From NCBI RefSeq assembly GCF_003633755.1, contig NZ_RBIL01000002.1:2108001-2172000 (forward strand): DNA of 64,000 nucleotides. The letters are read 5' to 3'. The stretch is from Solirubrobacter pauli. Lineage in GTDB: Bacteria > Actinomycetota > Thermoleophilia > Solirubrobacterales > Solirubrobacteraceae. Every line of letters starts with the position of its first letter. Positions within the stretch are counted from its first letter, which is position 1. The position numbers and the translations under genes were made by a program. Positions 1 to 64,000 of the stretch are shown piece after piece. The notes below the pieces were generated by a model. It worked only from the letters and a program-made list of their open reading frames with translations. It was not told the origin of the DNA and did not search any database.

Positions 1-457
1 CTTCGGCGGGCTCGTCGCGGCCCTGGAGCCGCTCACGGCCGCGCTGCACAGCCGCGATGAACTTGGAGAGGTTGACTTCGAGCGTGTTGAGGATCTCGTC
101 GGCGTAGTCCTCCGCGCCGAGCCGGATCTCGCGCTCCCGAGCGCGCGCGTCCTCGATGATGTCCTCCGCGGCGCGTTCCGCCTGGCGGGTGACTTCCTGC
201 TGGGACACGAGCTGCTCCTGGCGCTCGCGCGCCTCCTTCACGATCCGCTCGGCCTCGCGCTTGGCCTCGGCGAGCATCTCCTGGCGCTCCTTGACGATCC
301 AGCGCGCCTGCTTGATCTCCTCGGGGATCGTGGCGCGCATCTGGTCGAGGATGTCGTAGATCTCCTCTTTGTCCACGCGGACGGTGTCCGTCAGCGGGAC
401 CGCCTTCGCGTTGTGGACGAGGTCGTCCAGCTTGTCGATCAGTACCAGGACGTCCAT
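1..457 (-). CDS. SepIVA/DivIVA-like coiled-coil protein (3' end outside window)
   Basis: The reading frame is open from an ATG at 457 to the window edge, so only the first 152 residues are visible and the C-terminus is missing. Residues 1-45 form a short head with the pattern LIDKLDDLVHNA followed by VDKEEIYDILDQMRATIP. The rest is highly charged, Glu/Arg/Ala-rich coiled coil. This layout matches the mycobacterial Rv2927c/SepIVA family, DivIVA-like proteins that act at the septum and in polar cell-envelope assembly. A clear GGGGAG ribosome site precedes the ATG, 16 bp after the coaD stop, so the two genes are probably co-transcribed. An F0 ATPase subunit b-like coiled coil is a possible alternative label, but there is no N-terminal membrane segment. 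Confidence 0.72.
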   Translation of the reverse strand, partial: MDVLVLIDKLDDLVHNAKAVPLTDTVRVDKEEIYDILDQMRATIPEEIKQARWIVKERQEMLAEAKREAERIVKEARERQEQLVSQQEVTRQAERAAEDIIEDARAREREIRLGAEDYADEILNTLEVNLSKFIAAVQRGRERLQGRDEPAE

Positions 458-473
458 TTGGCTCCCCGTTTCG

Positions 474-971
474 CTACCGCCCCAGCGCTTCCTGCAAGCG
501 GCTGGCGACCTCTTCCGGTACGAGTCCGGAAACGTCGCCTCCGAAAGTGGCGATCTCCTTGACTCCGCTAGATGACAGGAAACTGTACTGCGGTGAGGCC
601 ATCAGGTAGATCGATTCCACGTCGGAGGCCAGCGAGCGGTTCAGCTGGTTCATCTCCAACTCGTACTCGAAGTCGCTGATCGCACGCAGACCTTTCACGA
701 TCGCCTTGGCGCCCTGCTCGCGCGCGAAGTCGACCACGAGGCGGTCGAACGGCACGACCTCGACGTTGCCCAGATGCGCGGTGGCGCGCTCGATGAACCC
801 GATCCGCTCCTCCGCGGTGAACACGGACTTGCTCTTGCGCACGGACGCGTTCACGACGGCGACGATCAACGTGTCGAACATCGCCGAGGCGCGCGAGATG
901 ATGTCGAGGTGCCCGTTGGTGACCGGATCGTAGGAGCCGGGGCAGATCGCGATGCGCGGGTCAGGGGCCAT
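474..971 (-). CDS. coaD: Phosphopantetheine adenylyltransferase
   Basis: CoaD transfers an AMP group from ATP to 4'-phosphopantetheine, the penultimate step of coenzyme A synthesis, in the cytoplasm. The nucleotidyltransferase signature CPGSYDPVTNGH is at residues 10-21. The C-terminal ATP-binding loop appears as LSSSGVKEIA in place of the usual ISSTxVR. At 165 residues the protein has the normal family length. I chose the ATG at 971 because the family begins almost directly at this motif; the open frame to 1127 adds 52 unconserved residues that would overlap the neighbour's promoter. The gene is followed after 16 bp by the SepIVA-like gene and is divergent from the RraA-like gene. Confidence 0.95.
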   Translation of the reverse strand: MAPDPRIAICPGSYDPVTNGHLDIISRASAMFDTLIVAVVNASVRKSKSVFTAEERIGFIERATAHLGNVEVVPFDRLVVDFAREQGAKAIVKGLRAISDFEYELEMNQLNRSLASDVESIYLMASPQYSFLSSSGVKEIATFGGDVSGLVPEEVASRLQEALGR

Positions 972-1025
972 AGATGCCGACTGATCGTATTGCGCGGCGC
1001 GGCGTGATGCCGCGCAGGGCACCAA

Positions 1026-1031
1026 TACCCT
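1026..1031 (+). promoter_or_regulatory. Putative -10 box (TACCCT) for a leaderless RraA-like mRNA
   Basis: TACCCT fits the TANNNT consensus and lies 7 nt before the ATG at 1039, so transcription would begin at or next to the start codon. No Shine-Dalgarno sequence is visible. No strong -35 is apparent; GTGATG at about 1004 is a weak candidate. Confidence 0.4.
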
Positions 1032-1038
1032 CCTCGAC

Positions 1039-1683
1039 ATGGATGCCCTCGCCCGGTTGCCCGTCAGCACGCTCTGCGACGTCGACAAGTCCCTCCCGGT
1101 GGTCGATCCCGCGATTCGTCCGCTCACCCCGAGCGAGCGCGTGTGCGGTCCGGCCTACACCGTCGTGGCGGCGGGCGAGTTCCTGTCCGTGCTGTGGGCG
1201 ATCGGCGAGGCCCAGCCCGGCGACGTGCTCGTCGTGCAGGCCGGCGGTGCCCCGCTCGCGGCGCTCGGCGAGCTGCTGGCGACCGAGGCGCACCGCCGCC
1301 GGCTGGGCGGGATCGTGGTCGACGGCTACGTGCGCGACCGCGCCGGACTCCCACCTGAGCTGCCGCTGTGGGCGCGCGGCACCGTCCCGGTGGCCGGACG
1401 CAGCGACGTCCCGCCGCGCGTCGGCGGGCCGATCGCGTTCGGCGGCGTGCGCGTCAACCCGGGCGACATCGTCATCTCCGACGCCGACGGGATCGTGATC
1501 GCGCCGCGCGCGCAGCTCGAGGCGTGCGTGCCGCGCGCCCAGGAGATCGAGGCGCTCGAGGCCGAGGTGCTGGGCGCGACGCGCCGCGGCGACAGCCTGA
1601 TCGACATGACCAACCTGCGCGAGCACGTCGCGAAGCTGCAGGCCGGCGAGCAGAGCGCGTTGGCGATCAACCCGCCGAGCTGA
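1039..1683 (+). CDS. RraA-like aldolase/decarboxylase family protein
   Basis: The 214-residue protein matches the RraA / 4-hydroxy-4-methyl-2-oxoglutarate aldolase fold in length. The conserved loop VDGYVRD at residues 94-100 carries the Asp and Arg used for metal and substrate binding in aldolase members. GDVLVVQAGG (61-70) and the C-terminal NPGDIVISDADGIVI segment are also typical. Family members act as pyruvate aldolases, as oxaloacetate decarboxylases or, in enterobacteria, as RNase E inhibitors; older annotations call them demethylmenaquinone methyltransferase. Aldolase activity is the best guess and the substrate is unknown. The gene is divergent from coaD and its last 17 bp overlap the convergent VOC gene. 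Confidence 0.82.
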   Translation: MDALARLPVSTLCDVDKSLPVVDPAIRPLTPSERVCGPAYTVVAAGEFLSVLWAIGEAQPGDVLVVQAGGAPLAALGELLATEAHRRRLGGIVVDGYVRDRAGLPPELPLWARGTVPVAGRSDVPPRVGGPIAFGGVRVNPGDIVISDADGIVIAPRAQLEACVPRAQEIEALEAEVLGATRRGDSLIDMTNLREHVAKLQAGEQSALAINPPS

Positions 1684-2386
1684 ACGTCAGCTCGACGTCG
1701 CCGAGCCGGAACGACGTCCCTGCGCCGGCGAGGATGATCCGCCGGACGCCCGGCGGCCCCTCCGGGTCCAGCTCCAGCGGACTGCCGGGTGCGAGCGGCA
1801 GCGTCGACCAGTCCTTGCCGCCGGTGCCGACGACCACGCGCAGCACCTCCGGACCGTCGCCGACCGAGGCGCGCCAGGCCCGCGCGTCGAACCGGTACTC
1901 GGTCAGGACCACCATCGAGCCGCCGGCGCGGCGCTTCAGCCGCTTGGCCAACGGCGGGAACCGGACCAGACCGGCCGTGATCAGCTCGGTGACGCGCTGC
2001 TTGGGCCCGTACGGCTTGTGGAAGGTGGGCACCGGGAACGGGTCGGGCAACAACCGGTGGACGTGCACGGTCGCCCACGTGCGGCCGTCGGCCGTCGCGG
2101 TGACCTCGGACGAGGTCTTCAGCCACGCCCGCCGCAATGCCGAGGACGCCTCCTCGAGCGGGACGTCCGCCGTGAAGCCGAGCCCATAGCCGATGACGTG
2201 CGGCGGCGGGTCGGCGTCGATCGAGAGCACCTCGATGTCCACGCTCGCCCGCAGGATGCCGGACGTGAACACGCCCGCCTCGTGGACGGGCGCGAGCACC
2301 GGCGCGCCGGTCCGCGCCGCCAGCTCGGCGAGCGTCGCGGCCGGGTCCGCGGCGCGCAGGATGACGTGATCGAGGGTCAGCTGCAC
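1667..2386 (-). CDS. Glyoxalase-like (VOC) domain protein
   Basis: The 239-residue cytoplasmic protein starts at GTG with LDHVILRAADPAATLAELAARTG, the opening strand and helix of a vicinal oxygen chelate domain of the Glyoxalase_3 type. The C-terminal half looks like the second beta-alpha-beta-beta unit (RRIILAGAGTSFRLGDVELTF). Members bind a metal in a barrel and act on small organic substrates, but no substrate can be deduced here. It is probably the last gene of a minus-strand run, though a hairpin at 2398-2416 separates it from the secreted-protein gene upstream. Confidence 0.7.
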   Translation of the reverse strand: MQLTLDHVILRAADPAATLAELAARTGAPVLAPVHEAGVFTSGILRASVDIEVLSIDADPPPHVIGYGLGFTADVPLEEASSALRRAWLKTSSEVTATADGRTWATVHVHRLLPDPFPVPTFHKPYGPKQRVTELITAGLVRFPPLAKRLKRRAGGSMVVLTEYRFDARAWRASVGDGPEVLRVVVGTGGKDWSTLPLAPGSPLELDPEGPPGVRRIILAGAGTSFRLGDVELTFSSAG

Positions 2387-2397
2387 GCCGCGGAAGA

Positions 2398-2416
2398 TAA
2401 AGCCCCTGGGGCTTTA
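2398..2416. terminator. Hairpin terminator overlapping a stop codon
   Basis: TAAAGCCCC and GGGGCTTTA form perfect 9-base arms around a single central T; the real loop would open to CCTGG. The A/T ends give a short U-tract in either direction. The TAA stop of the minus-strand gene 2414-3379 lies inside the right arm. Confidence 0.6.
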
Positions 2417-3379
2417 GGAGGCCGGGAACCGCGGGAGGAAGCGGTTCGCCGTCGGCACCGGGAACGGGGCGCCGAGGACGACGGCCTGGCCCTGGACCTG
2501 GTTGCCGGCCTCGCAATCCTCGGTGCAGGTGGTGGCGGGCGGGGCGACCTCGGTCGCGTCCTCGCCGAACACGCCGCCCATGCGGCCGCCGGAGGCCACG
2601 TCCCACACGCTCACGCCGCCGCAGTGGTCCACGTTCTGAACGCCGCCGGGACGACGCGGGGCGGGGATCGCGGTGATGCACGTGCCGGGCGCGACGCGGG
2701 TGGCGACCTGCGGGCTGTCGCGGCCGACGAACTTGGGCGCGAGGTCGGAGCCGATGTTCACGCGGGCGCTCACCGTGGCGGTCGTGTCCTTGTAGGGCAG
2801 GACGTCGCCCTCGCGGGCGCGGAAGTTCGGGTTGTCGTAGTAGAAGGCGTCCGGGCCGAGCGTGTGGACGATGCGCGTCGCGGTGCCGTCGGTGCGCTCG
2901 GGCTCCATCTGGAACAGGCCGCCGTTGGCGCAGTTCTTGGCCTGGATCTTCATCGAGACGCCGGCGCCGGTGCGCGTGATCTCGAGGCCCTCGTCCTTGA
3001 GGCGGACGCTCATCGAGGAGGTGAGGGCGGCGCCCTTGAGGTCCGGGACCTTGCCCGCGTAGGCGACGATCCGGCGGCCGCCGGTGATGTCCAGCGGGTT
3101 GGCGGCGCCGGTGAACGCGTAGTCGTAGACCGCGAACGTCTTCGGGTCGACGTCGAAGGTGATGAACTTGCCGCGCACCAGCAGCTTCGCCGTGTTGAGC
3201 TTGGAGGCCGCGACCGTGCCGCGGAAACCCTCGCGGATCGTCGAGCCGTCGCCGAGCGTGATCGAGAAGCCGCCGTCGCGGTCGCAGCCCTTCGAGGAGG
3301 CGGCGGAGGCGGTGTTCGGGGCGAGCAGGGCGGCGGCGATCAGCGCGCCGCCCAGCAGAGCGGTTGTCTTGGGGACCAT
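2414..3379 (-). CDS. Secreted protein of unknown function
   Basis: I do not recognise this gene. The start chosen at 3379 gives a 321-residue product beginning MVPKTTALLGGALIAAALL, a signal peptide with a likely cleavage after NTASAASS. The mature part is rich in beta-strand-like segments and has several cysteines (KGCDRDGG, KNCANGG, GTCITAI, DHCGG, TTCTEDCEAG), which suggests disulfides in an exported protein. There are no membrane segments after the signal peptide and no catalytic motif. The frame upstream of 3379 would add only 11 residues and would run through the inverted repeat at 3386-3412. Confidence 0.7.
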   Translation of the reverse strand: MVPKTTALLGGALIAAALLAPNTASAASSKGCDRDGGFSITLGDGSTIREGFRGTVAASKLNTAKLLVRGKFITFDVDPKTFAVYDYAFTGAANPLDITGGRRIVAYAGKVPDLKGAALTSSMSVRLKDEGLEITRTGAGVSMKIQAKNCANGGLFQMEPERTDGTATRIVHTLGPDAFYYDNPNFRAREGDVLPYKDTTATVSARVNIGSDLAPKFVGRDSPQVATRVAPGTCITAIPAPRRPGGVQNVDHCGGVSVWDVASGGRMGGVFGEDATEVAPPATTCTEDCEAGNQVQGQAVVLGAPFPVPTANRFLPRFPAS

Positions 3380-3385
3380 GCCCGT

Positions 3386-3412
3386 GTGACACGGCGGCGC
3401 CGGCCGTGTCAC
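3386..3412. promoter_or_regulatory. Perfect inverted repeat just upstream of the secreted-protein start
   Basis: GTGACACGGC and GCCGTGTCAC are perfect 10-base arms with a 7-nt centre, ending 6 nt before the ATG at 3379. It could be an operator or an RNA hairpin hiding the ribosome site. It could also terminate transcription from the DUF4142 gene, but there is no T-tract. Confidence 0.45.
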
Positions 3413-3451
3413 GCGGGTGCGACGAAGGTCTGAGCGGCGGTCCGACCGCGT

Positions 3452-3961
3452 CTACAGCGCGGCGCGCGTCTGCTTGGCGAGCGCGAGGTGCCCGCGGACG
3501 ACCGGCGCGGTCTTGCTCGCGTAGGCGCGCAGGCTCGCGACCTTGCCACCGTCGATCTCCAGCAGGCACACGCCGAGCGTCTGCCGGTGCGCGACGATCT
3601 GCCGGCGCAGGTAGGTGCGGTCGAACGCGCTGCCGTCGAGCGCCCCCAGTCGCGCCGCGTCACGCTTCTGCTTGGACGACGGCGCCGTCGGCACCGACGT
3701 GCTCCAGGCACGGGCGATGCCCTTCAGCTCGGTCTGGGCGGCCGTGTGGTCGGCGACCATCCGCCGCGCGTAGGCGCGCACGCCGGCGTCGTCGCTCTCG
3801 CGCAGGGCCAGGCGGGCCGTCGCGATCTCCGCGAGGTTCGAGCGGGCGGCGTTGACGAGGAACGACCGGTCCTCCGGGAAGTCGGCCGGTCGCGCGGACG
3901 CCGCGGCCGGCGCGGCGAGGGACAGGGCCGCGAGCGCGGCGACGATGGGGCGGTTGAGCAT
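3452..3961 (-). CDS. DUF4142-like exported protein
   Basis: The 169-residue product begins with a signal peptide (MLNRPIVAALAALSLAAPAAASA). The mature region is a helical bundle with DRSFLVNAARSNLAEIATARLAL, the pattern DDAGVRAYARRMVADHTAAQTEL, and a final helix pair around HRQTLGVCLLEIDGGKVASLRAYA. This matches the DUF4142 (ferritin-like bundle) family of secreted or periplasmic proteins, whose function is not established. It is expected outside the membrane. It is divergent from the small membrane-protein gene at 4118, and the palindrome at 4021-4038 lies between them. Confidence 0.72.
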   Translation of the reverse strand: MLNRPIVAALAALSLAAPAAASARPADFPEDRSFLVNAARSNLAEIATARLALRESDDAGVRAYARRMVADHTAAQTELKGIARAWSTSVPTAPSSKQKRDAARLGALDGSAFDRTYLRRQIVAHRQTLGVCLLEIDGGKVASLRAYASKTAPVVRGHLALAKQTRAAL

Positions 3962-4020
3962 GGCCCGGCGCTACCCCCTGACCTTCGCCAGGCCGGGGCG
4001 AACTGGCGCGTTCGCCCACA

Positions 4021-4038
4021 GCAGGTCGCACCTGCGAC
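4021..4038. promoter_or_regulatory. Overlapping palindromes in a divergent intergenic region
   Basis: GCAGGT-CGC-ACCTGC (4021-4035) overlaps GTCGCA-CC-TGCGAC (4025-4038). The pair sits between the divergent genes starting at 3961 and 4118, where an operator would be expected. The rest of 3962-4117 shows no gene or clear promoter. Confidence 0.3.
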
Positions 4039-4117
4039 GGTGAGCCCGCGCTTGCGGTCCTGCCCCGAACCGTGAAGTGATCCCCGAGCGCGCTGAGCCC
4101 GTGCCACCATCTCCGCG

Positions 4118-4477
4118 ATGGGACGGACCCTGCTCGTGGTCGTCGCCTGCGTGGTCGCGGGGGCGTATTGGTTCGGCGTCTACGCGATCGCGGCGCGCTT
4201 CGTGCTGCACGGCCCCGTCACCCACGAGTCGGTCACGCGGTCGGTGTACGACGAGGCGCCGTTCGGCTGGCTGAGCCTGCCCGAATGCGAGTTCGACCGC
4301 GAGCCCTGGTCCTGCCTGGTCCACGACGACTCCGGCGGGGGCGCCGTCTACGACGTCGTACGACGTCCGGACAGCTCGTGCTGGGACGCGACGTTGACGG
4401 CGAACGTCTCGTCCGAGGTCGAGCCACCGAAGACCTTCAGCGGCTGCGTGCCCCTCTGGCAGTGGGCGATCTTCTAG
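4118..4477 (+). CDS. Small single-pass membrane or secreted protein
   Basis: I do not recognise this gene. It encodes 119 residues with one N-terminal hydrophobic segment (residues 3-27, LLVVVACVVAGAYWFGVYAIAA) and a short exported domain with four cysteines (PECEF, SCLVHDD, SSCWDATL, SGCVPLW), so two disulfides are plausible. The ATG follows a short spacer and has no good ribosome site. Its last 4 bp overlap the convergent recG stop. Codon use is like that of its neighbours. Confidence 0.55.
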   Translation: MGRTLLVVVACVVAGAYWFGVYAIAARFVLHGPVTHESVTRSVYDEAPFGWLSLPECEFDREPWSCLVHDDSGGGAVYDVVRRPDSSCWDATLTANVSSEVEPPKTFSGCVPLWQWAIF

Positions 4478-6567
4478 GCCGGGATCGGCTCGAGCGCGTC
4501 GGACCCGTAGGCGCGCATGATCGCGTCCTCGATCAGCGTGTGCTCGGGCTCGCGCAGCTCCGGGTCCGCGTCGAGGATCTCGCGGGCGTGGCGGCGGGCG
4601 CGTTCGAGCAGCTCGAGGTCCTCGGGCAGCCGGGCGAACTTGAACGCCTGCAGCCCCGACTGGCGGACGCCGAGCATCTCCCCCTCCCCGCGCAGCTCGA
4701 GGTCGATCTCGGCCAGCCGGAAGCCGTCGGAGTGCTGGGCCATCGCCTGCAGTCGGCGTGACTCCTTCGGGCCGAAGAGCAGGCAGACGGAGTCGTACTG
4801 GCCGCGGCCGATCCGGCCGCGCAGCTGGTGCAGCTGGCTCAGGCCGTAGCGCTCGGAGTCCTCGACGAGCATGACGGTGGCGTTCGGGACGTCGATGCCG
4901 ACCTCGATCACCGTCGTGGCGACCAGGACGTCGGCCCCACCGCCGGCGAACGCCTGCATGGCCTCCTGCTTCTCCCGCGGGCGCATCTGGCCGTGCATCA
5001 GGACGACCCGGTAGTCCTTGAGCTCGCCGCCGCGCAGGCGCTCGAACTCGGCGGTGGCGGCGCGCGCCTGCAGCGCCTCGGACTCCTCGACCAGCGGGCA
5101 GACGACGAACGCCTGGCGGCCCTTGTCGAGCTCCTCGCGGATGCGCTCGTAGGCGCGGGCCCGCTCGTTGTCCGTGGACGCGACGTAGGTGTCGATCGGC
5201 TTGCGGCCGGCCGGCAGCTCGTGCAGCGTCGTGACGTCCAGGTCGCCGTAGGCGGTGAGCGCGAGCGTGCGCGGGATCGGCGTGGCCGTCATGTGCAGGA
5301 TGTGCGGCGCGCGGCCCGCCGGCGCCTTGCGGTCCAGCTTGCGGCGCTGGTTGACGCCGAACCGGTGCTGCTCGTCCACGACCGCGACGAGCAGGCGGTC
5401 GAACTCCACCGCGTCCTCGATCAGCGCATGGGTGCCGACGAGGATCTTCAGCTCGCCGCTCGCGAGCTTGCCGAGCAGGTCGTTGCGGCGCGACTGCGGC
5501 GTGGACCCGGTCAGCAGCGCGGCCTGGACGAGCTCGCCCGGCATCAGCTTCTGGAGGGTGGCGAAGTGCTGCTCGGCGAGCGTCTCGGTCGGCGCCATCA
5601 GCGCGGCCTGCCCGCCCGACTCGACCGCGCGCAGCATCGCGTAGAGCGCGACGACGGTCTTGCCGGACCCGACCTCGCCCATCAGCAGGCGCTGCATCGG
5701 GCGGTCGGACGCGACGTCCTCGTCGATCGTCTCCATGGCGCGCTTCTGGTCCCCGGTCGGCGTGAACGGGAGCGAGTCCTTCAGCCAGCGGGCGGTGAGG
5801 TCGGCCGGCGGGCTCAGCGCCTCCGCCCGCGCGCCCTCGCGCCGACGCGCACGGCGGCGGAGCAGCGCGATCTGCAGCAGCAGGAACTCGTCGAAGGCGA
5901 GCCGCCGGCGGCCGCCCTCTTGGTCACCGAAGTGCGCGGCGTCGACGGCGGCCCAGCGGTCCGGCAGCCGTTCGAGCGCGCGGATGCGGGCCGGCAGCGG
6001 CTCGAGCACGTTGCGCATCTCGGCCCGCTGCTCGTGCACGAGCGCGGCGATCTGCACGGACGTCAGCCCTTCGCTGGCCGGGTAGGTCGCCATGTCCTCG
6101 CCCGTGGACACGAGCTCGCCCGTCTCGGCGTGCTCGTTGACGCGGAACCCACGCTGGCCCTGGTACTTGCCGGTCAGCAGGAGCCGGGTGCCGGGCCGGT
6201 AGCGGCGCTCGAGCCACGGCTGGTTGAAGAACGTCACGCCCATCGTGCCGGTCTCGTCGGAGACGCGGGCGCTGACGAGCGGCTTCATGCCCCGCCGCCG
6301 CACCTGGCGGCTCGTGATGCTCAGCACCTCCACGACGACCGTCGCGGTCTCCCCCTCCACCAGGTCCCCGATCGTGCGGGCGGCACGACGGTCGCGCGGG
6401 ATGTGGTCCAGCAGCGCGCCGATGCTCGTGAGGCCCAGCTTCGCCCCCGCCTTCTCGGCCTTCTCGCCGGGCAGCTCGAGCTCGCGGTCGAGCCTCGCGG
6501 GGCGCGGGATGCGCGGACGCCCGCCCTCGGGGAGCGGGTCGGAGCTGGCGAATGCGGTCGGCGGCAC
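4474..6567 (-). CDS. recG: ATP-dependent DNA helicase RecG
   Basis: RecG remodels stalled replication forks and drives branch migration of recombination intermediates. The N-terminal third carries the wedge/OB domain (VEGETATVVVEVLSI region). The helicase core has Walker A GEVGSGKT, the RecG-type DEQHRFGV box, TATPIPRTLALT, ATTVIEVGIDVPNAT and QLRGRIGRG. I chose the GTG at 6567 (about 697 residues, normal length); longer frames would run into the divergent permease leader. The conserved order rpmB-fakA-recG-coaD is kept on this strand, but a permease/UspA pair on the other strand splits recG from fakA. Confidence 0.95.
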   Translation of the reverse strand: MPPTAFASSDPLPEGGRPRIPRPARLDRELELPGEKAEKAGAKLGLTSIGALLDHIPRDRRAARTIGDLVEGETATVVVEVLSITSRQVRRRGMKPLVSARVSDETGTMGVTFFNQPWLERRYRPGTRLLLTGKYQGQRGFRVNEHAETGELVSTGEDMATYPASEGLTSVQIAALVHEQRAEMRNVLEPLPARIRALERLPDRWAAVDAAHFGDQEGGRRRLAFDEFLLLQIALLRRRARRREGARAEALSPPADLTARWLKDSLPFTPTGDQKRAMETIDEDVASDRPMQRLLMGEVGSGKTVVALYAMLRAVESGGQAALMAPTETLAEQHFATLQKLMPGELVQAALLTGSTPQSRRNDLLGKLASGELKILVGTHALIEDAVEFDRLLVAVVDEQHRFGVNQRRKLDRKAPAGRAPHILHMTATPIPRTLALTAYGDLDVTTLHELPAGRKPIDTYVASTDNERARAYERIREELDKGRQAFVVCPLVEESEALQARAATAEFERLRGGELKDYRVVLMHGQMRPREKQEAMQAFAGGGADVLVATTVIEVGIDVPNATVMLVEDSERYGLSQLHQLRGRIGRGQYDSVCLLFGPKESRRLQAMAQHSDGFRLAEIDLELRGEGEMLGVRQSGLQAFKFARLPEDLELLERARRHAREILDADPELREPEHTLIEDAIMRAYGSDALEPIPA

Positions 6568-6650
6568 GACTGAAGAGTCTGACCGGCGGGCATGACGGGT
6601 CGCCGGAGAGTTGTTTATGGTCCGTTTAGACGACCAGCAGGGGGTCAACC

Positions 6651-8096
6651 GTGGGGGCAAGTCGCAGGACGACCGGGCCGTGGGCCGTCAAGGACCACAA
6701 GCGCCTGATCAAGGACACCGAGACCGGGGCGGAAGAGGGCGGCCTCAAGCGGGCGGTCGGCGCGCTCGACCTGACCGCGCTCGGCATCGGCGCCGTCATC
6801 GGCACCGGCATCTTCGTGATCATCGGCGAGGGCATCGGGCTGGCCGGACCGGCGGTGATCCTGTCATTCATCCTCGCCGCCGTCACGTGCGTGTTCTCCG
6901 CGCTCTGCTACGCCGAGCTGGCGTCCTCGATCCCCGTGTCGGGCTCGGCGTACACCTACGCGTACGCCACGCTCGGTGAGCTCGTCGCGTGGATCATCGG
7001 CTGGGACCTGATCCTCGAGTACGGCGTCTCGGTCGCTGCGGTCGCGGTCGGCTGGGGCGGCAACCTCAACGAGTTCCTCGAGAACACGTTCTCGTTCTCG
7101 CTGCCGGACTCGATCGCGACCTCGCCGTCCGACGGCGGCGTCTTCAACCTGCCGGCCGTCTTCATCGTCCTGGCCGTGATGTTCGTGCTCTCACGCGGTG
7201 TGCGGGAGACGGCCAAGGCGAACCTGATCATGGTCGGCATCAAGCTGCTGATCCTGGCGTTCTTCATCATCGTCGCCTTCTCCACGGCGTTCAGCAGCGA
7301 CAACCTGACGCCGTTCGCGCCGCACGGCACCGACGGCGTGGTCAGCGCCGCGGCCGTGATCTTCTTCGCCTACATCGGCTTCGACGCGGTGTCGACCGGG
7401 GCCGAGGAGGCCAAGGAGCCCAAGCGGGACCTCCCGCTCGCGATCATCGGCTCGCTGATCATCTGCACGATCATCTACATCCTCGTCTCGGTCGCCGCGG
7501 TCGGCTCCCTCGACGCCAAGTCGCTGCAGGAGTCCGACGCCCCGCTGGCCGCCGTCCTGGACGACGGTGCCGGCATCTCGTGGGCCGCCTCGCTGCTCGC
7601 CTTCGGCGCGCTCGTCGCGATCACGTCCGTCATGCTCACGATCTTCTACGGCCAGACGCGCATCTTCTTCGCCATGGCGCGCGACGGCCTGATGCCCCGC
7701 GGGATCGCGAAGGTCAACCCGCGGACCGGCACGCCGGTCGCGCTCACGTACGGCATGGGCGTCGCCATCGCGATCCTCGCGGCCCTCGTGCCGCTGACGG
7801 AGATCGTCAAGCTCGTCAACATCGGCACGCTGTTCGCGTTCCTGCTGGTGAACGTCGGCGTCGTCGTCCTGCGCGCCACCAAGCCCGAGATGGAGCGGCC
7901 GTTCAAGGTGCCGCTGGCGTGGCCGGTGCCGATCTTCCCGCTCATCGGCGTCGGATTGATCATCTACCTGATGACGAAGCTGCCCGGGGAGACCTGGATC
8001 CGCTTCGTCGGCTGGATGGCGATCGGCCTGGCGATCTACTTCTTCTACGGCCGCTCCCACTCGTTGCTCCAGCGGCACGGCGAGCGTGAATCATGA
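6651..8096 (+). CDS. APC-family amino acid permease
   Basis: The 481-residue inner-membrane protein has about 12-14 hydrophobic segments. The first helix carries the APC signature GIGAVIGTGIFVIIGEGIGLAGPA, and the loop GFDAVSTGAEEAKEPKRDLP is the conserved mark of the YfnA/cationic amino acid transporter branch. It should import an amino acid by proton or sodium symport; the substrate is not predictable. The GTG at 6651 is preceded by AGCAGGGGG. It overlaps the next gene by ATGA, so it is translationally coupled to a universal stress protein, a pairing common among APC permeases. Confidence 0.88.
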   Translation: MGASRRTTGPWAVKDHKRLIKDTETGAEEGGLKRAVGALDLTALGIGAVIGTGIFVIIGEGIGLAGPAVILSFILAAVTCVFSALCYAELASSIPVSGSAYTYAYATLGELVAWIIGWDLILEYGVSVAAVAVGWGGNLNEFLENTFSFSLPDSIATSPSDGGVFNLPAVFIVLAVMFVLSRGVRETAKANLIMVGIKLLILAFFIIVAFSTAFSSDNLTPFAPHGTDGVVSAAAVIFFAYIGFDAVSTGAEEAKEPKRDLPLAIIGSLIICTIIYILVSVAAVGSLDAKSLQESDAPLAAVLDDGAGISWAASLLAFGALVAITSVMLTIFYGQTRIFFAMARDGLMPRGIAKVNPRTGTPVALTYGMGVAIAILAALVPLTEIVKLVNIGTLFAFLLVNVGVVVLRATKPEMERPFKVPLAWPVPIFPLIGVGLIIYLMTKLPGETWIRFVGWMAIGLAIYFFYGRSHSLLQRHGERES

Positions 8097-8965
8097 CCGT
8101 CGTCGTCGGCCATGACGGGTCGGACTCCGGCGACGACGCCGCCACGCTCGGCGCGCAGCTCTGCGCCGCCACGGACGAGGACCTGGTGGTCGTCTCCGTC
8201 TATCCGGAGGAGAACCCGATCGGCATGGGCCGCGTCGACGCCGAGTACGTGGCGTTCATGCGCGGGCAGGCCGAGGAGATGAACGCGTGCGCCCGGCGGT
8301 TCCTCGAGGGGCGTGGCGTGTCCGCCGCCTATCGCGTGGTGGGCTCCTCGTCGGCTGCGCACGGCCTCGACGACGTCGCGGAGGCGTCCGGCGCCTCGAT
8401 GATCGTCGTCGGGTCCGCCCGCCACGGCGCGCGCCGGCGCATCTCCCCCGGCTCGACCGGCGAGCGGCTGCTCCACGGCGCGATCTGCCCCGTGGCGGTC
8501 GCGCCGCGCGGCCTGCGCGAGCGCGGCGCCGACGCCCCCATCCGCCGCATCGGCGTCGCCTACGTCGATGCCCCGGAGGCGCGCGTCGCGCTGGGTGTGG
8601 CGGCGGAGCTGGTCGAGCAGACCGGAGCGTCCTTGACGCTCTACACCGTCGTCGCGCCCCGGGCCGAGATCTTCGCGCCGGTCTCCGGGCGCGACGCCGA
8701 GGAGGCCTTCCTCGGCGCGGTCCGCGATGGCGCGCGAGCAGCGCTGGACGAGGCGGTGGCCTCGTTGCCCTTCGAGGCGGCGGACGAGCTGCTCGAGGGC
8801 GACGTGGTGGACGCGCTCGCGGCGTTGGACGACCGTGAGTGCGACCTCCTGGTGTGCGGCTCGCGGGGCTACGGCCCCGTGCGGCGGGTGCTGCTCGGCG
8901 GCGTGGCCTCGAAGCTCGTGCGGCGGGCCGCGTGTCCCGTCGTGGTGGTGCCGCGCAGCGGGTAG
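8093..8965 (+). CDS. Tandem universal stress protein (two UspA domains)
   Basis: The 290-residue protein has two UspA repeats. The first (1-141) ends GSARHGARRRISPGSTGERLLHGAICPVAVAP, which holds the ATP-binding G-2x-G-9x-G(S/T) pattern. The second (about 145-290) ends CGSRGYGPVRRVLLGGVASKLVRRAACPVVVVP. Both domains probably bind ATP. The start overlaps the permease stop (ATGA), so it may regulate or sense the state of that transporter. Its stop TAG directly abuts the convergent fakA stop, with no intervening base. Confidence 0.88.
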   Translation: MTVVVGHDGSDSGDDAATLGAQLCAATDEDLVVVSVYPEENPIGMGRVDAEYVAFMRGQAEEMNACARRFLEGRGVSAAYRVVGSSSAAHGLDDVAEASGASMIVVGSARHGARRRISPGSTGERLLHGAICPVAVAPRGLRERGADAPIRRIGVAYVDAPEARVALGVAAELVEQTGASLTLYTVVAPRAEIFAPVSGRDAEEAFLGAVRDGARAALDEAVASLPFEAADELLEGDVVDALAALDDRECDLLVCGSRGYGPVRRVLLGGVASKLVRRAACPVVVVPRSG

Positions 8966-10594
8966 CTACTCGGCCGACACGAGCCACCACCACGCCGGCT
9001 GCCCACCCACGGACAGCTCGACCTCGGCGGTGTCGGGCGCCAGCGCGGCCACGGCGTCGGAGCCGAGCGGCGCACCGTGCCCTTCGATGACGGTGAGCAG
9101 CTCGGCTTCGCGGCCGAGCTCGCCGAGGACGACCTCGAGGGTCTCCTGCGGCTCGCCCCAGGCGACGAGCTCCTCGTCGATGAAGCCGACGGAGTCGCCG
9201 CGGCGGAAGCGGCCCTGCGTGTCGTCGCGGGCGGCCTCGGTGACGCCGCCGGTGCGGACGTGCGTCAGCGCCTCCTCCATCGCGGCCGCGTTGCGGCGCG
9301 AGTCGGCGTCGGCGTCGAGCGCCACGGCGGCGGCCAGGCCGGCGGCCATCGAGCGGGTCGGGACCACGCGGACGGCCTTCTCGGAGAGCTCGGCGGCGCG
9401 CTCGGCGGCCATCCGGACGTTCGGCGAGTTCGGAAGGACCACGACCTCCTCGGCCGGGACCTCGTGGATGCCGGCGAGCAGCTCGTACGTGGACGGGTTG
9501 AGCGTCGGCCCGCCGTCCAGGACGTGAGCGCCCATGCCCTCGAACAGCGCGCGCATGCCCTCGCCGTTGACGACGGCGAGGATGCCGCAGGCGGCGATCG
9601 CCTCGCCGACGCGCGCACTGCGCTGCTCGACCTGCTCGTGCATGTCCGCGACGTCCAGCCGGGAGACCTCGCCGGTGCCGGTGAACAGCGCGGTGGCCTG
9701 CTCGGGCTCGTCGGTGTGCACGTGGATCTTCAGCGTCGACGAGTCGCCGACGACCAGCACGGAGTCCCCCAGCGCCTCCAGGCGCGCGATCCACGGCCCG
9801 GGCTCCAGGTTGTCGCCGGTGACCGCGAAGTTCGTGCAGTAGCGGAACGTCGAGGAGTGGTGCTGGGGATGCGTGATCCGCGCGGGCGCGTGGTGCTCGA
9901 GCGGCGGCGGCTCGTTGCCGCGCAGCGCCGCGATCACGCCCGCGAAGATGACCGTCAGGCCGTAGCCGCCGGCGTCCACGACGCCGGACTCGCGCAGGAT
10001 CGGCAGCAGCTCGGGGCCGCGCTTGACCGACGCCTGGCCGGCGTCCAGCGCGTGCTCGAGCACGTAGGCGAGCATCTCGTTCTGCGTCGCGTCGTCGACG
10101 CGGTGCTGCAGACGCGGCTCGGCCATGTGCGCGATCTCGCTCGCGGCGCGGGCGGCCATCTCACGCACGACCGTGAGGATCGTGCCCTCGGCAGGGTCAC
10201 GCACCGAGCCGTACGCGCGGTCGGCCGCGCGGGCCATCGCGGCGGCGACCAGGACCGGGTCCACGAGCTCGCCGGGACGCGAGATCAGCTCCTCGGCGGC
10301 GCCGCGGATGAGCTGGCTCAGGATCACCCCGCTGTTTCCGCGCGCGCCGAGCAACGCCGCGCGAGCGACGGAGTCGACGATCTGATCACGGCCGATCTCG
10401 TCGATCTCCCCTTGGGTGGAGAGGTCGTCGAGCTCAGCGAGCACGGCACGGAGCGTCAACGCCATGTTGTCCCCCGTGTCGCCGTCGGCGACCGGGAAGA
10501 CGTTCAGGTCATTGACCTCTTCGCGACGGGATTCGAGGTGCGCGAGGGCAGCCTCGATGACGAAGCGGAAGCGGAGGAGGCTTGCGTCGGCCAC
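8966..10594 (-). CDS. fakA: DAK2/FakA-type fatty acid kinase
   Basis: FakA-type proteins phosphorylate fatty acids presented by a FakB (DegV) partner, for use in phospholipid synthesis. The N-terminal DhaL/DAK2 domain carries DLNVFPVADGDTGDNM (residues 28-43), with the Asp cluster that binds Mg-ATP, and ARGNSGVILSQL. The C-terminal half is the DegV-like FakA domain. At 542 residues it has the usual length, and the start is GTG. It lies 18 bp after rpmB, as in Bacillus (rpmB-yloU-yloV). I saw no fakB gene here, so the kinase role rests on family and synteny. Confidence 0.88.
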   Translation of the reverse strand: MADASLLRFRFVIEAALAHLESRREEVNDLNVFPVADGDTGDNMALTLRAVLAELDDLSTQGEIDEIGRDQIVDSVARAALLGARGNSGVILSQLIRGAAEELISRPGELVDPVLVAAAMARAADRAYGSVRDPAEGTILTVVREMAARAASEIAHMAEPRLQHRVDDATQNEMLAYVLEHALDAGQASVKRGPELLPILRESGVVDAGGYGLTVIFAGVIAALRGNEPPPLEHHAPARITHPQHHSSTFRYCTNFAVTGDNLEPGPWIARLEALGDSVLVVGDSSTLKIHVHTDEPEQATALFTGTGEVSRLDVADMHEQVEQRSARVGEAIAACGILAVVNGEGMRALFEGMGAHVLDGGPTLNPSTYELLAGIHEVPAEEVVVLPNSPNVRMAAERAAELSEKAVRVVPTRSMAAGLAAAVALDADADSRRNAAAMEEALTHVRTGGVTEAARDDTQGRFRRGDSVGFIDEELVAWGEPQETLEVVLGELGREAELLTVIEGHGAPLGSDAVAALAPDTAEVELSVGGQPAWWWLVSAE

Positions 10595-10612
10595 GACGTG
10601 CGCGGCCGTCCG

Positions 10613-10801
10613 CTAGGCCTTCGTGACCTTGCCCGCTTTGAGGCAGCGCGTGCAGACGTACACGCGCTTCGGCGCGCCGCTCTCGACGATCCGGACCTTC
10701 TGGACGTTGATATCGAAACGCCGCTTGGTCGCGACCATGGAGTGCGAGCGGGACTGGCCGAAAGCCGGGCGCTTGCCGCAGGAGTGACAGATACGAGCCA
10801 T
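10613..10801 (-). CDS. rpmB: 50S ribosomal protein L28 (zinc-binding form)
   Basis: The 62-residue protein starts at the ATG at 10801 with ARICHSCGKRPAFGQSRSHS and ends with VYVCTRCLKAGKVTKA. The two CxxC pairs (CHSC and CTRC) mark the zinc-ribbon C+ form. Many actinobacteria also have a zinc-free paralogue used under zinc starvation, but none is in this window. It heads the rpmB-fakA pair and is divergent from the kinase gene. Confidence 0.96.
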   Translation of the reverse strand: MARICHSCGKRPAFGQSRSHSMVATKRRFDINVQKVRIVESGAPKRVYVCTRCLKAGKVTKA

Positions 10802-10812
10802 TGGAGCGCAAG

Positions 10813-10818
10813 AGTATA
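10813..10818 (-). promoter_or_regulatory. Putative -10 box (TATACT) for rpmB
   Basis: On the minus strand TATACT lies 11 nt before the rpmB ATG at 10801, giving a very short leader. It is close to the sigma-70 consensus in otherwise GC-rich DNA. No convincing -35 is visible. Confidence 0.5.
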
Positions 10819-10835
10819 GGAGGGCGAGCGGCGGG

Positions 10836-10841
10836 TACCGT
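10836..10841 (+). promoter_or_regulatory. Putative -10 box (TACCGT) for a leaderless kinase mRNA
   Basis: TACCGT ends 7 nt before the ATG at 10849, placing the likely transcription start at the start codon. No ribosome-binding site is present there. Confidence 0.4.
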
Positions 10842-10848
10842 GTACGCG

Positions 10849-12690
10849 ATGCCCCCGGTCTCACCGGATCGCATCTCCCTGCCGGACCGCTACCGCGTGA
10901 TCCGGCACCTCGCCAATGGTGGCATGGCGAGTGTCTGGGAGGCGCACGACGAGCTTCTGGACCGCGCTGTCGCGGTCAAGCTGCTGGCTTCGCACCTCGG
11001 CGAGGACGACCGCGCGCGCCGTCGTTTCCAGCGCGAGGCGCGCGCCGCCGCTGGCCTCTCCTCGCACCCGAACGTCGTCACGATCTACGACGTCGGCGAG
11101 CACCAGCGGCGCGTGTTCATGGTCATGGAGATCATGCGCGGCGGCTCGATCGGCGACGCGCTGAAGTCCGGCCGCGAGCTGCCGCTCAAGCTCAAGCTGC
11201 GCTGGCTGCGCGAGGCGGGCGCCGCGCTCGACACCGCCCACGACATGGGCGTCGTCCACCGCGACATCAAGCCCGGCAACCTCCTGCTCGACGAGCACGA
11301 CCGCCTCGGCGTCGCCGACTTCGGCATCGCCCGCGTCGCGTGGGAGGACCAGCTGACCGCGACCGGCCAGGTGCTGGGCACCGCCGCGTACCTCTCGCCC
11401 GAGCAGGCGCTCGGCGAGGCCGCGCAGCCCGCGTCGGACCGCTACGCGCTCGCGGTCGTCGCCTACGAGCTGCTGACCGGCTCGCGCCCGTTCGAGGCCG
11501 ACCACTTCGCCGCCCAGGCCCGCGCGCACGTCGAGGACCCGGTCCCGCCCGCCTCCACTCGCGCACCCGAGCTGTCCAGGGCCGTTGACGCGGTGTTGGA
11601 ACGCGGACTGGCCAAGACCCCCGAGGACCGCTGGGAGAGCGCCGCCGCATTCGTGGACGCGCTGGACCGCACGCTGACCGAGGACACGTCCCCGACACGG
11701 CCGACGCGCAAGCTGGGCCGGCGCGAGAAGCGCGCCGCCGCCGGCGGGCTCGCCGCGGGTGCGGCCGGCGCCGCGGCCGCGGGCGCCGCGGGTGCCGGTG
11801 CCGCACGTGAACCGGACACGGCCGAGTACGGCGCGCCGGCGGCGCGGGCCGGCGACGGCCGAGGCGGCGCGGACCGGCCCGGCAACGCCCGCGAGTCGTG
11901 GGCCGCCGACGGCCCCTCCGGGCGCGGCGGCCGTGAGTCGTGGGCGGCCGACGACAGCCGCGGCCGTGGCGCACCCTCGCGCACGCGCGGCGCCGATCCG
12001 GACCCCGAGCCGCGCCGCAGCGGCGGCGGCCCGTTGATCGCGGCGCTCGTCGCGCTCGTGCTCCTCGCCGGCGCGGGCGTGTTCGTCCTCGCCACCCGCG
12101 GCGACGACGAGCCCACCCAGCGCGCGCAGAGTACCCCCACGTCCGAGCCGACGCGCGAGTCGACCCCCGAGCCCACGCCCGAGAAGACCGAGACGGCGAC
12201 CCCGGAGCCGACGGAGACCGCGACGCCCGAGCCGACGGACACGCCGACGCCGGAGCCGACGCCCGAGGACACGCCGGACGCGCCGCAGGGCGAGCCGGAC
12301 CTCGACGCGGCCACGAAGGCGCAGCTCGAGGGCTACAACGCGCGCACCAACGGCGACTTCCAGACCGCGCTGGCCAAGGCCCAGGAGGCCCAACGGCTGT
12401 GCGCGGGCTCCAAGGAGCTCAGCCCGTGCGGCTACGCGCTCTTCGAGGAGGGCGCGGCGCTCGTCGGCCTCGGTCAGCCGGAAGCGGCGATCCCGATCTT
12501 CGAGCGCCGCCTGAACGAGTTCGGCGACAACGAGTCGGGCGAGGTCCGCAAGGCGCTGCGCGACGCGAAGAAGGCGGCGCGCGAGACGAGCGGCGGCCCG
12601 GCGACGGCGCCGGGGCCGGCCGCCGCCGCTGCGGCGGTGCGCGGCCCGGGCAAGACGCGCGGGCCGCACCGCAAGCCGCGCGAGCGCTAG
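10849..12690 (+). CDS. PknB-like membrane Ser/Thr protein kinase with extracellular repeat domain
   Basis: The 613-residue protein has a cytoplasmic Hanks-type kinase domain (15-280): glycine loop GGMASVW at 24-30, VAVK lysine at 44, HRD at 137-139 and DFG at 157-159, followed by GTAAYLSPEQ. A low-complexity Gly/Ala/Arg juxtamembrane region includes a duplicated RESWAAD. One membrane helix follows (PLIAALVALVLLAGAGVFVL), then a Thr-Pro-Glu wall-spanning stretch (PEPT repeats). The exported domain (QLEGYNARTNGDFQTALAKAQEA) looks like a TPR-type helical unit, not PASTA. I chose the ATG at 10849; the longer frame would overlap the rpmB start. The last 4 bp overlap the ribH stop. Confidence 0.87.
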   Translation: MPPVSPDRISLPDRYRVIRHLANGGMASVWEAHDELLDRAVAVKLLASHLGEDDRARRRFQREARAAAGLSSHPNVVTIYDVGEHQRRVFMVMEIMRGGSIGDALKSGRELPLKLKLRWLREAGAALDTAHDMGVVHRDIKPGNLLLDEHDRLGVADFGIARVAWEDQLTATGQVLGTAAYLSPEQALGEAAQPASDRYALAVVAYELLTGSRPFEADHFAAQARAHVEDPVPPASTRAPELSRAVDAVLERGLAKTPEDRWESAAAFVDALDRTLTEDTSPTRPTRKLGRREKRAAAGGLAAGAAGAAAAGAAGAGAAREPDTAEYGAPAARAGDGRGGADRPGNARESWAADGPSGRGGRESWAADDSRGRGAPSRTRGADPDPEPRRSGGGPLIAALVALVLLAGAGVFVLATRGDDEPTQRAQSTPTSEPTRESTPEPTPEKTETATPEPTETATPEPTDTPTPEPTPEDTPDAPQGEPDLDAATKAQLEGYNARTNGDFQTALAKAQEAQRLCAGSKELSPCGYALFEEGAALVGLGQPEAAIPIFERRLNEFGDNESGEVRKALRDAKKAARETSGGPATAPGPAAAAAAVRGPGKTRGPHRKPRER

Positions 12691-13097
12691 GCCAGCTCGG
12701 TCTTCAGCTTCGCCAGGGTGATGACGGCCTCGGCCGCGTGGGCGCCCTGGTCGCGCTTGCCGCCGCCGGTGCGGGCGAGCGCCTGGTCCATGTTCTCGAC
12801 CGTGAGGACGCCGAACGCGCACGGGACGCCGGTCTTGAGCGAGACCTCCATGATCCCGCGGGCGGTCTCGGCGCACACGTAGTCGTAGTGGTCGGTCTCC
12901 CCGCGGATGACCGCGCCGAGGCAGGCGACGCCCGCGTAACGGCCGGTCTCGGCCAGGTACTGGGCCGCCAGCGGCAGCTCGTAGGCGCCGGGCACCTCGT
13001 AGACGTCGGCCTCGCCCGCGAAGACCTCCTGGGCGCCGGCCACGAGCCGGGCCGCCAGGTCCTCGTAGAACTTCCCGACGACGATCGCGAACTTCAT
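12687..13097 (-). CDS. ribH: 6,7-dimethyl-8-ribityllumazine synthase
   Basis: RibH condenses 3,4-dihydroxy-2-butanone 4-phosphate with 5-amino-6-ribitylaminouracil, the penultimate step of riboflavin synthesis. The conserved PGAYELP and GAVIRGETDHYDYV segments are present, with PCAFGVLTVENMDQALAR near the end. At 136 residues it is slightly short at the N-terminus; the substrate-stacking position reads GKFYEDL where RFN is usual. The ATG overlaps the ribBA stop (ATGA). It is the last gene of the rib operon. Confidence 0.94.
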   Translation of the reverse strand: MKFAIVVGKFYEDLAARLVAGAQEVFAGEADVYEVPGAYELPLAAQYLAETGRYAGVACLGAVIRGETDHYDYVCAETARGIMEVSLKTGVPCAFGVLTVENMDQALARTGGGKRDQGAHAAEAVITLAKLKTELA

Positions 13098-14365
13098 CCC
13101 CTGCGCTCCCGGTCATGTACGGCTTCGTCGTGAACCATCTGCTCGTCCAGCGCGAGCCCCTGGTGGTGCAGCGTGTGGCCCATCCGGTCGCGCTTGGCGC
13201 GCAGGTAGGCCTCGTTGTGCGGGTTGGGTGCGTGCTCGATCGGCACCTGCGCGCTGACCGACAGCCCGTAGCCCTCGAGCCCCCGGATCTTCTTGGGGTT
13301 GTTCGTCAGGATGCGGATCGACGACAGCCCCAGGTCGACGAGGATCTGGGCGCCGATGCCGTAGTCGCGCAGGTCGACCGGCAGGCCGAGCTCCAGGTTC
13401 GCGTCGACCGTGTCCAGCCCGCGGTCCTGCAGGTTGTAGGCCTTGAGCTTGTTGAGCAGGCCGATCCCGCGCCCCTCCTGGGCGAGGTAGAGCAGCACGC
13501 CCTTGCCCTCGCGCTCGATCATCGACAGCGCGCTCTCGAGCTGCTCGCCGCAGTCGCAGCGCAGCGAGTGGAAGACGTCGCCGGTCAGGCACTCGGAGTG
13601 CACGCGGACGAGCACATCCTCGACGCCGCTCACGTCGCCCTTCACCAAGGCCACGTGGTGCTTGTTGTCCACGAGCGAGCGGTAGCCCACGGCCGTGAAC
13701 TCGCCGAACCCAGTCGGCAGGCGGGTCTCCACGACCCGCTCGACGAGCTGGTCGTGCTTGCGCCGGTAGGCGATCAGGTCGGCGACCGTGATCATCTTCA
13801 GGCCGTGCTTGGCGCAGTAGCGCTCGAGGTCGTCGATCCGGGCCATCGTCCCGTCGTCGTTCATGACCTCGCAGATCACGCCGCTCGGGTTCAGCCCGGC
13901 CAACCGCGCCAGGTCCACGGCCGCCTCGGTCTGCCCCGTGCGCTCGAGCACGCCGCCCGGCTTGGCCTTCAGCGGGAACACGTGGCCCGGCTGGACCAGG
14001 TCCCGCGGCGCCGAGCCCGGGTCGATCGCCACCTGGATCGTCCGCGCGCGGTCCGCGGCGCTGATGCCGGTGGTGATCCCGTCCCGCGCCTCGACGGACA
14101 CGGTGAACGCCGTCTCGAACGGCGACTCGTTCTTGGCCGCCATCAGGTCCAGCCCGAGCTCGTCGCAGCGCTCCGGCGTGAGCGCGAGGCAGATCAGCCC
14201 GCGCCCCTCCTTGGCCATGAAGTTGATCGCTTCCGGCGTCGCGAACTGCGCCGCCATCGTCAGATCGCCCTCGTTCTCGCGGTCCTCGTCGTCGCAGACG
14301 ACGACCATCCGGCCCGCGCGGATCTCTTCCAGCGCCTCTTCGACGGTCGCGAACGGGCGACTCAT
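13094..14365 (-). CDS. ribBA: Bifunctional DHBP synthase / GTP cyclohydrolase II
   Basis: The N-terminal half (about 1-200) is 3,4-dihydroxy-2-butanone 4-phosphate synthase, with VVVCDDEDRENEGDL near the start. The C-terminal half is GTP cyclohydrolase II: the zinc site appears as CLTGDVFHSLRCDCGEQ, followed by YLAQEGRGIGLLNKLKAY. Together these make both precursors of riboflavin. The length of 423 residues is normal. It overlaps ribE upstream and ribH downstream by 4 bp each, so translation of the operon is coupled. Confidence 0.96.
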   Translation of the reverse strand: MSRPFATVEEALEEIRAGRMVVVCDDEDRENEGDLTMAAQFATPEAINFMAKEGRGLICLALTPERCDELGLDLMAAKNESPFETAFTVSVEARDGITTGISAADRARTIQVAIDPGSAPRDLVQPGHVFPLKAKPGGVLERTGQTEAAVDLARLAGLNPSGVICEVMNDDGTMARIDDLERYCAKHGLKMITVADLIAYRRKHDQLVERVVETRLPTGFGEFTAVGYRSLVDNKHHVALVKGDVSGVEDVLVRVHSECLTGDVFHSLRCDCGEQLESALSMIEREGKGVLLYLAQEGRGIGLLNKLKAYNLQDRGLDTVDANLELGLPVDLRDYGIGAQILVDLGLSSIRILTNNPKKIRGLEGYGLSVSAQVPIEHAPNPHNEAYLRAKRDRMGHTLHHQGLALDEQMVHDEAVHDRERRG

Positions 14366-14943
14366 CGAGCCAGCTTCTCCACGTACTTGGCGAGCACGTC
14401 CACCTCCAGGTTCACGGGCCGGCCGGGTTCGGCCGCCCCCAGCGTCGTGCGCTCGAGCGTCTCCGGGATCAGAGACACGCTGAACGACGACTCGTCGACC
14501 GCAGAGACGGTCAACGAGACCCCGTCGACCGCGATCGAGCCTTTTTCGACGATGTAGCGCAGCAGGTCGGCGGGGGCGTCGAACGTGACGACGCGCGCGA
14601 ACCCGTCGTCGACCGCTTCACGCACGGTCGCGACGCCGTCCACGTGCCCCTGCACGAAGTGACCGCCGAGGCGATCGGCGGCGCGCAGCGGCAGCTCGAG
14701 GTTCACGGTCGAGCCCTGCCCCACGGACCCGAGCGAGGTGCGCCGGAGCGACTCGTTCATCACGTCGGCGCTGAACGCGCCGTCGGCGATGCTGGTCGCG
14801 GTCAGGCAGACGCCGTTGACGGCGACCGAGTCGCCCAGCGAGATCTCGTCGGCGAGCGTCGTGCGCACGATCAGCCGCACGCCCTCGTCGCCGGTCTCGA
14901 TCTCGGCGACGGAGCCGAGGTCCTGCACCAAACCCGTGAACAC
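14362..14943 (-). CDS. ribE: Riboflavin synthase alpha chain
   Basis: RibE dismutates two 6,7-dimethyl-8-ribityllumazine molecules to riboflavin. The protein (193 residues) begins at GTG with FTGLVQDLGSV, the invariant N-terminus of the family, and contains two lumazine-binding barrels (about 1-95 and 96-193), each with a GDSVAVNGVCLT- or GSIAVDGVSLT-type strand. The open frame extends far upstream, but that part is a shadow of ribD. The start lies 2 bp after the ribD stop, with GGGAG inside the end of ribD as ribosome site. Confidence 0.95.
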   Translation of the reverse strand: MFTGLVQDLGSVAEIETGDEGVRLIVRTTLADEISLGDSVAVNGVCLTATSIADGAFSADVMNESLRRTSLGSVGQGSTVNLELPLRAADRLGGHFVQGHVDGVATVREAVDDGFARVVTFDAPADLLRYIVEKGSIAVDGVSLTVSAVDESSFSVSLIPETLERTTLGAAEPGRPVNLEVDVLAKYVEKLAR

Positions 14944-14945
14944 GC

Positions 14946-16061
14946 CTACCACTCCCGCATGCGGGCGGTGATCAGGACGTCGTCGGCGACCCGCGCGCAG
15001 TCCAGCGACAGCGCCCGCACGGCCGCCGCGATGCGCTCGGCGCCCTCGCCTTCCAACGGGTCTCGCGCGGACGACCCGCCCAGCACGACCGGAGCGAGGA
15101 ACAGGCGGATCTCGTCCACCTCGCCCGAGTCGAAGAACGCGCCCGCGAGGTGCGGACCGCCTTCCAAGAGGATCGCCGTGATGCCGCTGGAGCCGAGCTG
15201 CGCGAGCGCGTTGCGCACGCGGTCGGGCTCGTTCGCGCCGGTGGCGGTGATGATCTCCGCGCCCGCGATCTCCAGCGCGTCGACCGCCGTGCGCGGCGCG
15301 GCGCGGGTGACGACCACGGTCAGCGGCACCTCCATCGCGCCCTTGACGAGCTGGGAGTCCAGCGGCAGGCGCGCCTCGGAGTCGAAGACGATCCGGCGCG
15401 GCTGGCGCGTGACGCCGTCGATCCGCGCGGTGAGCTGCGGGTCGTCGGCCAGCGCCGTGCCGATGCCGACCACGACCGCGTCCACCTCGGCCCGCCAGTG
15501 GTGCGAGAGCCGGCGCGAGTCCTCGCCCGAGATCCACTTCGAGTCACCGGTGCGGGTCGCGACCTTGCCGTCGAGCGTCATCGCCGACTTGAACAGGATC
15601 CACGGCCGGCCGGTCCGCGCGTGCTTGCGGAACGGCTGGTTGAGCCGCCGGGCCTTCGCCGCCAGCTCGCCGTCGGCGAAGACGACCTCGATGCCCTCGT
15701 CGCGCAGGATGCCCGGGCCACGGCCCGCGGCCTTCTCGGTCGGGTCGTCGGAGGCGATCACGACGCGCGCGATGCCGGCCTCGATGATCGCGTCGGTGCA
15801 CGGCGGCGTGCGGCCGGTGTGCGCGCACGGCTCGAGCGAGACGTACATCGTCGCGCCCCGCGCGTCCTCGACGCCCGCCAGCGCGGCGCGTTCCGCGTGC
15901 GGCCCGCCGAGCGCCGCGTGGAAGCCCTCGCCGAGCACTTCGCCGTCGCGCACGACGACCGCGCCGACCAGCGGGTTGGGGCTCGTCGCGCCACGACCGC
16001 CCTCGGCCAGCTCGATGGCGCGGGCGAGGTGCAGGTGGTCGGTGGCCTCGAGGGTGCTCAC
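14946..16061 (-). CDS. ribD: Bifunctional riboflavin deaminase/reductase RibD
   Basis: The N-terminal deaminase domain has the zinc motif GPHAERAAL and PCAHTGRTPPC. The C-terminal reductase domain follows from RPWILFKSAMTLDGKVAT. It converts 2,5-diamino-6-ribosylamino-pyrimidinone phosphate to the ribityl-uracil precursor. I chose the GTG at 16061 (371 residues) because GAGGAG stands just before it; the longer frame to 16118 overlaps the previous gene. It heads ribD-ribE-ribBA-ribH. No FMN riboswitch was recognised in the 31-bp gap upstream. Confidence 0.95.
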   Translation of the reverse strand: MSTLEATDHLHLARAIELAEGGRGATSPNPLVGAVVVRDGEVLGEGFHAALGGPHAERAALAGVEDARGATMYVSLEPCAHTGRTPPCTDAIIEAGIARVVIASDDPTEKAAGRGPGILRDEGIEVVFADGELAAKARRLNQPFRKHARTGRPWILFKSAMTLDGKVATRTGDSKWISGEDSRRLSHHWRAEVDAVVVGIGTALADDPQLTARIDGVTRQPRRIVFDSEARLPLDSQLVKGAMEVPLTVVVTRAAPRTAVDALEIAGAEIITATGANEPDRVRNALAQLGSSGITAILLEGGPHLAGAFFDSGEVDEIRLFLAPVVLGGSSARDPLEGEGAERIAAAVRALSLDCARVADDVLITARMREW

Positions 16062-16080
16062 AGTTCGCTCCTCAACGATA

Positions 16081-16096
16081 TTGACTCGCGAATCAA
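16081..16096. promoter_or_regulatory. Near-perfect 16-bp palindrome before ribD
   Basis: TTGACTCGCGAATCAA is symmetrical at 14 of 16 positions. It lies 19 bp upstream of the ribD start and covers the stop of the SanA/YdcF-like gene. It could be an operator for the rib operon; this is inference from position only. Confidence 0.3.
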
Positions 16097-16758
16097 TCCC
16101 AGGAAAGACGGCCGTCACCCGTGATGGGGATGACGGGACCGAGGAAGTGCGGATCGGCGCCGGTGACGACGTCGCCGACCGTCTTCACGCGCGCCGCCGC
16201 CTCGCGCACACGCAGGCGGGGCATGACGCGCCCGTAGTCACGCTTGTCCGCGACGTACCCCGTCGCGTCCAACCCCGCCTTGCGCGCGTCGTAGAGCGCC
16301 CGGGCCATGTGGAAGCGCTGGGTGACGACCACCACCGACCGCGCGTCGAAGACGCGCCGCGCGCGCTGCGCGGAGTCCCAGGTGTCGAAGCCCGCGTGGT
16401 CGGTGAAGATGTCCTCGGCCGGGATGCCCTGCTTCAGGAGGATGTCCCGCATGGTGCCGACCTCGTCGTACCGCTTGCGGCCGTGGTCACCGGACAGCAA
16501 CAGCTTGTCGACGCGCCCCGCCTTGTAGAGCTCGGCGGCGGCCGTGATCCGGTCCGACAGCATGCTCGACGGCGCGCCGTTGGGCATGACCTGCGCGCCG
16601 AGCACCAGCGCCGCCTGCGCGTGGGGCACCGCGCGCGGCGTGGTCTCCACCCCACGCCCGCCCAGCCCGACGATCAGGTTGGGCAGGCCCAGCACCAGGA
16701 CGACCCCGGCCACGGCGATGGCGACAAGACGCCTCATCGGTTTGAAGCCTACGCGCAC
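16093..16758 (-). CDS. SanA/YdcF-like DUF218 membrane-anchored protein
   Basis: The protein has one N-terminal hydrophobic segment (LVAIAVAGVVLVLGLPNLIVGL) and then a DUF218 domain: ALVLGAQVMPNGAPS, LLLSGDHGRKRYDEVGTM and VVVVTQRFHMARALYDARKAGL. SanA/YdcF-family proteins are linked to envelope barrier function and lipid carrier or peptidoglycan metabolism, but the reaction is unsettled. The GTG at 16758 has GGTGG before it and overlaps the previous gene by 10 bp. An ATG at 16737 is an alternative start without a ribosome site. Confidence 0.82.
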   Translation of the reverse strand: MRVGFKPMRRLVAIAVAGVVLVLGLPNLIVGLGGRGVETTPRAVPHAQAALVLGAQVMPNGAPSSMLSDRITAAAELYKAGRVDKLLLSGDHGRKRYDEVGTMRDILLKQGIPAEDIFTDHAGFDTWDSAQRARRVFDARSVVVVTQRFHMARALYDARKAGLDATGYVADKRDYGRVMPRLRVREAAARVKTVGDVVTGADPHFLGPVIPITGDGRLSWD

Positions 16759-18455
16759 TTGCCACCGTGCAAGCGATAGATCGTGATCTCGGGCCCCGGG
16801 CGGTCGTAGGCGAGCGGGTAGTAGTTGAACGAGTAGTCGAACGAGAACGGCACCTTCCCGCGGTCCCCGTACGGGCTGACGTGGAACACCTCGGTCGCGA
16901 TCTTGGGGTCACGCAACGCCTTGTAGTAGTCGAGCGCCCACGGCGCCTCCTCCGGGTCCGCGAACGCGCGGCCCGACTGGGTGGAGCCGCTCACCAGCCA
17001 GCAGAACTCGCCGTCCACGTACGACCGGATGATCTCGGGCCGCAGCGTCCGCTCGTAGTCCTCGAGCTTGACCACCGGGCACTCGCCGCCGCCCTCGCGC
17101 AGCTTGCCGTCGAAGAAGCACGAGCGCGACGTCGCGAACTTGTTCCAGCGGTTGCCGGAGCCCGTGCCGAACGGCGGCTCGCCGAACAGCGGCCGGCCGG
17201 CGTCCTGCGCCCACTGGTCGGGCGCGATCGGCTCCATCACGATCTTGGTGCCGATCTCGATGTGCTGCTGCATCCACTGGCGCGCGACCATCCGCGTGTC
17301 CTCGCGGGCGAGCACGACGTCGTTGTGGACGCTGAAGACCAGCGGCTGGAGCAGCGCGAGCGCGGCCAGCGCGGGGATCAGCACGCGCGGCTTGAAGCGC
17401 GTCGCGACGGTCACGATCGCGTAGGCCGCGAGCATCGCCAGGATCGGGTACATCGGCAGCATCCAGCGCGCGAAGAAGCGCGAGTTGTTGCCGAAGTACA
17501 GGAACAGCAGGATCGGCGCGGGCGCGAGCACGAGCGCGAGCCGGCGGTGCCGCGCGATCAACGCGCCCATCCCGCCCAGCGCGAGCAGCGTCGGCACCCA
17601 GCCGAAGCCCCACGTGAACGTCTTCAGGTAGTAGACGAAGCCGCTCGAGTTCGCGAGGCCGAGCTTGCCGCCGCCCTCCGAGCCGGCCGCGGTGCTCGTC
17701 TGCTTGCGCAGGTCCTCGACGAACTGGTGGCGGTCCAGCAGCGCGTACGGGTTCGCGATCAGGAACGCGAGCAGCATCGGCGCGAACGCGAACGCGAGCC
17801 CCTTCAGCCGGTTGTGGACGACCGGCGTCGCGAACGCCGCCGCGACGATCGTCACCACGACGATCCCCGCCTGGTACTTGGTCGCGATCGCCAGGCCGAG
17901 GCCGGCGCCGGCGAGCACGTACTCCCGCGTGCGACCGGTCCGGTAGATGCCGGCCACGCCGATCAGCGCCAGCGCGAGCGGCGCCATCGTCGGCGCGTCG
18001 TTGAGCGCGAAGTGGCTGTAGTGGACCGGCAGGAACGCAACCGCCAGCAAGGCGCCCGCGATCAAGCCGATCCGCTTGTCCTCGAACAGCCGCGCGGCGG
18101 CGATCGCGGTCAGCGGCACGGCGACCGCGCCCAGGAACGCGGACGCGGCGCGCGCGAGCGCGAAGGCGTCCGTCGGGTCGGCCGCGAACGCGCCGCCGAC
18201 CTCCGCCGGGTCCGTCCCCCACTTGAGCGCGAACAGCACGTGCAGGACGTACGTGAACGCGGGCGGGTTGATGAAGTAGTCCGGGTTCCAGCCGTGCCCG
18301 AACATGCCGATCGCCCGCGGCACGAAGTGGGCGTTCTCGTCGGCGTTGTAGACGTACGGCAGCCCGGTCTTGTGGCCGACGAGCCGCAGGATCAGCGCAA
18401 CGACGAAGAGGCCGGCCAGGGCGCCCGGCCAGGCGTACCTCCTAACAGCGGACAT
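16749..18455 (-). CDS. GT-C type membrane glycosyltransferase (PMT/ArnT-like)
   Basis: The 568-residue protein has about 10-12 hydrophobic segments and a C-terminal soluble exported domain. The first loop has the acidic pair in YNADENAHFVPRA, typical of PMT_2/GT39-like enzymes that transfer a sugar from a polyprenyl-phosphate donor. The loop HYSHFALNDAPTMAPLALAL is also typical. Donor and acceptor are unknown. It overlaps the upstream membrane protein by 14 bp. Rare AGG-AGG codons stand just after the ATG. With the GT2 gene at 20070 as likely donor synthase, a cell-surface glycan role is inferred. Confidence 0.8.
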   Translation of the reverse strand: MSAVRRYAWPGALAGLFVVALILRLVGHKTGLPYVYNADENAHFVPRAIGMFGHGWNPDYFINPPAFTYVLHVLFALKWGTDPAEVGGAFAADPTDAFALARAASAFLGAVAVPLTAIAAARLFEDKRIGLIAGALLAVAFLPVHYSHFALNDAPTMAPLALALIGVAGIYRTGRTREYVLAGAGLGLAIATKYQAGIVVVTIVAAAFATPVVHNRLKGLAFAFAPMLLAFLIANPYALLDRHQFVEDLRKQTSTAAGSEGGGKLGLANSSGFVYYLKTFTWGFGWVPTLLALGGMGALIARHRRLALVLAPAPILLFLYFGNNSRFFARWMLPMYPILAMLAAYAIVTVATRFKPRVLIPALAALALLQPLVFSVHNDVVLAREDTRMVARQWMQQHIEIGTKIVMEPIAPDQWAQDAGRPLFGEPPFGTGSGNRWNKFATSRSCFFDGKLREGGGECPVVKLEDYERTLRPEIIRSYVDGEFCWLVSGSTQSGRAFADPEEAPWALDYYKALRDPKIATEVFHVSPYGDRGKVPFSFDYSFNYYPLAYDRPGPEITIYRLHGGKCA

Positions 18456-20022
18456 ACGCGGCGTAGAAGCGCGACGTCTTCACGCGCTGGAAGCCGGGCG
18501 GAGGCACCTGGATGAGCGGGTTGTCGGCGCTGTCGGACCAGGCGTGCTTGAAGATCGCGAAGCGCGAGGTGACGACGATCGCCACGCCGCCCTCGTGGCT
18601 CGCGCGGGCGGCCGCGAGGTCCTCGGGCTCGGGCGGCTTGATCTTCTCGCCCTTGCGGTTGATCTTGCCCGCGTCGGCGTCGCGTTGCTGGCGCTCGATC
18701 CGGTCGATCCACTCGCGCGCGAGCACGCGACCGTCGCTCAGGCCGGCGATCCAACGAGCGTCCGGGACGATCTTGTGATTAGGGCCTGTTAGGGGCCCGC
18801 ACGCGAACCCGGCCTTGACCTTCGGGTCGCTCAGGACGGTCGTCAGGTCGTCGTGCGCCTGGCCGCGGAAGCGCAGCTCGTTGTCGAAGCGGGCGAGGTT
18901 GAGCCGCGTCGCGGTGAAGGCGACGCCGAAGACGACGATCGCGATCGCGCCGACCATCCAGACGGTGCGCACCCAGCCGGGCAGCAGCATCGTCCAGCCG
19001 CCGATCGCCACCGCCGCGAGCACCATCAGCGCCAGGGCGGGCACCGCCAGGTAGCGCTCGATCACGGACGCACCGGCCACGCCGATGGCGATGAACGTGA
19101 CCAGCCCGGACGCCAGGACGACCACCGGCATGACCATCCGCCGGGGCGAGATCACAACTCCTAACACCAGCCCGACGCCCGCGGCGACGAACACCGGCAG
19201 CTTCACGAGGTTCTGGAAGAACGTCGGGATCGCCGCCGGCAGCTCGCTCAGGGGCCGCTGACGCCCGAGGTCCTCGGCCGACGCGGATGTGTAGTGCAAG
19301 GAGAACAGCGGGTCGCCGGTGACCAGGTAGTCGACGGCGAACCAGACCAGCGGGCCGGACGCCGCGAGCGCCGTGTAGATCAGCCGGTCACGCCAGCTCG
19401 CCTTCCACACGACCCAGCACCAGTACATCGCCGCCAGGAACCACGCCTCCGGGCGCAACATGCCCGCCAGCGACAGCAGGATCAGCACCGAGATCCCTCG
19501 CCGCGGGCGCTGCCACTCGAGGATCGCCGCCCACACGACGAGCGCCATGTAGGGGATGTCGAGATAGCCGCGGGCGGCGAGGAACGGGTAGTCGAAGCGG
19601 GTCAGCAGCAGCAGGGCCGCGACCGCGCCGACGAGCGGCGTGGCGGCGATCTTGCCCAGCCGGTAGATGCCCGCGACGAGCACCAGGAACGAGCCCAGGA
19701 TCACCGCGACCCAGAGCCGGTCGGCCCAGCCGCCGAAGAACTGCAGGACGAAGCCGGCGGCGATCGTCAGCGGGTGCTCGGTCGGGTAGCGGAAGCCGTC
19801 GAAGACGAGCCCGTCGCCGTGCCAGAGGTCCCGCCCCCAGAGCAACGAGTAGTACGAGTCGTAGACCGGGTAGGTCGGGAACACGAAGAACCCGACGAGG
19901 GTCGCGACGCACAGCAGTGCGAAAGCGATCTTGGCGACGCGGTCGCCACGTTCCCAGACACTGGTCTCGGGCCGTGCGGAATCGGTGCCCGGCTCCTGCC
20001 GGGTGAGCGTGGTGCCCTCCAT
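18442..20022 (-). CDS. GT-C-like multi-pass membrane protein
   Basis: The protein (about 526 residues) has about 10 membrane segments after a short cytoplasmic N-terminus. The first large loop contains YPVYDSYYSLLWGRDLWHGDG, and the next FRYPTEHPLTIAAGF, the acidic and aromatic pattern of ArnT/PMT-like transferases. The C-terminal domain is soluble. I chose the ATG at 20022; a GTG three codons upstream is also possible. It is divergent from the GT2 gene by about 47 bp and overlaps the next GT-C gene, so the two are probably translated together. Confidence 0.75.
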   Translation of the reverse strand: MEGTTLTRQEPGTDSARPETSVWERGDRVAKIAFALLCVATLVGFFVFPTYPVYDSYYSLLWGRDLWHGDGLVFDGFRYPTEHPLTIAAGFVLQFFGGWADRLWVAVILGSFLVLVAGIYRLGKIAATPLVGAVAALLLLTRFDYPFLAARGYLDIPYMALVVWAAILEWQRPRRGISVLILLSLAGMLRPEAWFLAAMYWCWVVWKASWRDRLIYTALAASGPLVWFAVDYLVTGDPLFSLHYTSASAEDLGRQRPLSELPAAIPTFFQNLVKLPVFVAAGVGLVLGVVISPRRMVMPVVVLASGLVTFIAIGVAGASVIERYLAVPALALMVLAAVAIGGWTMLLPGWVRTVWMVGAIAIVVFGVAFTATRLNLARFDNELRFRGQAHDDLTTVLSDPKVKAGFACGPLTGPNHKIVPDARWIAGLSDGRVLAREWIDRIERQQRDADAGKINRKGEKIKPPEPEDLAAARASHEGGVAIVVTSRFAIFKHAWSDSADNPLIQVPPPGFQRVKTSRFYAAYVRC

Positions 20023-20069
20023 GCGAGCCACTCAGTCTGACGCGCGCGGTACCGTCTTCGTTCGAACCG

Positions 20070-21119
20070 ATGAAGCTGATCATCCAGATCCCTTGCCTCA
20101 ACGAAGAGGAGACGCTGCCCGGAACCCTCGCTGATCTGCCGCGTGCGGTGGACGGGTTCGACAGCGTCGAATGGCTCGTCATCGACGACGGGTCGACCGA
20201 CCGCACCGTGGAGGTCGCACGTGCGAACGGCGTCGACCACATCGTCAAGCTGACGAACAACAAGGGCCTCGCGAACGGCTTCCAGGCGGGCCTGGACGCC
20301 TGCCTGAAGCTCGGCGCGGACGTCGTCGTCAACACGGACGCCGACAACCAGTACGACGCCTCGTTCATCCCCGCGCTCGTCAAGCCGATCGTGGACGGCA
20401 ACGCCGACATGGTCGTCGGCGACCGCCAGGTGATGACGATCGAGCACTTCTCGCCGCTGAAGAAGTCGCTGCAGCGGCTCGGCTCGTGGGTCGTGCGCCA
20501 AGCGTCGGAGACGACGGTGCCCGACACCACGTCGGGCTTCCGCGCCTACAACCGCGAGGCCGCGCTCCAGCTGCAGGTCGTCTCCAAGTACACGTACACG
20601 CTGGAGACGATCATCCAGGCGGGCAAGATGACCGTCGCGGTCGACCACGTCCCGATCGGCACGAACGAGAAGACGCGCGAGTCGCGCCTGTTCAAGTCGA
20701 TGTGGCAGTACGTGCGCCGCAACACGGTGTCGATCTTCCGGATCTACTCGATGTACGAGCCGCTGAAGGTCTTCATGACGCTCGCCGCGGTCCTCGGCCT
20801 CGTCGCCGCCGCGGTATGGACGCGCTTCCTCGTGTCCTACATCCAGGGCGAAGGCGCCGGCCACGTCCAGTCGCTGATCCTGGGCGCCGTGCTCTTCAAC
20901 GCCGCGGTCGTGCTGGCCGCGCTGGGCATCATCGGCGACCTCCTGAGCGGCCAGCGGATCATGCTGCAGCGCACCTTCGAGCGCGTCCGGCGCCTCGAGC
21001 TGCAGGCCAACGTGCCGCCGTCGCACTACGAGCCGGGCGGCACCGGGCCGACGGGCCAGCCGCCGACGACCGGCGCGAACGCAGGCAAGACCGAAGAGCG
21101 AGAGGCCATCAAGCTGTGA
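20070..21119 (+). CDS. Family 2 glycosyltransferase with C-terminal membrane helices (DPM/GtrB-like)
   Basis: The 349-residue protein has a GT-A domain beginning IIQIPCLNEEETLPGTL, a DDGSTDRT nucleotide loop and VVVNTDADNQYD with the DXD metal site. Two membrane helices lie at about 235-300 (MTLAAVLGLVAAAVW, LILGAVLFNAAVVLAALGII), as in polyprenyl-phosphate sugar synthases of the DPM1/GtrB type. It probably loads a sugar on a lipid carrier for the GT-C enzymes opposite. It overlaps the next gene by 4 bp (GTGA). Confidence 0.85.
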   Translation: MKLIIQIPCLNEEETLPGTLADLPRAVDGFDSVEWLVIDDGSTDRTVEVARANGVDHIVKLTNNKGLANGFQAGLDACLKLGADVVVNTDADNQYDASFIPALVKPIVDGNADMVVGDRQVMTIEHFSPLKKSLQRLGSWVVRQASETTVPDTTSGFRAYNREAALQLQVVSKYTYTLETIIQAGKMTVAVDHVPIGTNEKTRESRLFKSMWQYVRRNTVSIFRIYSMYEPLKVFMTLAAVLGLVAAAVWTRFLVSYIQGEGAGHVQSLILGAVLFNAAVVLAALGIIGDLLSGQRIMLQRTFERVRRLELQANVPPSHYEPGGTGPTGQPPTTGANAGKTEEREAIKL

Positions 21120-21742
21120 GCACCGTCACACGTGACGCCGAGGGCACTGTCACCGGCAACACCTACGACAAGTACGGGTCCACGAACCCGGTCGTCAAGA
21201 AGCTCATGGCCGGCTTCGAGCGCACGCTGGACGAGCTGTGGGCGAAGGCCTCGCCGCGCAGCGTGCTGGACGTCGGCTGCGGCGAGGGCGTGCTGACGCA
21301 CAAGTGGGCGCAGCGTCTGCGCGACGGCCGCATCGTCGGCATCGACCTCGAGGACCCCACGATCCAGGCGGAGTGGGCCAAGCGCCAGGCGCCGAACCTC
21401 GAGTACAAGATCATGAAGGCCGAGACGTTCCCGTTCGCGGACGGCGAGTTCGAGCTCGCGTCGGCGATCGAGGTGCTCGAGCACGTGCCGGACCCCGCGC
21501 ACACGATCGCCGAGATGGCCCGCGTCGCCAAGGGCGGCCACCTGCTCGTGTCGGTCCCGCGCGAGCCGATCTGGCGCGGCGTGAACATGGCCCGTGGCGC
21601 TTACATCAAGGACCTCGGCAACACGCCCGGGCACCTGAACCACTGGTCGCGCAAGGCGTTCGTCGAGCAGCTCTCGGCGGTCGGCACGGTCACGGAGACG
21701 CGTTCGCCGTTCCCGTGGACGATGCTGCTCGTCCGCGTGTGA
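21116..21742 (+). CDS. Class I SAM-dependent methyltransferase
   Basis: The 208-residue protein has the Methyltransf_11 pattern: motif I SVLDVGCGEGVLTH, acidic loop GIDLED, FPFADGEFELASAIEVLEHVPDP and a post-motif VAKGGHLLVSVPREP. It should methylate a small molecule or a lipid- or sugar-linked intermediate. The GTG start overlaps the GT2 stop and its own stop overlaps the flippase start (GTGTGA). This tight coupling ties it to glycan or lipid-carrier metabolism, though the acceptor is unknown. Confidence 0.84.
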   Translation: MSTVTRDAEGTVTGNTYDKYGSTNPVVKKLMAGFERTLDELWAKASPRSVLDVGCGEGVLTHKWAQRLRDGRIVGIDLEDPTIQAEWAKRQAPNLEYKIMKAETFPFADGEFELASAIEVLEHVPDPAHTIAEMARVAKGGHLLVSVPREPIWRGVNMARGAYIKDLGNTPGHLNHWSRKAFVEQLSAVGTVTETRSPFPWTMLLVRV

Positions 21743-23031
21743 GCACGGCGTCCAAGGAGCGCTCCGGCTACGGCGCCGGAGCCAAGCTCCTCGCGATCGG
21801 GATCGCGAGCACCGGCCTCGTCACCTTCGCGTACTTCAGCGTCGCCTCGTACGCGCTGAACGATGTCGACTACAAGGCGATCTCGCTGCTGTGGTCGGTG
21901 CTGTTCGTGATCGTCTCGGTCATCTACCGGCCGATCGAGCAGCTGCTGTCGCGCACGATCGCCGACCGCCGCGCCCGCGGGTTCGAGACCGGGCACCCGC
22001 TGCGCACGCCGATGACGATCCAGGCGGCGTTCGCGCTCACGTTCCTGGTCGTGGCGCTGATCTTCAAGGACCCGATCGAGAACGACCTGTTCGACGGATC
22101 CAGCGCCCTGTACTGGGTGCTGGTGATCGCGGTGCTGGCCTACGCGGCGAGCTACTTCGCGCGGGGCTGGCTGGCCGGGCACCAGTGGTTCGCGTTCTAC
22201 GGCGGGCTCGTCTTCATCGAGGCCAACGCGCGGCTGCTGTTCGCGGTCGCCGTGGTGATCGGGATCGCCGAAGGCCAGTCCGTGGTGGCGATGGGCATGG
22301 CCGCCGCGCCGTTCGTCTCGCTCGTGGTGGTCCCGCTGGCGTTCTCCCGGCGTCCGAAGGCGACGGCGTCCAAGACGGAGACCGACGAGGAGGCACTCGG
22401 CCTCGCCCGGGGCGGTCGCTTCGCGATCGCCGTGCTGGTGATCATGGCCTCCGAGCAGACGCTGCTCAACGCGGGCGTGATCACGGCCGACCTGACCGCG
22501 ACGGACGCCGCCGTCGCGGGCTACGTCTTCAACGCGCTGATGATCACGCGCGCGCCGCTGCAGCTCTTCCAGGCGATCCAGGGCGCGTTGCTCCCCCACC
22601 TCGCCGGGCTCGAGGCGAAGGCGGGCCGCGCCGAGTTCGAGAAGGCGATCCGCCAGACGATCCTCGCCATCGCCGGGTTCGCGCTGGCCGTCGCGCTCGG
22701 CCTGCTGATCGTCGGCCCGTTCGCTATGGACCTGCTGTTCGAGGACGACAAGCACTTCGCGCGGCTCGGGCTCGTCGCGGTCGCCATCGGCATGGGCTTC
22801 CACCTCGCCGCCGGCACGCTCAACCAGGCCGCGCTCGCCCGCGACCACGCCGGCACGGCCGCCGCCGCCTGGCTCATCAGCGCCGCGGCCTTCGTGATCT
22901 GGATGCTCCTCGACGTGATCGACGACGAGCTCACGCGCGCCGAGGTCGGGTACCTCGGCGCGGCGAGCTTGCTCTGTGCCCTCCTCGGCGTCGTCTACCG
23001 ACGACCGAGTGCGTCACCCCCGGCGGCCTGA
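21739..23031 (+). CDS. Polysaccharide flippase-like membrane protein (MOP superfamily)
   Basis: The 430-residue protein has about 12 hydrophobic segments. The N-terminal part (YFSVASYALNDVDYKAISLLWS and IYRPIEQLLSRTIADRRARG) resembles Wzx/MATE-type lipid-linked oligosaccharide exporters. Start GTG overlaps the methyltransferase stop by 4 bp. As third gene of the GT2-methyltransferase-flippase run it would move the finished lipid-linked glycan across the membrane. Its last codons lie inside the nested inverted-repeat element 23008-23093. Confidence 0.75.
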   Translation: MSTASKERSGYGAGAKLLAIGIASTGLVTFAYFSVASYALNDVDYKAISLLWSVLFVIVSVIYRPIEQLLSRTIADRRARGFETGHPLRTPMTIQAAFALTFLVVALIFKDPIENDLFDGSSALYWVLVIAVLAYAASYFARGWLAGHQWFAFYGGLVFIEANARLLFAVAVVIGIAEGQSVVAMGMAAAPFVSLVVVPLAFSRRPKATASKTETDEEALGLARGGRFAIAVLVIMASEQTLLNAGVITADLTATDAAVAGYVFNALMITRAPLQLFQAIQGALLPHLAGLEAKAGRAEFEKAIRQTILAIAGFALAVALGLLIVGPFAMDLLFEDDKHFARLGLVAVAIGMGFHLAAGTLNQAALARDHAGTAAAAWLISAAAFVIWMLLDVIDDELTRAEVGYLGAASLLCALLGVVYRRPSASPPAA

Positions 23032-23093
23032 GCCGCCGGGGCGGGCGAGTGATCGCCCGGCCTAAACATTGACCATGCCCGGCGTGACGCACT
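23008..23093. other. Nested multi-stem inverted repeat (cloverleaf-like)
   Basis: A perfect 10-bp outer stem (AGTGCGTCAC at 23008 with GTGACGCACT at 23084) encloses two side-by-side hairpins: CCCCGGCGGC/GCCGCCGGGG (23018-23041, CTGA loop) and CGGGCGA/TCGCCCG (23042-23059, GTGA loop). An A/T-rich single strand, CCTAAACATTGACC, follows. The element spans the flippase stop codon. It could be a compound terminator, a structured RNA or a DNA-level site. Confidence 0.5.
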
Positions 23094-23185
23094 GCCTATG
23101 AGCCCGCTGCGCGCTGGGTTGTGACCGCGCGTGAAGTTTCTTCGCGCCGGAATCGTCTGGCCGAGCGGTGCACGACGGTTCTCCG

Positions 23186-23214
23186 TTGACACGGTGTCGG
23201 CTGGGCGACAGACT
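23186..23214 (+). promoter_or_regulatory. Sigma-70-like promoter for the M14 peptidase gene
   Basis: A consensus -35 TTGACA (23186-23191) is followed after 17 nt by CAGACT (23209-23214), a weak -10. Transcription would start near 23221, leaving a leader of about 30 nt with GGAGGG at 23241. The rest of 23094-23185 shows a small hairpin at 23129-23147 and no gene. Confidence 0.5.
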
Positions 23215-23249
23215 TGCCGCCTCTCAGCACTGTCTCATCGGGAGGGACG

Positions 23250-26200
23250 TTGTTACGTACACGTGCTTTGGCCGCCGCGACCCTGTCGGGGCTCGCGGTC
23301 TCGCTGACCGCCACCGGGTCCGCCGGAGCGGCGTCAGCTCCGCTTGACGTCTATGTCGGCGATCTGTCTCGGGCGCAGATCGCGCAGGTGGTCAAGCTCG
23401 GCGTCGACCGCCACGAGCTGAAGTTCTCCAAAGCCCGGGAGGGCGGCAAGGACAGCGCGCGCGTCGAGGTGATCCTCAGCGGGGCGCAGGCGGACAAGCT
23501 CCGGGCGGAGGGCGTGGAGCTGGAGGCCAAGGAGATCGACGGCAAGACCGTGGCCGAGCGGGCGACGCTCCAGGCGGCCGACGGCATGGAGGTCTTCAAG
23601 TCCTACGACGAGATCAAGGCCGACTTCGAGAAAGCCGCGAAGAAGTACTGGCCGATCGCCAAGCTCGTCAACCTCGGCAAGTCCGGGCGCGGCAAGGACA
23701 TCGTCGGCATCAAGATCTCGCTCGGCGCGCCGCTCACGCGCGACGGCTCCAAGCCGGCGGTGCTCTACATCGGCGCGCAGCACGCGCGCGAGTGGATCAC
23801 GCCGGAGATGAACCGGCGGCTCATGCACTACCTGCTCGAGAACTACACGCGGGACCGCAAGGTGCGCGAGCTGATCAACACGCGCGAGCTGTGGATCGTG
23901 CCGGTCGCCAACCCGGACGGCTACGACTACACGTTCCAGCCCGGCCAGCGCCTGTGGCGCAAGAACCTGCGCGACAACAACGGCAACGGCACGACCGAGC
24001 CGGGCGACGGCGTGGACCTCAACCGCAACTTCGCCTACAAGTGGGGCTACGACAACGAGGGCTCCTCGCCCGACCCCACGAGCGAGACGTTCCGAGGTCC
24101 CGCGCCGACGTCCGAGCCGGAGAACAAGGCGCTCGAGGGGCTCGTCCGGCGGATCACGCCCGAGTTCTTCGTCAACTACCACTCGGCCGCGCAGCTGCTG
24201 CTGTACGGCACGGGCTGGCAGGTCGCGACGCCGTCCCCGGACGACATCATCGGCGAGACGCTGGCCGGCGACGATGCGCATCCGGCCGTCCCGGGCTACG
24301 ACCCGGACCTGTCCGCCGAGCTCTACACGACCAACGGCGACACCGACACGCACATGCAGGAGAACTACGGCGCGTTCGGCTTCACGCCCGAGATGGGCAC
24401 GTGCGCGTCCGCGGCGAACGAGAACCCGGATGACGAGTGGGTCGCCGAGGACTGTGGCTCGGACTTCGAGTTCCCGGATGACGAGGCGCTCGTCGAGGCC
24501 GAGTTCCGGCGCAACATCCCGTTCGCGCTGTCGGTCGCGGAGTCGGCCGATGATCCGGCCGACCCCGAGTCCGTCGTCGGCCGTGAGGCGCCCGACTTCG
24601 TCCCGGACACCTTCGACGTCTCCTACGGCGACCCGCAGACCGTCGCCGTCGTGGCCAAGCGCGAGCTGAAGAAGCTGCGGCTCAACTACCGCATCAACAA
24701 CGGCAAGACCAAGACCGTCAACGTCTCCGAGTGGCGCGGCGGTGAGCGCTACGGCGACGAGATGAAGCGCTACTACGCGGAGTTCCGCGGCGAGGTCAAG
24801 GGCGCGCGCGCCGGCGACCGCGTCAAGGTCTGGTTCTCCGGCGAGAAGAAGAGCAAGCGCTGGTACAAGGACGACGAGGTCGAGAGCACCCCGTTCACCT
24901 ACACCGTCAAGTCGGACACGGGCGCCAAGGTGCTCGTGCTCGCCAACGAGGACTACACGGGCTACAACCCCGAGGAAGCGCCCTACAACGGCCAGCCGCG
25001 CTACCTGGCCGCCCACGTGAACGCGGCCCGCGCCGCCGGCTACAGCGTGGACGTGTGGGACGTCGACAAGCAGGGCGTGCCGCACGACCTCGCGGTGCTC
25101 AGCCACTACAAGGGCGTCCTCTGGTACGTCGGCGACAACCAGTACACCCAGGACGAGGAGGACTTCCTCATCGACACCGGCCCCGTCTGGTACGGGGAGC
25201 TGCCCTACATCGGGGTCGCCGAGCGCCAGCAGTACCTGACGCTCGCGGTGCGTGACTACCTCAACGCGGGCGGCAAGCTCCTGCACGCGGGTGAGTGGGC
25301 GCAGGACTACGGCATCTTCGAGGGCATCGCCGAAGGCCTGTACTACGGCCTCAACGGCGCGCCGGACGAGGAGTGCGTGATCACGACCGGCCTGTACGGC
25401 GTGTTCGACGACTGCCTGATCCTCGCCAACGACTTCCGCCAGTACTGGCTGGGCGCGTACTCGCGGATCAGCCTGCCCGGGCCGAACCTGTTCCGGGGGA
25501 TCGCGAGCCCGATCGCCGGGTTCGAGGCGCCGCTGAGCGGCACGCCGACCAACCCGATCGACTCGGCCGGCGTGTTCCAGCCGACCAGCGACGTGCTGCC
25601 GGTGTCGCAGTTCCCGCAGTTCGCCAGCCAGGGTGCCGCGGAGTACGACTTCACCGGCGACCCGACCACCCCGCCCGAGGGTTCGAACTACGCGGCGGCC
25701 GTGCACCAGGACAACTCCTACATGCGGCTGACGAAGACGTTCGACCTGCGCACCGTGACGGCCGCCGACGCGCCGAAGCTCACCGCGCAGCTGTCCTACC
25801 TGACCGAGGACGGGTTCGACCACGTCATCGTCGAGGCGCGGACGGCCGGCGGCGACGACTGGACGACGCTGCCCGACCTCAACGGCGGCACGACCAACGA
25901 CCCGTCCCAGCAGTGCGAGCAGGGCTACCTGCTCGACCTGCACCCGTTCCTCGAGCACTACCTCACGCTCGGCGCGACCGCGTGCACGAACACGGGCACG
26001 ACCGGCCAGTGGAACGCGTTCACCGGCTCGAGCGGTGGTTGGCAGGACGTGGCCTTCGACCTGGCCGCGTACGCGGGCAAGCAGGTCGAGATCACGTTCT
26101 CCTACGTCGGCGACCCGTCCACGGGCCTCGTCGGCGCGTTCCTGGACGACACGGCGCTCGTCGTCGGCGCCCAGCGGACCCAGCTGGACGGCTTCGAGGG

Positions 26201-26411
26201 CGCCACGAGCACCTGGACCGTGCAGCCGCAGCCCGAGGGCTCGCCGGAGAACCCGGGCAACTGGGAGATCGGCCCGCAGACCGTGCAGTTCTACGCGGGC
26301 ACCTCGACCCAGGACACGCTGCTCCTCGGCTTCGGCCTGGAGCAGATGACCAACGCGGCTGACCGCGCGGCGTTGATCCGCCGCGCGTTCAGCGGATTGG
26401 GCGTGCGCTAG
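23250..26411 (+). CDS. Secreted multidomain zinc carboxypeptidase (M14 family)
   Basis: The product (about 1053 residues) begins with a signal peptide, LRTRALAAATLSGLAVSLTA, ending near SAGAASA. The M14 domain has the zinc pair in GAQHAREWITPEM, substrate residues in DLNRNFAYKWG, the third zinc ligand in NYHSAAQLLLYG and the catalytic Glu in FGFTPEMGT. After it come a beta-rich region, a Rossmann-like segment (KVLVLANEDYTGYNP, GVLWYVGDNQYTQDEEDF) and a C-terminal immune-inhibitor-A/MAM-like beta domain. It should trim C-terminal residues of extracellular proteins. I chose the TTG at 23250 because GGAGGG lies just upstream; the frame to 23214 has no ribosome site. Confidence 0.87.
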   Translation: MLRTRALAAATLSGLAVSLTATGSAGAASAPLDVYVGDLSRAQIAQVVKLGVDRHELKFSKAREGGKDSARVEVILSGAQADKLRAEGVELEAKEIDGKTVAERATLQAADGMEVFKSYDEIKADFEKAAKKYWPIAKLVNLGKSGRGKDIVGIKISLGAPLTRDGSKPAVLYIGAQHAREWITPEMNRRLMHYLLENYTRDRKVRELINTRELWIVPVANPDGYDYTFQPGQRLWRKNLRDNNGNGTTEPGDGVDLNRNFAYKWGYDNEGSSPDPTSETFRGPAPTSEPENKALEGLVRRITPEFFVNYHSAAQLLLYGTGWQVATPSPDDIIGETLAGDDAHPAVPGYDPDLSAELYTTNGDTDTHMQENYGAFGFTPEMGTCASAANENPDDEWVAEDCGSDFEFPDDEALVEAEFRRNIPFALSVAESADDPADPESVVGREAPDFVPDTFDVSYGDPQTVAVVAKRELKKLRLNYRINNGKTKTVNVSEWRGGERYGDEMKRYYAEFRGEVKGARAGDRVKVWFSGEKKSKRWYKDDEVESTPFTYTVKSDTGAKVLVLANEDYTGYNPEEAPYNGQPRYLAAHVNAARAAGYSVDVWDVDKQGVPHDLAVLSHYKGVLWYVGDNQYTQDEEDFLIDTGPVWYGELPYIGVAERQQYLTLAVRDYLNAGGKLLHAGEWAQDYGIFEGIAEGLYYGLNGAPDEECVITTGLYGVFDDCLILANDFRQYWLGAYSRISLPGPNLFRGIASPIAGFEAPLSGTPTNPIDSAGVFQPTSDVLPVSQFPQFASQGAAEYDFTGDPTTPPEGSNYAAAVHQDNSYMRLTKTFDLRTVTAADAPKLTAQLSYLTEDGFDHVIVEARTAGGDDWTTLPDLNGGTTNDPSQQCEQGYLLDLHPFLEHYLTLGATACTNTGTTGQWNAFTGSSGGWQDVAFDLAAYAGKQVEITFSYVGDPSTGLVGAFLDDTALVVGAQRTQLDGFEGATSTWTVQPQPEGSPENPGNWEIGPQTVQFYAGTSTQDTLLLGFGLEQMTNAADRAALIRRAFSGLGVR

Positions 26412-27211
26412 AGCAACGCCTTCGCCAGGGCCTCGTAGTCACGGGTCGGTTGCGGCCCGTGACCGAGGACCTGGAGGCACACGTGGTCCGCGCCTGCCTC
26501 GAGGTGGGCGCGGACCGCCTCGGCGATCTGCTCCGCGCTGCCGTGCGGGATCACGGCGTCGATCAGGCGGTCCGACCCGCCGTCGGCGATGTCGCGCTCC
26601 GTGAAGCCGAACTTGAGCAGGTTGTTCGTGTAGTTCGAGAGCCCGAGGTAGAGCTTCGCGAACTCGCGGGCGTGCTTGCGGGCCGTCTCCGGGTCCTCCT
26701 CGAGCACGACGCCGACCTCCGGAGCGACGAGGACGCCCTCCCCCACGCGCTCGCGGGCGAACTTCGTGTGGTCGACGGTGATGAAGTACGGGTGCGTGCC
26801 GAGGCTGCGCTCGGCGGCGAGGTCGAGCATCTTGGGCCCGAGCGCGGCGGCCGCGAGCTGCTCCTTCGGGACGTCCAGGCCGTCGAAGAACTCGCGCATG
26901 GCCTTCAGCGGGCGGGTGTAGTCGCTCGTGGCCTCCGGATGGCCGACGCCGATGCCCAGGAGGAAGCGGTCCGGGAAGTCGGCGGCCAGCTGCCGCTGTG
27001 CTGCGGTGACGGCCTCGGGCTCGTGCTCCCAGATGTTCAGGATGCCGGTGGCGACCGTGATCGACGAGGAGGCCTCGAGGAACGGGCGCGCTTCTTCGAC
27101 GCTGGGGCTGCCGCCGATCCAGAACGCGCCGTAGCCCAGCGCCTCGATCTGGTCTAGGTCGCTGGCGCCGTGGCGCTTGGAGCGCCAGACGCCGATTCTT
27201 CCGAGTTCCAT
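26408..27211 (-). CDS. LLM-class F420-dependent oxidoreductase
   Basis: The 267-residue protein starts at ATG 27211 with ELGRIGVWRSKRHG. It has bacterial-luciferase barrel patterns: IEALGYGAFWIGGS, TVATGILNIWEHEPEAV, DRFLLGIGVGHPE and PHGSAEQIAEAVRAHLEAGADHVCLQVL. Actinobacterial members of this branch usually use coenzyme F420. Substrate unknown. Its start lies 58 bp inside the previous gene on the same strand; its last 4 bp overlap the convergent peptidase stop. Confidence 0.85.
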   Translation of the reverse strand: MELGRIGVWRSKRHGASDLDQIEALGYGAFWIGGSPSVEEARPFLEASSSITVATGILNIWEHEPEAVTAAQRQLAADFPDRFLLGIGVGHPEATSDYTRPLKAMREFFDGLDVPKEQLAAAALGPKMLDLAAERSLGTHPYFITVDHTKFARERVGEGVLVAPEVGVVLEEDPETARKHAREFAKLYLGLSNYTNNLLKFGFTERDIADGGSDRLIDAVIPHGSAEQIAEAVRAHLEAGADHVCLQVLGHGPQPTRDYEALAKALL

Positions 27212-28554
27212 AGGGGCATGGTCGCAGCGTCGGCCGCGGCCGCCTCCGGCCGGCGCTGCAGCGCCATGAACCAGCCCGCCACGCCGGACGCGATCAGCAA
27301 CGGCATCAGCGGCACGTTGTACCGGGCCTGCGAGACCACGATGGTGTGGATGAGCGTGCTGAAGCCGATCGTGATCAGCGCCGCGCCGAGCAGCGCGTGC
27401 CGGCGGCGGATGAAGCCGACCAGCAGCCCGAGGCCGGACAGCAGGACGAGCACGACCTGCCAGATCCGCATCGGCGTGGAGATGTAGTGCACGCCGCCGC
27501 CGCGGTAGTAGAAGAACCACATCCGCTTGGCCTTGGACCACTGCATCTTCACGAACGCGACCGGCTCGTGGGTCGAGTAGTGGATGAGGTTCTTGCGCGC
27601 TTCCTTCTGCAGCGCCTGGTCGCGCGTGAGGTCGGGGTGGCGCTCCGCGAAGATCTCCAGCGCGTCGGCGGCCGGGATCTTGTACGTCTTCATGCCGCCG
27701 TACTCGGGGTGGCGCCGGCGCAGCTCGTCCTCGATGTGCGTCTTCATGCCCATCGTGGTGCCGCCGCCGGGCAGGTACGTGCCGACGAACAGGGCGGACG
27801 CGCTGCCCTTCGTCACCGGGATGAACCGGCCCTCCTCGGCGGAGGCGTAGATCGTCCACGGCAGCAGCACGACGCCGGCCGTGACCGCCATCAGCGCCCA
27901 CGGCCAGAAGGTGGCGAGGATGTCCCGGCGGCGCACGAGCGCCCACCCGATCATGGCGCCGGCGATCAGGAACGGCACGGGCAGCAGGTCGGTGCGCGTG
28001 AGGATCGTGGCGCCGAACAGGGCGCCGGACGCCGCGAACAGCCACAGCGTCGCTTTTCGCTTGACCGCGAGCGCCAGCACCGTGAACGCGGCGATCAGCA
28101 GGAACGCGCCCAAGGGCTCGGACAGCTGGTCCCCGGTCGCGCCGATCAGCGGCGGGTAGGTCCCGACGACCAAGGCGGCCAGCAGCCCCGCCCACGGCCC
28201 GACGAGGATGAACGCGAGCGCGAACGCGAGCGCGGTCGTGCCCGTGGTGATCAGCGCCTGCTGCCAGTAGACCGCGGCGATGTCGTAGTCCTTGCGGTCC
28301 GCGTCCGAGCCGAACAGCTTGTAGCCGACCGCGAACACCACCGGCGCACCGGGCGGCCAGTGCAGCGGCTCCTTCATGTTCGTCCCGCGCCCGCCGTAGT
28401 GCTGGTTGTCGGCGATGTCGACCGCCAGCTTGCCGTAGGACCGCTCGTCCGCCGACTGGTAGTCGTTGCGCGGATTCGCCGCCATGCGCGCGTTGAGCCC
28501 GAAGGACAGCAACAGCACGCCGGCGAGCAGGATGAACGGGAGGCGACGGCGCAC
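27154..28554 (-). CDS. GT-C/PMT-like multi-pass membrane protein
   Basis: The 466-residue protein has about 11 hydrophobic segments. The first loop carries the acidic motif DYQSADERSYGKLAVDIAD, and the next WPPGAPVVFAVGYKLFG, as in the PMT_2/ArnT-like glycosyltransferases. The region YASAEEGRFIPVTKGSASAL is the exported loop. It is the third such protein in the window. It starts at GTG with a TAGCCT box 11 nt upstream. Its 3' end overlaps the LLM oxidoreductase start by 58 bp, so the two may be co-transcribed. Confidence 0.75.
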   Translation of the reverse strand: MRRRLPFILLAGVLLLSFGLNARMAANPRNDYQSADERSYGKLAVDIADNQHYGGRGTNMKEPLHWPPGAPVVFAVGYKLFGSDADRKDYDIAAVYWQQALITTGTTALAFALAFILVGPWAGLLAALVVGTYPPLIGATGDQLSEPLGAFLLIAAFTVLALAVKRKATLWLFAASGALFGATILTRTDLLPVPFLIAGAMIGWALVRRRDILATFWPWALMAVTAGVVLLPWTIYASAEEGRFIPVTKGSASALFVGTYLPGGGTTMGMKTHIEDELRRRHPEYGGMKTYKIPAADALEIFAERHPDLTRDQALQKEARKNLIHYSTHEPVAFVKMQWSKAKRMWFFYYRGGGVHYISTPMRIWQVVLVLLSGLGLLVGFIRRRHALLGAALITIGFSTLIHTIVVSQARYNVPLMPLLIASGVAGWFMALQRRPEAAAADAATMPLWNSEESASGAPSATAPAT

Positions 28555-28565
28555 GGAAGGTGACG

Positions 28566-28571
28566 AGGCTA
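28566..28571 (-). promoter_or_regulatory. Putative -10 box (TAGCCT) for the GT-C gene
   Basis: Minus-strand TAGCCT lies 11 nt before the GTG at 28554. The same hexamer precedes metK and cmk. Confidence 0.3.
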
Positions 28572-28584
28572 GCCGGTCGTGAAC

Positions 28585-28607
28585 CTTAAACGTCCAGGAC
28601 GTTTAAG
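28585..28607. terminator. Bidirectional-looking terminator hairpin over a stop codon
   Basis: CTTAAACGTCC and GGACGTTTAAG are perfect 11-base arms around a single A. The ends are A/T-rich, giving T-runs in both directions. The TAA stop of the minus-strand gene 28603-29499 lies inside the right arm, so it marks the end of the two-component/exporter operon. Confidence 0.65.
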
Positions 28608-29499
28608 TTCGGTCTTCGCGCTCGTCGGCGGCGGAGGCGGCGTCGTAGGCCAGTGCGCGGCGGGACCCGCGCATGCGGTCGAGCAGGCTGAGCGTGAGCG
28701 CGGCGAGGCCGAACCAGGTGCCGAGCACGAGCACAGGACGCAGCACTGACGCGTCGAAGTACGTCGTCCCGGTCAGGCCGCTCGCCAGCGCGTTGGGCGG
28801 CAGGTACGGACCGACCGTGCGGAACAGCCACGGCAGGTACTCCGCCGGCGCCTGCGCGCCCGAGGACGGGTTGCCAAGGATCAGGAAGGCCAGCATCGCC
28901 AGCGGGATGCCGACCTGCCCGACCGCGCGCGCCAGGGCGCCGACCGCGACCGAGATCGTCATCGCGGTCGCGCCGCACCACACCCAGGCGAGCCAGCAGC
29001 TGCCGGGCGGGAGGACGTCGAGGACGCTGACGACGATCGCGATCAGCAGGCCGAGGCCGACCGCGAACGCGCCGTACGCGAGCCACCGCTGCCACAGCGG
29101 ATCGCCGAGCGCCAGCTGCGCCATCAGCACGCCGGCCACGAACCCGCCGAGCAGCGTCCCGAGCACGAGCTGCGGCATGGACAGCCCGTGCGGGTCGCCG
29201 TCCGCCAGCGGGACGACGTCGGTCACCGCCTGGCCGCGGACGAGCTCGCGGTTGACCGTCTGGCCGTTCGCGCCCGCGAAGTACAGGCGACCGTCCGCGC
29301 CGCGGGCCGCGAAGACCTCGCGCGAGCGGACCGCCTGCTCGGCGTCGTCGACCCGGACGGTCGTGTATCCCGGACCGGCCTCGAAGTTGCCGACGGGCAC
29401 GCCGTGCGGCTCGGGGTCGTGCAACGCCCAGACGTTCGCCAGCGTGAACAGGACGCCGATGAACAGGCCGGCGAGGACCGGGATGGCGGGCCGAGGCAC
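28603..29499 (-). CDS. YhgE/DUF3533-like membrane protein
   Basis: The 298-residue protein has one N-terminal membrane helix, an exported loop of about 100 residues, then a cluster of five or six helices and a short cytoplasmic tail. The exported pattern GNPSSGAQAPAEYLPWLFRTVGPYLPPNALASGL is typical of the YhgE/Pip and DUF3533 proteins related to ABC-2 permeases. It could take part in export together with the MacB-like transporter upstream (18-bp gap). No ATPase domain of its own. Function otherwise unknown. Confidence 0.75.
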   Translation of the reverse strand: MPRPAIPVLAGLFIGVLFTLANVWALHDPEPHGVPVGNFEAGPGYTTVRVDDAEQAVRSREVFAARGADGRLYFAGANGQTVNRELVRGQAVTDVVPLADGDPHGLSMPQLVLGTLLGGFVAGVLMAQLALGDPLWQRWLAYGAFAVGLGLLIAIVVSVLDVLPPGSCWLAWVWCGATAMTISVAVGALARAVGQVGIPLAMLAFLILGNPSSGAQAPAEYLPWLFRTVGPYLPPNALASGLTGTTYFDASVLRPVLVLGTWFGLAALTLSLLDRMRGSRRALAYDAASAADEREDRT

Positions 29500-29517
29500 C
29501 CGCCATCCCTACCCGCC

Positions 29518-32070
29518 TCACTCCGTCGTCACCGCCCGCAGGACGTCGACCTTCGACGCGCGCCGCGCCGGCGGGATCGCCGCGACCACGCCCGCGAGCG
29601 CCGCGAGCACGAAGAACAGGAGCAACGTGCCGATCGGCAGCGTGAACACGAAGCCCTGCTCGGCCAGTGGACGCGAGATGATCAGCGCGAACACGACCCC
29701 GAGCACGATGCCGAGGATCGCGCCGATGCCGGCCGTGATCACCGACTCCGCGCGGACCATCCGGCGCACCTGGCGCCGGCTCATGCCGACCGCGCGCAGC
29801 ATCCCGAGCTCCCGCAGGCGCTCGTGCACGGACAGCGCGAGCGTGTTGACGATGCCCAGCAACGCCACGATCACCGACAGCAGCAGCAGGCCGTAGACGA
29901 GCCCCAGCAGCTGGTTGATCTGCCCCGCGGCGTTGTCCTTGAACTCGTCGCGCGTGAGCGCCTCGGTCTGCGGGAAGCCCGACAGCGCCTTGTTGGCCGC
30001 CGTCGCGAGCTGATCGTCGTCGGCGTCCGCGCCGGCGGCGACCATCGCGTAGGCGATGTCCTTCGCGTTCCAGTCGCGCTCGAGGGCGCTGTTGGCGAGC
30101 AGGACGTCGGCGGTCAGGCCCGCCTGGCTCTCGAACGTGCCCGTGATCTCGTAGTCGACCTGCTTGCCGACCGGCGTCGTGAACTGCACCGTGCTGCCGA
30201 CGGCGAGGTCGCGGCTCTTGGCCCAGTCGGCCTCGACGATCGTCTGCGCGTCGGTCAACGCGCTGATCCGGTCGGCGCTCCCGTCCGCCCACTTGAGCGT
30301 GATCACCGAGTTGAACTGCGCGGGGTCGATGCCGTTGACCGCGGTCGTGCCGCTGTCGCCCTTGGCCAGGCCGACCGCGAACCGCATCGACGCCACGTCG
30401 GTCACCCCGGGCACCTTGGCCACGGTGGACACGACGTCCGCCGGGATCGGGCTGAACCCGTCCTGGTTCTGGACGACGAGCGCGGCCTTGACCTGGTCGT
30501 CGATCGTCTTGGTGATCGACGCGTTCAGCCCGGCCGCGAACACGGCGACGAGCACCACGAGCGCGAGGCCGACCATCAGCGCGGCGGCGGTGACCGCCGT
30601 GCGCTGCGGTTGGCGGATCGCGTTCTCGCGCGCGAGGACCCCCGTCAGGCCCTGCAGGCGCACCATCGGCGCGCCGAGCACCCGGGCGAGCGGGCGCACC
30701 AGCAGCGGTGCCAGGAACGCGAAGGCGAACATCATCAGCACCGCACCCAGGCCGACCAGGGATGCGGCCGTGCCGCCCGAGTCGATCCCGCCGAACAGCC
30801 CGTAGAAGAGCACGAGCAGGCCGACGCCGGCGAGGATGCCGGAGCCGACGAGCCGGATCGTGCCCATGTGCTTGAGGCCAGGCGTGACCGCGTCGCGCAT
30901 GGCCGTGACCGGCTCCACCCGTGTGGCGCGGAGGGCCGGCACGAAGCCCGAGATCATCGTCGCGACCATGCCGATGACGAGGCCGATGATCACGGTCGCG
31001 GGCGAGACGACGATGCCGGTGGACCCGAGGTCGATGCCGCCGGCGCGCAGCAGCGCGGCGAGCGCGGGCGCGACCACCAGGCCCGCCAGCACGCCGATGA
31101 TCGACGCGACCAGGCCGACGGCGAACGTCTCGATCAGCACCGATCGCAGCACCTGGCCGCGGGAGGCGCCGAGCACGCGCAGCAGCGCGAACTCCTTCGT
31201 GCGCTGCGCGACCGTCACCGTGAACGTGTTGAAGATCAGGAACCCGCCGACGAGCAGCGCGACGCCGGCGAAGATCAGCAGCGCGATCCGCAGGAAGCCG
31301 AGCGCGTCCGACAGGTCCTGCGCCTGCTGCTCGGCCGCCTCCTTGCCCGTGCGGACGAGGAAGTCGCCGCCGAGCTTGGTCGCGATCGCCTGCTTGACCG
31401 TGTCCGGGTCTTCCCCACCGGTCGAGACCGAGATCGAGTCGTAGCCGTCGTGGCCGGTGGCCCGCTGCGCCTCGGGCAGCGTCATCACGACCATGCGCGA
31501 GCCGCCGAGGTTGTCGTTGCCGTCGAGCGTGGCGATGCCGGAGACCGTGTAGGTCTTCTTGGGCGCGCGCCCGGAGACGGTCGCCTTGTCACCGACCTTG
31601 AAGCCGTACTTCTTCGCCGTGCCGCGGTCGAGCGCGACCTCGTCGGCGGTCGCCGGCGCCTTGCCCTCCGGGTACTCGAGGGACTGGAAGACCTTCTCCT
31701 CCGACGCGGAGATGATCAGCGTCGGCGGCCCGTTGGAGGTGATGACCTCCCCCTCCTTGTCGAGCAGCGTGCCGTCGGAGGTGACGCTGCCCTCGGCGAC
31801 CGCGACGCCCGGCACGGACTTGACCTCGTCGAGCGCCGAGGACGGCATCGTCGGCGGGACCGAGAAGTCCGACTTGACCGCCTGCTTGGCCTCGACCGCC
31901 ACGTCGACGCCCTGCTGGGTGCGCTCGAACAGGTTCTTGAACGACTCGTCGATGGTGTCCGTGAACACCAGCGTGCCGACGACGAAGGCCACGCCGATGA
32001 CGACGGCGAACCCCGTCAGCACCGAGCGCAGCTTGCGCGTGAGCAGGCCGCGCAGCGCGACCTTGGTCAC
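29518..32070 (-). CDS. MacB/FtsX-family ABC transporter permease
   Basis: The 850-residue protein has an N-terminal helix (SVLTGFAVVIGVAFVVGTLVF), a large extracellular MacB-type domain, a block of three helices (FtsX domain, about 270-400), a fourth segment and a second extracellular domain, and a final three-helix FtsX domain with LSVHERLRELGMLRAVGMSRRQVRRM. This duplicated FtsX layout is usual for actinobacterial exporters of lipoproteins, peptides or antibiotics. It starts 1 bp after the ATPase stop and must pair with it. Confidence 0.9.
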   Translation of the reverse strand: MTKVALRGLLTRKLRSVLTGFAVVIGVAFVVGTLVFTDTIDESFKNLFERTQQGVDVAVEAKQAVKSDFSVPPTMPSSALDEVKSVPGVAVAEGSVTSDGTLLDKEGEVITSNGPPTLIISASEEKVFQSLEYPEGKAPATADEVALDRGTAKKYGFKVGDKATVSGRAPKKTYTVSGIATLDGNDNLGGSRMVVMTLPEAQRATGHDGYDSISVSTGGEDPDTVKQAIATKLGGDFLVRTGKEAAEQQAQDLSDALGFLRIALLIFAGVALLVGGFLIFNTFTVTVAQRTKEFALLRVLGASRGQVLRSVLIETFAVGLVASIIGVLAGLVVAPALAALLRAGGIDLGSTGIVVSPATVIIGLVIGMVATMISGFVPALRATRVEPVTAMRDAVTPGLKHMGTIRLVGSGILAGVGLLVLFYGLFGGIDSGGTAASLVGLGAVLMMFAFAFLAPLLVRPLARVLGAPMVRLQGLTGVLARENAIRQPQRTAVTAAALMVGLALVVLVAVFAAGLNASITKTIDDQVKAALVVQNQDGFSPIPADVVSTVAKVPGVTDVASMRFAVGLAKGDSGTTAVNGIDPAQFNSVITLKWADGSADRISALTDAQTIVEADWAKSRDLAVGSTVQFTTPVGKQVDYEITGTFESQAGLTADVLLANSALERDWNAKDIAYAMVAAGADADDDQLATAANKALSGFPQTEALTRDEFKDNAAGQINQLLGLVYGLLLLSVIVALLGIVNTLALSVHERLRELGMLRAVGMSRRQVRRMVRAESVITAGIGAILGIVLGVVFALIISRPLAEQGFVFTLPIGTLLLFFVLAALAGVVAAIPPARRASKVDVLRAVTTE

Positions 32071-32071
32071 G

Positions 32072-32791
32072 TCAGCCCACCGCCTTCATCAGGTCGAGCA
32101 CGCCCTCGGCGTCGGTGCCTTCGCCATCGTGGACGACGACGCCGTCCCGCAGGATCACGATCCGGTCGGCGACCGCGGCGGCCGCGGCCTCGTGGGTGAC
32201 CATGATCACGGTCTGGTCGAACTCGTCGACGGCCTGGCGGAGCAGGTTCAGCACTTCCTCGGACGACTGCGAGTCCAGGTTGCCGGTCGGCTCGTCGGCG
32301 AACAGCACGGCCGGGCGGTGCACGAGCGCGCGCGCCACGGCGACGCGCTGCTGCTGGCCGCCGGACAGCTCCGACGGGCGGTGCGAGAGCCGGTCGCGCA
32401 GGCCGACGGTGTCGACCAGCGTGTCGAACCACGCCTGGTCGACCTGGCGGCCGGCGAGCGTCAGCGGCAGCTTGATGTTCTCCTCGGCGGTGAGGACCGG
32501 CACGAGGTTGAAGGCCTGGAAGACGAAGCCGAGGCGGTCGCGGCGCAGCGCGGTCAGCCCGGAGTCGCCCAGCCCCGCCAGCTCCTGGCCGTCGACCACC
32601 ACCGAGCCCGACGTGGGTTTGTCGAGCCCGGCGAGCAGGTGCATCAGGGTCGATTTACCGGACCCGGACGGGCCCATGATGGCGGTGAACTGCGCGGCAG
32701 GGAACGACAGCGTCACCCCAGCGAGCGCGTGCACGGCGGTCTCGCCTTCGCCGTAGGTGCGGCGCAGGTCCGCCGTCGAAACGATGTTCAT
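32072..32791 (-). CDS. MacB/LolD-type ABC transporter ATPase
   Basis: The 239-residue ATPase has Walker A GPSGSGKST, Q-loop VFQAFNLVPVLT, signature LSGGQQQR, Walker B VLFADEPTGNLD and H-loop VTHE, all in the MacB/LolD style. I chose the ATG at 32791; the frame upstream adds seven residues without conservation. It energises the FtsX-type permease encoded right after it. The 63-bp gap to the response-regulator gene upstream has no obvious terminator, so it may be part of the same transcript. Confidence 0.93.
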   Translation of the reverse strand: MNIVSTADLRRTYGEGETAVHALAGVTLSFPAAQFTAIMGPSGSGKSTLMHLLAGLDKPTSGSVVVDGQELAGLGDSGLTALRRDRLGFVFQAFNLVPVLTAEENIKLPLTLAGRQVDQAWFDTLVDTVGLRDRLSHRPSELSGGQQQRVAVARALVHRPAVLFADEPTGNLDSQSSEEVLNLLRQAVDEFDQTVIMVTHEAAAAAVADRIVILRDGVVVHDGEGTDAEGVLDLMKAVG

Positions 32792-32854
32792 ACCGGCAGG
32801 ATCGTGAACCAACCGCCCCGTGATCGTGCGGCTGGCTCGTTACCGGGGGTAGGG

Positions 32855-33523
32855 CTAGCTAGAGCGCAGGTACGCCAGGACCGCGAGCACGCGGCGGTGA
32901 TCCTCGACCGTCGGCGTCAGGTCGAGCTTGGAGAAGATCGACGTCACGTGCTTCTCGACCGCGCGCTCGGTCACGACCAGCGCCTCGGCGATGGCCGCGT
33001 TGGACCGGCCCTCGGCCATCAGCCCGAGCACCTCGCGCTCGCGTGCCGTCAGGCCCTCGAGCGGGTCCTCGCGCCGGCGGCGGCCGAGCAGCAGGGCTAC
33101 GACCTCCGGGTCCAGCGCGGAGCCGCCGCCGGCGACGCGGCGCACGGCGTCCGTGAACGTGTCCACGTCGGCGACGCGGTCCTTGAGCAGGTAGCCCGTG
33201 GACTCCGTCGACTCCGACAGCAGGTCGAGCGCGTAGGCCTCCTCGACGTACTGGCTGAGCACCAGCACGCCCGTGCCGGGGTGGTCCGCGCGGATCTTGC
33301 GCGCGGCGCGCAGGCCCTCGTCGGTGTGCGACGGCGGCATCCGCACGTCGATCACGGCCACGTCGGGCTTGTGGGCGCCGACCTTGCGGATCAGGTCCTC
33401 GCCGTCACCGGCCTGGCCCGCGACCTCGAAGCCGGAGTCCTCGAGCAAGCGCACGAGGCCCTCCCGCAGGAGCACGGAATCTTCGGCGACGACGACCTTC
33501 AAGGGAGTTTCTTCTGTGCTCAT
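32855..33523 (-). CDS. NarL/LuxR-type response regulator
   Basis: The 222-residue protein has a receiver domain (acidic pair in VVAEDSV, phosphoacceptor Asp in VAVIDVRMP, Lys in GYLLKDR) and a C-terminal LuxR helix-turn-helix (LTAREREVLGLMAEGRSNAAIAEAL). It should bind DNA when phosphorylated by the kinase whose gene overlaps it by ATGA. The nearest likely target is the exporter operon immediately downstream. Confidence 0.92.
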   Translation of the reverse strand: MSTEETPLKVVVAEDSVLLREGLVRLLEDSGFEVAGQAGDGEDLIRKVGAHKPDVAVIDVRMPPSHTDEGLRAARKIRADHPGTGVLVLSQYVEEAYALDLLSESTESTGYLLKDRVADVDTFTDAVRRVAGGGSALDPEVVALLLGRRRREDPLEGLTAREREVLGLMAEGRSNAAIAEALVVTERAVEKHVTSIFSKLDLTPTVEDHRRVLAVLAYLRSS

Positions 33524-35208
33524 ACGGGGATCTCAGCTCGGAGAGTAGTGCCCGACCCGGGTGGTGAGTCGAGCGCCAGTGAACCATCCAACGCCCCGAC
33601 CCTATCGGCAAGCCCCTGCAATCCGGAACCTCGTCCCGGATCGGCACCGCCGACACCGTCGTCGCGCACTTCCACGCAAGCATGCCCGTTCGTGCGGCGG
33701 ACGGCCACCGTCGCGTTGGACGCGTGCGCGTATTTCGCCACGTTCGTGAGCGCCTCGGCGATCACGAAGTAGGCGGCGGCCTCGACCGGCTCGGGCAGGC
33801 GCTCGCCCGGCACCTCGACGACCTTGACCGGCAGCGGGGACCGCACCGCGAGCGCTTCCACGGCGGCCTGCAGCCCACGGTCGGAGAGCACCGCGGGGTG
33901 GATGCCGCGGGCGAGCTCGCGCAGCTCTTCGAGCGCGCGGGTCAGCTCCTCCTGGGCGGCGCCGACCATCTGCGCGGCCGCTTCCGGGTTCTTGGCGATC
34001 TGGTTCTGGGCGATCCGGAGGCTGAGCGACAACGCCACGAGACGCTGCTGCGCGCCGTCGTGCAGGTTGCGCTCGAGCCGGCGGCGCTCCTGCAGGCCGG
34101 CCTCGACGATCCGCGCCCGTGAGCGGCGCAGCGCCGCCTCCAGGCGCTCACCGCGCATGGCGAGGCCCGCGGCGGCGGCGACGTGCCCGACCGCTTCGGG
34201 CTCGAGGCTCGCGTCGTGGATGATCGCGCCGACCAGCTCGCCGTTGAGCTCGACGGGCGTGTAGGCGTGGTTGGGCCGGTCGGCGCTGCGGCCGTCACGG
34301 CGCACCCAGCCCTCCTCCACCCAGTACAGGAGCTGCAGCGACGGGTCGCCGAGCGCGTCCGCGAGCAGACCACGCAGATCGCCGGTGGAGGCCTCGCCGA
34401 GGCGCTGAAGCAGCTCGCCGACCGCGTCGGCCTGGGCGATCTGGCCGCGCAGCAGCCCGCCGAGGAACGCGAACGGGACGGCGGCGAAGACGACCTGCCA
34501 GGCGACCGGCAGGATGCCCGGCACCTGGTCGCCGGAGACGGTCTGCGACGTCAGCGTCACCGCCACGAGCGCGATCAGCACGATGCCGGACCACAGCAGC
34601 GGCGCGAGGACGCGGCGCTGCGGGCCGCTCGCGGCGCGCCAGCGGGCGGTGAGGACCCAGATCACGGCGCCCGCGAGGACGACGGCGGCGATCGAGGTGA
34701 GGATGTCGCCGACCGTGCCGACCGTGGTGCTGTCGGTGATCTGAATGACGCTCTCGGGGCAGCGGTCGCACGTGACCTCGAGCCCGGACAACAGGATCGG
34801 CAGCGCGCCGAGGGCGCACAGCGCGTAGACGACGGTCGCGATCCGGCGGTCCCGCCGGCTCAGCGTGCCGCCCGGGTAGGCGAGCAGGAGGTGCGCGAAC
34901 GTCGCCAGGTAGAGGTTCGAGGCGAGGACGGCGAACGTGAAGATCACCGCGGAGTTCGCGGCCACGAACGCGTTCAGCAGCCAGGCGAAGCCCGTGGCCG
35001 CCATCAGCGCGCCCACCTTGTTGGCGGGCCGGCGGGACCAGGCGAACAGGCCGGTCGCGATCCAGGCGTAGCCGACGCCGACCATGAAGGCGATCGCGAA
35101 GGCGGTGTCGTCGACGTGGTCGGACCCGGCGATCACGGCGGCGGCCAGCAGCCCTACCAGGAGGGCGGCGAGCGCCAGCATCGCCAGCGCGCGGGTGAGG
35201 GCGTTCAA
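33520..35208 (-). CDS. NarL-family membrane sensor histidine kinase
   Basis: The 562-residue protein has about eight N-terminal membrane helices (1-255), a linker, and a HisKA_3 domain with the phospho-His in ERNLHDGAQQRLVAL. The ATPase domain follows with EALTNVAKYAHA and DDGVGGADPGRGSGLQGLADRV. The start is TTG at 35208, overlapping the upstream stop (TTGA). The sensed signal is unknown; a many-helix sensor without a large exported domain suggests a membrane-linked signal. Confidence 0.9.
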   Translation of the reverse strand: MNALTRALAMLALAALLVGLLAAAVIAGSDHVDDTAFAIAFMVGVGYAWIATGLFAWSRRPANKVGALMAATGFAWLLNAFVAANSAVIFTFAVLASNLYLATFAHLLLAYPGGTLSRRDRRIATVVYALCALGALPILLSGLEVTCDRCPESVIQITDSTTVGTVGDILTSIAAVVLAGAVIWVLTARWRAASGPQRRVLAPLLWSGIVLIALVAVTLTSQTVSGDQVPGILPVAWQVVFAAVPFAFLGGLLRGQIAQADAVGELLQRLGEASTGDLRGLLADALGDPSLQLLYWVEEGWVRRDGRSADRPNHAYTPVELNGELVGAIIHDASLEPEAVGHVAAAAGLAMRGERLEAALRRSRARIVEAGLQERRRLERNLHDGAQQRLVALSLSLRIAQNQIAKNPEAAAQMVGAAQEELTRALEELRELARGIHPAVLSDRGLQAAVEALAVRSPLPVKVVEVPGERLPEPVEAAAYFVIAEALTNVAKYAHASNATVAVRRTNGHACVEVRDDGVGGADPGRGSGLQGLADRVGALDGSLALDSPPGSGTTLRAEIPV

Positions 35209-35576
35209 ACGAGCAGCTCCTGGACGCGCTCACCCGACAGCTCGGCCTTCGGGACGAACCCGCGCGCGCCGGAGCGCGACACGAGAGGTCCGAAGTCCGA
35301 GGAGTCTCGGCTCGACACGAGGATCACCGCGGGAGAGTCCGGGTGGCCCGTGATGCGAGCCGCGACATCGAACCCGTCGATGTCGGGGAGCTGCACGTCC
35401 AGGAGAACGAGCTGAGGCTTGAGCCGCACGGTCTCTGAGACCGCGCTGGCGCCGTCCACGGCCTCGCCGATGACGTTGAACCCCTCCGATTCCAGGAGCA
35501 CGCGTGCGCTCGCCCGGAAGGACGGATGGTCGTCGACGATTAGGACGGTGCAGTCCACAGGATCGATTCTCGTCAC
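35205..35576 (-). CDS. Stand-alone receiver-domain response regulator
   Basis: The 123-residue protein is only a receiver domain: VLIVDDHPSFRASARVLL, phosphoacceptor Asp in LVLLDVQLPDIDGFD, Ser/Thr position in VILVSSRDS and Lys in GFVPKAEL. It lacks an output domain. The GTG at 35576 follows AAGGGG. It overlaps the kinase gene by TTGA, so it is produced with it and may be a second phosphate acceptor or a competing sink for the NarL-type regulator. Confidence 0.87.
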   Translation of the reverse strand: MTRIDPVDCTVLIVDDHPSFRASARVLLESEGFNVIGEAVDGASAVSETVRLKPQLVLLDVQLPDIDGFDVAARITGHPDSPAVILVSSRDSSDFGPLVSRSGARGFVPKAELSGERVQELLV

Positions 35577-35594
35577 CCCGCGGACCCCTTCACA

Positions 35595-35608
35595 TACGGC
35601 TGGCCGTA
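35595..35608. promoter_or_regulatory. Palindrome upstream of the receiver gene
   Basis: TACGGC-TG-GCCGTA is a 14-bp inverted repeat about 18 bp upstream of the GTG at 35576, in the 53-bp gap after rpe. It is a possible operator or leader hairpin. Confidence 0.28.
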
Positions 35609-35629
35609 CAACTCGTGAACGGCGTCTGT

Positions 35630-36283
35630 CTACCGGCCGACCGCGGCCGAGATCGATTTGACCGCTTCTTGGGGGTTCTGGGCCCCGAAGACGGCGGTTC
35701 CGGCGACGAACACGGTGGCTCCGGCCGCGGCGCAGCGGGCGGCGGTCTCCGCCCCGATGCCGCCGTCCACCTCGATCGGCTTGGTCTCGCCGACCAGCTC
35801 GCGGATGCGGCCCAGCTTGGCGATCGACGGCTCCAGGAAGGCCTGGCCGCCCCAGCCGGGGTTGACGGTCATGCAGAGGACCATGTCGGCCTCGACCGCG
35901 CTGATCGCCTCCACGGGCGTGCCCGGGTTGAGCGCGACGCCCGTCAGGCACCCCTCGGCCTTGATCGCCTGCAACGCGTAGTGCAGATGCGGCGTGGCCT
36001 CGACGTGGACGGTGATCGAGTCCGCCCCCGCCTTCGCGAACGCCTTCACGTGCTGCTCGGGGCGCTCGACCATCAGGTGCACGTCGATCTGGGCGTTGGC
36101 CTCGTGCACCTGGTCGGCGATCGCCTTGACGACGAGGTCGCCCATCGTGAGCGGCGGGACGAAGTGGCCGTCCATCACGTCGACGTGGATGACCCGCGCA
36201 CCGGCGGCGAGCACGGCGTCGACCTGCTCGCCCAGACGGGCGAAGTCGGCGGCGAGGATGGATGGGGCGATTCCCTTGAGCAT
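35630..36283 (-). CDS. rpe: Ribulose-phosphate 3-epimerase
   Basis: Rpe interconverts ribulose 5-phosphate and xylulose 5-phosphate in the pentose phosphate pathway. The 217-residue barrel starts at ATG 36283 with LKGIAPSILAADFARLG. It has VIHVDVMDGHFVPPLTMG (metal and catalytic Asp), DVHLMVERPE, CMTVNPGWGGQAF and EVDGGIG. The start overlaps the zinc-ribbon stop by one base. The order rsmB-rpe is widely kept in actinobacteria. Confidence 0.95.
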   Translation of the reverse strand: MLKGIAPSILAADFARLGEQVDAVLAAGARVIHVDVMDGHFVPPLTMGDLVVKAIADQVHEANAQIDVHLMVERPEQHVKAFAKAGADSITVHVEATPHLHYALQAIKAEGCLTGVALNPGTPVEAISAVEADMVLCMTVNPGWGGQAFLEPSIAKLGRIRELVGETKPIEVDGGIGAETAARCAAAGATVFVAGTAVFGAQNPQEAVKSISAAVGR

Positions 36284-36504
36284 CAGATAGGCGCGAGCAT
36301 CGAGGATTGACAGTGCCCGCACATATACAGGGCCGTGTTCGACATCCGCACGATCGTCGAGTGCTCGCCGCAGTTTGGGCACACGCTGCGAAGTTCGAAC
36401 CGGTGCAGGCAGTTGACGCAGCGGTAGCGCCCGGGCAGGTTGGTCGCGCGCAGCCACGGCTCGTGGCAGGCGGGGCAGATCGCGCCCGTCTCGGTCTCGC
36501 TCAA
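36283..36504 (-). CDS. Small double zinc-ribbon protein
   Basis: The 73-residue protein has four CxxC pairs, CPAC, CVNC, CPNC and CGHC, evenly spaced so that they could form two zinc ribbons, with a basic and aromatic linker (RATNLPGRYRCVN, HRFELRSV). I know no function for it. The ATG overlaps the rsmB stop (ATGA) and the stop shares one base with the rpe ATG. It is thus locked between two conserved genes; a link to RNA or ribosome metabolism is only a guess. Confidence 0.72.
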   Translation of the reverse strand: MSETETGAICPACHEPWLRATNLPGRYRCVNCLHRFELRSVCPNCGEHSTIVRMSNTALYMCGHCQSSMLAPI

Positions 36505-37841
36505 GAGGCTCGCCTCAGCCGCGCGATGAAGAAACCGTCCGTCCGGTCTCTGTGCGGGAGCGTCTGCAGGTGCTGCGGCATGGTCGGATGCTTCCAGAGC
36601 GGGAGCTCAGTTCCTAGGTCATCGACGGTGAAGTCTGGATGACCGGCCAGGAAGGCGCTCACCACTTGCTCGTTCTCACCGGGCGAGATCGTGCACGTCG
36701 AGTACACGAGGGTACCGCCGGGCCTGAGTGCGTTCGCTCCGGCCTGCAGGATCTGCTGCTGCAAGCCGGCCAGCGCCTCCGGCCGGCCGGCCTTGCGCCA
36801 GCGGGCGTCCGGACGCGAGGCCAGCGTGCCGAGGTCACTGCAGGGCGGGTCGACGAGGACGCGGTCGAACGTGCCGTCGGCGGGCTCGGTCGCGTCGCGG
36901 TTCTGCACCTCGACGATGGTCGCCCCCATGCGCGCGGCCGTACGCGTGAGCGCGCCCGCGCGACCGACGTGCTTCTCGACGGCGACGACCTGGCCCTCAT
37001 TGCGCATGAGGGCGGCCAGGTGGGTGGTCTTGCCGCCGGGCGCGGCGCACAGGTCGAGCACGCGCTCGCCGGGCTGCGGGTCCAGGAGGCGGCCGACGGC
37101 CATCGCGGCGCGAGACTGCGGCATCAGCAGGCCCTGCTCCCACTCCGGGGCCGAGAACGCGTCGAAGGGCTGGTCGAGGATCAGCGCGTCCTGCTCGACC
37201 CGGGCGTCGACCTGCAGCCGCTCCAGTAGCTCGACGGCCGTGGTCTTGAGCGTGTTCGCGCGCAGGACCGCTTCGGCGGACGTGTTGTCGGCGGCCATCA
37301 GGGCGCGGGCGTCCTCCGGGCCCAGGGCGTCGAACCACAGCTGCGCGATCCACTCCGGGTGCGAGTGGGCGAGCGCGGCGTGCTGAGGCGTGTCGTCCTT
37401 GAGCCTGGCGATCAGCGGACGGGCTTCGCGGCTTGCGCGGCGGAGCACGGCGTTGACCAGGCCGGCGCCGCGCGGCGCGTCCCGCTTGGCGAGCTCGACC
37501 GACTCCCCCACCGCCGCGTGCGCGGGGACGCGGTCCAGGAAGGTCAGCTGAAAGACACCAAGGCGAAGCGCGGCCAGCACCGGCTTGTCGAGCTTGGCCG
37601 GGACGCGGCCGGCGAGCTGCTCGATCACGTGGTCGAGCGTCGCGACCCGTTGCACGGTCCCGTAGCTGAGCTGCGTGGCGAGGCCGAGATCGCGCGCGTC
37701 CAGCCGCAGACGGCGGGCTTCGCCGTGCAGCGCGCGGTCGGCCCAGGCGCCGCCCTCGAACACGCGTCGAATGACGGCATAGGCCACGGCACGGGCGGGA
37801 ATGACCCCCGCGATGGGGTCAGGACTCGATGGTTCGTCCAT
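36501..37841 (-). CDS. rsmB: 16S rRNA (cytosine-967-C5) methyltransferase
   Basis: RsmB methylates C967 in 16S rRNA. The N-terminal NusB-like helical domain covers about 1-150. The SAM domain has DLCAAPGGKTTHLAALM, the DPPCSDLG and STCTISPGENEQVV cysteines of RNA m5C enzymes, and a final DGFFIARLRR. At 446 residues the length is normal. It is translationally coupled to the zinc-ribbon gene. Upstream, the surface protein and repeat region replace the usual direct contact with fmt. Confidence 0.94.
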   Translation of the reverse strand: MDEPSSPDPIAGVIPARAVAYAVIRRVFEGGAWADRALHGEARRLRLDARDLGLATQLSYGTVQRVATLDHVIEQLAGRVPAKLDKPVLAALRLGVFQLTFLDRVPAHAAVGESVELAKRDAPRGAGLVNAVLRRASREARPLIARLKDDTPQHAALAHSHPEWIAQLWFDALGPEDARALMAADNTSAEAVLRANTLKTTAVELLERLQVDARVEQDALILDQPFDAFSAPEWEQGLLMPQSRAAMAVGRLLDPQPGERVLDLCAAPGGKTTHLAALMRNEGQVVAVEKHVGRAGALTRTAARMGATIVEVQNRDATEPADGTFDRVLVDPPCSDLGTLASRPDARWRKAGRPEALAGLQQQILQAGANALRPGGTLVYSTCTISPGENEQVVSAFLAGHPDFTVDDLGTELPLWKHPTMPQHLQTLPHRDRTDGFFIARLRRAS

Positions 37842-37962
37842 GTTGGTCCTGCGACTCTTTACGCGAGGCCTGGGTTCTGATTGGCTGAGCGCTGCGCACG
37901 GTTGCGCGACGTCGCCTCATACAGAGGTCCAATTTCCGGTCTGATCCTCAAGTTTGGAACTC

Positions 37963-37982
37963 GGCTGTTTCCAGCCCTTTTT
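37963..37982 (+). terminator. Short GC stem followed by T-run (attenuator-like)
   Basis: GGCTG-TTTC-CAGCC followed by CTTTTT has the look of an intrinsic terminator on the plus strand. It sits in the leader region of the surface-protein gene, inside 37842-38095, which is unusually A/T-rich for this genome. No other feature is visible in that gap. Confidence 0.3.
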
Positions 37983-38095
37983 CTCGATGCTCGTACGTTC
38001 GTCCAATTGCCCCGCCAGATTCTTAATTTCTTCCGATAGGGCTAATGGTCCGCGTACAACTTGCCGACACATCCCCGCAGAAGGGGATGAACAGC

Positions 38096-39415
38096 ATGTC
38101 GGACACTGACACCAAGAACTTCACGCCGCGGCCTTCCGCGATGAGCGACCTGCGTCTCGCGGGCACGATCGCGACCGGTCTGGTCGCCGGGACGCTGGGT
38201 CTCGGCGCGCTCGCCGCGCCGCTCGTCGGCTGGAAGGACTGGCCGTCCGGGCTCGAGAAGGACGCCACGGCGCAGCCACTGACGATGGCTGCCGTGCCGA
38301 AGGAGAAGCGCCCGGACGCCGCCAACCGGTCGAAGACCGGCACGGGCCAGACCGGCAGCACCAACGGCGCGACCCCGCTCAACACGCTCAGCGTGGCGGG
38401 TGTGGGTGGCGGCGGCGCCGGCGGCACCGGCGGTGCAGGCCTCAACGTGCTGATCGCGGACAGCGGCGGCGCCACCGAGACGGGCTCGAGCGAGCGCTCG
38501 GCCGGTCCGCGCGGCTCTGACGCCCGCGCCGGCAACACGAGCACGTCCGAGACGGGCGAGGGCTCGGTCGATCCGACGCTGCGCGACAAGGGCTTCGCCA
38601 CGCCGGACCTCGACGACGACGACGGCGACGGCCTCCAGAACGACAAGGAGCGCGCGGTCGGCAGCAACCCCGCCCAGGCGGACGCGAAGACGATCGTCGC
38701 CGAGAAGAACCTGACCGCGGACACGCTGGTCCGGATCGCCTCCGGCACGCCGGCCGCCGACACCAACGGCGACGGCAAGATCGACGGCGACGACGACTCC
38801 GACGGCGACGGCATCTCCAACGCGGTCGAAGAGGCCAACGGCAGCGACCCGCTGAACCAGGACTCCGACGGCGACGGCAACCCGGACTCGATGGACGACC
38901 GCAACGGCGACGGCTACCCGGACGGCCTGCCCGTTCCGAGCACCCCGCCGGCCGGCGACCCCGTCGACGCGGACCCGACCCCGGTCGACCCGCCCGTCGA
39001 GCAGACCCCGGTCGAGGACGACACGCCCGCGCCCGCCCCGGTCGACGAGCCGCCCGTCACGACGCCGGACCCCGGCACCGACGCCCCGGGCCAGCCCGAA
39101 GCCGAGACCCCGCCCGCCGAAGCGACCCCCGCGCCCGAGGCTCCCGCCCCGGCGCCGGCTCCGGAAGAGGCCCCCGAGACCGAGGCGCCGCCGGCCCCCG
39201 AGCCCGCGCCGCAGGTCCAGGAGCCCGCTCCGGCCCCGGCCGAGGCTCCGGCACCGGCTCCGGCCGCGGTCGCCGAGGCCCCTGCCCCGGCCCCGGCTCC
39301 GGTCGAGGCCCCGGCGCCTGCCCCGGCCCCGGCCGAGACCCCGGCGCCCGCCCAGGCCGAGCAGCCGGCGGTGGCGACCCCGGCCGAGGACCCGGCGGCG
39401 ACGCCGGCCTGGTAA
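38096..39415 (+). CDS. Surface protein with thrombospondin-3-like calcium repeats and Pro-Ala-Glu tail
   Basis: The product (about 439 residues) has an N-terminal hydrophobic segment (LAGTIATGLVAGTLGLGALAA) that is a signal or anchor. A Gly/Ser/Thr-rich stretch follows. Aspartate-rich repeats come next: DDDDGDGLQNDKE, DTNGDGKIDGDDD, DSDGDGISNAVEEANGSDP and DSDGDGNPDSMDD, the DxDxDG loop of thrombospondin type 3 calcium sites. The last ~150 residues are Pro/Ala/Glu repeats likely to span the cell wall. No LPXTG sorting signal is seen. I chose the ATG at 38096 because AAGGGG lies about 9 nt upstream. A calcium-stabilised wall protein is inferred. Confidence 0.75.
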   Translation: MSDTDTKNFTPRPSAMSDLRLAGTIATGLVAGTLGLGALAAPLVGWKDWPSGLEKDATAQPLTMAAVPKEKRPDAANRSKTGTGQTGSTNGATPLNTLSVAGVGGGGAGGTGGAGLNVLIADSGGATETGSSERSAGPRGSDARAGNTSTSETGEGSVDPTLRDKGFATPDLDDDDGDGLQNDKERAVGSNPAQADAKTIVAEKNLTADTLVRIASGTPAADTNGDGKIDGDDDSDGDGISNAVEEANGSDPLNQDSDGDGNPDSMDDRNGDGYPDGLPVPSTPPAGDPVDADPTPVDPPVEQTPVEDDTPAPAPVDEPPVTTPDPGTDAPGQPEAETPPAEATPAPEAPAPAPAPEEAPETEAPPAPEPAPQVQEPAPAPAEAPAPAPAAVAEAPAPAPAPVEAPAPAPAPAETPAPAQAEQPAVATPAEDPAATPAW

Positions 39416-39437
39416 CCGCCAAACGCATCGAGCTTGT

Positions 39438-39463
39438 CGCGGGCGCCCTCCGGGGCGCCCGCG
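39438..39463 (+). terminator. Intrinsic terminator of the surface-protein gene
   Basis: CGCGGGCGCCC and GGGCGCCCGCG form an 11-bp perfect stem with a TCCG loop, 23 bp after the stop. It is followed by GCGTTT, and AAACGC stands a short distance before it, so the stem can be lengthened. Confidence 0.7.
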
Positions 39464-39558
39464 GCGTTTAACGCGCGCCTTCCATGCGCCCGGCCCCGGC
39501 CCCCGCCGCGCGAGCCGCGCCATTGTCCCGCCGCGCCCTCGTTCCGCGCGCGCCCTCG

Positions 39559-39654
39559 CCCCGCCGCGCCATCGCCCCGCCGCGCCAACGCCCCGCCGCG
39601 CCAACACCCCGCCGCGCCAACACCCCGCCGCGCCAACGCCCCGCCGCGCCAACG
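39559..39654. repeat. Six tandem 16-bp repeats
   Basis: Six back-to-back copies of CCCCGCCGCGCCAACG occupy exactly 96 bp. Copy 1 has T for A at one position and copies 3 and 4 end in A instead of G. The period is not a multiple of three and no credible gene covers it, so it is a non-coding minisatellite. Confidence 0.85.
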
Positions 39655-39701
39655 CGTGGCGCTCAGCGCACGACGCATCGGCTCGTCCTGCCGCGTCCGG
39701 G

Positions 39702-39780
39702 GAGCACACCGTCGGGCGTCGCGTCAAGCAACTCGCGCTTCGCGGCGAGCCGCTTGACCCGCCGCACGCCGGCGCGCTCT
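39702..39780 (+). repeat. Left arm of a long inverted repeat
   Basis: The arm starts GAGCACACCGTCGGGCGTCG and ends CCGGCGCGCTCT. It matches the reverse complement of 40036-40115 at roughly nine bases in ten, with a few 1-2 base gaps. The spacer is 255 bp. Confidence 0.8.
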
Positions 39781-40035
39781 GAGCTGATCAAGCCGGCTGG
39801 GGCCGGCGAGCCCCCGCGCGGGGCCCACCCGCGCTCGCGGGCTCAACCGCCCCGAGCGATCACTCTCCCACCGCACAGGTGCAAAAGTGAACACTCGAGC
39901 AGCACCTGCCACGCGAGCGATGGGTTAGTCGTCCCAGGGCCGACCAACTGAACGCTCACGTGGCAAACCCGGAACACGGGACCAGCGCGCGGCCCGCGCC
40001 CGGGCGCAATCCGGCGCAGCCGCTCACCCGCACAA

Positions 40036-40115
40036 GAGCGCGCCGGCCGCGGCGGGTCAAGCGGCTCGCCCGCGAAGCGACCGAGTTGCTCGACGCGACG
40101 CCCGACGGTGTGCTC
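40036..40115 (-). repeat. Right arm of a long inverted repeat
   Basis: This is the inverted partner of 39702-39780. Read on the minus strand it also begins GAGCACACCGTCGGGCGTCG. It lies 78 bp downstream of the fmt stop on the minus strand. Confidence 0.8.
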
Positions 40116-40192
40116 CCGAACCACGCACCGCACCCAAGAGCGCCACCCGAGCTGACCGCCACGCCGCGCGCCGCGCGCCGCCCGAGCTGGGC

Positions 40193-41830
40193 TCAGTCCC
40201 CGTCGAGGTGCGAGGCGGTCTCGTCCAACAGGTGCCGGCGCCACACGCTGTCGTCCAAGGACTCTCGTCCGGCGAGGAGGTCGCGGGCCGGCGCTTCGGC
40301 GCGTTCGTCGCCGCGCAGGGCGAGGCCGTGGACGGCTTCCATGCGGGTGTCCTCGTCGGGGTCGTCGAGGCGCGCGGCCAGCGCGTCACGCAGGGCGGGG
40401 TTGTCGGCTTCGGCGAGGGTGCCGAGGGCGAAGGTTGCCCAGTCGCGGACCTTCGGGTCCTCGTCGGCGGAAAGGTCGATCAGGGCCGCGAGCGTGTCCT
40501 CGCCGCGGCGGCCGCCCAGGGCGAAGGCGACGGCCTCGCGGACGTAGGCGTCCGCGTGGGCGCGTTGGGCCAGCAGCCAGTCGTGGCCGGCGGTCCCGCC
40601 GAGGTGGCCGAAGGCGCAGATGATCGCGCTGAGGACGTGCGGGTTGGACTCGCGCGCGGCCATGTCGCGCAGGGCGGACTCCTGCTCGGCGGGCAGGGCA
40701 GGCGTCGTGGTGCCGAGCTGGCCGAGCACGTAGGCGGCGAGCTCGCGCAGCTCGGGGTCCTCGTCGCCGGCCAGGACGGTCATGGCGGTGAGCGTGTCGG
40801 CGTCGCCGCGGGCGGCGAGGGCGCAGACGTGCGGCTGCCACTCGTCCTCGGGGTCGCGCCACTCGCGCTTGGCGGTGACGAGGACCTCGTCCAGCGGGCG
40901 GTCGGGCAAGGCGGGGTCGAAGCGGAAGTTCGTGAGCTTCTCGTCGCGCTGGCCGCGCAGCCAGTCGGCAGCGGGCATGACCTTGCCGCCGGGCGGCCGC
41001 ACCTCCGTGATCTCCAGGGCACCGCCGTGGCAGTCGAGCAGCAGCCGCAGGCCGTCGGTGCGCACGAGGCCGCCGGCGGGCGCGCGGGTCGGGCCGTCCA
41101 CGCGCGCGTCGATCACGCCGAGGAAGGTGCCATCGGGCAGCTTGAGCCGCGACCCGATGTGCGGGCGCAGCGCGCGGATCGTGCGCTCGACCTCGGCAGG
41201 CGTCTGGGTCGGGTCCAGCGCGCGCTCGCGCGGACCGATCTTGTTCGCGTAGGTGACGCCGGCCTCGTCTTGCTCGACCGGCGTGGGCCGCTCGTCGAGC
41301 ACCTGCACGAGCAACCGCGCGCCCAGCTCCTCCAGGCGCGGGACCAGCGTGCCGTAGTCGTCGTCCGCGCGGATCGGCTCGCGGCCGAGCGCGTAGACGG
41401 GCCCGGAGTCCCAGCCCGCGGTCACGCGCATGATCGCCACGCCCGTCTCCGCGTCCCCCGCCATGATCGAGCGCTCGATCGGCGCCGCGCCCCGCCAGCG
41501 CGGCAGCAGCGACGGATGCACGTTGATCATCTCGTAGTCGCTGAGCAGCGGCTCCTTGATCAACACGCCGTACGCGCACGTGGTCAGCACCTCGGGCGAC
41601 GCGGCGGCGATCGCGCCCAGCGTCTCCTCCGAGTGCAGCTCCTCCGGCTGGATGAACGGGATGCCGAGCTCGGCCGCGAGCACCGCGACCGGCGGCGGCG
41701 CGAGCTTCTGACCGCGGCCCTGCTTGGCGTCCGGCCGGGTGACGACGAGCTGCGGCCGATGCGCGCTGTCGGCGAGCGCGCGCAGCACGACGGCCGCGAA
41801 CTCCGAGGTGCCGAGGTAGACGTTTCTCAA
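40193..41830 (-). CDS. fmt: Methionyl-tRNA formyltransferase fused to a HEAT-repeat domain
   Basis: Residues 1-295 are a complete Fmt, which formylates initiator Met-tRNA with 10-formyl-THF. The catalytic Asn103, His105 (NVHPSLLP) and Asp141 (WDSGPVY) are present, and the C-terminal tRNA-binding barrel ends at KVMPAADWLRGQR. The frame then continues for about 250 residues of alpha-helical HEAT-like repeats from RPLDEVLVTAKREWRDPEDE, with units such as DEDPELRELAAYVLGQLG, DEDPKVRDWATFALGTL and DPDEDTRMEAVHGLALRG. The total of 545 residues compares with about 310 for normal Fmt. No stop or frameshift lies between the parts. The start overlaps the def stop (ATGA), as in the usual def-fmt operon. 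Confidence 0.93.
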   Translation of the reverse strand: MRNVYLGTSEFAAVVLRALADSAHRPQLVVTRPDAKQGRGQKLAPPPVAVLAAELGIPFIQPEELHSEETLGAIAAASPEVLTTCAYGVLIKEPLLSDYEMINVHPSLLPRWRGAAPIERSIMAGDAETGVAIMRVTAGWDSGPVYALGREPIRADDDYGTLVPRLEELGARLLVQVLDERPTPVEQDEAGVTYANKIGPRERALDPTQTPAEVERTIRALRPHIGSRLKLPDGTFLGVIDARVDGPTRAPAGGLVRTDGLRLLLDCHGGALEITEVRPPGGKVMPAADWLRGQRDEKLTNFRFDPALPDRPLDEVLVTAKREWRDPEDEWQPHVCALAARGDADTLTAMTVLAGDEDPELRELAAYVLGQLGTTTPALPAEQESALRDMAARESNPHVLSAIICAFGHLGGTAGHDWLLAQRAHADAYVREAVAFALGGRRGEDTLAALIDLSADEDPKVRDWATFALGTLAEADNPALRDALAARLDDPDEDTRMEAVHGLALRGDERAEAPARDLLAGRESLDDSVWRRHLLDETASHLDGD

Positions 41831-42408
41831 GCGGCCGTGGCTTCGAGCTTTTCGCGGAGGGTGCGCATGGCCTGCTTGCGCTGGTCACGCGACGTGCGGT
41901 CCAGGATGAGGACGCCGTCCAGGTGGTCCATCTCGTGCTGGATGACGCGGGCCTCGAGCCCCGAGGCCTCGACGAGGATCGGCTTGCCGTACTCGTCCAG
42001 GGCGGATACGCGCACGTGGACGGGCCGCTCCACGTCCACGCCGACGCCCGGCAGCGACAGGCAGCCCTCCTCGGACGTCTCCTTGTCCTTGCTCGCCCAC
42101 TCCAGCACGGGGTTGACGAGCGCGGCGATCGAGCCCTCGAGCTCGGTGCGGTAGACGAGCAGCCGGTGCACCCGGCCCACCTGGGTAGCGGCCAGCCCGA
42201 TCCCGTAGGAGTCGTGCATCAGGCGGCCCATGCGGCGGACCTCCTCGCGCAACTCCTCGTCGAAGCGGGTGATCTCCAGCGCGCGGGTACGCAGCACCGG
42301 GTCGCCGTACTTGCGGACGAACTTGAGCGCGGCCTCGCGGCGGGCGCGCGTCTCGGGATCGAGCTGATCGCCGGGCTCTACGACCTGTCCGTGCGCTTCA
42401 TCGGCCAC
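41827..42408 (-). CDS. def: Peptide deformylase
   Basis: Def removes the formyl group from nascent proteins. The three conserved motifs are present: GIGLAATQ (69-76), EEGCLSLP (113-120, metal ligand Cys116) and QHEMDH (157-162, ligands His158 and His162, catalytic Glu159). The first ~28 residues are an acidic extension. It lies between priA (9-bp gap) and fmt (4-bp overlap), so formylation and deformylation enzymes are made together. Confidence 0.96.
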   Translation of the reverse strand: MADEAHGQVVEPGDQLDPETRARREAALKFVRKYGDPVLRTRALEITRFDEELREEVRRMGRLMHDSYGIGLAATQVGRVHRLLVYRTELEGSIAALVNPVLEWASKDKETSEEGCLSLPGVGVDVERPVHVRVSALDEYGKPILVEASGLEARVIQHEMDHLDGVLILDRTSRDQRKQAMRTLREKLEATAA

Positions 42409-42417
42409 AGGTCGATC

Positions 42418-44565
42418 TTAGACCGGGTCGACGTCCACGGAGAAGTTGACCTCCTTGAACGCCTTGGTGCGCGCGGCCTCCTCGACCGCGACCCCGACCG
42501 CGTGGATCGCCGCACCCCGCTGATGGGTCTTGAGGACGAGCTGGTACCGATCGCGGTCGCGCAGGCGGAACAGCGGCGCCGGGCCGAGCAGCTCCGTCTC
42601 GGGCACCTTGACCTGCTCGGCGATCGCGACCGCCGCGGCGCGCGCCGGCTCCGGAGCGGTGGCGCTCGTCACCACCCGGATCAGGTCCGCGAACGGCGGA
42701 TAGTCGTGCGCGCGCCGGCGCGCGAGCTCCTCGCGCAGGAAGCCGTCGCTGTCGTGGTTGGCGGCGGCGAGGATCGACGGCGCGTCGGGGCTGCGCGTCT
42801 GGACGAGCACGCGCCCGCCCTTGGGCCCGCGCCCGGCGCGACCGGCGAGCTGCGCGATCAACGCGAACGTGCGCTCCTCCGCGCGGAAGTCGGGGAACCG
42901 CAGCGTCGAGTCCGCGTCGAGCACGACGCCCAGCGTCACGTCCGGGAAGTCGTGGCCCTTGGCGACCATCTGCGTCCCGAGCAGCAGCCCGGCCGGCGCG
43001 GCGTGGAAGCGCGCGAGTAGCTCCGGCACCGCGTCCTTGGCCTGAGTCGTGTCGGCGTCCAGGCGGAAGATCGGCACGTCGAGCATCTGACGCAGCTCGT
43101 GCTCGACCCGCTCGGTACCGGCCCCGTGCCGGGCGACCGCCAGCGACCCGCACGCGTCGCAGCGCTTGGGGACCGGCTCCTTGTGCCCGCAGTGATGGCA
43201 GGCGATCTCGTGCTGGGCGCGATGCAGCACGAGCGCGACGTCGCAGCGCGGGCACTCCCACGCCTTGCCGCACGTCTTGCACGAGAGGAAGTTCGACCAG
43301 CCGCGCCGGTTCAGGAGCACGATCGACTTGCGGGAGGCGAGGATCGCTCGGCGCGTCTCGGGGTGCAGCGCGTGCTGGGCCTCGCGCATGTCGAGGATGC
43401 GGACGGGCGGCAGGCCATCGGGGCGGCGGGCGCTGATCGCGGGGGCCGAGCGCGCGCCGCCGACGATCACGCCCGGCGCGCCCGGCTCGTCCGCGAACAC
43501 CAGCGGCTTGCGCGGCGCGCCGGTCTCCACGCGCGCGGGCAGGCGCAGGCTGTGCATCGTGTGCACGGTCTCCGGGCGCGGCGTCGCGGAGCCGGCGACG
43601 AGCCGCGCGCCCGACTGGTACGCGCGGAACGCGGCGACGTGGCGCGCGTCGTAGCGGGGGTCTCCGTCCTGCTTGTAGGACGCGTCGTGCTCCTCGTCGA
43701 CCACGATCAGCCCGAGGTTCTCGATCGGCGCGAACACGGCCGACCGCGGACCGACCGCGATCCGCGCCTCCCCGGTGCGCAGGCGCCGCCACTCGTCGTA
43801 GCGCTCGCCCTCGGACAGCGCGGAGTGCAGCAGCGCGACCGTGTCCCCGAAGCGCGCCTGGAAGCGCGCGACGGTCTGCGGCGTGAGCGCGATCTCCGGC
43901 ACCAGCACGATCACGCCCTCCCCCCGCGCGAGCGCCGCCTGCGCCGCGCGCAGGTACACCTCGGTCTTGCCCGAGCCGGTGACCCCGTGCAGCAGGTGCG
44001 AGCCACCGGCGTCGATCGCGTCGAGCGCCTGCTGCTGGGCGGCCGTGAGGTCGTGCGTCCTGTCCTCGGTGACGTTGGTGCGCGGCGTCCGGCGCTCCGT
44101 GCGCTCGCCGATGGTCACCAGGCCGCGCGCCTCCAGGCGGCGTAAGGCGGCCAGGTCCTTGCCGGCCGGGCCGGGCAGCCGCTCCATCAGCTCCCGCTGC
44201 TTGTCGGTGAGCTTGCCGGTCTCGCCCGTCGGCTCCGCGTAGAAGAACGTCTTGGCCTTGCCGGGCGGCGGCGTGACGATCGCCAGCGCACGGGCCGGCG
44301 TCGAGCAGTACTCCTCGGCCATCCACAGCGCCAGGTCGACCAGGTCCGGCGGGACCGTGTCCTCGCGCGTGGACGTGGGCGCGACGAGCTTCTCGGCCGG
44401 GACGTCCGTCGTCTCGGCCAGGGAGACCACCACGCCGTCGAGCTGCTGATGTCCGAACGGGATGCGCACGATCGACCCCGGCTGGAGCGCCAGGCCGTCG
44501 GCCGCGTAGTCGAACGGCCCGGACAGGCGGCGCGTGGTGGTGAGGGGCTCGACCCGGGCGATCAC
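42418..44565 (-). CDS. priA: Primosomal helicase PriA
   Basis: PriA restarts replication forks. The 715-residue protein has an N-terminal DNA-binding domain, Walker A GVTGSGKTEVYL, a DEEHDASYKQ box, ATP motif VAGSATPRPET and RGWSNFLSCKTCGKAWECPRCD, the start of the zinc-binding cysteine cluster (CKTC, CPRC, CHHC, CDAC). TQMVAKGHDFPDVTLG and LAGRAGRGPKGGRVLVQT complete the helicase core. All eight cysteines are present, which is notable because some actinobacterial PriA proteins have lost helicase motifs. Start GTG. It is divergent from the LAL regulator. Confidence 0.94.
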   Translation of the reverse strand: MIARVEPLTTTRRLSGPFDYAADGLALQPGSIVRIPFGHQQLDGVVVSLAETTDVPAEKLVAPTSTREDTVPPDLVDLALWMAEEYCSTPARALAIVTPPPGKAKTFFYAEPTGETGKLTDKQRELMERLPGPAGKDLAALRRLEARGLVTIGERTERRTPRTNVTEDRTHDLTAAQQQALDAIDAGGSHLLHGVTGSGKTEVYLRAAQAALARGEGVIVLVPEIALTPQTVARFQARFGDTVALLHSALSEGERYDEWRRLRTGEARIAVGPRSAVFAPIENLGLIVVDEEHDASYKQDGDPRYDARHVAAFRAYQSGARLVAGSATPRPETVHTMHSLRLPARVETGAPRKPLVFADEPGAPGVIVGGARSAPAISARRPDGLPPVRILDMREAQHALHPETRRAILASRKSIVLLNRRGWSNFLSCKTCGKAWECPRCDVALVLHRAQHEIACHHCGHKEPVPKRCDACGSLAVARHGAGTERVEHELRQMLDVPIFRLDADTTQAKDAVPELLARFHAAPAGLLLGTQMVAKGHDFPDVTLGVVLDADSTLRFPDFRAEERTFALIAQLAGRAGRGPKGGRVLVQTRSPDAPSILAAANHDSDGFLREELARRRAHDYPPFADLIRVVTSATAPEPARAAAVAIAEQVKVPETELLGPAPLFRLRDRDRYQLVLKTHQRGAAIHAVGVAVEEAARTKAFKEVNFSVDVDPV

Positions 44566-44594
44566 GGACCTAGCGTGGCAGGGGCGGCGGACCG

Positions 44595-44600
44595 TAGGAT
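44595..44600 (+). promoter_or_regulatory. Putative -10 box (TAGGAT) for a leaderless LAL-regulator mRNA
   Basis: TAGGAT lies 6 nt before the ATG at 44607 in the 41-bp gap to priA. No ribosome site is visible between them. Confidence 0.45.
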
Positions 44601-44606
44601 CGCGCC

Positions 44607-47537
44607 ATGGTGATCGGCCGCGCGGAGGAGCTGGCGCACGTCGATCGGCTCCTCGCCGCGGCGCGGCTGGGAACGAGCGAGGTGCTCGCGATCACGGGCG
44701 AGCCGGGCATCGGCAAGACCGCCCTGCTCGACTACGCGGTCGCCCACGCGACGGGCATGACCGTCCTGCGCGCCGGCGGCGTCGAGAGCGAGTCCGAGAT
44801 CCCCTTCGCGGGTCTCTTCTCGCTGCTGCGGCCGGTCCTGCACCGGGTGGACGAGCTGCCGCCACCGCAGGCGACCGCGTTGCGCGCCGCGCTCGGGCTC
44901 GCGGCGGGCGCGGCCGGCGACCGCTTCCTGGTCGGCGCGGCCACGCTCACCCTGCTCACCGGCTGCGCCGAGGACGCGCCGGTGCTGATCGTGATCGACG
45001 ACGCCCACTGGCTGGACCAGTCCTCGCTCGCCGCGATCCTGTTCGCCGCCCGCCGCCTGCTCGCCGACGCGCTCGCGCTGCTGATCGCGAGCCGCGACGG
45101 CCACGAGCTGGGCCTGCCCGAGCTGCCCCTCTCCGGCCTGGACCGCGCCGGCGCCGCCGCGCTGCTCGAACGCCAGGCGGGCGGCCCGCTTCCGCCCGGC
45201 GCCACCGACCGCGCGTTCGACGCCACCCTCGGCAACCCGCTCGCGCTCGTCGAGCTGGCGAGCGCCGCGGCCACGCTGCCACTGGAGCCGGGCGTGCCCG
45301 TCCAGACGACGCTGGAACTGACCTTCGCCGCGCGGATCACGGCGCTGCCGGACGCGACCCGTCGCCTGCTCGCCCTGGCCGCGGCGGATGAAGCGGGCCA
45401 CCTCGCCGTGCTGGCCCGAGCGGCCGCGCTGGCCGCCGGCAGCGAGAGAGGCGGCGCGACGGGCGCAGGCGCGGGCGGCGCGGACGCAGGCGGCGCGGCC
45501 GCCGGCAGCGACAGAGGCGGCGCGGCGACGGGCGCGGGCGCAGGCGGCGCGGACGCAGGCGGCGCGGACGCAGGCGGCGCGGACGCGGCCCCGGCCGACG
45601 CGCTCGGGGCTCTCGCGGCGGCCGAGGCGGCCGGGCTCGTCGTGCTCGCGGTCGACCGGCTGTCGTTCTGCCATCCGCTGGCGCGGGCGGCGGCGTACCG
45701 GGGCGCGACGCCCGACGAGCGGCGGGCCGCGCACCGGGTCCTGGCCGAGGTCGAGCCGGATGCGGACCGGCGGGCGTGGCATCGGGCCGCGGCCGCGCTC
45801 GGGCCGGACGCGGAGGCCGCCGCGGCGCTCGAGCAGGCCGGGCTGCGGGCGCGGGACCGGGGCGCGTACACCGCCGCGGCGAGCTCGCTCGAGCGGGCCG
45901 CGCGGCTCACGACGGACACGGCCGCGCGTGCCCGGCGGTTGTTCGAGGCGGCCGAGGCCGCGTGGCTCGCCGGACACGCCGACCGCGCGGACGAGCGGCT
46001 CGCCGAGGCGCGGGAGCTGTCGCTCGACCCCGCGCTGAACGTCGAGATCGACCGGCTGCGCGGACACGCGGCGCTGCGCAGCGGGAACGCGCGGGCCGCG
46101 CACGACGTGCTGCTCGAGGCGGCCGACGGGGCGCAGGTCGCCGAAGCGTCCGGGCACGCCGGCACCGAGACGCCCGCCGGCGCGACGAGGACCGCCAGGT
46201 ACACCGGCACGGTCCACGCCGCGGAGATGCTGGCCGAGGCGGCGGAGGCCGCGGGGTACGCCGCCGAGCCGCGGCTGATGCTCGCGGCGGCCCGCCGGGC
46301 CTGGACCGCGTTGACGCCGCACACGTCCGAGCGGGCGCGGGTGCGGGCGATGCTCGCGCTCGGGATGGCGCTCATCTACACGGGCGACGACACCGGCGCG
46401 CCGTGGCTGCGCGACGCCACCGACCACCTGGACGCCGCGCCGGAGCTCGCGGGTGACCCGACGCTGCTCGCCTCGGCGGCGACCGGCGCGCTGTGGCTGC
46501 GGGAGGCCGAGCGCGGGCGGGAGCTGATGAGCCGGGCGATCGCCATCGCGCGGGCGCAAGGCGCGGTCGGGGCGCTGCCGTTCCCGCTCTGCCTCGCGGG
46601 CCGGGAAGCGGCGACGTCGGACCGGCCGCACGTCGCGGTCGCGCTCTACGAGGAGGCGATCCGGCTCGCGCGGGAGACCGGGCAGGCGATGTCGGTCGCC
46701 GCCGGCCTTTCCGGCCTGGCCTGCGTGGAGGCACGCCAGGGCCGCGACGACGCGTGCCGCGAGCACGCGGCCGAAGCGCTGGAGTTGACCGAGCGGCTCG
46801 GCCTCGCGTTCTTCCAGCTGTGGGCGCTGGACGCGCTCGCCGACCTCGAGCTCGGGCACGGCAACCTCGAGCAGGCCGTGCAGCACCTCACCGCCAAGGA
46901 GCGCCTGCTCGAGGCCCGCGGGATCGCCGACCCCGACGTCTCCCCCGCGCCCGACCTGGCCGAGGCGCTCACCTGGCTGGACCGCAAGGCCCAGGCCGAG
47001 CCGCGCCTGGCCGCCTTCGCCCGGGCCGCCCGCGCGAAGGGCCAGCCGTGGGCGCTCGCCCGCCTCGCGCGCGCCCGCGGCGACTACGCGACCGCGCTCG
47101 ACCAGCACGCCCGCACCCCCGACCGCTTCGAGACGGCCCGCACCCTCCTCGCCCAGGGCGAGGCGCTGCGTCGTGAGCGCCGTCGCGCCGATGCCCGCGA
47201 GCCGCTGCGCGCCGCGATCGCCGGCTTCGACGCGCTCGGTGCCGTGCCCTGGGCGGAACGGGCCCGCCGCGAGCTGCGGGCCAGCGGCGAGACCGCGCGT
47301 CGCCGCGACCCGCTCACGCTCGACGCGCTCACCCCGCGCGAGCTGCAGGTCGCGCTCGTCCTCGCCGAGGGGCACACCATCCGGGAAGCGGCCGGGAAGC
47401 TGTTCCTCTCCCCTAAGACGGTCGACCACCATCTGCAGTCCGTCTACCGCAAGCTCGCGATCGACTCCCGGCCCGCGCTGGCCGCGGCCCTCGATCGGGA
47501 GGACCTCCCGATGCGAACGCCACCCGCCGCGGCTTAG
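44607..47537 (+). CDS. LAL-type LuxR-family transcriptional regulator
   Basis: The 976-residue protein has an N-terminal AAA/STAND ATPase (Walker A TGEPGIGKT near residue 31, Walker B LIVIDDAHWLD), a long helical repeat region of TPR character, and a C-terminal LuxR DNA-binding domain (LTPRELQVALVLAEGHTIREAAGKLFLSPKTVDHHL). Members such as MalT-like and antibiotic-pathway activators switch on when they bind ATP and an inducer. The likely target is the methyltransferase-LysE genes next to it. An unusual Gly/Ala/Asp repeat interrupts it at residues 276-328. Confidence 0.88.
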   Translation: MVIGRAEELAHVDRLLAAARLGTSEVLAITGEPGIGKTALLDYAVAHATGMTVLRAGGVESESEIPFAGLFSLLRPVLHRVDELPPPQATALRAALGLAAGAAGDRFLVGAATLTLLTGCAEDAPVLIVIDDAHWLDQSSLAAILFAARRLLADALALLIASRDGHELGLPELPLSGLDRAGAAALLERQAGGPLPPGATDRAFDATLGNPLALVELASAAATLPLEPGVPVQTTLELTFAARITALPDATRRLLALAAADEAGHLAVLARAAALAAGSERGGATGAGAGGADAGGAAAGSDRGGAATGAGAGGADAGGADAGGADAAPADALGALAAAEAAGLVVLAVDRLSFCHPLARAAAYRGATPDERRAAHRVLAEVEPDADRRAWHRAAAALGPDAEAAAALEQAGLRARDRGAYTAAASSLERAARLTTDTAARARRLFEAAEAAWLAGHADRADERLAEARELSLDPALNVEIDRLRGHAALRSGNARAAHDVLLEAADGAQVAEASGHAGTETPAGATRTARYTGTVHAAEMLAEAAEAAGYAAEPRLMLAAARRAWTALTPHTSERARVRAMLALGMALIYTGDDTGAPWLRDATDHLDAAPELAGDPTLLASAATGALWLREAERGRELMSRAIAIARAQGAVGALPFPLCLAGREAATSDRPHVAVALYEEAIRLARETGQAMSVAAGLSGLACVEARQGRDDACREHAAEALELTERLGLAFFQLWALDALADLELGHGNLEQAVQHLTAKERLLEARGIADPDVSPAPDLAEALTWLDRKAQAEPRLAAFARAARAKGQPWALARLARARGDYATALDQHARTPDRFETARTLLAQGEALRRERRRADAREPLRAAIAGFDALGAVPWAERARRELRASGETARRRDPLTLDALTPRELQVALVLAEGHTIREAAGKLFLSPKTVDHHLQSVYRKLAIDSRPALAAALDREDLPMRTPPAAA
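45432..45590 (+). repeat. Intragenic Gly/Ala/Asp repeat block in the LAL regulator
   Basis: A unit of about 66 bp (encoding AAGSERGGATGAGAGGADAGGA-like residues) occurs twice, at 45432 and 45498, and is followed by three shorter 15-bp copies of GGCGCGGACGCAGGC. The block keeps the frame open. Confidence 0.75.
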
Positions 47538-47540
47538 CGT
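47535..47540 (+). promoter_or_regulatory. Putative -10 box (TAGCGT) for a leaderless methyltransferase mRNA
   Basis: TAGCGT begins with the TAG stop codon of the LAL regulator and ends 7 nt before the ATG at 47548, so the gene may have its own leaderless promoter at the end of the upstream frame. Confidence 0.35.
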
Positions 47541-47547
47541 CGCGGCC

Positions 47548-48594
47548 ATGACGACACAGACGATCGACGAAGCCAAGGTGCAGGCCTTCGTCTTCCAGGC
47601 CGTCGGCGAGCTCGGGGCGACGCTCAACGCCGCGCTCGTCGTGATCGGCGACCGGCTCGGCCTCTACAAGGCGATGGCGGGCGCGGGCGCCCTCACGCCG
47701 CGCGAGCTGGCCGACCGCACCCAGACCAGCGAGCGCTACGTGCGCGAGTGGCTCAACGCGCAGGCCGCGGGCGGATACGTCACCTACGAGGACGGCCGCT
47801 ACACGCTCCCCGCCGAGCACGCGGTGGCGCTCGCCGACGAGGACAGCCCCGTCTTCCTGCAGGGCGCGTTCCAGCTGATGGTCGCCGCGGTCCAGGACCA
47901 GCCGAAGATCGCCGAGGCGTTCAAGAGCGGCGCCGGCGTCGGCTGGCACCAGCACGGGCACGACCTGTTCGAGGGCTGCGAGCGCTTCTTTCGCCCCGGC
48001 TACCGGCACAACCTCGTCCAGAGCTGGATCCCGGCGCTCGACGGCGTCGAGGAGAAGCTGCGCGCGGGCGCCCGCGTCGCCGACGTCGGCTGCGGCCACG
48101 GCGCCAGCACGACGATCATGGCCGACGCGTACCCGGCGTCCGGCTTCATCGGCTTCGACTACCACGACGCCTCGATCCGGGCCGCGAACGAGCAGGCCGC
48201 CGGGAAGGCGAGCTTCGCGGTGGCGACGGCACAGGACTTCCCGGGCGCCGACTACGACCTCGTGACCACCTTCGACTGCCTGCACGACATGGGCGACCCG
48301 GTCTCGGCCGCGCGCCACATCCTCGACGCGCTCGCCCCGGACGGCACGTGGCTGCTCGTCGAGCCCTACGCGGGTGACACCGTCGAGGAGAACCTGAACG
48401 CGGTCGGCCGCGTGTACTACGCGGTGTCGACCCTCGTGTGCACGCCCGCGTCGCTCTCGCAGGAGGTCGGGCTCGCGCTCGGCGCCCAGGCGGGCGAGGC
48501 ACGCCTGCGCGACGTGGCCGGTGCGGCCGGGTTCACCCGCTTCCGGCGCGTGGCCGAGACGCCGTTCAACCTCGTGTTCGAGGTGCGCCGCTGA
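47548..48594 (+). CDS. SAM-dependent methyltransferase with winged-helix N-terminus (Rv2258c-like)
   Basis: The 348-residue protein has a helical/winged N-terminal domain (ALVVIGDRLGLYKAMAGAGALTPRELADRTQTSERYVREWLNA pattern) and a C-terminal Rossmann domain with VADVGCGHGASTTIMA, GFDYHDASI and TTFDCLHDMGDP. It resembles Rv2258c and small-molecule O-methyltransferases; the substrate is unknown. It follows the LAL regulator by 10 bp. After it, 48595-48764 holds no clear gene. Confidence 0.83.
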   Translation: MTTQTIDEAKVQAFVFQAVGELGATLNAALVVIGDRLGLYKAMAGAGALTPRELADRTQTSERYVREWLNAQAAGGYVTYEDGRYTLPAEHAVALADEDSPVFLQGAFQLMVAAVQDQPKIAEAFKSGAGVGWHQHGHDLFEGCERFFRPGYRHNLVQSWIPALDGVEEKLRAGARVADVGCGHGASTTIMADAYPASGFIGFDYHDASIRAANEQAAGKASFAVATAQDFPGADYDLVTTFDCLHDMGDPVSAARHILDALAPDGTWLLVEPYAGDTVEENLNAVGRVYYAVSTLVCTPASLSQEVGLALGAQAGEARLRDVAGAAGFTRFRRVAETPFNLVFEVRR

Positions 48595-48752
48595 GCCGTG
48601 CCCGCCACCGGACCAGGAGGGCTGCACGACCCGCGACGGCGTCCGGCGCTCGTACGAGGTCCGCGGGAGGCCGCATCGACCCGCGCTCGCTGCCCCAGCA
48701 CCCGAGGCTGGAGATCCGCGCGCCGCGCACGTGCTCTGACTGCGGTGGGCTG

Positions 48753-48758
48753 TAGGCT
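48753..48758 (+). promoter_or_regulatory. Putative -10 box (TAGGCT) for a leaderless lysE mRNA
   Basis: TAGGCT lies 6 nt before the GTG start at 48765, without a ribosome site. The preceding 48595-48752 shows no supported gene. Confidence 0.4.
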
Positions 48759-48764
48759 CGGGGC

Positions 48765-49373
48765 GTGCCGTCCGCGTCCACGCTCGCCCTGTTCGCCCTG
48801 GCCGCGCTCGCGCTGATCGCGATCCCGGGCCCGAACATGATCTACATCGCCACGCGGTCGATGAGCGAGGGTCGCTCGGCGGGTTTCGCGTCCGCCCTCG
48901 GGCTGCTCACCGGCACCGGGATCAACGTGCTCGCGGCCGCCGCCGGGCTGAGCGCCCTGATCGCCTCCTCGGACGTCGCCTACGACGTGATCCGCTACGC
49001 CGGCGCCGCCTACCTCGTGTACCTGGGCATCAAGGCGCTCCGCAGCCACGGGGCGCACGCCGAAGCGGCGGCGCCGCGTGGCAGCGCGTACCGCCAAGCG
49101 ATCGTCGTCCAGCTGCTGAACCCGAAGGTGACGTTGTTCTTCCTCGCCTTCCTGCCGCAGTTCGTGGACCCGCAGGCGGGGCCGGTGTGGACGCAGGTCC
49201 TCGTGCTCGGGGCCGTGCTCGGGGCGCTCGGGTTCGTCATGGACTGCGGGTACGCGCTCGCGGCATCCTCGGCGGCGCGCAAGCTCAACGGCTTCCGCCA
49301 CGGGAACCGGATCACGGGCGCGGTGTACCTCGCCCTCGGCGCCGCCGCGGCTCTCACGGGCGGCCGGCGCTGA
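48765..49373 (+). CDS. LysE/RhtB-family amino acid exporter
   Basis: The 202-residue membrane protein has six hydrophobic segments and the LysE signature IPGPNMIYIATRSMSEGRSAG near residue 20, plus QLLNPKVTLFFLAFLPQFV. Such exporters expel amino acids or their derivatives. Start GTG. Its stop TGA overlaps the first codon of the DNA methyltransferase (CTGA). The substrate cannot be read from the sequence. Confidence 0.87.
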   Translation: MPSASTLALFALAALALIAIPGPNMIYIATRSMSEGRSAGFASALGLLTGTGINVLAAAAGLSALIASSDVAYDVIRYAGAAYLVYLGIKALRSHGAHAEAAAPRGSAYRQAIVVQLLNPKVTLFFLAFLPQFVDPQAGPVWTQVLVLGAVLGALGFVMDCGYALAASSAARKLNGFRHGNRITGAVYLALGAAAALTGGRR

Positions 49374-50173
49374 TCCTCGAAGGCGACAACCTCACACATC
49401 TGCGGGAGCTGCCGGACGGCGTGGCGCAGATGGTCTACGCCGACCCGCCGTTCAACACGGGCAAGGCCCAGCTGCGGCGCTCGTTCGCGACCACGCCCGC
49501 CGGCGAGGCGCCCGGCGACCGCACCGGGTTCGGGGGACGCCGCTACTCGTCGAAGCTGCTGGCCGAGTCGTCCTTCAAGGATTCCTTTGACGATTACCTC
49601 GGGTTTCTCGGTCCGCGTCTGGAGGAGATCTGGCGGGTCCTGCACCCGACCGGCACGCTCTACCTGCACATCGATTACCGCGAGGCTCATTACGTCAAGG
49701 TCTTCCTTGACGAGCTCTTCGGCCGCGCCTGCTTCCTCAACGAGCTGATCTGGGCGTACGACTACGGGGCGAAGGCCAAGAACCGCTGGCCGCAGAAGCA
49801 CGACACGATCCTCGTCTACGTGAAGGACCCGCGTGAGTACTTCTTCGACAGCGAGGGCGTGGACCGTGAGCCCTACATGGCGCCGGGCCTCGTCACCCCC
49901 GAGAAGGTGGCGCGGGGGAAGCTGCCGGTGTCGGTGATCTGGCACACGATCGTCTCCCCCACCGGGCGCGAGAAGACCGGGTACCCGACGCAGAAGCCGG
50001 AGGGCCTGCTGCGCCGCTTCGTGCAGGCGAGCTCGCGGCCCGACGACCTCTGCCTGGACCCGTTCGCCGGGTCGGGCACGCTCGGCGCGGTCGCGAAGAA
50101 GCTCGGCCGCCGCTACCTGCTGATCGACGAGAGCCCGGAAGCCGTTCGGGTCATGCGAGAGCGCCTTGGCTGA
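49370..50173 (+). CDS. Solitary site-specific DNA methyltransferase (beta class)
   Basis: The product (about 267 residues) begins LILEGDNLTHLRELPDG, the usual opening of this family. The catalytic DPPF (motif IV) is near residue 26. FYLDELFG-like middle elements follow, and the SAM motif DPFAGSGTLGAVAKKLGRRYLLIDE lies at the end. Motif IV before motif I marks the beta class; DPPF points to adenine-N6 or cytosine-N4. No restriction enzyme is nearby. In frame, no ATG, GTG or TTG exists near the natural N-terminus, so the CTG at 49370, overlapping the lysE stop, is the likely start; GTG 49421 would lose the first conserved strand. Confidence 0.78.
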   Translation: MILEGDNLTHLRELPDGVAQMVYADPPFNTGKAQLRRSFATTPAGEAPGDRTGFGGRRYSSKLLAESSFKDSFDDYLGFLGPRLEEIWRVLHPTGTLYLHIDYREAHYVKVFLDELFGRACFLNELIWAYDYGAKAKNRWPQKHDTILVYVKDPREYFFDSEGVDREPYMAPGLVTPEKVARGKLPVSVIWHTIVSPTGREKTGYPTQKPEGLLRRFVQASSRPDDLCLDPFAGSGTLGAVAKKLGRRYLLIDESPEAVRVMRERLG

Positions 50174-51164
50174 TCGGGTCGTGGCGTTCGGGCCGGGCCG
50201 GGTGAACCTGATCGGCGAGCACACCGACTACAACGACGGGCTCGCGATGCCGTTCGCGATCGAGCGCGGGGTCACGGTCACGGCGGAGCCGGCGCGCCGG
50301 TTCACGGTCGACGCGCTCGACCTCGGGGAGCGCGACGAGTTCGACGAGCCCGAGCGCGCCGACGGCTGGAAGGCGTTCCCGCGCGGGATGGTCGCCGAGC
50401 TGCGTGCCGCCGGCTTCGACGTCGCGCCCGCGCACCTGACGATCACGGGCGACGTGCCGCAGGGCTCTGGCCTGTCGTCCTCCGCCGCGCTCGAAGCGGC
50501 GCTCGCGCTCGCGCTGCTCGGCCGCGTCCCCGAGGACCTGAAGGCGCTCGCGCGGCTGTGCTCGAGGGTCGAGAACGACTGGGTCGGTGCCGAGACCGGG
50601 CTGCTCGACCAGCTCGCGTCGCTGTGCTCCCGCGCGGACCACGTCCTGCGGATCGACTTCCGCAGCGTCGAGGTCGAGCCGCACCCGCTCGACCTCGGCG
50701 ACTGGCAGCTCGTCACCGTCGACTCGGGCGCCACCCACTCGATCGCCGCCTCCGGCTACAACCAGCGGCGCGAGGAGTGCCGCGCGGCGTGCGAGGCGCT
50801 CGGCATCGACACGCTGCGCGCCGCCACGCTCGGCCACCTCGACGGCGTGCTCGAGCGCCGCGTCCGCCACGTGGTGAGCGAGAACGCCCGTGTGGAGGCG
50901 ACCGCGTCGGCGCTCGACGCCGGCGACCTGGAGGCCGTGGGCCGCCTGCTCGACGAGTCCCACGCCTCCCTCCGCGACGATTACGAGGCATCCGTGCCGG
51001 AGGTGGAAGCGACCGTCGAGCGCCTGAAGGCCGCCGGAGCCGCCGGCGCCCGGATGGTCGGCGGCGGCTTCGGCGGTTCGGTCCTGGCGTTGCTACCCGG
51101 CGGAGTCGCCCGGCCGGCGGGTGCCTTCGTCGTCGCTCCCCACGCTGCCGCTCGCCTCCTCTGA
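50166..51164 (+). CDS. galK: Galactokinase
   Basis: GalK phosphorylates galactose at C1 in the Leloir pathway. The GHMP motifs are clear: GRVNLIGEHTDYNDGLAMPF near the N-terminus, GDVPQGSGLSSSAALEAAL as the ATP loop, and MVGGGFGGSVLAL near the C-terminus. The length of 332 residues is below the usual ~380. The start is TTG at 50166, with GAGAG upstream and an 8-bp overlap with the methyltransferase. The 3' end overlaps the convergent small membrane-protein gene by 72 bp. The nearby symporter could supply the sugar. Confidence 0.9.
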   Translation: MADRVVAFGPGRVNLIGEHTDYNDGLAMPFAIERGVTVTAEPARRFTVDALDLGERDEFDEPERADGWKAFPRGMVAELRAAGFDVAPAHLTITGDVPQGSGLSSSAALEAALALALLGRVPEDLKALARLCSRVENDWVGAETGLLDQLASLCSRADHVLRIDFRSVEVEPHPLDLGDWQLVTVDSGATHSIAASGYNQRREECRAACEALGIDTLRAATLGHLDGVLERRVRHVVSENARVEATASALDAGDLEAVGRLLDESHASLRDDYEASVPEVEATVERLKAAGAAGARMVGGGFGGSVLALLPGGVARPAGAFVVAPHAAARLL

Positions 51165-51410
51165 CTTGGCGATCTCCTGCCCGAGCGGGCGGGTGAACGC
51201 CCACAGCAGCATCAGCAGGCCGAAGACGAGCATGCCGATGCCGGCCCACAGGTTGATGTGCACGCCTGCGGCCTTGTCGATCTCGGCGTCACTGTCAAAG
51301 AGCCCGAGGATGATCAGCAGCACACCCCAGGCGGTGAACACGCCACCGATGATGCGGCGCAGGTCGAACAGGTTGGCAGCGCGTTCGGCCCGGTTGTCCG
51401 TGTCAGCCAT
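51093..51410 (-). CDS. Small two-helix membrane protein paired with a sodium symporter
   Basis: The 105-residue protein has a short charged N-terminus, two membrane segments (IIGGVFTAWGVLLIILGLFDS and INLWAGIGMLVFGLLMLLWAF) and a charged tail. A strong site, GGAGGTGG, lies just before the ATG at 51410 and overlaps the symporter stop. It is thus translated after the symporter and may be an accessory subunit; its molecular role is unknown. Its last 72 bp are antisense to the end of galK. Confidence 0.72.
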   Translation of the reverse strand: MADTDNRAERAANLFDLRRIIGGVFTAWGVLLIILGLFDSDAEIDKAAGVHINLWAGIGMLVFGLLMLLWAFTRPLGQEIAKSEEASGSVGSDDEGTRRPGDSAG

Positions 51411-51419
51411 GTCCACCTC

Positions 51420-53069
51420 CTACCAGAACACGATCGTCAGAGCGGTGGCGCCGGCGAGCACGCCGAACCCGAGCAATTTCGGTGACTCCCACCAGGCGAG
51501 CTTGCGCTTGGGCGCCTCGTCCTCGTTGGCCATGCCGTACACCAACCCTTGCAACTCCTCGATCGGCTTGGGCTTGGTCATGTAGGTCACGATCACGGTG
51601 ACGATGCCGTCGACGACGAAGGCGGAACCCGCGCCCCACATCGACTGATCCAGGTCAGAGCCGAAGTTGATCCAGCCCGCCTTGTAACCGATGAACAGGG
51701 TCGCGGCGGTGACCGTGCCCGCGATCAGGCCCCACAGGCCGGCCGCCGGCGTCATCCGCTTCCAGAACATGCCGATGATGAACGTGGCGAACAGGGGCGC
51801 GTTGAAGATCGAGAACAGCGCCTGCAGGTAGTTCATCAGGTTGTCGTAGCTCGACGCGATCAGCGCGGTGCCGATGGAGATCACGATGCCGCCGATCGTC
51901 GCGAACCGGCCGAAGTTGATGTACCACTCGTCCGGCATGTTGGGCTTGATGTAGGGCTCCACCAGGTCGGTGGTGACGACGGTGTTGAACGCACTCACGT
52001 TCGCGGCCACACCCGCCATGAACGACGCCATCAAACCCGTCAGCGCGATGCCCAGCATGCCGTTCGGCAGATACTGGTTCATCAGCAGTGGAATCGCGTT
52101 GTTGTACTCCATGTTCGGATCACCGGAGCCGAGGCCCTCGATGACGACGATGGCGATGATGCCCGGCAGGATCATCACGAACGGCAGGAACAGCTTCGGG
52201 ATCGCGCCGATCAGCGGCGTGCGCTGTGCGGCGCTCAGGTCCTTGGCGCTCAGCGCGCGCTGGACCTCCGCGAAGTTGGTGGTCCAGTAGCCGAACGCGA
52301 GCACGAAGCCGAGGCCGAAGACGATGCCGATCCACGTCGCGCCGATCGGGTTGGTCACGTCGCCCGGGTTGGTGCCCTGAAGGGCGTGCAGGCCGGCCTC
52401 GCCCAGGTCACCGGCACGGACCTTCTCCTTCAGGCCGTCCCAGCCACCGACCGCGTGCAGGCCGATCACCGTGATCGGGATCAGCGCCGCGAGGATGACG
52501 AAGAACTGCAGCACCTCGTTGTAGATGGCCGAGGACAGGCCGCCGAGCGTGATGTAGCCCGCGACGATGACCGCGGCCACGACGATGCCGACGATGATCG
52601 GCCAGCCGAGCAGCAGCTTCAGCACGAGCGCGAGCGCGAACAGGTTCACGCCGGCGATCAGGATCGTGGCGATCGCGAACGTGACGCTGTTGAAGACGTG
52701 CGACTGCTTGTTGAAGCGCAGCAGCAGGTACTCGGGGACCGAGCGGACCTTCGAGCCGTAGTAGAACGGCATCATCACCAGGCCGAGGAACACCATGGCC
52801 GGGATCGCGCCGATCCAGTAGTAGTTGACCGTGGCGATGCCGTACTGGGCGCCGTTGGCGGCCATGCCCAGCACCTCGGTCGCGCCGAGGTTGGCGGAGA
52901 TGAACGCGAGCCCGGTGATCCAGGCCGGAAGAGAGCGGCCCGACAGGAAGTAGTCGAGGCTGCTCTTGATGTAGCGCTTGGCTGCGAACCCGACGCCGAG
53001 GACGACGACGAAGTAGCTCGCGACGATCAGGTAGTCGACGAAGTTGGTGTCGAGCCGGACGTCATTCAC
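51420..53069 (-). CDS. SGLT-type sodium:solute symporter
   Basis: The 549-residue protein has about 14 membrane segments of the SSS family. The early loop GRSLPAWITGLAFISANLGATEVLGMA and the region FGYWTTNFAEVQRALSAKDLSAAQRTPLIGA are typical of the sugar-transporting SGLT branch. It probably imports a monosaccharide with sodium. Start GTG at 53069. A strong hairpin ends 3 nt upstream, with GAGGGGG in its arm, so the leader may be regulated. Galactose is a possible substrate, as galK lies next door on the other strand. Confidence 0.88.
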   Translation of the reverse strand: MNDVRLDTNFVDYLIVASYFVVVLGVGFAAKRYIKSSLDYFLSGRSLPAWITGLAFISANLGATEVLGMAANGAQYGIATVNYYWIGAIPAMVFLGLVMMPFYYGSKVRSVPEYLLLRFNKQSHVFNSVTFAIATILIAGVNLFALALVLKLLLGWPIIVGIVVAAVIVAGYITLGGLSSAIYNEVLQFFVILAALIPITVIGLHAVGGWDGLKEKVRAGDLGEAGLHALQGTNPGDVTNPIGATWIGIVFGLGFVLAFGYWTTNFAEVQRALSAKDLSAAQRTPLIGAIPKLFLPFVMILPGIIAIVVIEGLGSGDPNMEYNNAIPLLMNQYLPNGMLGIALTGLMASFMAGVAANVSAFNTVVTTDLVEPYIKPNMPDEWYINFGRFATIGGIVISIGTALIASSYDNLMNYLQALFSIFNAPLFATFIIGMFWKRMTPAAGLWGLIAGTVTAATLFIGYKAGWINFGSDLDQSMWGAGSAFVVDGIVTVIVTYMTKPKPIEELQGLVYGMANEDEAPKRKLAWWESPKLLGFGVLAGATALTIVFW

Positions 53070-53072
53070 GAG

Positions 53073-53100
53073 AAAGGGACCCCCTCATGGGGGTCCCTTT
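53073..53100. terminator. metK terminator hairpin, also in the symporter leader
   Basis: AAAGGGACCCCC and GGGGGTCCCTTT form a perfect 12-bp stem with a TCAT loop, 26 nt after the metK stop on the minus strand. On that strand TTTCTC follows. The same stem ends 3 nt before the symporter GTG and contains its only Shine-Dalgarno-like run. Confidence 0.75.
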
Positions 53101-53126
53101 ACCCGTTTACGCGTGACTTAAGGGCT

Positions 53127-54356
53127 TTACGCGACGCCGTCGGCGACGGCGAGGCCGGCGGCCTCACGCAGCGCGGCGGCCTTGTCCGTCTTCTCCCACG
53201 TGAAGTCCTCGTCCTCACGGCCGAAGTGGCCGTAGGCCGCGGTCTTCTGGTAGATCGGACGGTGCAGCTGGAGGTACTCGCGGAAGGCGCCGGGGCGCAG
53301 GTCGAAGAACTCGTCGACCAGGGCGGCGATGCGGCCCTTGCCGATCTTCTCCGTGCCGAACGTCTCGACCATCACCGAGACCGGGTGCGCGACGCCGATC
53401 GCGTAGGCGACCTGGACCTCGGCGCGGTCGGCCAGGCCGGCGGCGACGAGGTTCTTGGCGACGTAGCGCGCGGCGTACGCGGCCGAGCGGTCCACCTTCG
53501 ACGGGTCCTTGCCCGAGAACGCGCCGCCGCCGTGGCGGGCCATGCCGCCGTAGGTGTCGACGATGATCTTGCGGCCCGTGAGGCCGGCGTCGCCCACCGG
53601 ACCACCGATGACGAAGCGGCCGGTCGGGTTCACCAGGAAGTTCTTGCGGAGCTTGTCGGCCTCGTACTTGTCCTCGGGGAGGATCGGCAGCACGACGTGC
53701 TCCCACAGGTCGGCCTCGATCTGCTCGCGCGTCGCGGACTCCGCGTGCTGCGTGGAGATGAGGACCTTCTCGATCGAGACGGGCTTGCCGTCGACGTACT
53801 TGACCGAGACCTGCGTCTTGCCGTCCGGGCGCAGGTAGTCGAGCGTGCCGTCCTTGCGGACCTCCGACAGGCGGAAGGCCAGGCGGTGCGCGAGCGAGAT
53901 CGGCAGCGGCATCAGCTCGGGCGTCTCGTTGGACGCGTAGCCGAACATCATGCCCTGGTCGCCGGCGCCGGCGATGTCGAGCTCGCCGCCGTCGCCCTCG
54001 CGCTTCTCGAGCGCCTGGTCGACACCCTGGGCAATATCCGGGGACTGCTTGTCGATGGCGTTCAGGACCGCGCAGGAGTCGGCGGAGAAGCCGAGCTCGG
54101 CGTCCGTGTAGCCGATCTTGCGGATCGTCTCGCGCGCGATCTCCTGGATGTCGACGTAGGTCGACGTGGAGATCTCACCGGACACGACGACGAGGCCCGT
54201 GTTCACGAGCGTCTCGCAGGCCACGCGGCCGGTCGGGTCGTCGCGCAGAACGGCGTCCAGCACGCCGTCGGAGATCTGATCCGCGACCTTGTCGGGGTGG
54301 CCTTCGGTCACGCTCTCGGACGTGAACAGGTACTCGTTGTCGCTCTGTTGGCTCAT
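53127..54356 (-). CDS. metK: S-adenosylmethionine synthetase
   Basis: MetK makes SAM from methionine and ATP. The 409-residue protein has the ATP motif [17 protein letters not shown], the signature [12 protein letters not shown], the phosphate loop [19 protein letters not shown] and [24 protein letters not shown]. All domains have normal length. The TAGCCT box upstream could serve as -10. No SAM riboswitch fits into the short gap to der. Confidence 0.97.
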
Positions 54357-54366
54357 TGAGGGTGAA

Positions 54367-54372
54367 AGGCTA
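54367..54372 (-). promoter_or_regulatory. Putative -10 box (TAGCCT) for metK
   Basis: Minus-strand GCTAGCCTTTC precedes the metK ATG, with TAGCCT 10 nt away. The same 11-mer precedes cmk. Confidence 0.35.
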
Positions 54373-54394
54373 GCGGGTTTACGGTTTTCTCCGG

Positions 54395-55756
54395 TTAGGA
54401 CCGACGCTCTTCTTTGGAGCGGTTAGCCCGCTCGACGAAGTCGATGATCACCGGGACGCCATCGAGCCCGTACCGCTCTCGAAGACGATTTTCCACAAAG
54501 TAGGCGTAGTCACGGGTGACGCGCTGGCGGGAGTTGATCTGGATCGCGAACCGCGGGGGCGCCGTGCCGATCTGGGAGATGTAGAGCATCTTCAGGCGAT
54601 GCCCCTGCTTGGCCGGCGGCTGGCGGACCGCGATCACCTCGGCCAGGAAGCGGTTGAGCTCGGCCGTCGGGATCCGGTGCTGCGCGCGGTCGGCGATCGC
54701 CATCACCTCGGTCAGCAGCCGCTGGATGTTGCGACCCGTCTTGGCGCTGGCGGTGAGCACGCGCGGACGCAGCCGCAGCTTCTGGTTCACGCGCGCGCGT
54801 TCGGCCTCCAGCTCGGCGGCGCCGACGCCGCCGCCCGGGCCGAGCGGGTCCTGGTCGCCACCCGTGATGTCCCACTTGTTCAGGACGAGCGCGGTCGCGC
54901 AGCCGGACTTCATCGCCAGCTCGGCGATCCGCAGGTCCTGCGCGGTGATCCCGTCCTGGGCGTCGCAGACGACGAGCGCCACGTCGGCGCGCTCGGCCGC
55001 GCGCTGGGAGCGCAGCGTCGTGTAGTACTCGACCGACTCGGTGACCTTGGCCTGACGGCGCATGCCCGCGGTGTCGACGATCACGACCTTGCGCCCGTCG
55101 ACCTCGAGCTTCATGTCGATCGCGTCACGCGTGGTGCCCGCGACGTCGGAGACGATCACGCGCTCGCGGCCGAGGAACGCGTTGACGAGGCTGGACTTGC
55201 CGACGTTCGGCCGGCCGATCAGCGCGAGGCGGACGACGTCCTCGTCGGCGTCGCCGATCTCGTCGTCCTCGGGCAGCAGCTCGACCAGCTTGTCGAGCAG
55301 GTCGCCGGTGCCGAGTCCCTGCGCGGCCGAGACGGCGAGCGGCTCGCCGAGGCCGAGGCTGTAGAAGTCGTGGGCGAGCGGCAGGTCGTTCGGGCTGTCG
55401 ATCTTGTTCGCGGCGACGACGATCGGCAGGTTGCCGCGGCGCAGGATGTCGGCGATCTCCGCGTCGCCGGGGCGCATGCCCGCGCGCGCGTCGACGACGA
55501 GCAGCGCGACCTGGGCGTCCGCGAGCGCCTCGCGCGCCTGGTCCTGGATGCTGACCGCCAGCGGGTCCTCGTCCTGCGTGTCCACGCCACCCGTGTCGAT
55601 CAGCGTGAACGTCCGGCCGTTCCAGTCGGTCTGGAGCTCCTTGCGGTCACGCGTGATGCCCGGCCGCTCATGGACGACGGCCTCGCGCGACTGCGTGAGG
55701 CGGTTGACGAGGGACGACTTGCCCACGTTGGGGTAGCCGACGACGGCGACCTTCAT
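54395..55756 (-). CDS. der: Ribosome-assembly GTPase Der (EngA)
   Basis: Der is needed for 50S subunit maturation. The 453-residue protein has two GTPase domains, [14 protein letters not shown] with DTGGV, and [14 protein letters not shown] with [11 protein letters not shown], each with NKxD ([15 protein letters not shown]), and a C-terminal KH-like domain ending [13 protein letters not shown]. Its start overlaps the cmk stop by ATGA. Confidence 0.96.
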
Positions 55757-56379
55757 GCCTGGATCTCCTTGGCTTCGATCGCCAGTGTCACGACCTGCTC
55801 GACGACCTCGTCGAGCGTGAGGCCGGTGGTGTCGACGGGGGTGGCGTCCTTGGGGGCTTCCAGCGTCGCGCGATCGGCGGTGTTGTCGCGCTCGTCGCGC
55901 GCCTGCTGGTCCTTGAGGACTTCCTCGAGGTCGAGGTTGTGCTGCGCGGCACGACGCCGCGCGCGCTCCTGCGGGTCGGCGGTGAGGAACACCTTCACCG
56001 CGGCGTCGGGAGCGACGACCGAGCCGATGTCCCGGCCCTCGGCGACCCAGTCGCCCGTGGCGACGATCCGCTGCTGCTCGGCGACGAGCGCCTTGCGCAC
56101 CTGCGGGTCCGCTGCGACGTGCGACGCCGCCTCCGACGCCTCCGGCGTGCGGATCAGCTCGGTGACGTCCTCGCCGTCGACGAGCACGCGCTCGCCGTCG
56201 AACTCGATGCTGATGGTGGCCGCGACGTGACCGGCGTCGCCGCCGGCCTGCGCGTGTCGAAGGCCGACGCTGCGGTACATCGCCCCCGTGTCCAGGTAGG
56301 TGAAGCCCAGCCGCAGCGCAACCGCGCGCGCGACCGTGGACTTCCCCGCTCCCGCGGGCCCGTCGATGGCGATGACCAT
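55753..56379 (-). CDS. cmk: Cytidylate kinase
   Basis: Cmk phosphorylates CMP and dCMP. The 208-residue protein has the P-loop [28 protein letters not shown] and [24 protein letters not shown] with the RDIGT-type motif. It is coupled to der by a 4-bp overlap, a common actinobacterial pairing. The PNPOx-like gene ends 15 bp upstream. Confidence 0.96.
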
Positions 56380-56387
56380 GACGGGAA

Positions 56388-56393
56388 AGGCTA
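56388..56393 (-). promoter_or_regulatory. Putative -10 box (TAGCCT) for cmk
   Basis: Minus-strand TAGCCT is 8 nt before the cmk ATG, within the 15-bp gap to the PNPOx-like stop. It would give a leaderless or almost leaderless cmk-der transcript. Confidence 0.35.
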
Positions 56394-56394
56394 G

Positions 56395-57033
56395 CTACCG
56401 GGCCGTCAGCGACCTTACGTGATCTGGTACGGGGATGCCGGAGCGCAGCTGCGGGTCGGGGATCGGCTCACCTCGCCGGGTCGTGATCGGGATCACGCCC
56501 GCCCACGCGTCCAGCGCGTAGTCCTCCTCCTCTTCCCCGGGCGGCCCGGTCCGGACCTTGGCGGAGCCCTCGGTGAGCGGCAGGCTGAGCACCTCGGTGG
56601 CTTTGAGCTCCTTGGCGTTCGGCCAGCGGACGTGGTCCCATCGCCCCGGCACGAGCTTCTCCGTGAACACCTCGAGCGCGCGTGCCTTGTCGGCCGCCGG
56701 CTGGAGCGTGCCGTAGAGGATCGCCGAGCGGTAGTTCATCGAGTGGTGGAACGCGCTGCGGGCGAGCACGATCCCGTCCACGTGCGTGACCTCGACGCAC
56801 GCCTCCGCGCCGGCCCGCAGCGCGCGGACCGTCCGGCTCGCGCTGCTGCCGTGGATGAGCAGGTCGTCCCCGTCGCGGGCGATCAGCGTCGGGATCACCG
56901 CCGGATGGCCGTCGTGCGTGACGAACGCGACGTGGCCGATCAACGCCTCGTCGAGGAGCGCGTCGAGCGTCGCGCGGTCATGGAGGCCGCGCTGCGGCAC
57001 GCGGCGGAGCTTGGTTCGTGGCGTCTTCAGCAT
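56395..57033 (-). CDS. PNPOx-like FMN-binding split-barrel protein
   Basis: The 212-residue protein has the pattern of the pyridoxamine 5'-phosphate oxidase-like/NimA group: [36 protein letters not shown] near the N-terminus, [28 protein letters not shown] in the middle and a PRW-like ITRRGEP region late. Such proteins bind FMN or haem; many have no pyridoxamine oxidase activity. It faces a MocR regulator whose start is 15 bp away and which probably controls it. Start ATG at 57033. Confidence 0.83.
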
Positions 57034-57073
57034 CTGTTACAGTACAGTATGGTTTCTGTGTCGCAACAGTATG
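57034..57073. promoter_or_regulatory. Bidirectional leaderless promoter with ACAGTA repeats
   Basis: Only 15 bp separate the two divergent start codons. TACAGT (57038-57043) could be the -10 for the plus-strand MocR gene, and TACTGT on the minus strand the -10 for the PNPOx gene, each 5 nt from its ATG. ACAGTATG occurs at 57044 and 57066, 22 bp apart, with an extra ACAGTA at 57039; the second copy lies inside the MocR gene. Such direct repeats are typical MocR operators. Confidence 0.45.
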
Positions 57074-58395
57074 TCATCTCAGGCACCTCCGCGGAAGCGA
57101 TCGCCGCGAGCGTGGAGGCCGGTGTGGCGGCGGGTGCCCTGGTGCCCGGCGTGCGCTTGCCGTCCGTGCGGGCCTTGGCCGCCTCGCTGGACGTCTCGCC
57201 GACCACGGTCGCGAGCGCGCTGGCCGAGCTCCGCCGGCGCGGCGTGGTCGTCTCCCAGCCCCGCTCAGGTACACGCGTGGCCGACCGCCCGCCGCTGCGG
57301 CCGACCTGGTCGGCGGCGGCGGTGCCCGCCGGCGTGCGCGACCTCGCGCTGGGCAACCCCGACCCGGCGCTGCTGCCCGAGATGACCGGCGCCGTGCTGG
57401 CGCTCGCCGCGACCGGGCTCGTCGGCCCGCCCGAGGCCGGCACGTTCTCGCAGCGCCTCTACGGCGAGGCTCCGGTCGAACCCGGGTTGGCCGCGCTCGC
57501 GCGTGCCGCGTTCGCCGCGGACGGCGTCGTCGCCGACCGGGTCGTGGTCGTGAGCGGCGCGCTGGACGGGATCGAGCGTGCCCTCGCCGCGCAGCTCTCC
57601 CCGGGGGACCTCGTCGCGGTCGAGGACCCGGGCTGGCCCGGCGTGCTGGACCTCGCGCGCGCGCTCGGGCTCCGGCTCGCGCCGGTCGGCGTCGACGACT
57701 TCGGCATGCGGCCGGAGGCGCTCGCGGCCGCCCTGCGCGCCGGCGCCCGCGCCGCGATCCTCACGCCGCGCGGGCAGAACCCGTTCGGCGCCGCCCACGA
57801 CAAGGCGCGCGCCGCCGAGCTCCGCGAGCTGCTGCGCGACGTCTTCGTCGTCGAGGACGACCACCTCGGCCCGGTGGCGGGCGTGCCCTACCGCACCGCC
57901 GCCGGCCGCAGCGGCCGCTGGGCGGTGGTCCGCTCGGTCTCCAAGTGGCTCGGCCCGGACCTCCGCTGCGCCGTCATGGCCGGGGACGAGCTGACCCTCG
58001 CCCGGGTCGAGGGCCGCCAGTCGCTCGGGCCGGGCTGGGTCAGCGCGATCCTGCAACGGCTCGCCGCCGCCCTGTGGGAGCGCACCGACGCCCAGGCCGC
58101 GGCGGAGACCTACGCGGCGCGACGGACCGCGCTGGTGGCCGCGCTCGGCGCGCGCGGACTGGCGCCGCACGCCCGCAGCGGGCTCAACGTCTGGGTGCCC
58201 GTGCCCGACGAGGACGCGGTCGTCCGTGCGCTGTGGGCGGCGGGGTACTCGGTGGCGGCCGGGTCCTCGTTCCGCCTCGGCTCCGCGCCGGCCGTGCGGG
58301 TCACGACGGCGGCGTTGGACGTCGCCGAGGCGGGGGCGGTCGCCGACGCGATCGCCGCGGCGGTGAACCCGCCGTCGCGCACGCGGGCCGCGTGA
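57049..58395 (+). CDS. MocR/GabR-type PLP-dependent transcriptional regulator
   Basis: The 448-residue protein has an N-terminal GntR winged helix (LPSVRALAASLDVSPTTVASALAELRRRG, about residues 30-58) joined to a class I aminotransferase-like domain with VEDPGWPGVLDLARAL, LTPRGQNPFGA and the PLP lysine region SVSKWLGPDLR. Such proteins sense PLP or amino compounds. I chose the ATG at 57049 because it follows the shared divergent promoter; no Shine-Dalgarno is present. The adjacent PNPOx-like gene and the aminotransferase gene downstream are the likely regulon. Confidence 0.88.
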   Translation: MVSVSQQYVISGTSAEAIAASVEAGVAAGALVPGVRLPSVRALAASLDVSPTTVASALAELRRRGVVVSQPRSGTRVADRPPLRPTWSAAAVPAGVRDLALGNPDPALLPEMTGAVLALAATGLVGPPEAGTFSQRLYGEAPVEPGLAALARAAFAADGVVADRVVVVSGALDGIERALAAQLSPGDLVAVEDPGWPGVLDLARALGLRLAPVGVDDFGMRPEALAAALRAGARAAILTPRGQNPFGAAHDKARAAELRELLRDVFVVEDDHLGPVAGVPYRTAAGRSGRWAVVRSVSKWLGPDLRCAVMAGDELTLARVEGRQSLGPGWVSAILQRLAAALWERTDAQAAAETYAARRTALVAALGARGLAPHARSGLNVWVPVPDEDAVVRALWAAGYSVAAGSSFRLGSAPAVRVTTAALDVAEAGAVADAIAAAVNPPSRTRAA

Positions 58396-58431
58396 CGACG
58401 GCCATCAACGCCGCGGCCGCTCGGCGCGGCG

Positions 58432-58437
58432 TAGGTT
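58432..58437 (+). promoter_or_regulatory. Putative -10 box (TAGGTT) for the aminotransferase gene
   Basis: TAGGTT lies 7 nt before the GTG at 58445, the spacing expected of a leaderless start. Confidence 0.4.
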
Positions 58438-58444
58438 TCCCAGG

Positions 58445-59470
58445 GTGATCCCCACCCACCTGTGGCATTCAGAGACGACGTACCTGAACACCGCGAGCTT
58501 CGGCCTTCCGCCCGACCCGACGTACGAGGCGCTTCAGCAGGCGCAGGAGGACTGGCGTCACGGGCGGGTCAGCTGGGAGCACTGGACGGCCGTCACGGAC
58601 CGGGCGCGGGCGGAGTTCGCGACGCTCACGCGGGCGCATCCCGACAGCGTCGTGGTCGGGGCGACCGTGTCCGGGCTGATCTCGCACGTCGCGACCGCGA
58701 TCCCGGACGGGAGCCGTGTGCTCGCGCCCGAGCCGGAGTTCACGTCGCTGCTGTTCCCGTTCCTGAGCCAGGCCGACCGCGGCGTCACGGTCGAGGTGGT
58801 TCCGCTCGACCGGCTCGCCGAGGCGATCGACGCGACCACGGACGTGGTGGCGGTCTCGGCCGTGCAGTCGTCGACGGGTGAGGTCGCCGCGCTGGACGAC
58901 ATCGCCGCCGCGGCGGCGCACCACGGCGCGCTGACCGTGATCGACGCGACCCACGCGATCGGGTGGCTGCCGCTGGACGCCACGCGGTTCGACGCGGTGG
59001 CGTGCGCGGCGTACAAGTGGCTGATGAGCCCGCGCGGCACCGCGTTCATGGTCCTCAAGGACGAGCTCGCCGACCGGCTCACGCCGAACCAGGCCGGGTG
59101 GTACGCCGCGGCCAACCCGCTCACCGACCAGTTCGGGCTGCCGCTGCGGCTGGCGCAGAGCGCACGGCGCTTCGACACGTCGCCGGCCTGGTTCAGCTGG
59201 GTGGGCACGGAGCCGTCCCTGCGGCTGATCAACGAGATCGGCGTGGAGACCATCCACGAGCACGACCTCAAGCTCGCCAACCGCTTCCTTGCCGGGCTCG
59301 GTGAGGAGCCCAGCAACTCGGCGATCGTCACCTCGGCGATCGAGGACGCGCCGGAGAAGCTCGCACGCGCGGGCATCATGGCCGCCGCGCGCGCGGGCCG
59401 TCTCCGTGCGTCATTTCACCTGTACAACACCGAGGCCGACGTGGACGCCGCGCTCGACGCGCTCACCTGA
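58445..59470 (+). CDS. Class V aminotransferase-fold PLP enzyme
   Basis: The 341-residue protein starts YLNTASFGLPPDPTYEAL, like the cysteine desulfurase/isopenicillin-N epimerase-like branch. It has the cofactor loop SSTGEVAALDDIAAAA, the Asp in VIDATHAIGWLPLD, and the PLP lysine in CAAYKWLMSPRGTAFM. The C-terminal domain is complete. It could be a desulfurase, epimerase or aminotransferase; no conserved desulfurase cysteine loop is evident. It follows the MocR gene by 49 bp and overlaps the protease stop by 8 bp. Confidence 0.82.
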   Translation: MIPTHLWHSETTYLNTASFGLPPDPTYEALQQAQEDWRHGRVSWEHWTAVTDRARAEFATLTRAHPDSVVVGATVSGLISHVATAIPDGSRVLAPEPEFTSLLFPFLSQADRGVTVEVVPLDRLAEAIDATTDVVAVSAVQSSTGEVAALDDIAAAAAHHGALTVIDATHAIGWLPLDATRFDAVACAAYKWLMSPRGTAFMVLKDELADRLTPNQAGWYAAANPLTDQFGLPLRLAQSARRFDTSPAWFSWVGTEPSLRLINEIGVETIHEHDLKLANRFLAGLGEEPSNSAIVTSAIEDAPEKLARAGIMAAARAGRLRASFHLYNTEADVDAALDALT

Positions 59471-62093
59471 CGAAGCCTGTCAGCTCGAGCGACACCGCAC
59501 GCACCGTGCCGGTGTCGAGCCGTGCGCCGTCGGTCACCGTGAACGTCCAGTCACCGTCGGCGGACGCGTCGAGCAACCCGCTCAGCGGCTCGAAGGGCTT
59601 CCACGTGCCGGTGAACGGCGCGTTGGCGGCGACGACGCTCTGGAACCCGCGGGCAGCGGTGTCGTCGAACACCACCTGACACAGGTTGTTGCCCGTGCCG
59701 CCGACCCGCTGGAAGAGCCGTGCGCTCACACCCGACGGCGCCGTCAGCGTTCCCGTCAGGTCACCGGTGAACGAGTGGTCGATGCCGACTGTCGTCGAGC
59801 CCACCGTGGTGTTGCAGGTCGTGCCGTCGATCGAGAACCGCACCTTCGACGCGTAGCCGAACCCGCTCACCGGGATCGTCACCGTCGCGCCCAGCGTGCT
59901 CGCGTCCGGGATCGGCACGGGCGTGCCCGCGTAGCTGAACCGCTTCGCCTCCGTGCCCGGCTGGCCGGTCGGGATGGAGAAGCGGTCCGCCGTCGGCGAC
60001 AGCACACCGGCAAACGTCACCCGTACGTTCAAAACCACGCGCTGGCCCAGCGGGTAGTCCGATGCGAGCCGCAACGTGAAGTCCTGCGAGCGCGTGATGC
60101 CCGGGGCGATCTCCCCGTAGGACTGCGAGCGCGGCGTCACGACCGCCTTCGCGTCTCCGGTCGACACCGTGACGCTCACGCCCGTGGCGGTGCCGTCGCC
60201 CACGTTGGTCACCGGCAGCCGCAGCCGTGCCGTCTCCCCCGGCTCGAGGAACGCGTCACCGTCACCGGTGGTCACCGTCACGTCCGGCGCCTGCGCGCGG
60301 ACCAACGGCTGCGGTGTGGCGCCCGTGTAGCTGAGCACGCCGTCGGCCCGCAGCACACCCGCGCCGGTGCGGTTGTCATACCCCGCGGGTGTCAGGTCGA
60401 GCGCCGTGGCGTTGAACGCCTCGCGCACCTCGGCACCCGACGCGCTCGGATTACCTGACAGCACGAGGCCCGCGATCGCCGCCGCGTGGGGCGCCGCCGC
60501 CGACGTGCCGAAGAACGGCTGGAACCCCTCCACCGACGTGCTCACACCGTCGGCCGCGGTGAAGTCCGGCTTCGCCCGGACCTCCTCACTCGGGAAGAAC
60601 ACCCGCCGCGGCCCGTCGGAGGTGAACCGCTCCGGCAGCTGCGCCGAGGTGAACGACCCTGGGAACGGTCCGGTTGGGTTCGGTGGATCGCCGGGTTCGA
60701 GGTCGAACGGCAGTGCGGTCGCCGCCGGCGCGGCCGCGATCGAGAAGGCGTCCGCGACCGCCGAGTGACCACGGGTCACACCCGGGGTCACCCATGCCGG
60801 CAACCCGCCGGCCGCCTCGAAGCGCCCGCGCAGCGCGCTCAGCTGGAAGTACTTCGGCGCGCCGGAGAACCGCACCACCGCCAGCCGCAGGCCGCTGCCA
60901 CCGAACGTCGGGGTGAACAGCAACTCGTACGGATCGTCGTCACCGTCCTGGACGTCCTGCGCGAAGTCCACGACGGTGCCCGCACCGTCGAACAGGTACA
61001 GGTCGTAGTCGTCGGCGGCCGCGCCCAGCGCCTTCGCCCACCACAGGGCCACCGGCACCCCGTCGTCGGAGTCCGGCGAGATCGGCTCGAACACCTGGAC
61101 GGGCTCGCCGGGGTCGAAGTCGTGCGCCTCCCCCGCGAACTTGCCGACGCTGCGGCCCGAGCCGCGGAAGTCGTTCTCGTAGTTGCCCGAAGTGCCGTCG
61201 AGCACGTTGCCCTCGTTGCCGGCCGAGGAGAAGTACAGCGCGCCGTCGGCGATGACGTTCTTGACGGCCTGCGCGATCGGGCCGTCCTCGAACGGCGACT
61301 CGTTGAAGTACAGGACGTCGTCGACGATCACGTCGCAGCCCGCGTCGGTGCGGAGCGCGCGGATGTTGTCCGCGAAGGACGCGTCGCTGATGAACGCCGA
61401 GGCGAACCCGAGCTCGGCACCGGGCGCCATGTCGTGGAGGATCTCGAGCATCGCGGTGCCCTCGTCGCCCTCCCCCGCCTGGTCGGGCAGCACGTCGACG
61501 TCCGGCAGCTCGCCCGCGGCCTGCGACGCGGCCAGCGAGTCCACCCCGTCGGAGAGCGCGCACAGCTTCGCGCCCACGCCGGTGACCTTGGTCGTCTCAC
61601 GCGCCGTGTCCGCCGCGTGCGCGCGCACGCCCTCGGAGACGACGGCCGCCGCGGCCGCCGTGATCGCCGCGCGCTCCTCCTTCGACAGCGTCCGCCCGCC
61701 GATCCGCGCGGTGATCGCCTGCGCCGCCGGCTCGACCTTGGCGACCGCGCCCCAGGTCGCCACCGTCCGCAGCGCCGAGGCCGGCACCGCGGCGCGGACC
61801 TCGCCCGTGCTGGCGACGTTGCGCACCGTCGCCCCGACCTTCTGGAGCCGCTCGACCAGGTCGGCATCGGGCTTCTCCACCGCGATGTCGACCTCGGTCA
61901 TGCCGCTCACCTGCTGCCGGCGCAGCCCGACCGCCAGGCGGCTGTCGAGCTTGCGCTCCGCCGGTGACAGCGAGCGCTTGATCTGCTGCAGCGCCTCGAT
62001 CTGCTTCGCCGGGTCTGCCGCCGCCGCTCCCGACGGCAGCGCGCAGACCATCGTGATCGCCGCAGCGGCGACCCCCGCCATACGTACTCGCAC
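59463..62093 (-). CDS. Secreted subtilase-like (S53-like) serine protease with C-terminal beta domains
   Basis: The 876-residue product starts with a signal peptide (MRVRMAGVAAAAITMVCALPSGAAAA) and a pro-region to about 170. The catalytic domain has Asp in ALSDGVDSL (D182), Glu in GDEGTAMLEI (E211) where subtilisins have His-Gly-Thr, and Ser in GTSAAAPHAA (about S531). FSSAGNEGN is also present. This E/D/S pattern fits the S53-like branch. After it come a CARDB-like beta domain and a proprotein-convertase P domain (TCNTTVGSTTVGIDHSFTGDL). GTG start with AAGGGG upstream. Confidence 0.82.
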   Translation of the reverse strand: MRVRMAGVAAAAITMVCALPSGAAAADPAKQIEALQQIKRSLSPAERKLDSRLAVGLRRQQVSGMTEVDIAVEKPDADLVERLQKVGATVRNVASTGEVRAAVPASALRTVATWGAVAKVEPAAQAITARIGGRTLSKEERAAITAAAAAVVSEGVRAHAADTARETTKVTGVGAKLCALSDGVDSLAASQAAGELPDVDVLPDQAGEGDEGTAMLEILHDMAPGAELGFASAFISDASFADNIRALRTDAGCDVIVDDVLYFNESPFEDGPIAQAVKNVIADGALYFSSAGNEGNVLDGTSGNYENDFRGSGRSVGKFAGEAHDFDPGEPVQVFEPISPDSDDGVPVALWWAKALGAAADDYDLYLFDGAGTVVDFAQDVQDGDDDPYELLFTPTFGGSGLRLAVVRFSGAPKYFQLSALRGRFEAAGGLPAWVTPGVTRGHSAVADAFSIAAAPAATALPFDLEPGDPPNPTGPFPGSFTSAQLPERFTSDGPRRVFFPSEEVRAKPDFTAADGVSTSVEGFQPFFGTSAAAPHAAAIAGLVLSGNPSASGAEVREAFNATALDLTPAGYDNRTGAGVLRADGVLSYTGATPQPLVRAQAPDVTVTTGDGDAFLEPGETARLRLPVTNVGDGTATGVSVTVSTGDAKAVVTPRSQSYGEIAPGITRSQDFTLRLASDYPLGQRVVLNVRVTFAGVLSPTADRFSIPTGQPGTEAKRFSYAGTPVPIPDASTLGATVTIPVSGFGYASKVRFSIDGTTCNTTVGSTTVGIDHSFTGDLTGTLTAPSGVSARLFQRVGGTGNNLCQVVFDDTAARGFQSVVAANAPFTGTWKPFEPLSGLLDASADGDWTFTVTDGARLDTGTVRAVSLELTGFVR

Positions 62094-62149
62094 AGCTGTA
62101 CCCCTTTTGTCCCGACAGAGGCCTCCCGAGCCCCTTGTGACGGACGGTA

Positions 62150-63316
62150 CTACCGCAGGCCGGGAACCTTCAACACAATGAAGTCGCTGTAGTCCGGAAG
62201 GTTCGCGTTCCGACCAGTGGAGCCGAAGTTGGTGTCGTTGACGAACGCGAGCTCGTTGCCCGAGAGCGGCAGGACCGCCTCGACCGTCTGGTACGGGAAC
62301 CTGAACGGGTTGCCGAGGCCGAAGTCGCCGGGGCGGGCGCCGCGCAGCGAGAGGCCCGAGCGGTCCTCGACGTCCAGCAGGTCGACGACCTCGCGCTTGG
62401 CGAGCACCGGCCGGCGGTCCGGGACGTCGACGATGAAGGCCTTCTTCCAGGCCGCGGCCGCACCCTGGCCGTTGTCGCGCTCGGTGACGATCAGCTGGTC
62501 GCGGCCGAAGGCGACGGCGTCGGAGACGAAGAGGCCGGGCTGGGTCAGCCGATAGGTCCAGCTGCGGCCGGTGTAGCGCCGCTCGCGCACGTCGAACTCG
62601 TAGACGCGGCGGTTGAGCGGGTCGTCGCCGACGACCGGGCCCTCGAGGATCGGGTAGAGCGTGCGCCCGTCGGCCGACAGCGCCATGGCCTCGAAGCCGT
62701 TGGAGCCCGCGAGGTTCGGCGTCCGGCCGAGCAGGAACGGGTTGTCGGGCGAGAACACGCGCGGGAGCGGCACCGGCGCGTCCAGGACACGCCCGCGCGC
62801 GTCCACGTGCAGCAGGAACGGGCCGAACTCCTCGCCGAACCAGAACGTCCCGTCAGGCGCGCGGCGCACCGACTCGACGTCGAAGTCGCCGCCGGTGAGG
62901 ATGCGGTCCTCGGTGTTCTCGTTGACGATCGGGAACGGCACCTTGCCGTCCGGGTCGCTGAGCGAGATCGCTTCGCGGACCGCGACGGTGCCGCGGGACC
63001 AGTTCGGCTTCACGCGGTACAGGCGCAGGATGAACGAGCGCGAGTTGGCCTTGCTGCCGAAGCCGTTGTCCGGCATCGCCCAGAGCTCGCCGTTGCCGGC
63101 GTCCAGCAGCGCCGAGAACCCGCCGACCGGCTGCGTGGCGCCCGGCGCGGGCGCCGGGTCGGTGTTGACGACGCCCGCGAACGGCGCCGGGAAGGACGCG
63201 TCAGCGGGCAGGATCGCGCGCGCCTCCAGCGCGGGCTCGCCTCCCTTGCCCGTGGCATGCGCCGCGGGTGCGAGCAGGAACGTCAAAGCCGCCGTGGCGG
63301 TGATGAGTCGCTTCAT
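62150..63316 (-). CDS. Secreted esterase-like phytase-family protein
   Basis: The 388-residue product begins with a signal peptide (MKRLITATAALTFLLAPAAHA). The rest is a beta-propeller with GGFSALLDAGNGELWAMPDNGFGSKANS near the start, GGDFDVESVRRAPDGTFWFGEEFGPFLLHVD in the middle and LAFVNDTNFG near the end. This is the esterase-like activity of phytase family pattern; phosphatase or esterase activity on an organic phosphate is possible. I chose the ATG at 63316, at the base of a hairpin. The upstream frame would add 13 residues without a signal. Confidence 0.83.
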   Translation of the reverse strand: MKRLITATAALTFLLAPAAHATGKGGEPALEARAILPADASFPAPFAGVVNTDPAPAPGATQPVGGFSALLDAGNGELWAMPDNGFGSKANSRSFILRLYRVKPNWSRGTVAVREAISLSDPDGKVPFPIVNENTEDRILTGGDFDVESVRRAPDGTFWFGEEFGPFLLHVDARGRVLDAPVPLPRVFSPDNPFLLGRTPNLAGSNGFEAMALSADGRTLYPILEGPVVGDDPLNRRVYEFDVRERRYTGRSWTYRLTQPGLFVSDAVAFGRDQLIVTERDNGQGAAAAWKKAFIVDVPDRRPVLAKREVVDLLDVEDRSGLSLRGARPGDFGLGNPFRFPYQTVEAVLPLSGNELAFVNDTNFGSTGRNANLPDYSDFIVLKVPGLR

Positions 63317-63346
63317 GCCCGGCACCCGATCACGCGGAGCCGGGCA
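63316..63346. promoter_or_regulatory. Hairpin covering the phytase-like gene start
   Basis: TGCCCGGC and GCCGGGCA form perfect 8-base arms with a 15-nt loop. One arm includes the first base of the ATG at 63316, so folding in the mRNA could limit initiation. Confidence 0.35.
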
Positions 63347-63366
63347 CGAAGTCAACGCGGCGTGAA

Positions 63367-63393
63367 CGTCGCGCGGAACGGGCCCGCGCGACG
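63367..63393. terminator. Terminator-like hairpin after the partial secreted gene
   Basis: CGTCGCGCGG and CCGCGCGACG form a perfect 10-bp stem with a 7-nt loop, 16 nt after the stop at 63410 on the minus strand. No T-tract follows. Confidence 0.5.
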
Positions 63394-63409
63394 CTTCGCC
63401 ACCGGGGAT

Positions 63410-64000
63410 CTACTGGCCGATGCCCTTGCCGGAGAACTGGACCCAGTTGATCAGGCCCATGCCGGAGGTCGGGGCGCCGGTCTCACCGTCGACCGCCTTG
63501 AACACGAGGTAGAGACGCTTCGAGCCGGTGAAGTCCAGGTCGAAGGTCTGATCCGTGTACGTGTTGTTGTTGGCTCCCGTCGAGTTGAGCGTGACCGTCT
63601 TGATCACGGTGCCCGTGGGGCTTCCGTCATGGATCTCCACGTTCATGCGCGGCCGGCCGGCGGCGTTGGTGCCGGAGCCACCCGCGTAGCGGAACGTGAT
63701 CTTCTTGTCCATGTTCTGGAGGTTGATGGTGTTGTTGATCGACACGTAGTCACCCGGGTCGATCGAGCTGGTGGTCACGCCGGCGCCGCCGTCCTCGGCC
63801 GTCGCCGCGACCGCGGTGACGCCCTTGGTGTCGAGCGAGTACTCGAGCTCATGGCGCGGCCGCTGCACCAGCGACTCCGCGCGGCCGGTGAGGCCGCCCT
63901 TGTCGGTGTAGGTGGCGACGATGCCGCCGGCCAGGTAACCACCGTGGAAGCGGTCCTGCGCATCGGTCTCCAGCACGCCCGTGCAGCCGAGCTTCTCCTG
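63410..64000 (-). CDS. C-terminal carbohydrate-binding (CBM6-like) part of a secreted protein, 5' end outside window
   Basis: The frame is open to the window edge, so the N-terminus is missing and about 196 residues are visible. The last ~130 residues look like a CBM6-type jelly roll: AEDGGAGVTTSSIDPGDYVSINNTINLQNMDKKITFRYAGG, RPRMNVEIHDGSPTGTVIKTVTL and FKAVDGETG near the end. Upstream HGGYLAGGIVATYTDKGGLTG fits the close of another exported domain, such as ThuA or a sugar dehydrogenase. The catalytic part and the full function cannot be read here. Confidence 0.72.
   Translation of the reverse strand, partial: QEKLGCTGVLETDAQDRFHGGYLAGGIVATYTDKGGLTGRAESLVQRPRHELEYSLDTKGVTAVAATAEDGGAGVTTSSIDPGDYVSINNTINLQNMDKKITFRYAGGSGTNAAGRPRMNVEIHDGSPTGTVIKTVTLNSTGANNNTYTDQTFDLDFTGSKRLYLVFKAVDGETGAPTSGMGLINWVQFSGKGIGQ

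What the first reader, a model, noticed from the sequence alone, without database searches (positions are those of the whole stretch)
40193..41830. Methionyl-tRNA formyltransferase fused to a HEAT-repeat domain
The sequence shows an intact Fmt (all catalytic residues, complete C-terminal domain) that runs in frame into about 250 residues of HEAT-like repeats. The repeat part starts with TAKREWRDPEDEWQPHV, a pattern I know from stand-alone actinobacterial HEAT proteins. A fused scaffold could tie initiator-tRNA formylation to another partner such as the ribosome or the deformylase encoded in the same operon. The partner is inference.
Basis: partly seen in the sequence, partly recalled or inferred. 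Interest (0 to 1): 0.72.

Follow-up and report, generated by a model that had tools for sequence, protein, structure and literature searches.

The report
Genus-wide Fmt–HEAT fusion protein
In soil bacteria of the genus Solirubrobacter, the only enzyme that tags the first amino acid of every new protein (Fmt) carries an entire second protein, a HEAT-repeat binding module, fused to its tail; the fusion is real and conserved in all seven genomes checked, but what the extra module binds is unknown.

Summary
Window 40193-41830 (-) is one open frame of 545 aa (TTG start, overlapping the def stop). Residues 2-296 are an intact Fmt and about 313-523 a HEAT solenoid. The frame is open across the junction in 7 of 7 Solirubrobacter genomes. 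In the rest of the order (225 other genomes) every listed match is a stand-alone Fmt, and 396 sampled Actinomycetota genomes showed no second case. Sequencing error is excluded. The fused protein is the genome's only true Fmt.

In most sister loci fmt abuts rsmB. In Solirubrobacter the HEAT sequence and a convergent TSP3-repeat gene sit at that junction. The HEAT part matches whole stand-alone proteins of a YibA-like family (PDB 1oyz, Z 20.6) and is under purifying selection. A new junction motif (NFR-DPALP-R) is as conserved as Fmt itself. The module is acidic (pI 4.5), so it probably binds protein rather than tRNA.

The most likely role is a docking module on an otherwise normal Fmt. That HEAT is merely carried and co-expressed is not excluded. 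The architecture appears unreported; a functional def-fmt fusion is the nearest precedent.

The parts
40193..41830 (-). fmt-HEAT fusion gene, 545 aa, TTG start
   Evidence: single ORF; full-length orthologues in 7/7 Solirubrobacter genomes
40943..41830 (-). Fmt part, residues 1-296: Formyl_trans_N 3-178, Formyl_trans_C 197-294; Asn103-His105-Asp141 at the catalytic positions
   Evidence: Pfam, alignment to 1fmt
40895..40942 (-). Junction, residues 297-312, conserved NFR-DPALP-R motif (9 of 13 residues of 299-311 invariant in six species); absent from stand-alone Fmts and from stand-alone HEAT relatives
40262..40894 (-). HEAT solenoid, residues 313-523, YibA-like; acidic
   Evidence: Pfam HEAT_2/HEAT, PRK09687, model confidence ~90, 1oyz Z 20.6
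40196..40261 (-). Variable C-terminal helix and tail, residues 524-545
   Evidence: 6/22 invariant; helix 529-543 in the model
41827..42408 (-). def (peptide deformylase), stop codon overlaps the fmt TTG start
42418..44565 (-). priA, upstream in the same cluster
38045..39415 (+). Convergent gene with bacterial TSP3 repeats, lying with the HEAT sequence between fmt and rsmB in the genus
   Evidence: Pfam TSP3_bac; found at this place in three of the four relatives whose locus reaches rsmB
36501..37841 (-). rsmB (16S rRNA m5C methyltransferase), directly after fmt in most sister loci but about 2.3 kb away here

Best explanation
A genuine, genus-wide gene fusion. SHOWN: the sole Fmt of Solirubrobacter carries a complete YibA-like HEAT protein at its C-terminus, at the fmt/rsmB boundary where the genus has extra DNA. 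INFERRED: the Fmt half formylates initiator Met-tRNA in the ordinary way. The HEAT half does no chemistry; it is an acidic solenoid whose conserved inner groove (family signature RDWATF-LG, E-A--GLA-R-D-R) binds a protein partner, so that Fmt is docked next to that partner. The conserved junction motif suggests the two halves hold a set arrangement and work as one protein. Which partner is bound is not known.
For: Full-length frame in 7/7 genus members and stand-alone Fmt in all listed matches from the rest of the order; none elsewhere in 396 sampled phylum genomes among the matches listed. Stand-alone Fmts of relatives end at about (Y/W)xRGxx-stop, where the fusion reads on. Gene order priA-def-fmt-rsmB in relatives against priA-def-fmt::HEAT-(TSP3)-rsmB here. 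No ATG/GTG with a ribosome-binding site at the domain border in the window, so HEAT is most likely made only as part of the fusion. HEAT under purifying selection, omega 0.16-0.64. Junction 299-311 is 69% invariant, as high as Fmt (68%) and above HEAT (49%). HEAT pI 4.5, 48 acidic against 22 basic residues. Only one other formyltransferase in the genome, and it scores as sugar-type. An initiator-type tRNA with GGGCTCATAACCC is present.
Against: No partner, complex or activity was shown. HEAT evolves faster than Fmt. Family-wide groove residues are shared with stand-alone relatives, so their conservation need not reflect anything about formylation. The Fmt half of the predicted model is poor because only six sequences could be used, so the arrangement of the two halves is untested.
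Confidence: 0.5

Rival explanations
1. Passenger: a HEAT gene landed behind fmt, the stop was lost, and the HEAT part keeps its own older job (YibA-like binding) that has nothing to do with formylation; it simply gains steady housekeeping expression.
For: The HEAT part is a whole protein of a patchily distributed family found alone, on plasmids and fused to ankyrin repeats in other actinobacteria. Groove residues match the stand-alone family. Purifying selection on HEAT needs only HEAT's own function.
Against: The junction motif is as conserved as Fmt, more than a mere tether would need, and the fusion was never split again in seven genomes spanning 70-90% identity.
Confidence: 0.32
2. The HEAT part regulates Fmt itself, for example by folding over the tRNA-binding C-terminal domain or by joining Fmt into dimers, perhaps in response to a ligand.
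For: HEAT (pI 4.5) sits directly after the basic tRNA-binding C-terminal domain (pI 9.75), so charge could draw them together; the junction is short and conserved.
Against: No structure of the arrangement; no ligand known; charge complementarity is common.
Confidence: 0.12
3. The HEAT part is an immunity module that neutralises a toxin aimed at the cell's translation, held by Fmt.
For: E. coli YibA, the closest solved natural structure, neutralises growth inhibition by the RhsA C-terminus (PMC3150448, citing Hill and colleagues); HEAT repeats are listed among immunity proteins (PMC3482391); a relative lies in an rtcB-prfH cluster on Methylosinus plasmids.
Against: No toxin gene among the neighbours; PRK09687 score 122.5 is far below its cut-off 275; the rtcB-prfH link is one event and no PrfH above cut-off occurs in the genus.
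Confidence: 0.06

Closest known systems
Methionyl-tRNA formyltransferase (Fmt, TIGR00460; E. coli 1fmt/2fmt)
   Same: Both domains, catalytic residues, def-fmt gene order, one true copy per genome
   Different: Carries about 250 extra residues, mostly HEAT repeats, at the C-terminus
Def-Fmt fusion of Exiguobacterium (PMC12690207)
   Same: A genus-level fusion involving Fmt, shown there to be functional in E. coli
   Different: There the partner is deformylase; here it is a HEAT module and def stays a separate gene
YibA / PRK09687 HEAT protein of E. coli (1oyz)
   Same: Best natural structural match of the HEAT part (Z 20.6 over 235 residues) and sequence similarity over about 190 residues (5e-12)
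   Different: Stand-alone protein next to rhsA; 23% identity in the structural alignment; score below the family's curated cut-off
Ankyrin-HEAT proteins of other Actinomycetota (G598, G540)
   Same: Same HEAT family used as a C-terminal module of a fusion
   Different: Joined to ankyrin repeats, not to an enzyme

Membership tests
Fmt (methionyl-tRNA formyltransferase) | Formyl_trans_N plus Formyl_trans_C domains over cut-off | tested here: met
   111.7 and 40.2 bits against 26.1 and 21.1
Fmt (methionyl-tRNA formyltransferase) | Catalytic Asn-His-Asp | tested here: met
   Asn103, His105, Asp141 by alignment to 1fmt; invariant in six species
Fmt (methionyl-tRNA formyltransferase) | TIGR00460 curated cut-off 201.5 bits | tested here: inconclusive
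   194.2, just below; stand-alone Fmts of sister genera score 196.5, 202.3 and 217.3 and other fusions 192-196, so the cut-off falls in the middle of this clade
Fmt (methionyl-tRNA formyltransferase) | Only Fmt in the genome, next to def | tested here: met
   One other PF02911 protein, best scored as PRK06988-type formyltransferase and with Ala in place of the catalytic Asn; def overlaps
Fmt (methionyl-tRNA formyltransferase) | Formylates Met-tRNAfMet | not testable with these tools
   needs an assay
YibA / PRK09687 | PRK09687 curated cut-off 275 bits | tested here: not met
   122.5 bits over residues 332-511; hence called YibA-like, not YibA
YibA / PRK09687 | Same HEAT fold | tested here: met
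   1oyz top of the list, Z 20.6, 235 residues, rmsd 4.6
Rhs-type immunity protein | Encoded directly next to its toxin | tested here: not met
   neighbours are priA, def, a TSP3-repeat gene, rsmB, rpe

The most novel reading that the evidence does not exclude
Solirubrobacter docks its only Fmt, through a captured YibA-like HEAT module, onto a specific protein of translation, so that initiator-tRNA formylation is placed or controlled in the cell in a way not known from any other bacterium.
Probability: 0.3. Interest if true: 0.62.

Novelty: new variant of a known kind. Interest (0 to 1): 0.42.

Why it matters
Fmt is a near-universal bacterial enzyme, single-copy in 98.6% of reference genomes (PMC12690207), and its architecture hardly varies. 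A lineage that has welded a binding module to it gives a ready-made bait: whatever the HEAT part holds is a candidate partner of formylation. It also dates the capture of a HEAT gene into a core operon.

Tried and rejected
Sequencing error or frameshift: rejected, seven genomes agree. Internal start giving a separate HEAT protein: no ATG/GTG with a ribosome-binding site at the border in the window, only a TTG at residue 308. Copy of the genome's own HEAT paralogue: not supported, the fused HEATs form their own clade (100/100) and the paralogue groups with G176 (89/87), though deep forks are open. Other Fmt fusions suggested by long open frames (G563, G169, G184, G063): rejected, Fmt ends normally and the extra frame lies upstream as non-homologous GC-rich reading or is absent. 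RNA/tRNA binding by HEAT: unlikely at pI 4.5. Link to ribosome repair through rtcB-prfH: one plasmid lineage only and no PrfH over cut-off in the genus. Viral and phage relatives of the HEAT half: none found. Literature for an Fmt-HEAT protein: no held paper with both terms, and nothing in the Solirubrobacter genome paper PMC10722151.

Full report
OBSERVATION. The minus-strand frame 40193-41830 is open for 545 codons. It starts at TTG, whose TTGA overlaps the stop of def, as expected for coupled genes, and the same TTG start is used in the relatives. Pfam finds Formyl_trans_N (3-178), Formyl_trans_C (197-294) and HEAT repeats, all above cut-off. The first 296 residues align from end to end with E. 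coli Fmt, including the catalytic Asn, His and Asp. TIGR00460 gives 194.2 bits against a cut-off of 201.5; stand-alone Fmts of sister genera give 196.5 to 217.3, so the small shortfall belongs to the clade and not to the fusion.

NOT AN ARTEFACT. The window lies in a 7.1 Mb genome whose nearest named relatives are Solirubrobacter. All seven genomes of the genus held, this one included, have the same full-length protein (70-90% identity to the window, no stop), while the listed matches from the other genomes of the order end within or just past Fmt. In 396 genomes drawn across the phylum no second fusion appeared among the matches listed; that list is cut, so a very diverged case could be missed. 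Within the genus dN/dS over residues 331-520 is 0.16-0.64 in all 15 pairs, and 0.11-0.93 for the stretch 297-330.

HOW IT AROSE. In the sister loci the order is priA-def-fmt, and in 14 of 23 of them rsmB follows fmt within about 100 bases. Their Fmts stop at YLRGxx or similar. The Solirubrobacter protein reads WLRGQRD and goes on through a new NFR-DPALP-R stretch into a HEAT protein. Between it and rsmB lies a convergent TSP3-repeat gene, found at the same place in three of the four relatives whose held stretch reaches rsmB. The simplest account is that DNA with a HEAT gene entered between fmt and rsmB in the ancestor of the genus and the fmt stop was lost (inference).

WHAT THE SECOND HALF IS. 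It aligns with whole stand-alone proteins, N-terminal helices included: one in the same genome (G000:C2:1129766, 41%), one in a related genus (G176, 45%), in Methylosinus plasmids (41%) and in Nostoc (32%). The module is rare in the taxonomic family, 13 of 113 genomes with any match, and in some other actinobacteria it is fused to ankyrin repeats. The model gives an unbroken solenoid from about 311 to 523 with confidence near 90; the Fmt half is poor because the alignment had six sequences. The best natural structural match is E. coli YibA, 1oyz. Residues shared by fused and stand-alone proteins include Q371-L-G, F407-G-H, R462-D-W-A-T-F, and R496, E498, G502-L-A. From knowledge of designed alphaRep proteins the VRxxA helix lines the inner face, so these would form a conserved groove (inference).

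HOW IT LIKELY WORKS. Only one other protein with the Fmt C-terminal domain exists; it scores best as a PRK06988-type sugar formyltransferase and reads AAH where Fmt has N-x-H. The fused protein is thus the only candidate for formylating the initiator tRNA, and an initiator-type tRNA-Met is present. The HEAT half is strongly acidic, which speaks against tRNA binding and for a protein ligand. The junction 299-311 is as invariant as Fmt itself, which is more than a passive spacer needs. I therefore favour a docking module (0.5), with a passenger domain second (0.32).

COMPARISON WITH THE KNOWN. A survey of 5,042 reference genomes describes a def-fmt fusion in Exiguobacterium, shown to work in E. 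coli, and the passages read mention no other Fmt fusion (PMC12690207). No held paper joins Fmt with HEAT repeats. YibA neutralises RhsA (PMC3150448) and HEAT repeats are a listed immunity fold (PMC3482391), but no toxin lies near here and the family cut-off is not met. The finding is a new domain architecture built from two known families: new variant of a known kind.

Noticed in passing
L102 2690-6753 and L103 2693-6753 (Methylosinus plasmids): Cluster of RNA ligase RtcB, release factor PrfH, a 450-residue protein without any Pfam or NCBIfam match, and a YibA-like HEAT protein; RtcB2-PrfH is known to protect against colicin E3 (PMC9223846).
   Followed up: partly
L101 about 4280-5753 and L071: Fusions of ankyrin repeats with the same YibA-like HEAT family in large actinobacterial genomes (G598, G540).
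   Followed up: partly
window 38045-39415 (+): TSP3-repeat gene with a long Pro/Ala-rich C-terminus, lying with the HEAT sequence between fmt and rsmB; only its N-terminal part is well conserved in Solirubrobacter relatives.
   Followed up: partly
L009 862-1821 (+) (G000:C1): Second formyltransferase of the genome, PRK06988-like, with AAH in place of the N-x-H motif; substrate unknown.
   Followed up: no
L096 4656-5390 (-) and L099 about 4737-5453 (+): Stand-alone YibA-like HEAT paralogues in Solirubrobacter, each next to a gene for a putative exported metallopeptidase (HEYGH motif).
   Followed up: no
L100 4868-5565: YibA-like HEAT gene in G170 that looks broken by a frameshift, in a stretch with a phage-type integrase.
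   Followed up: no
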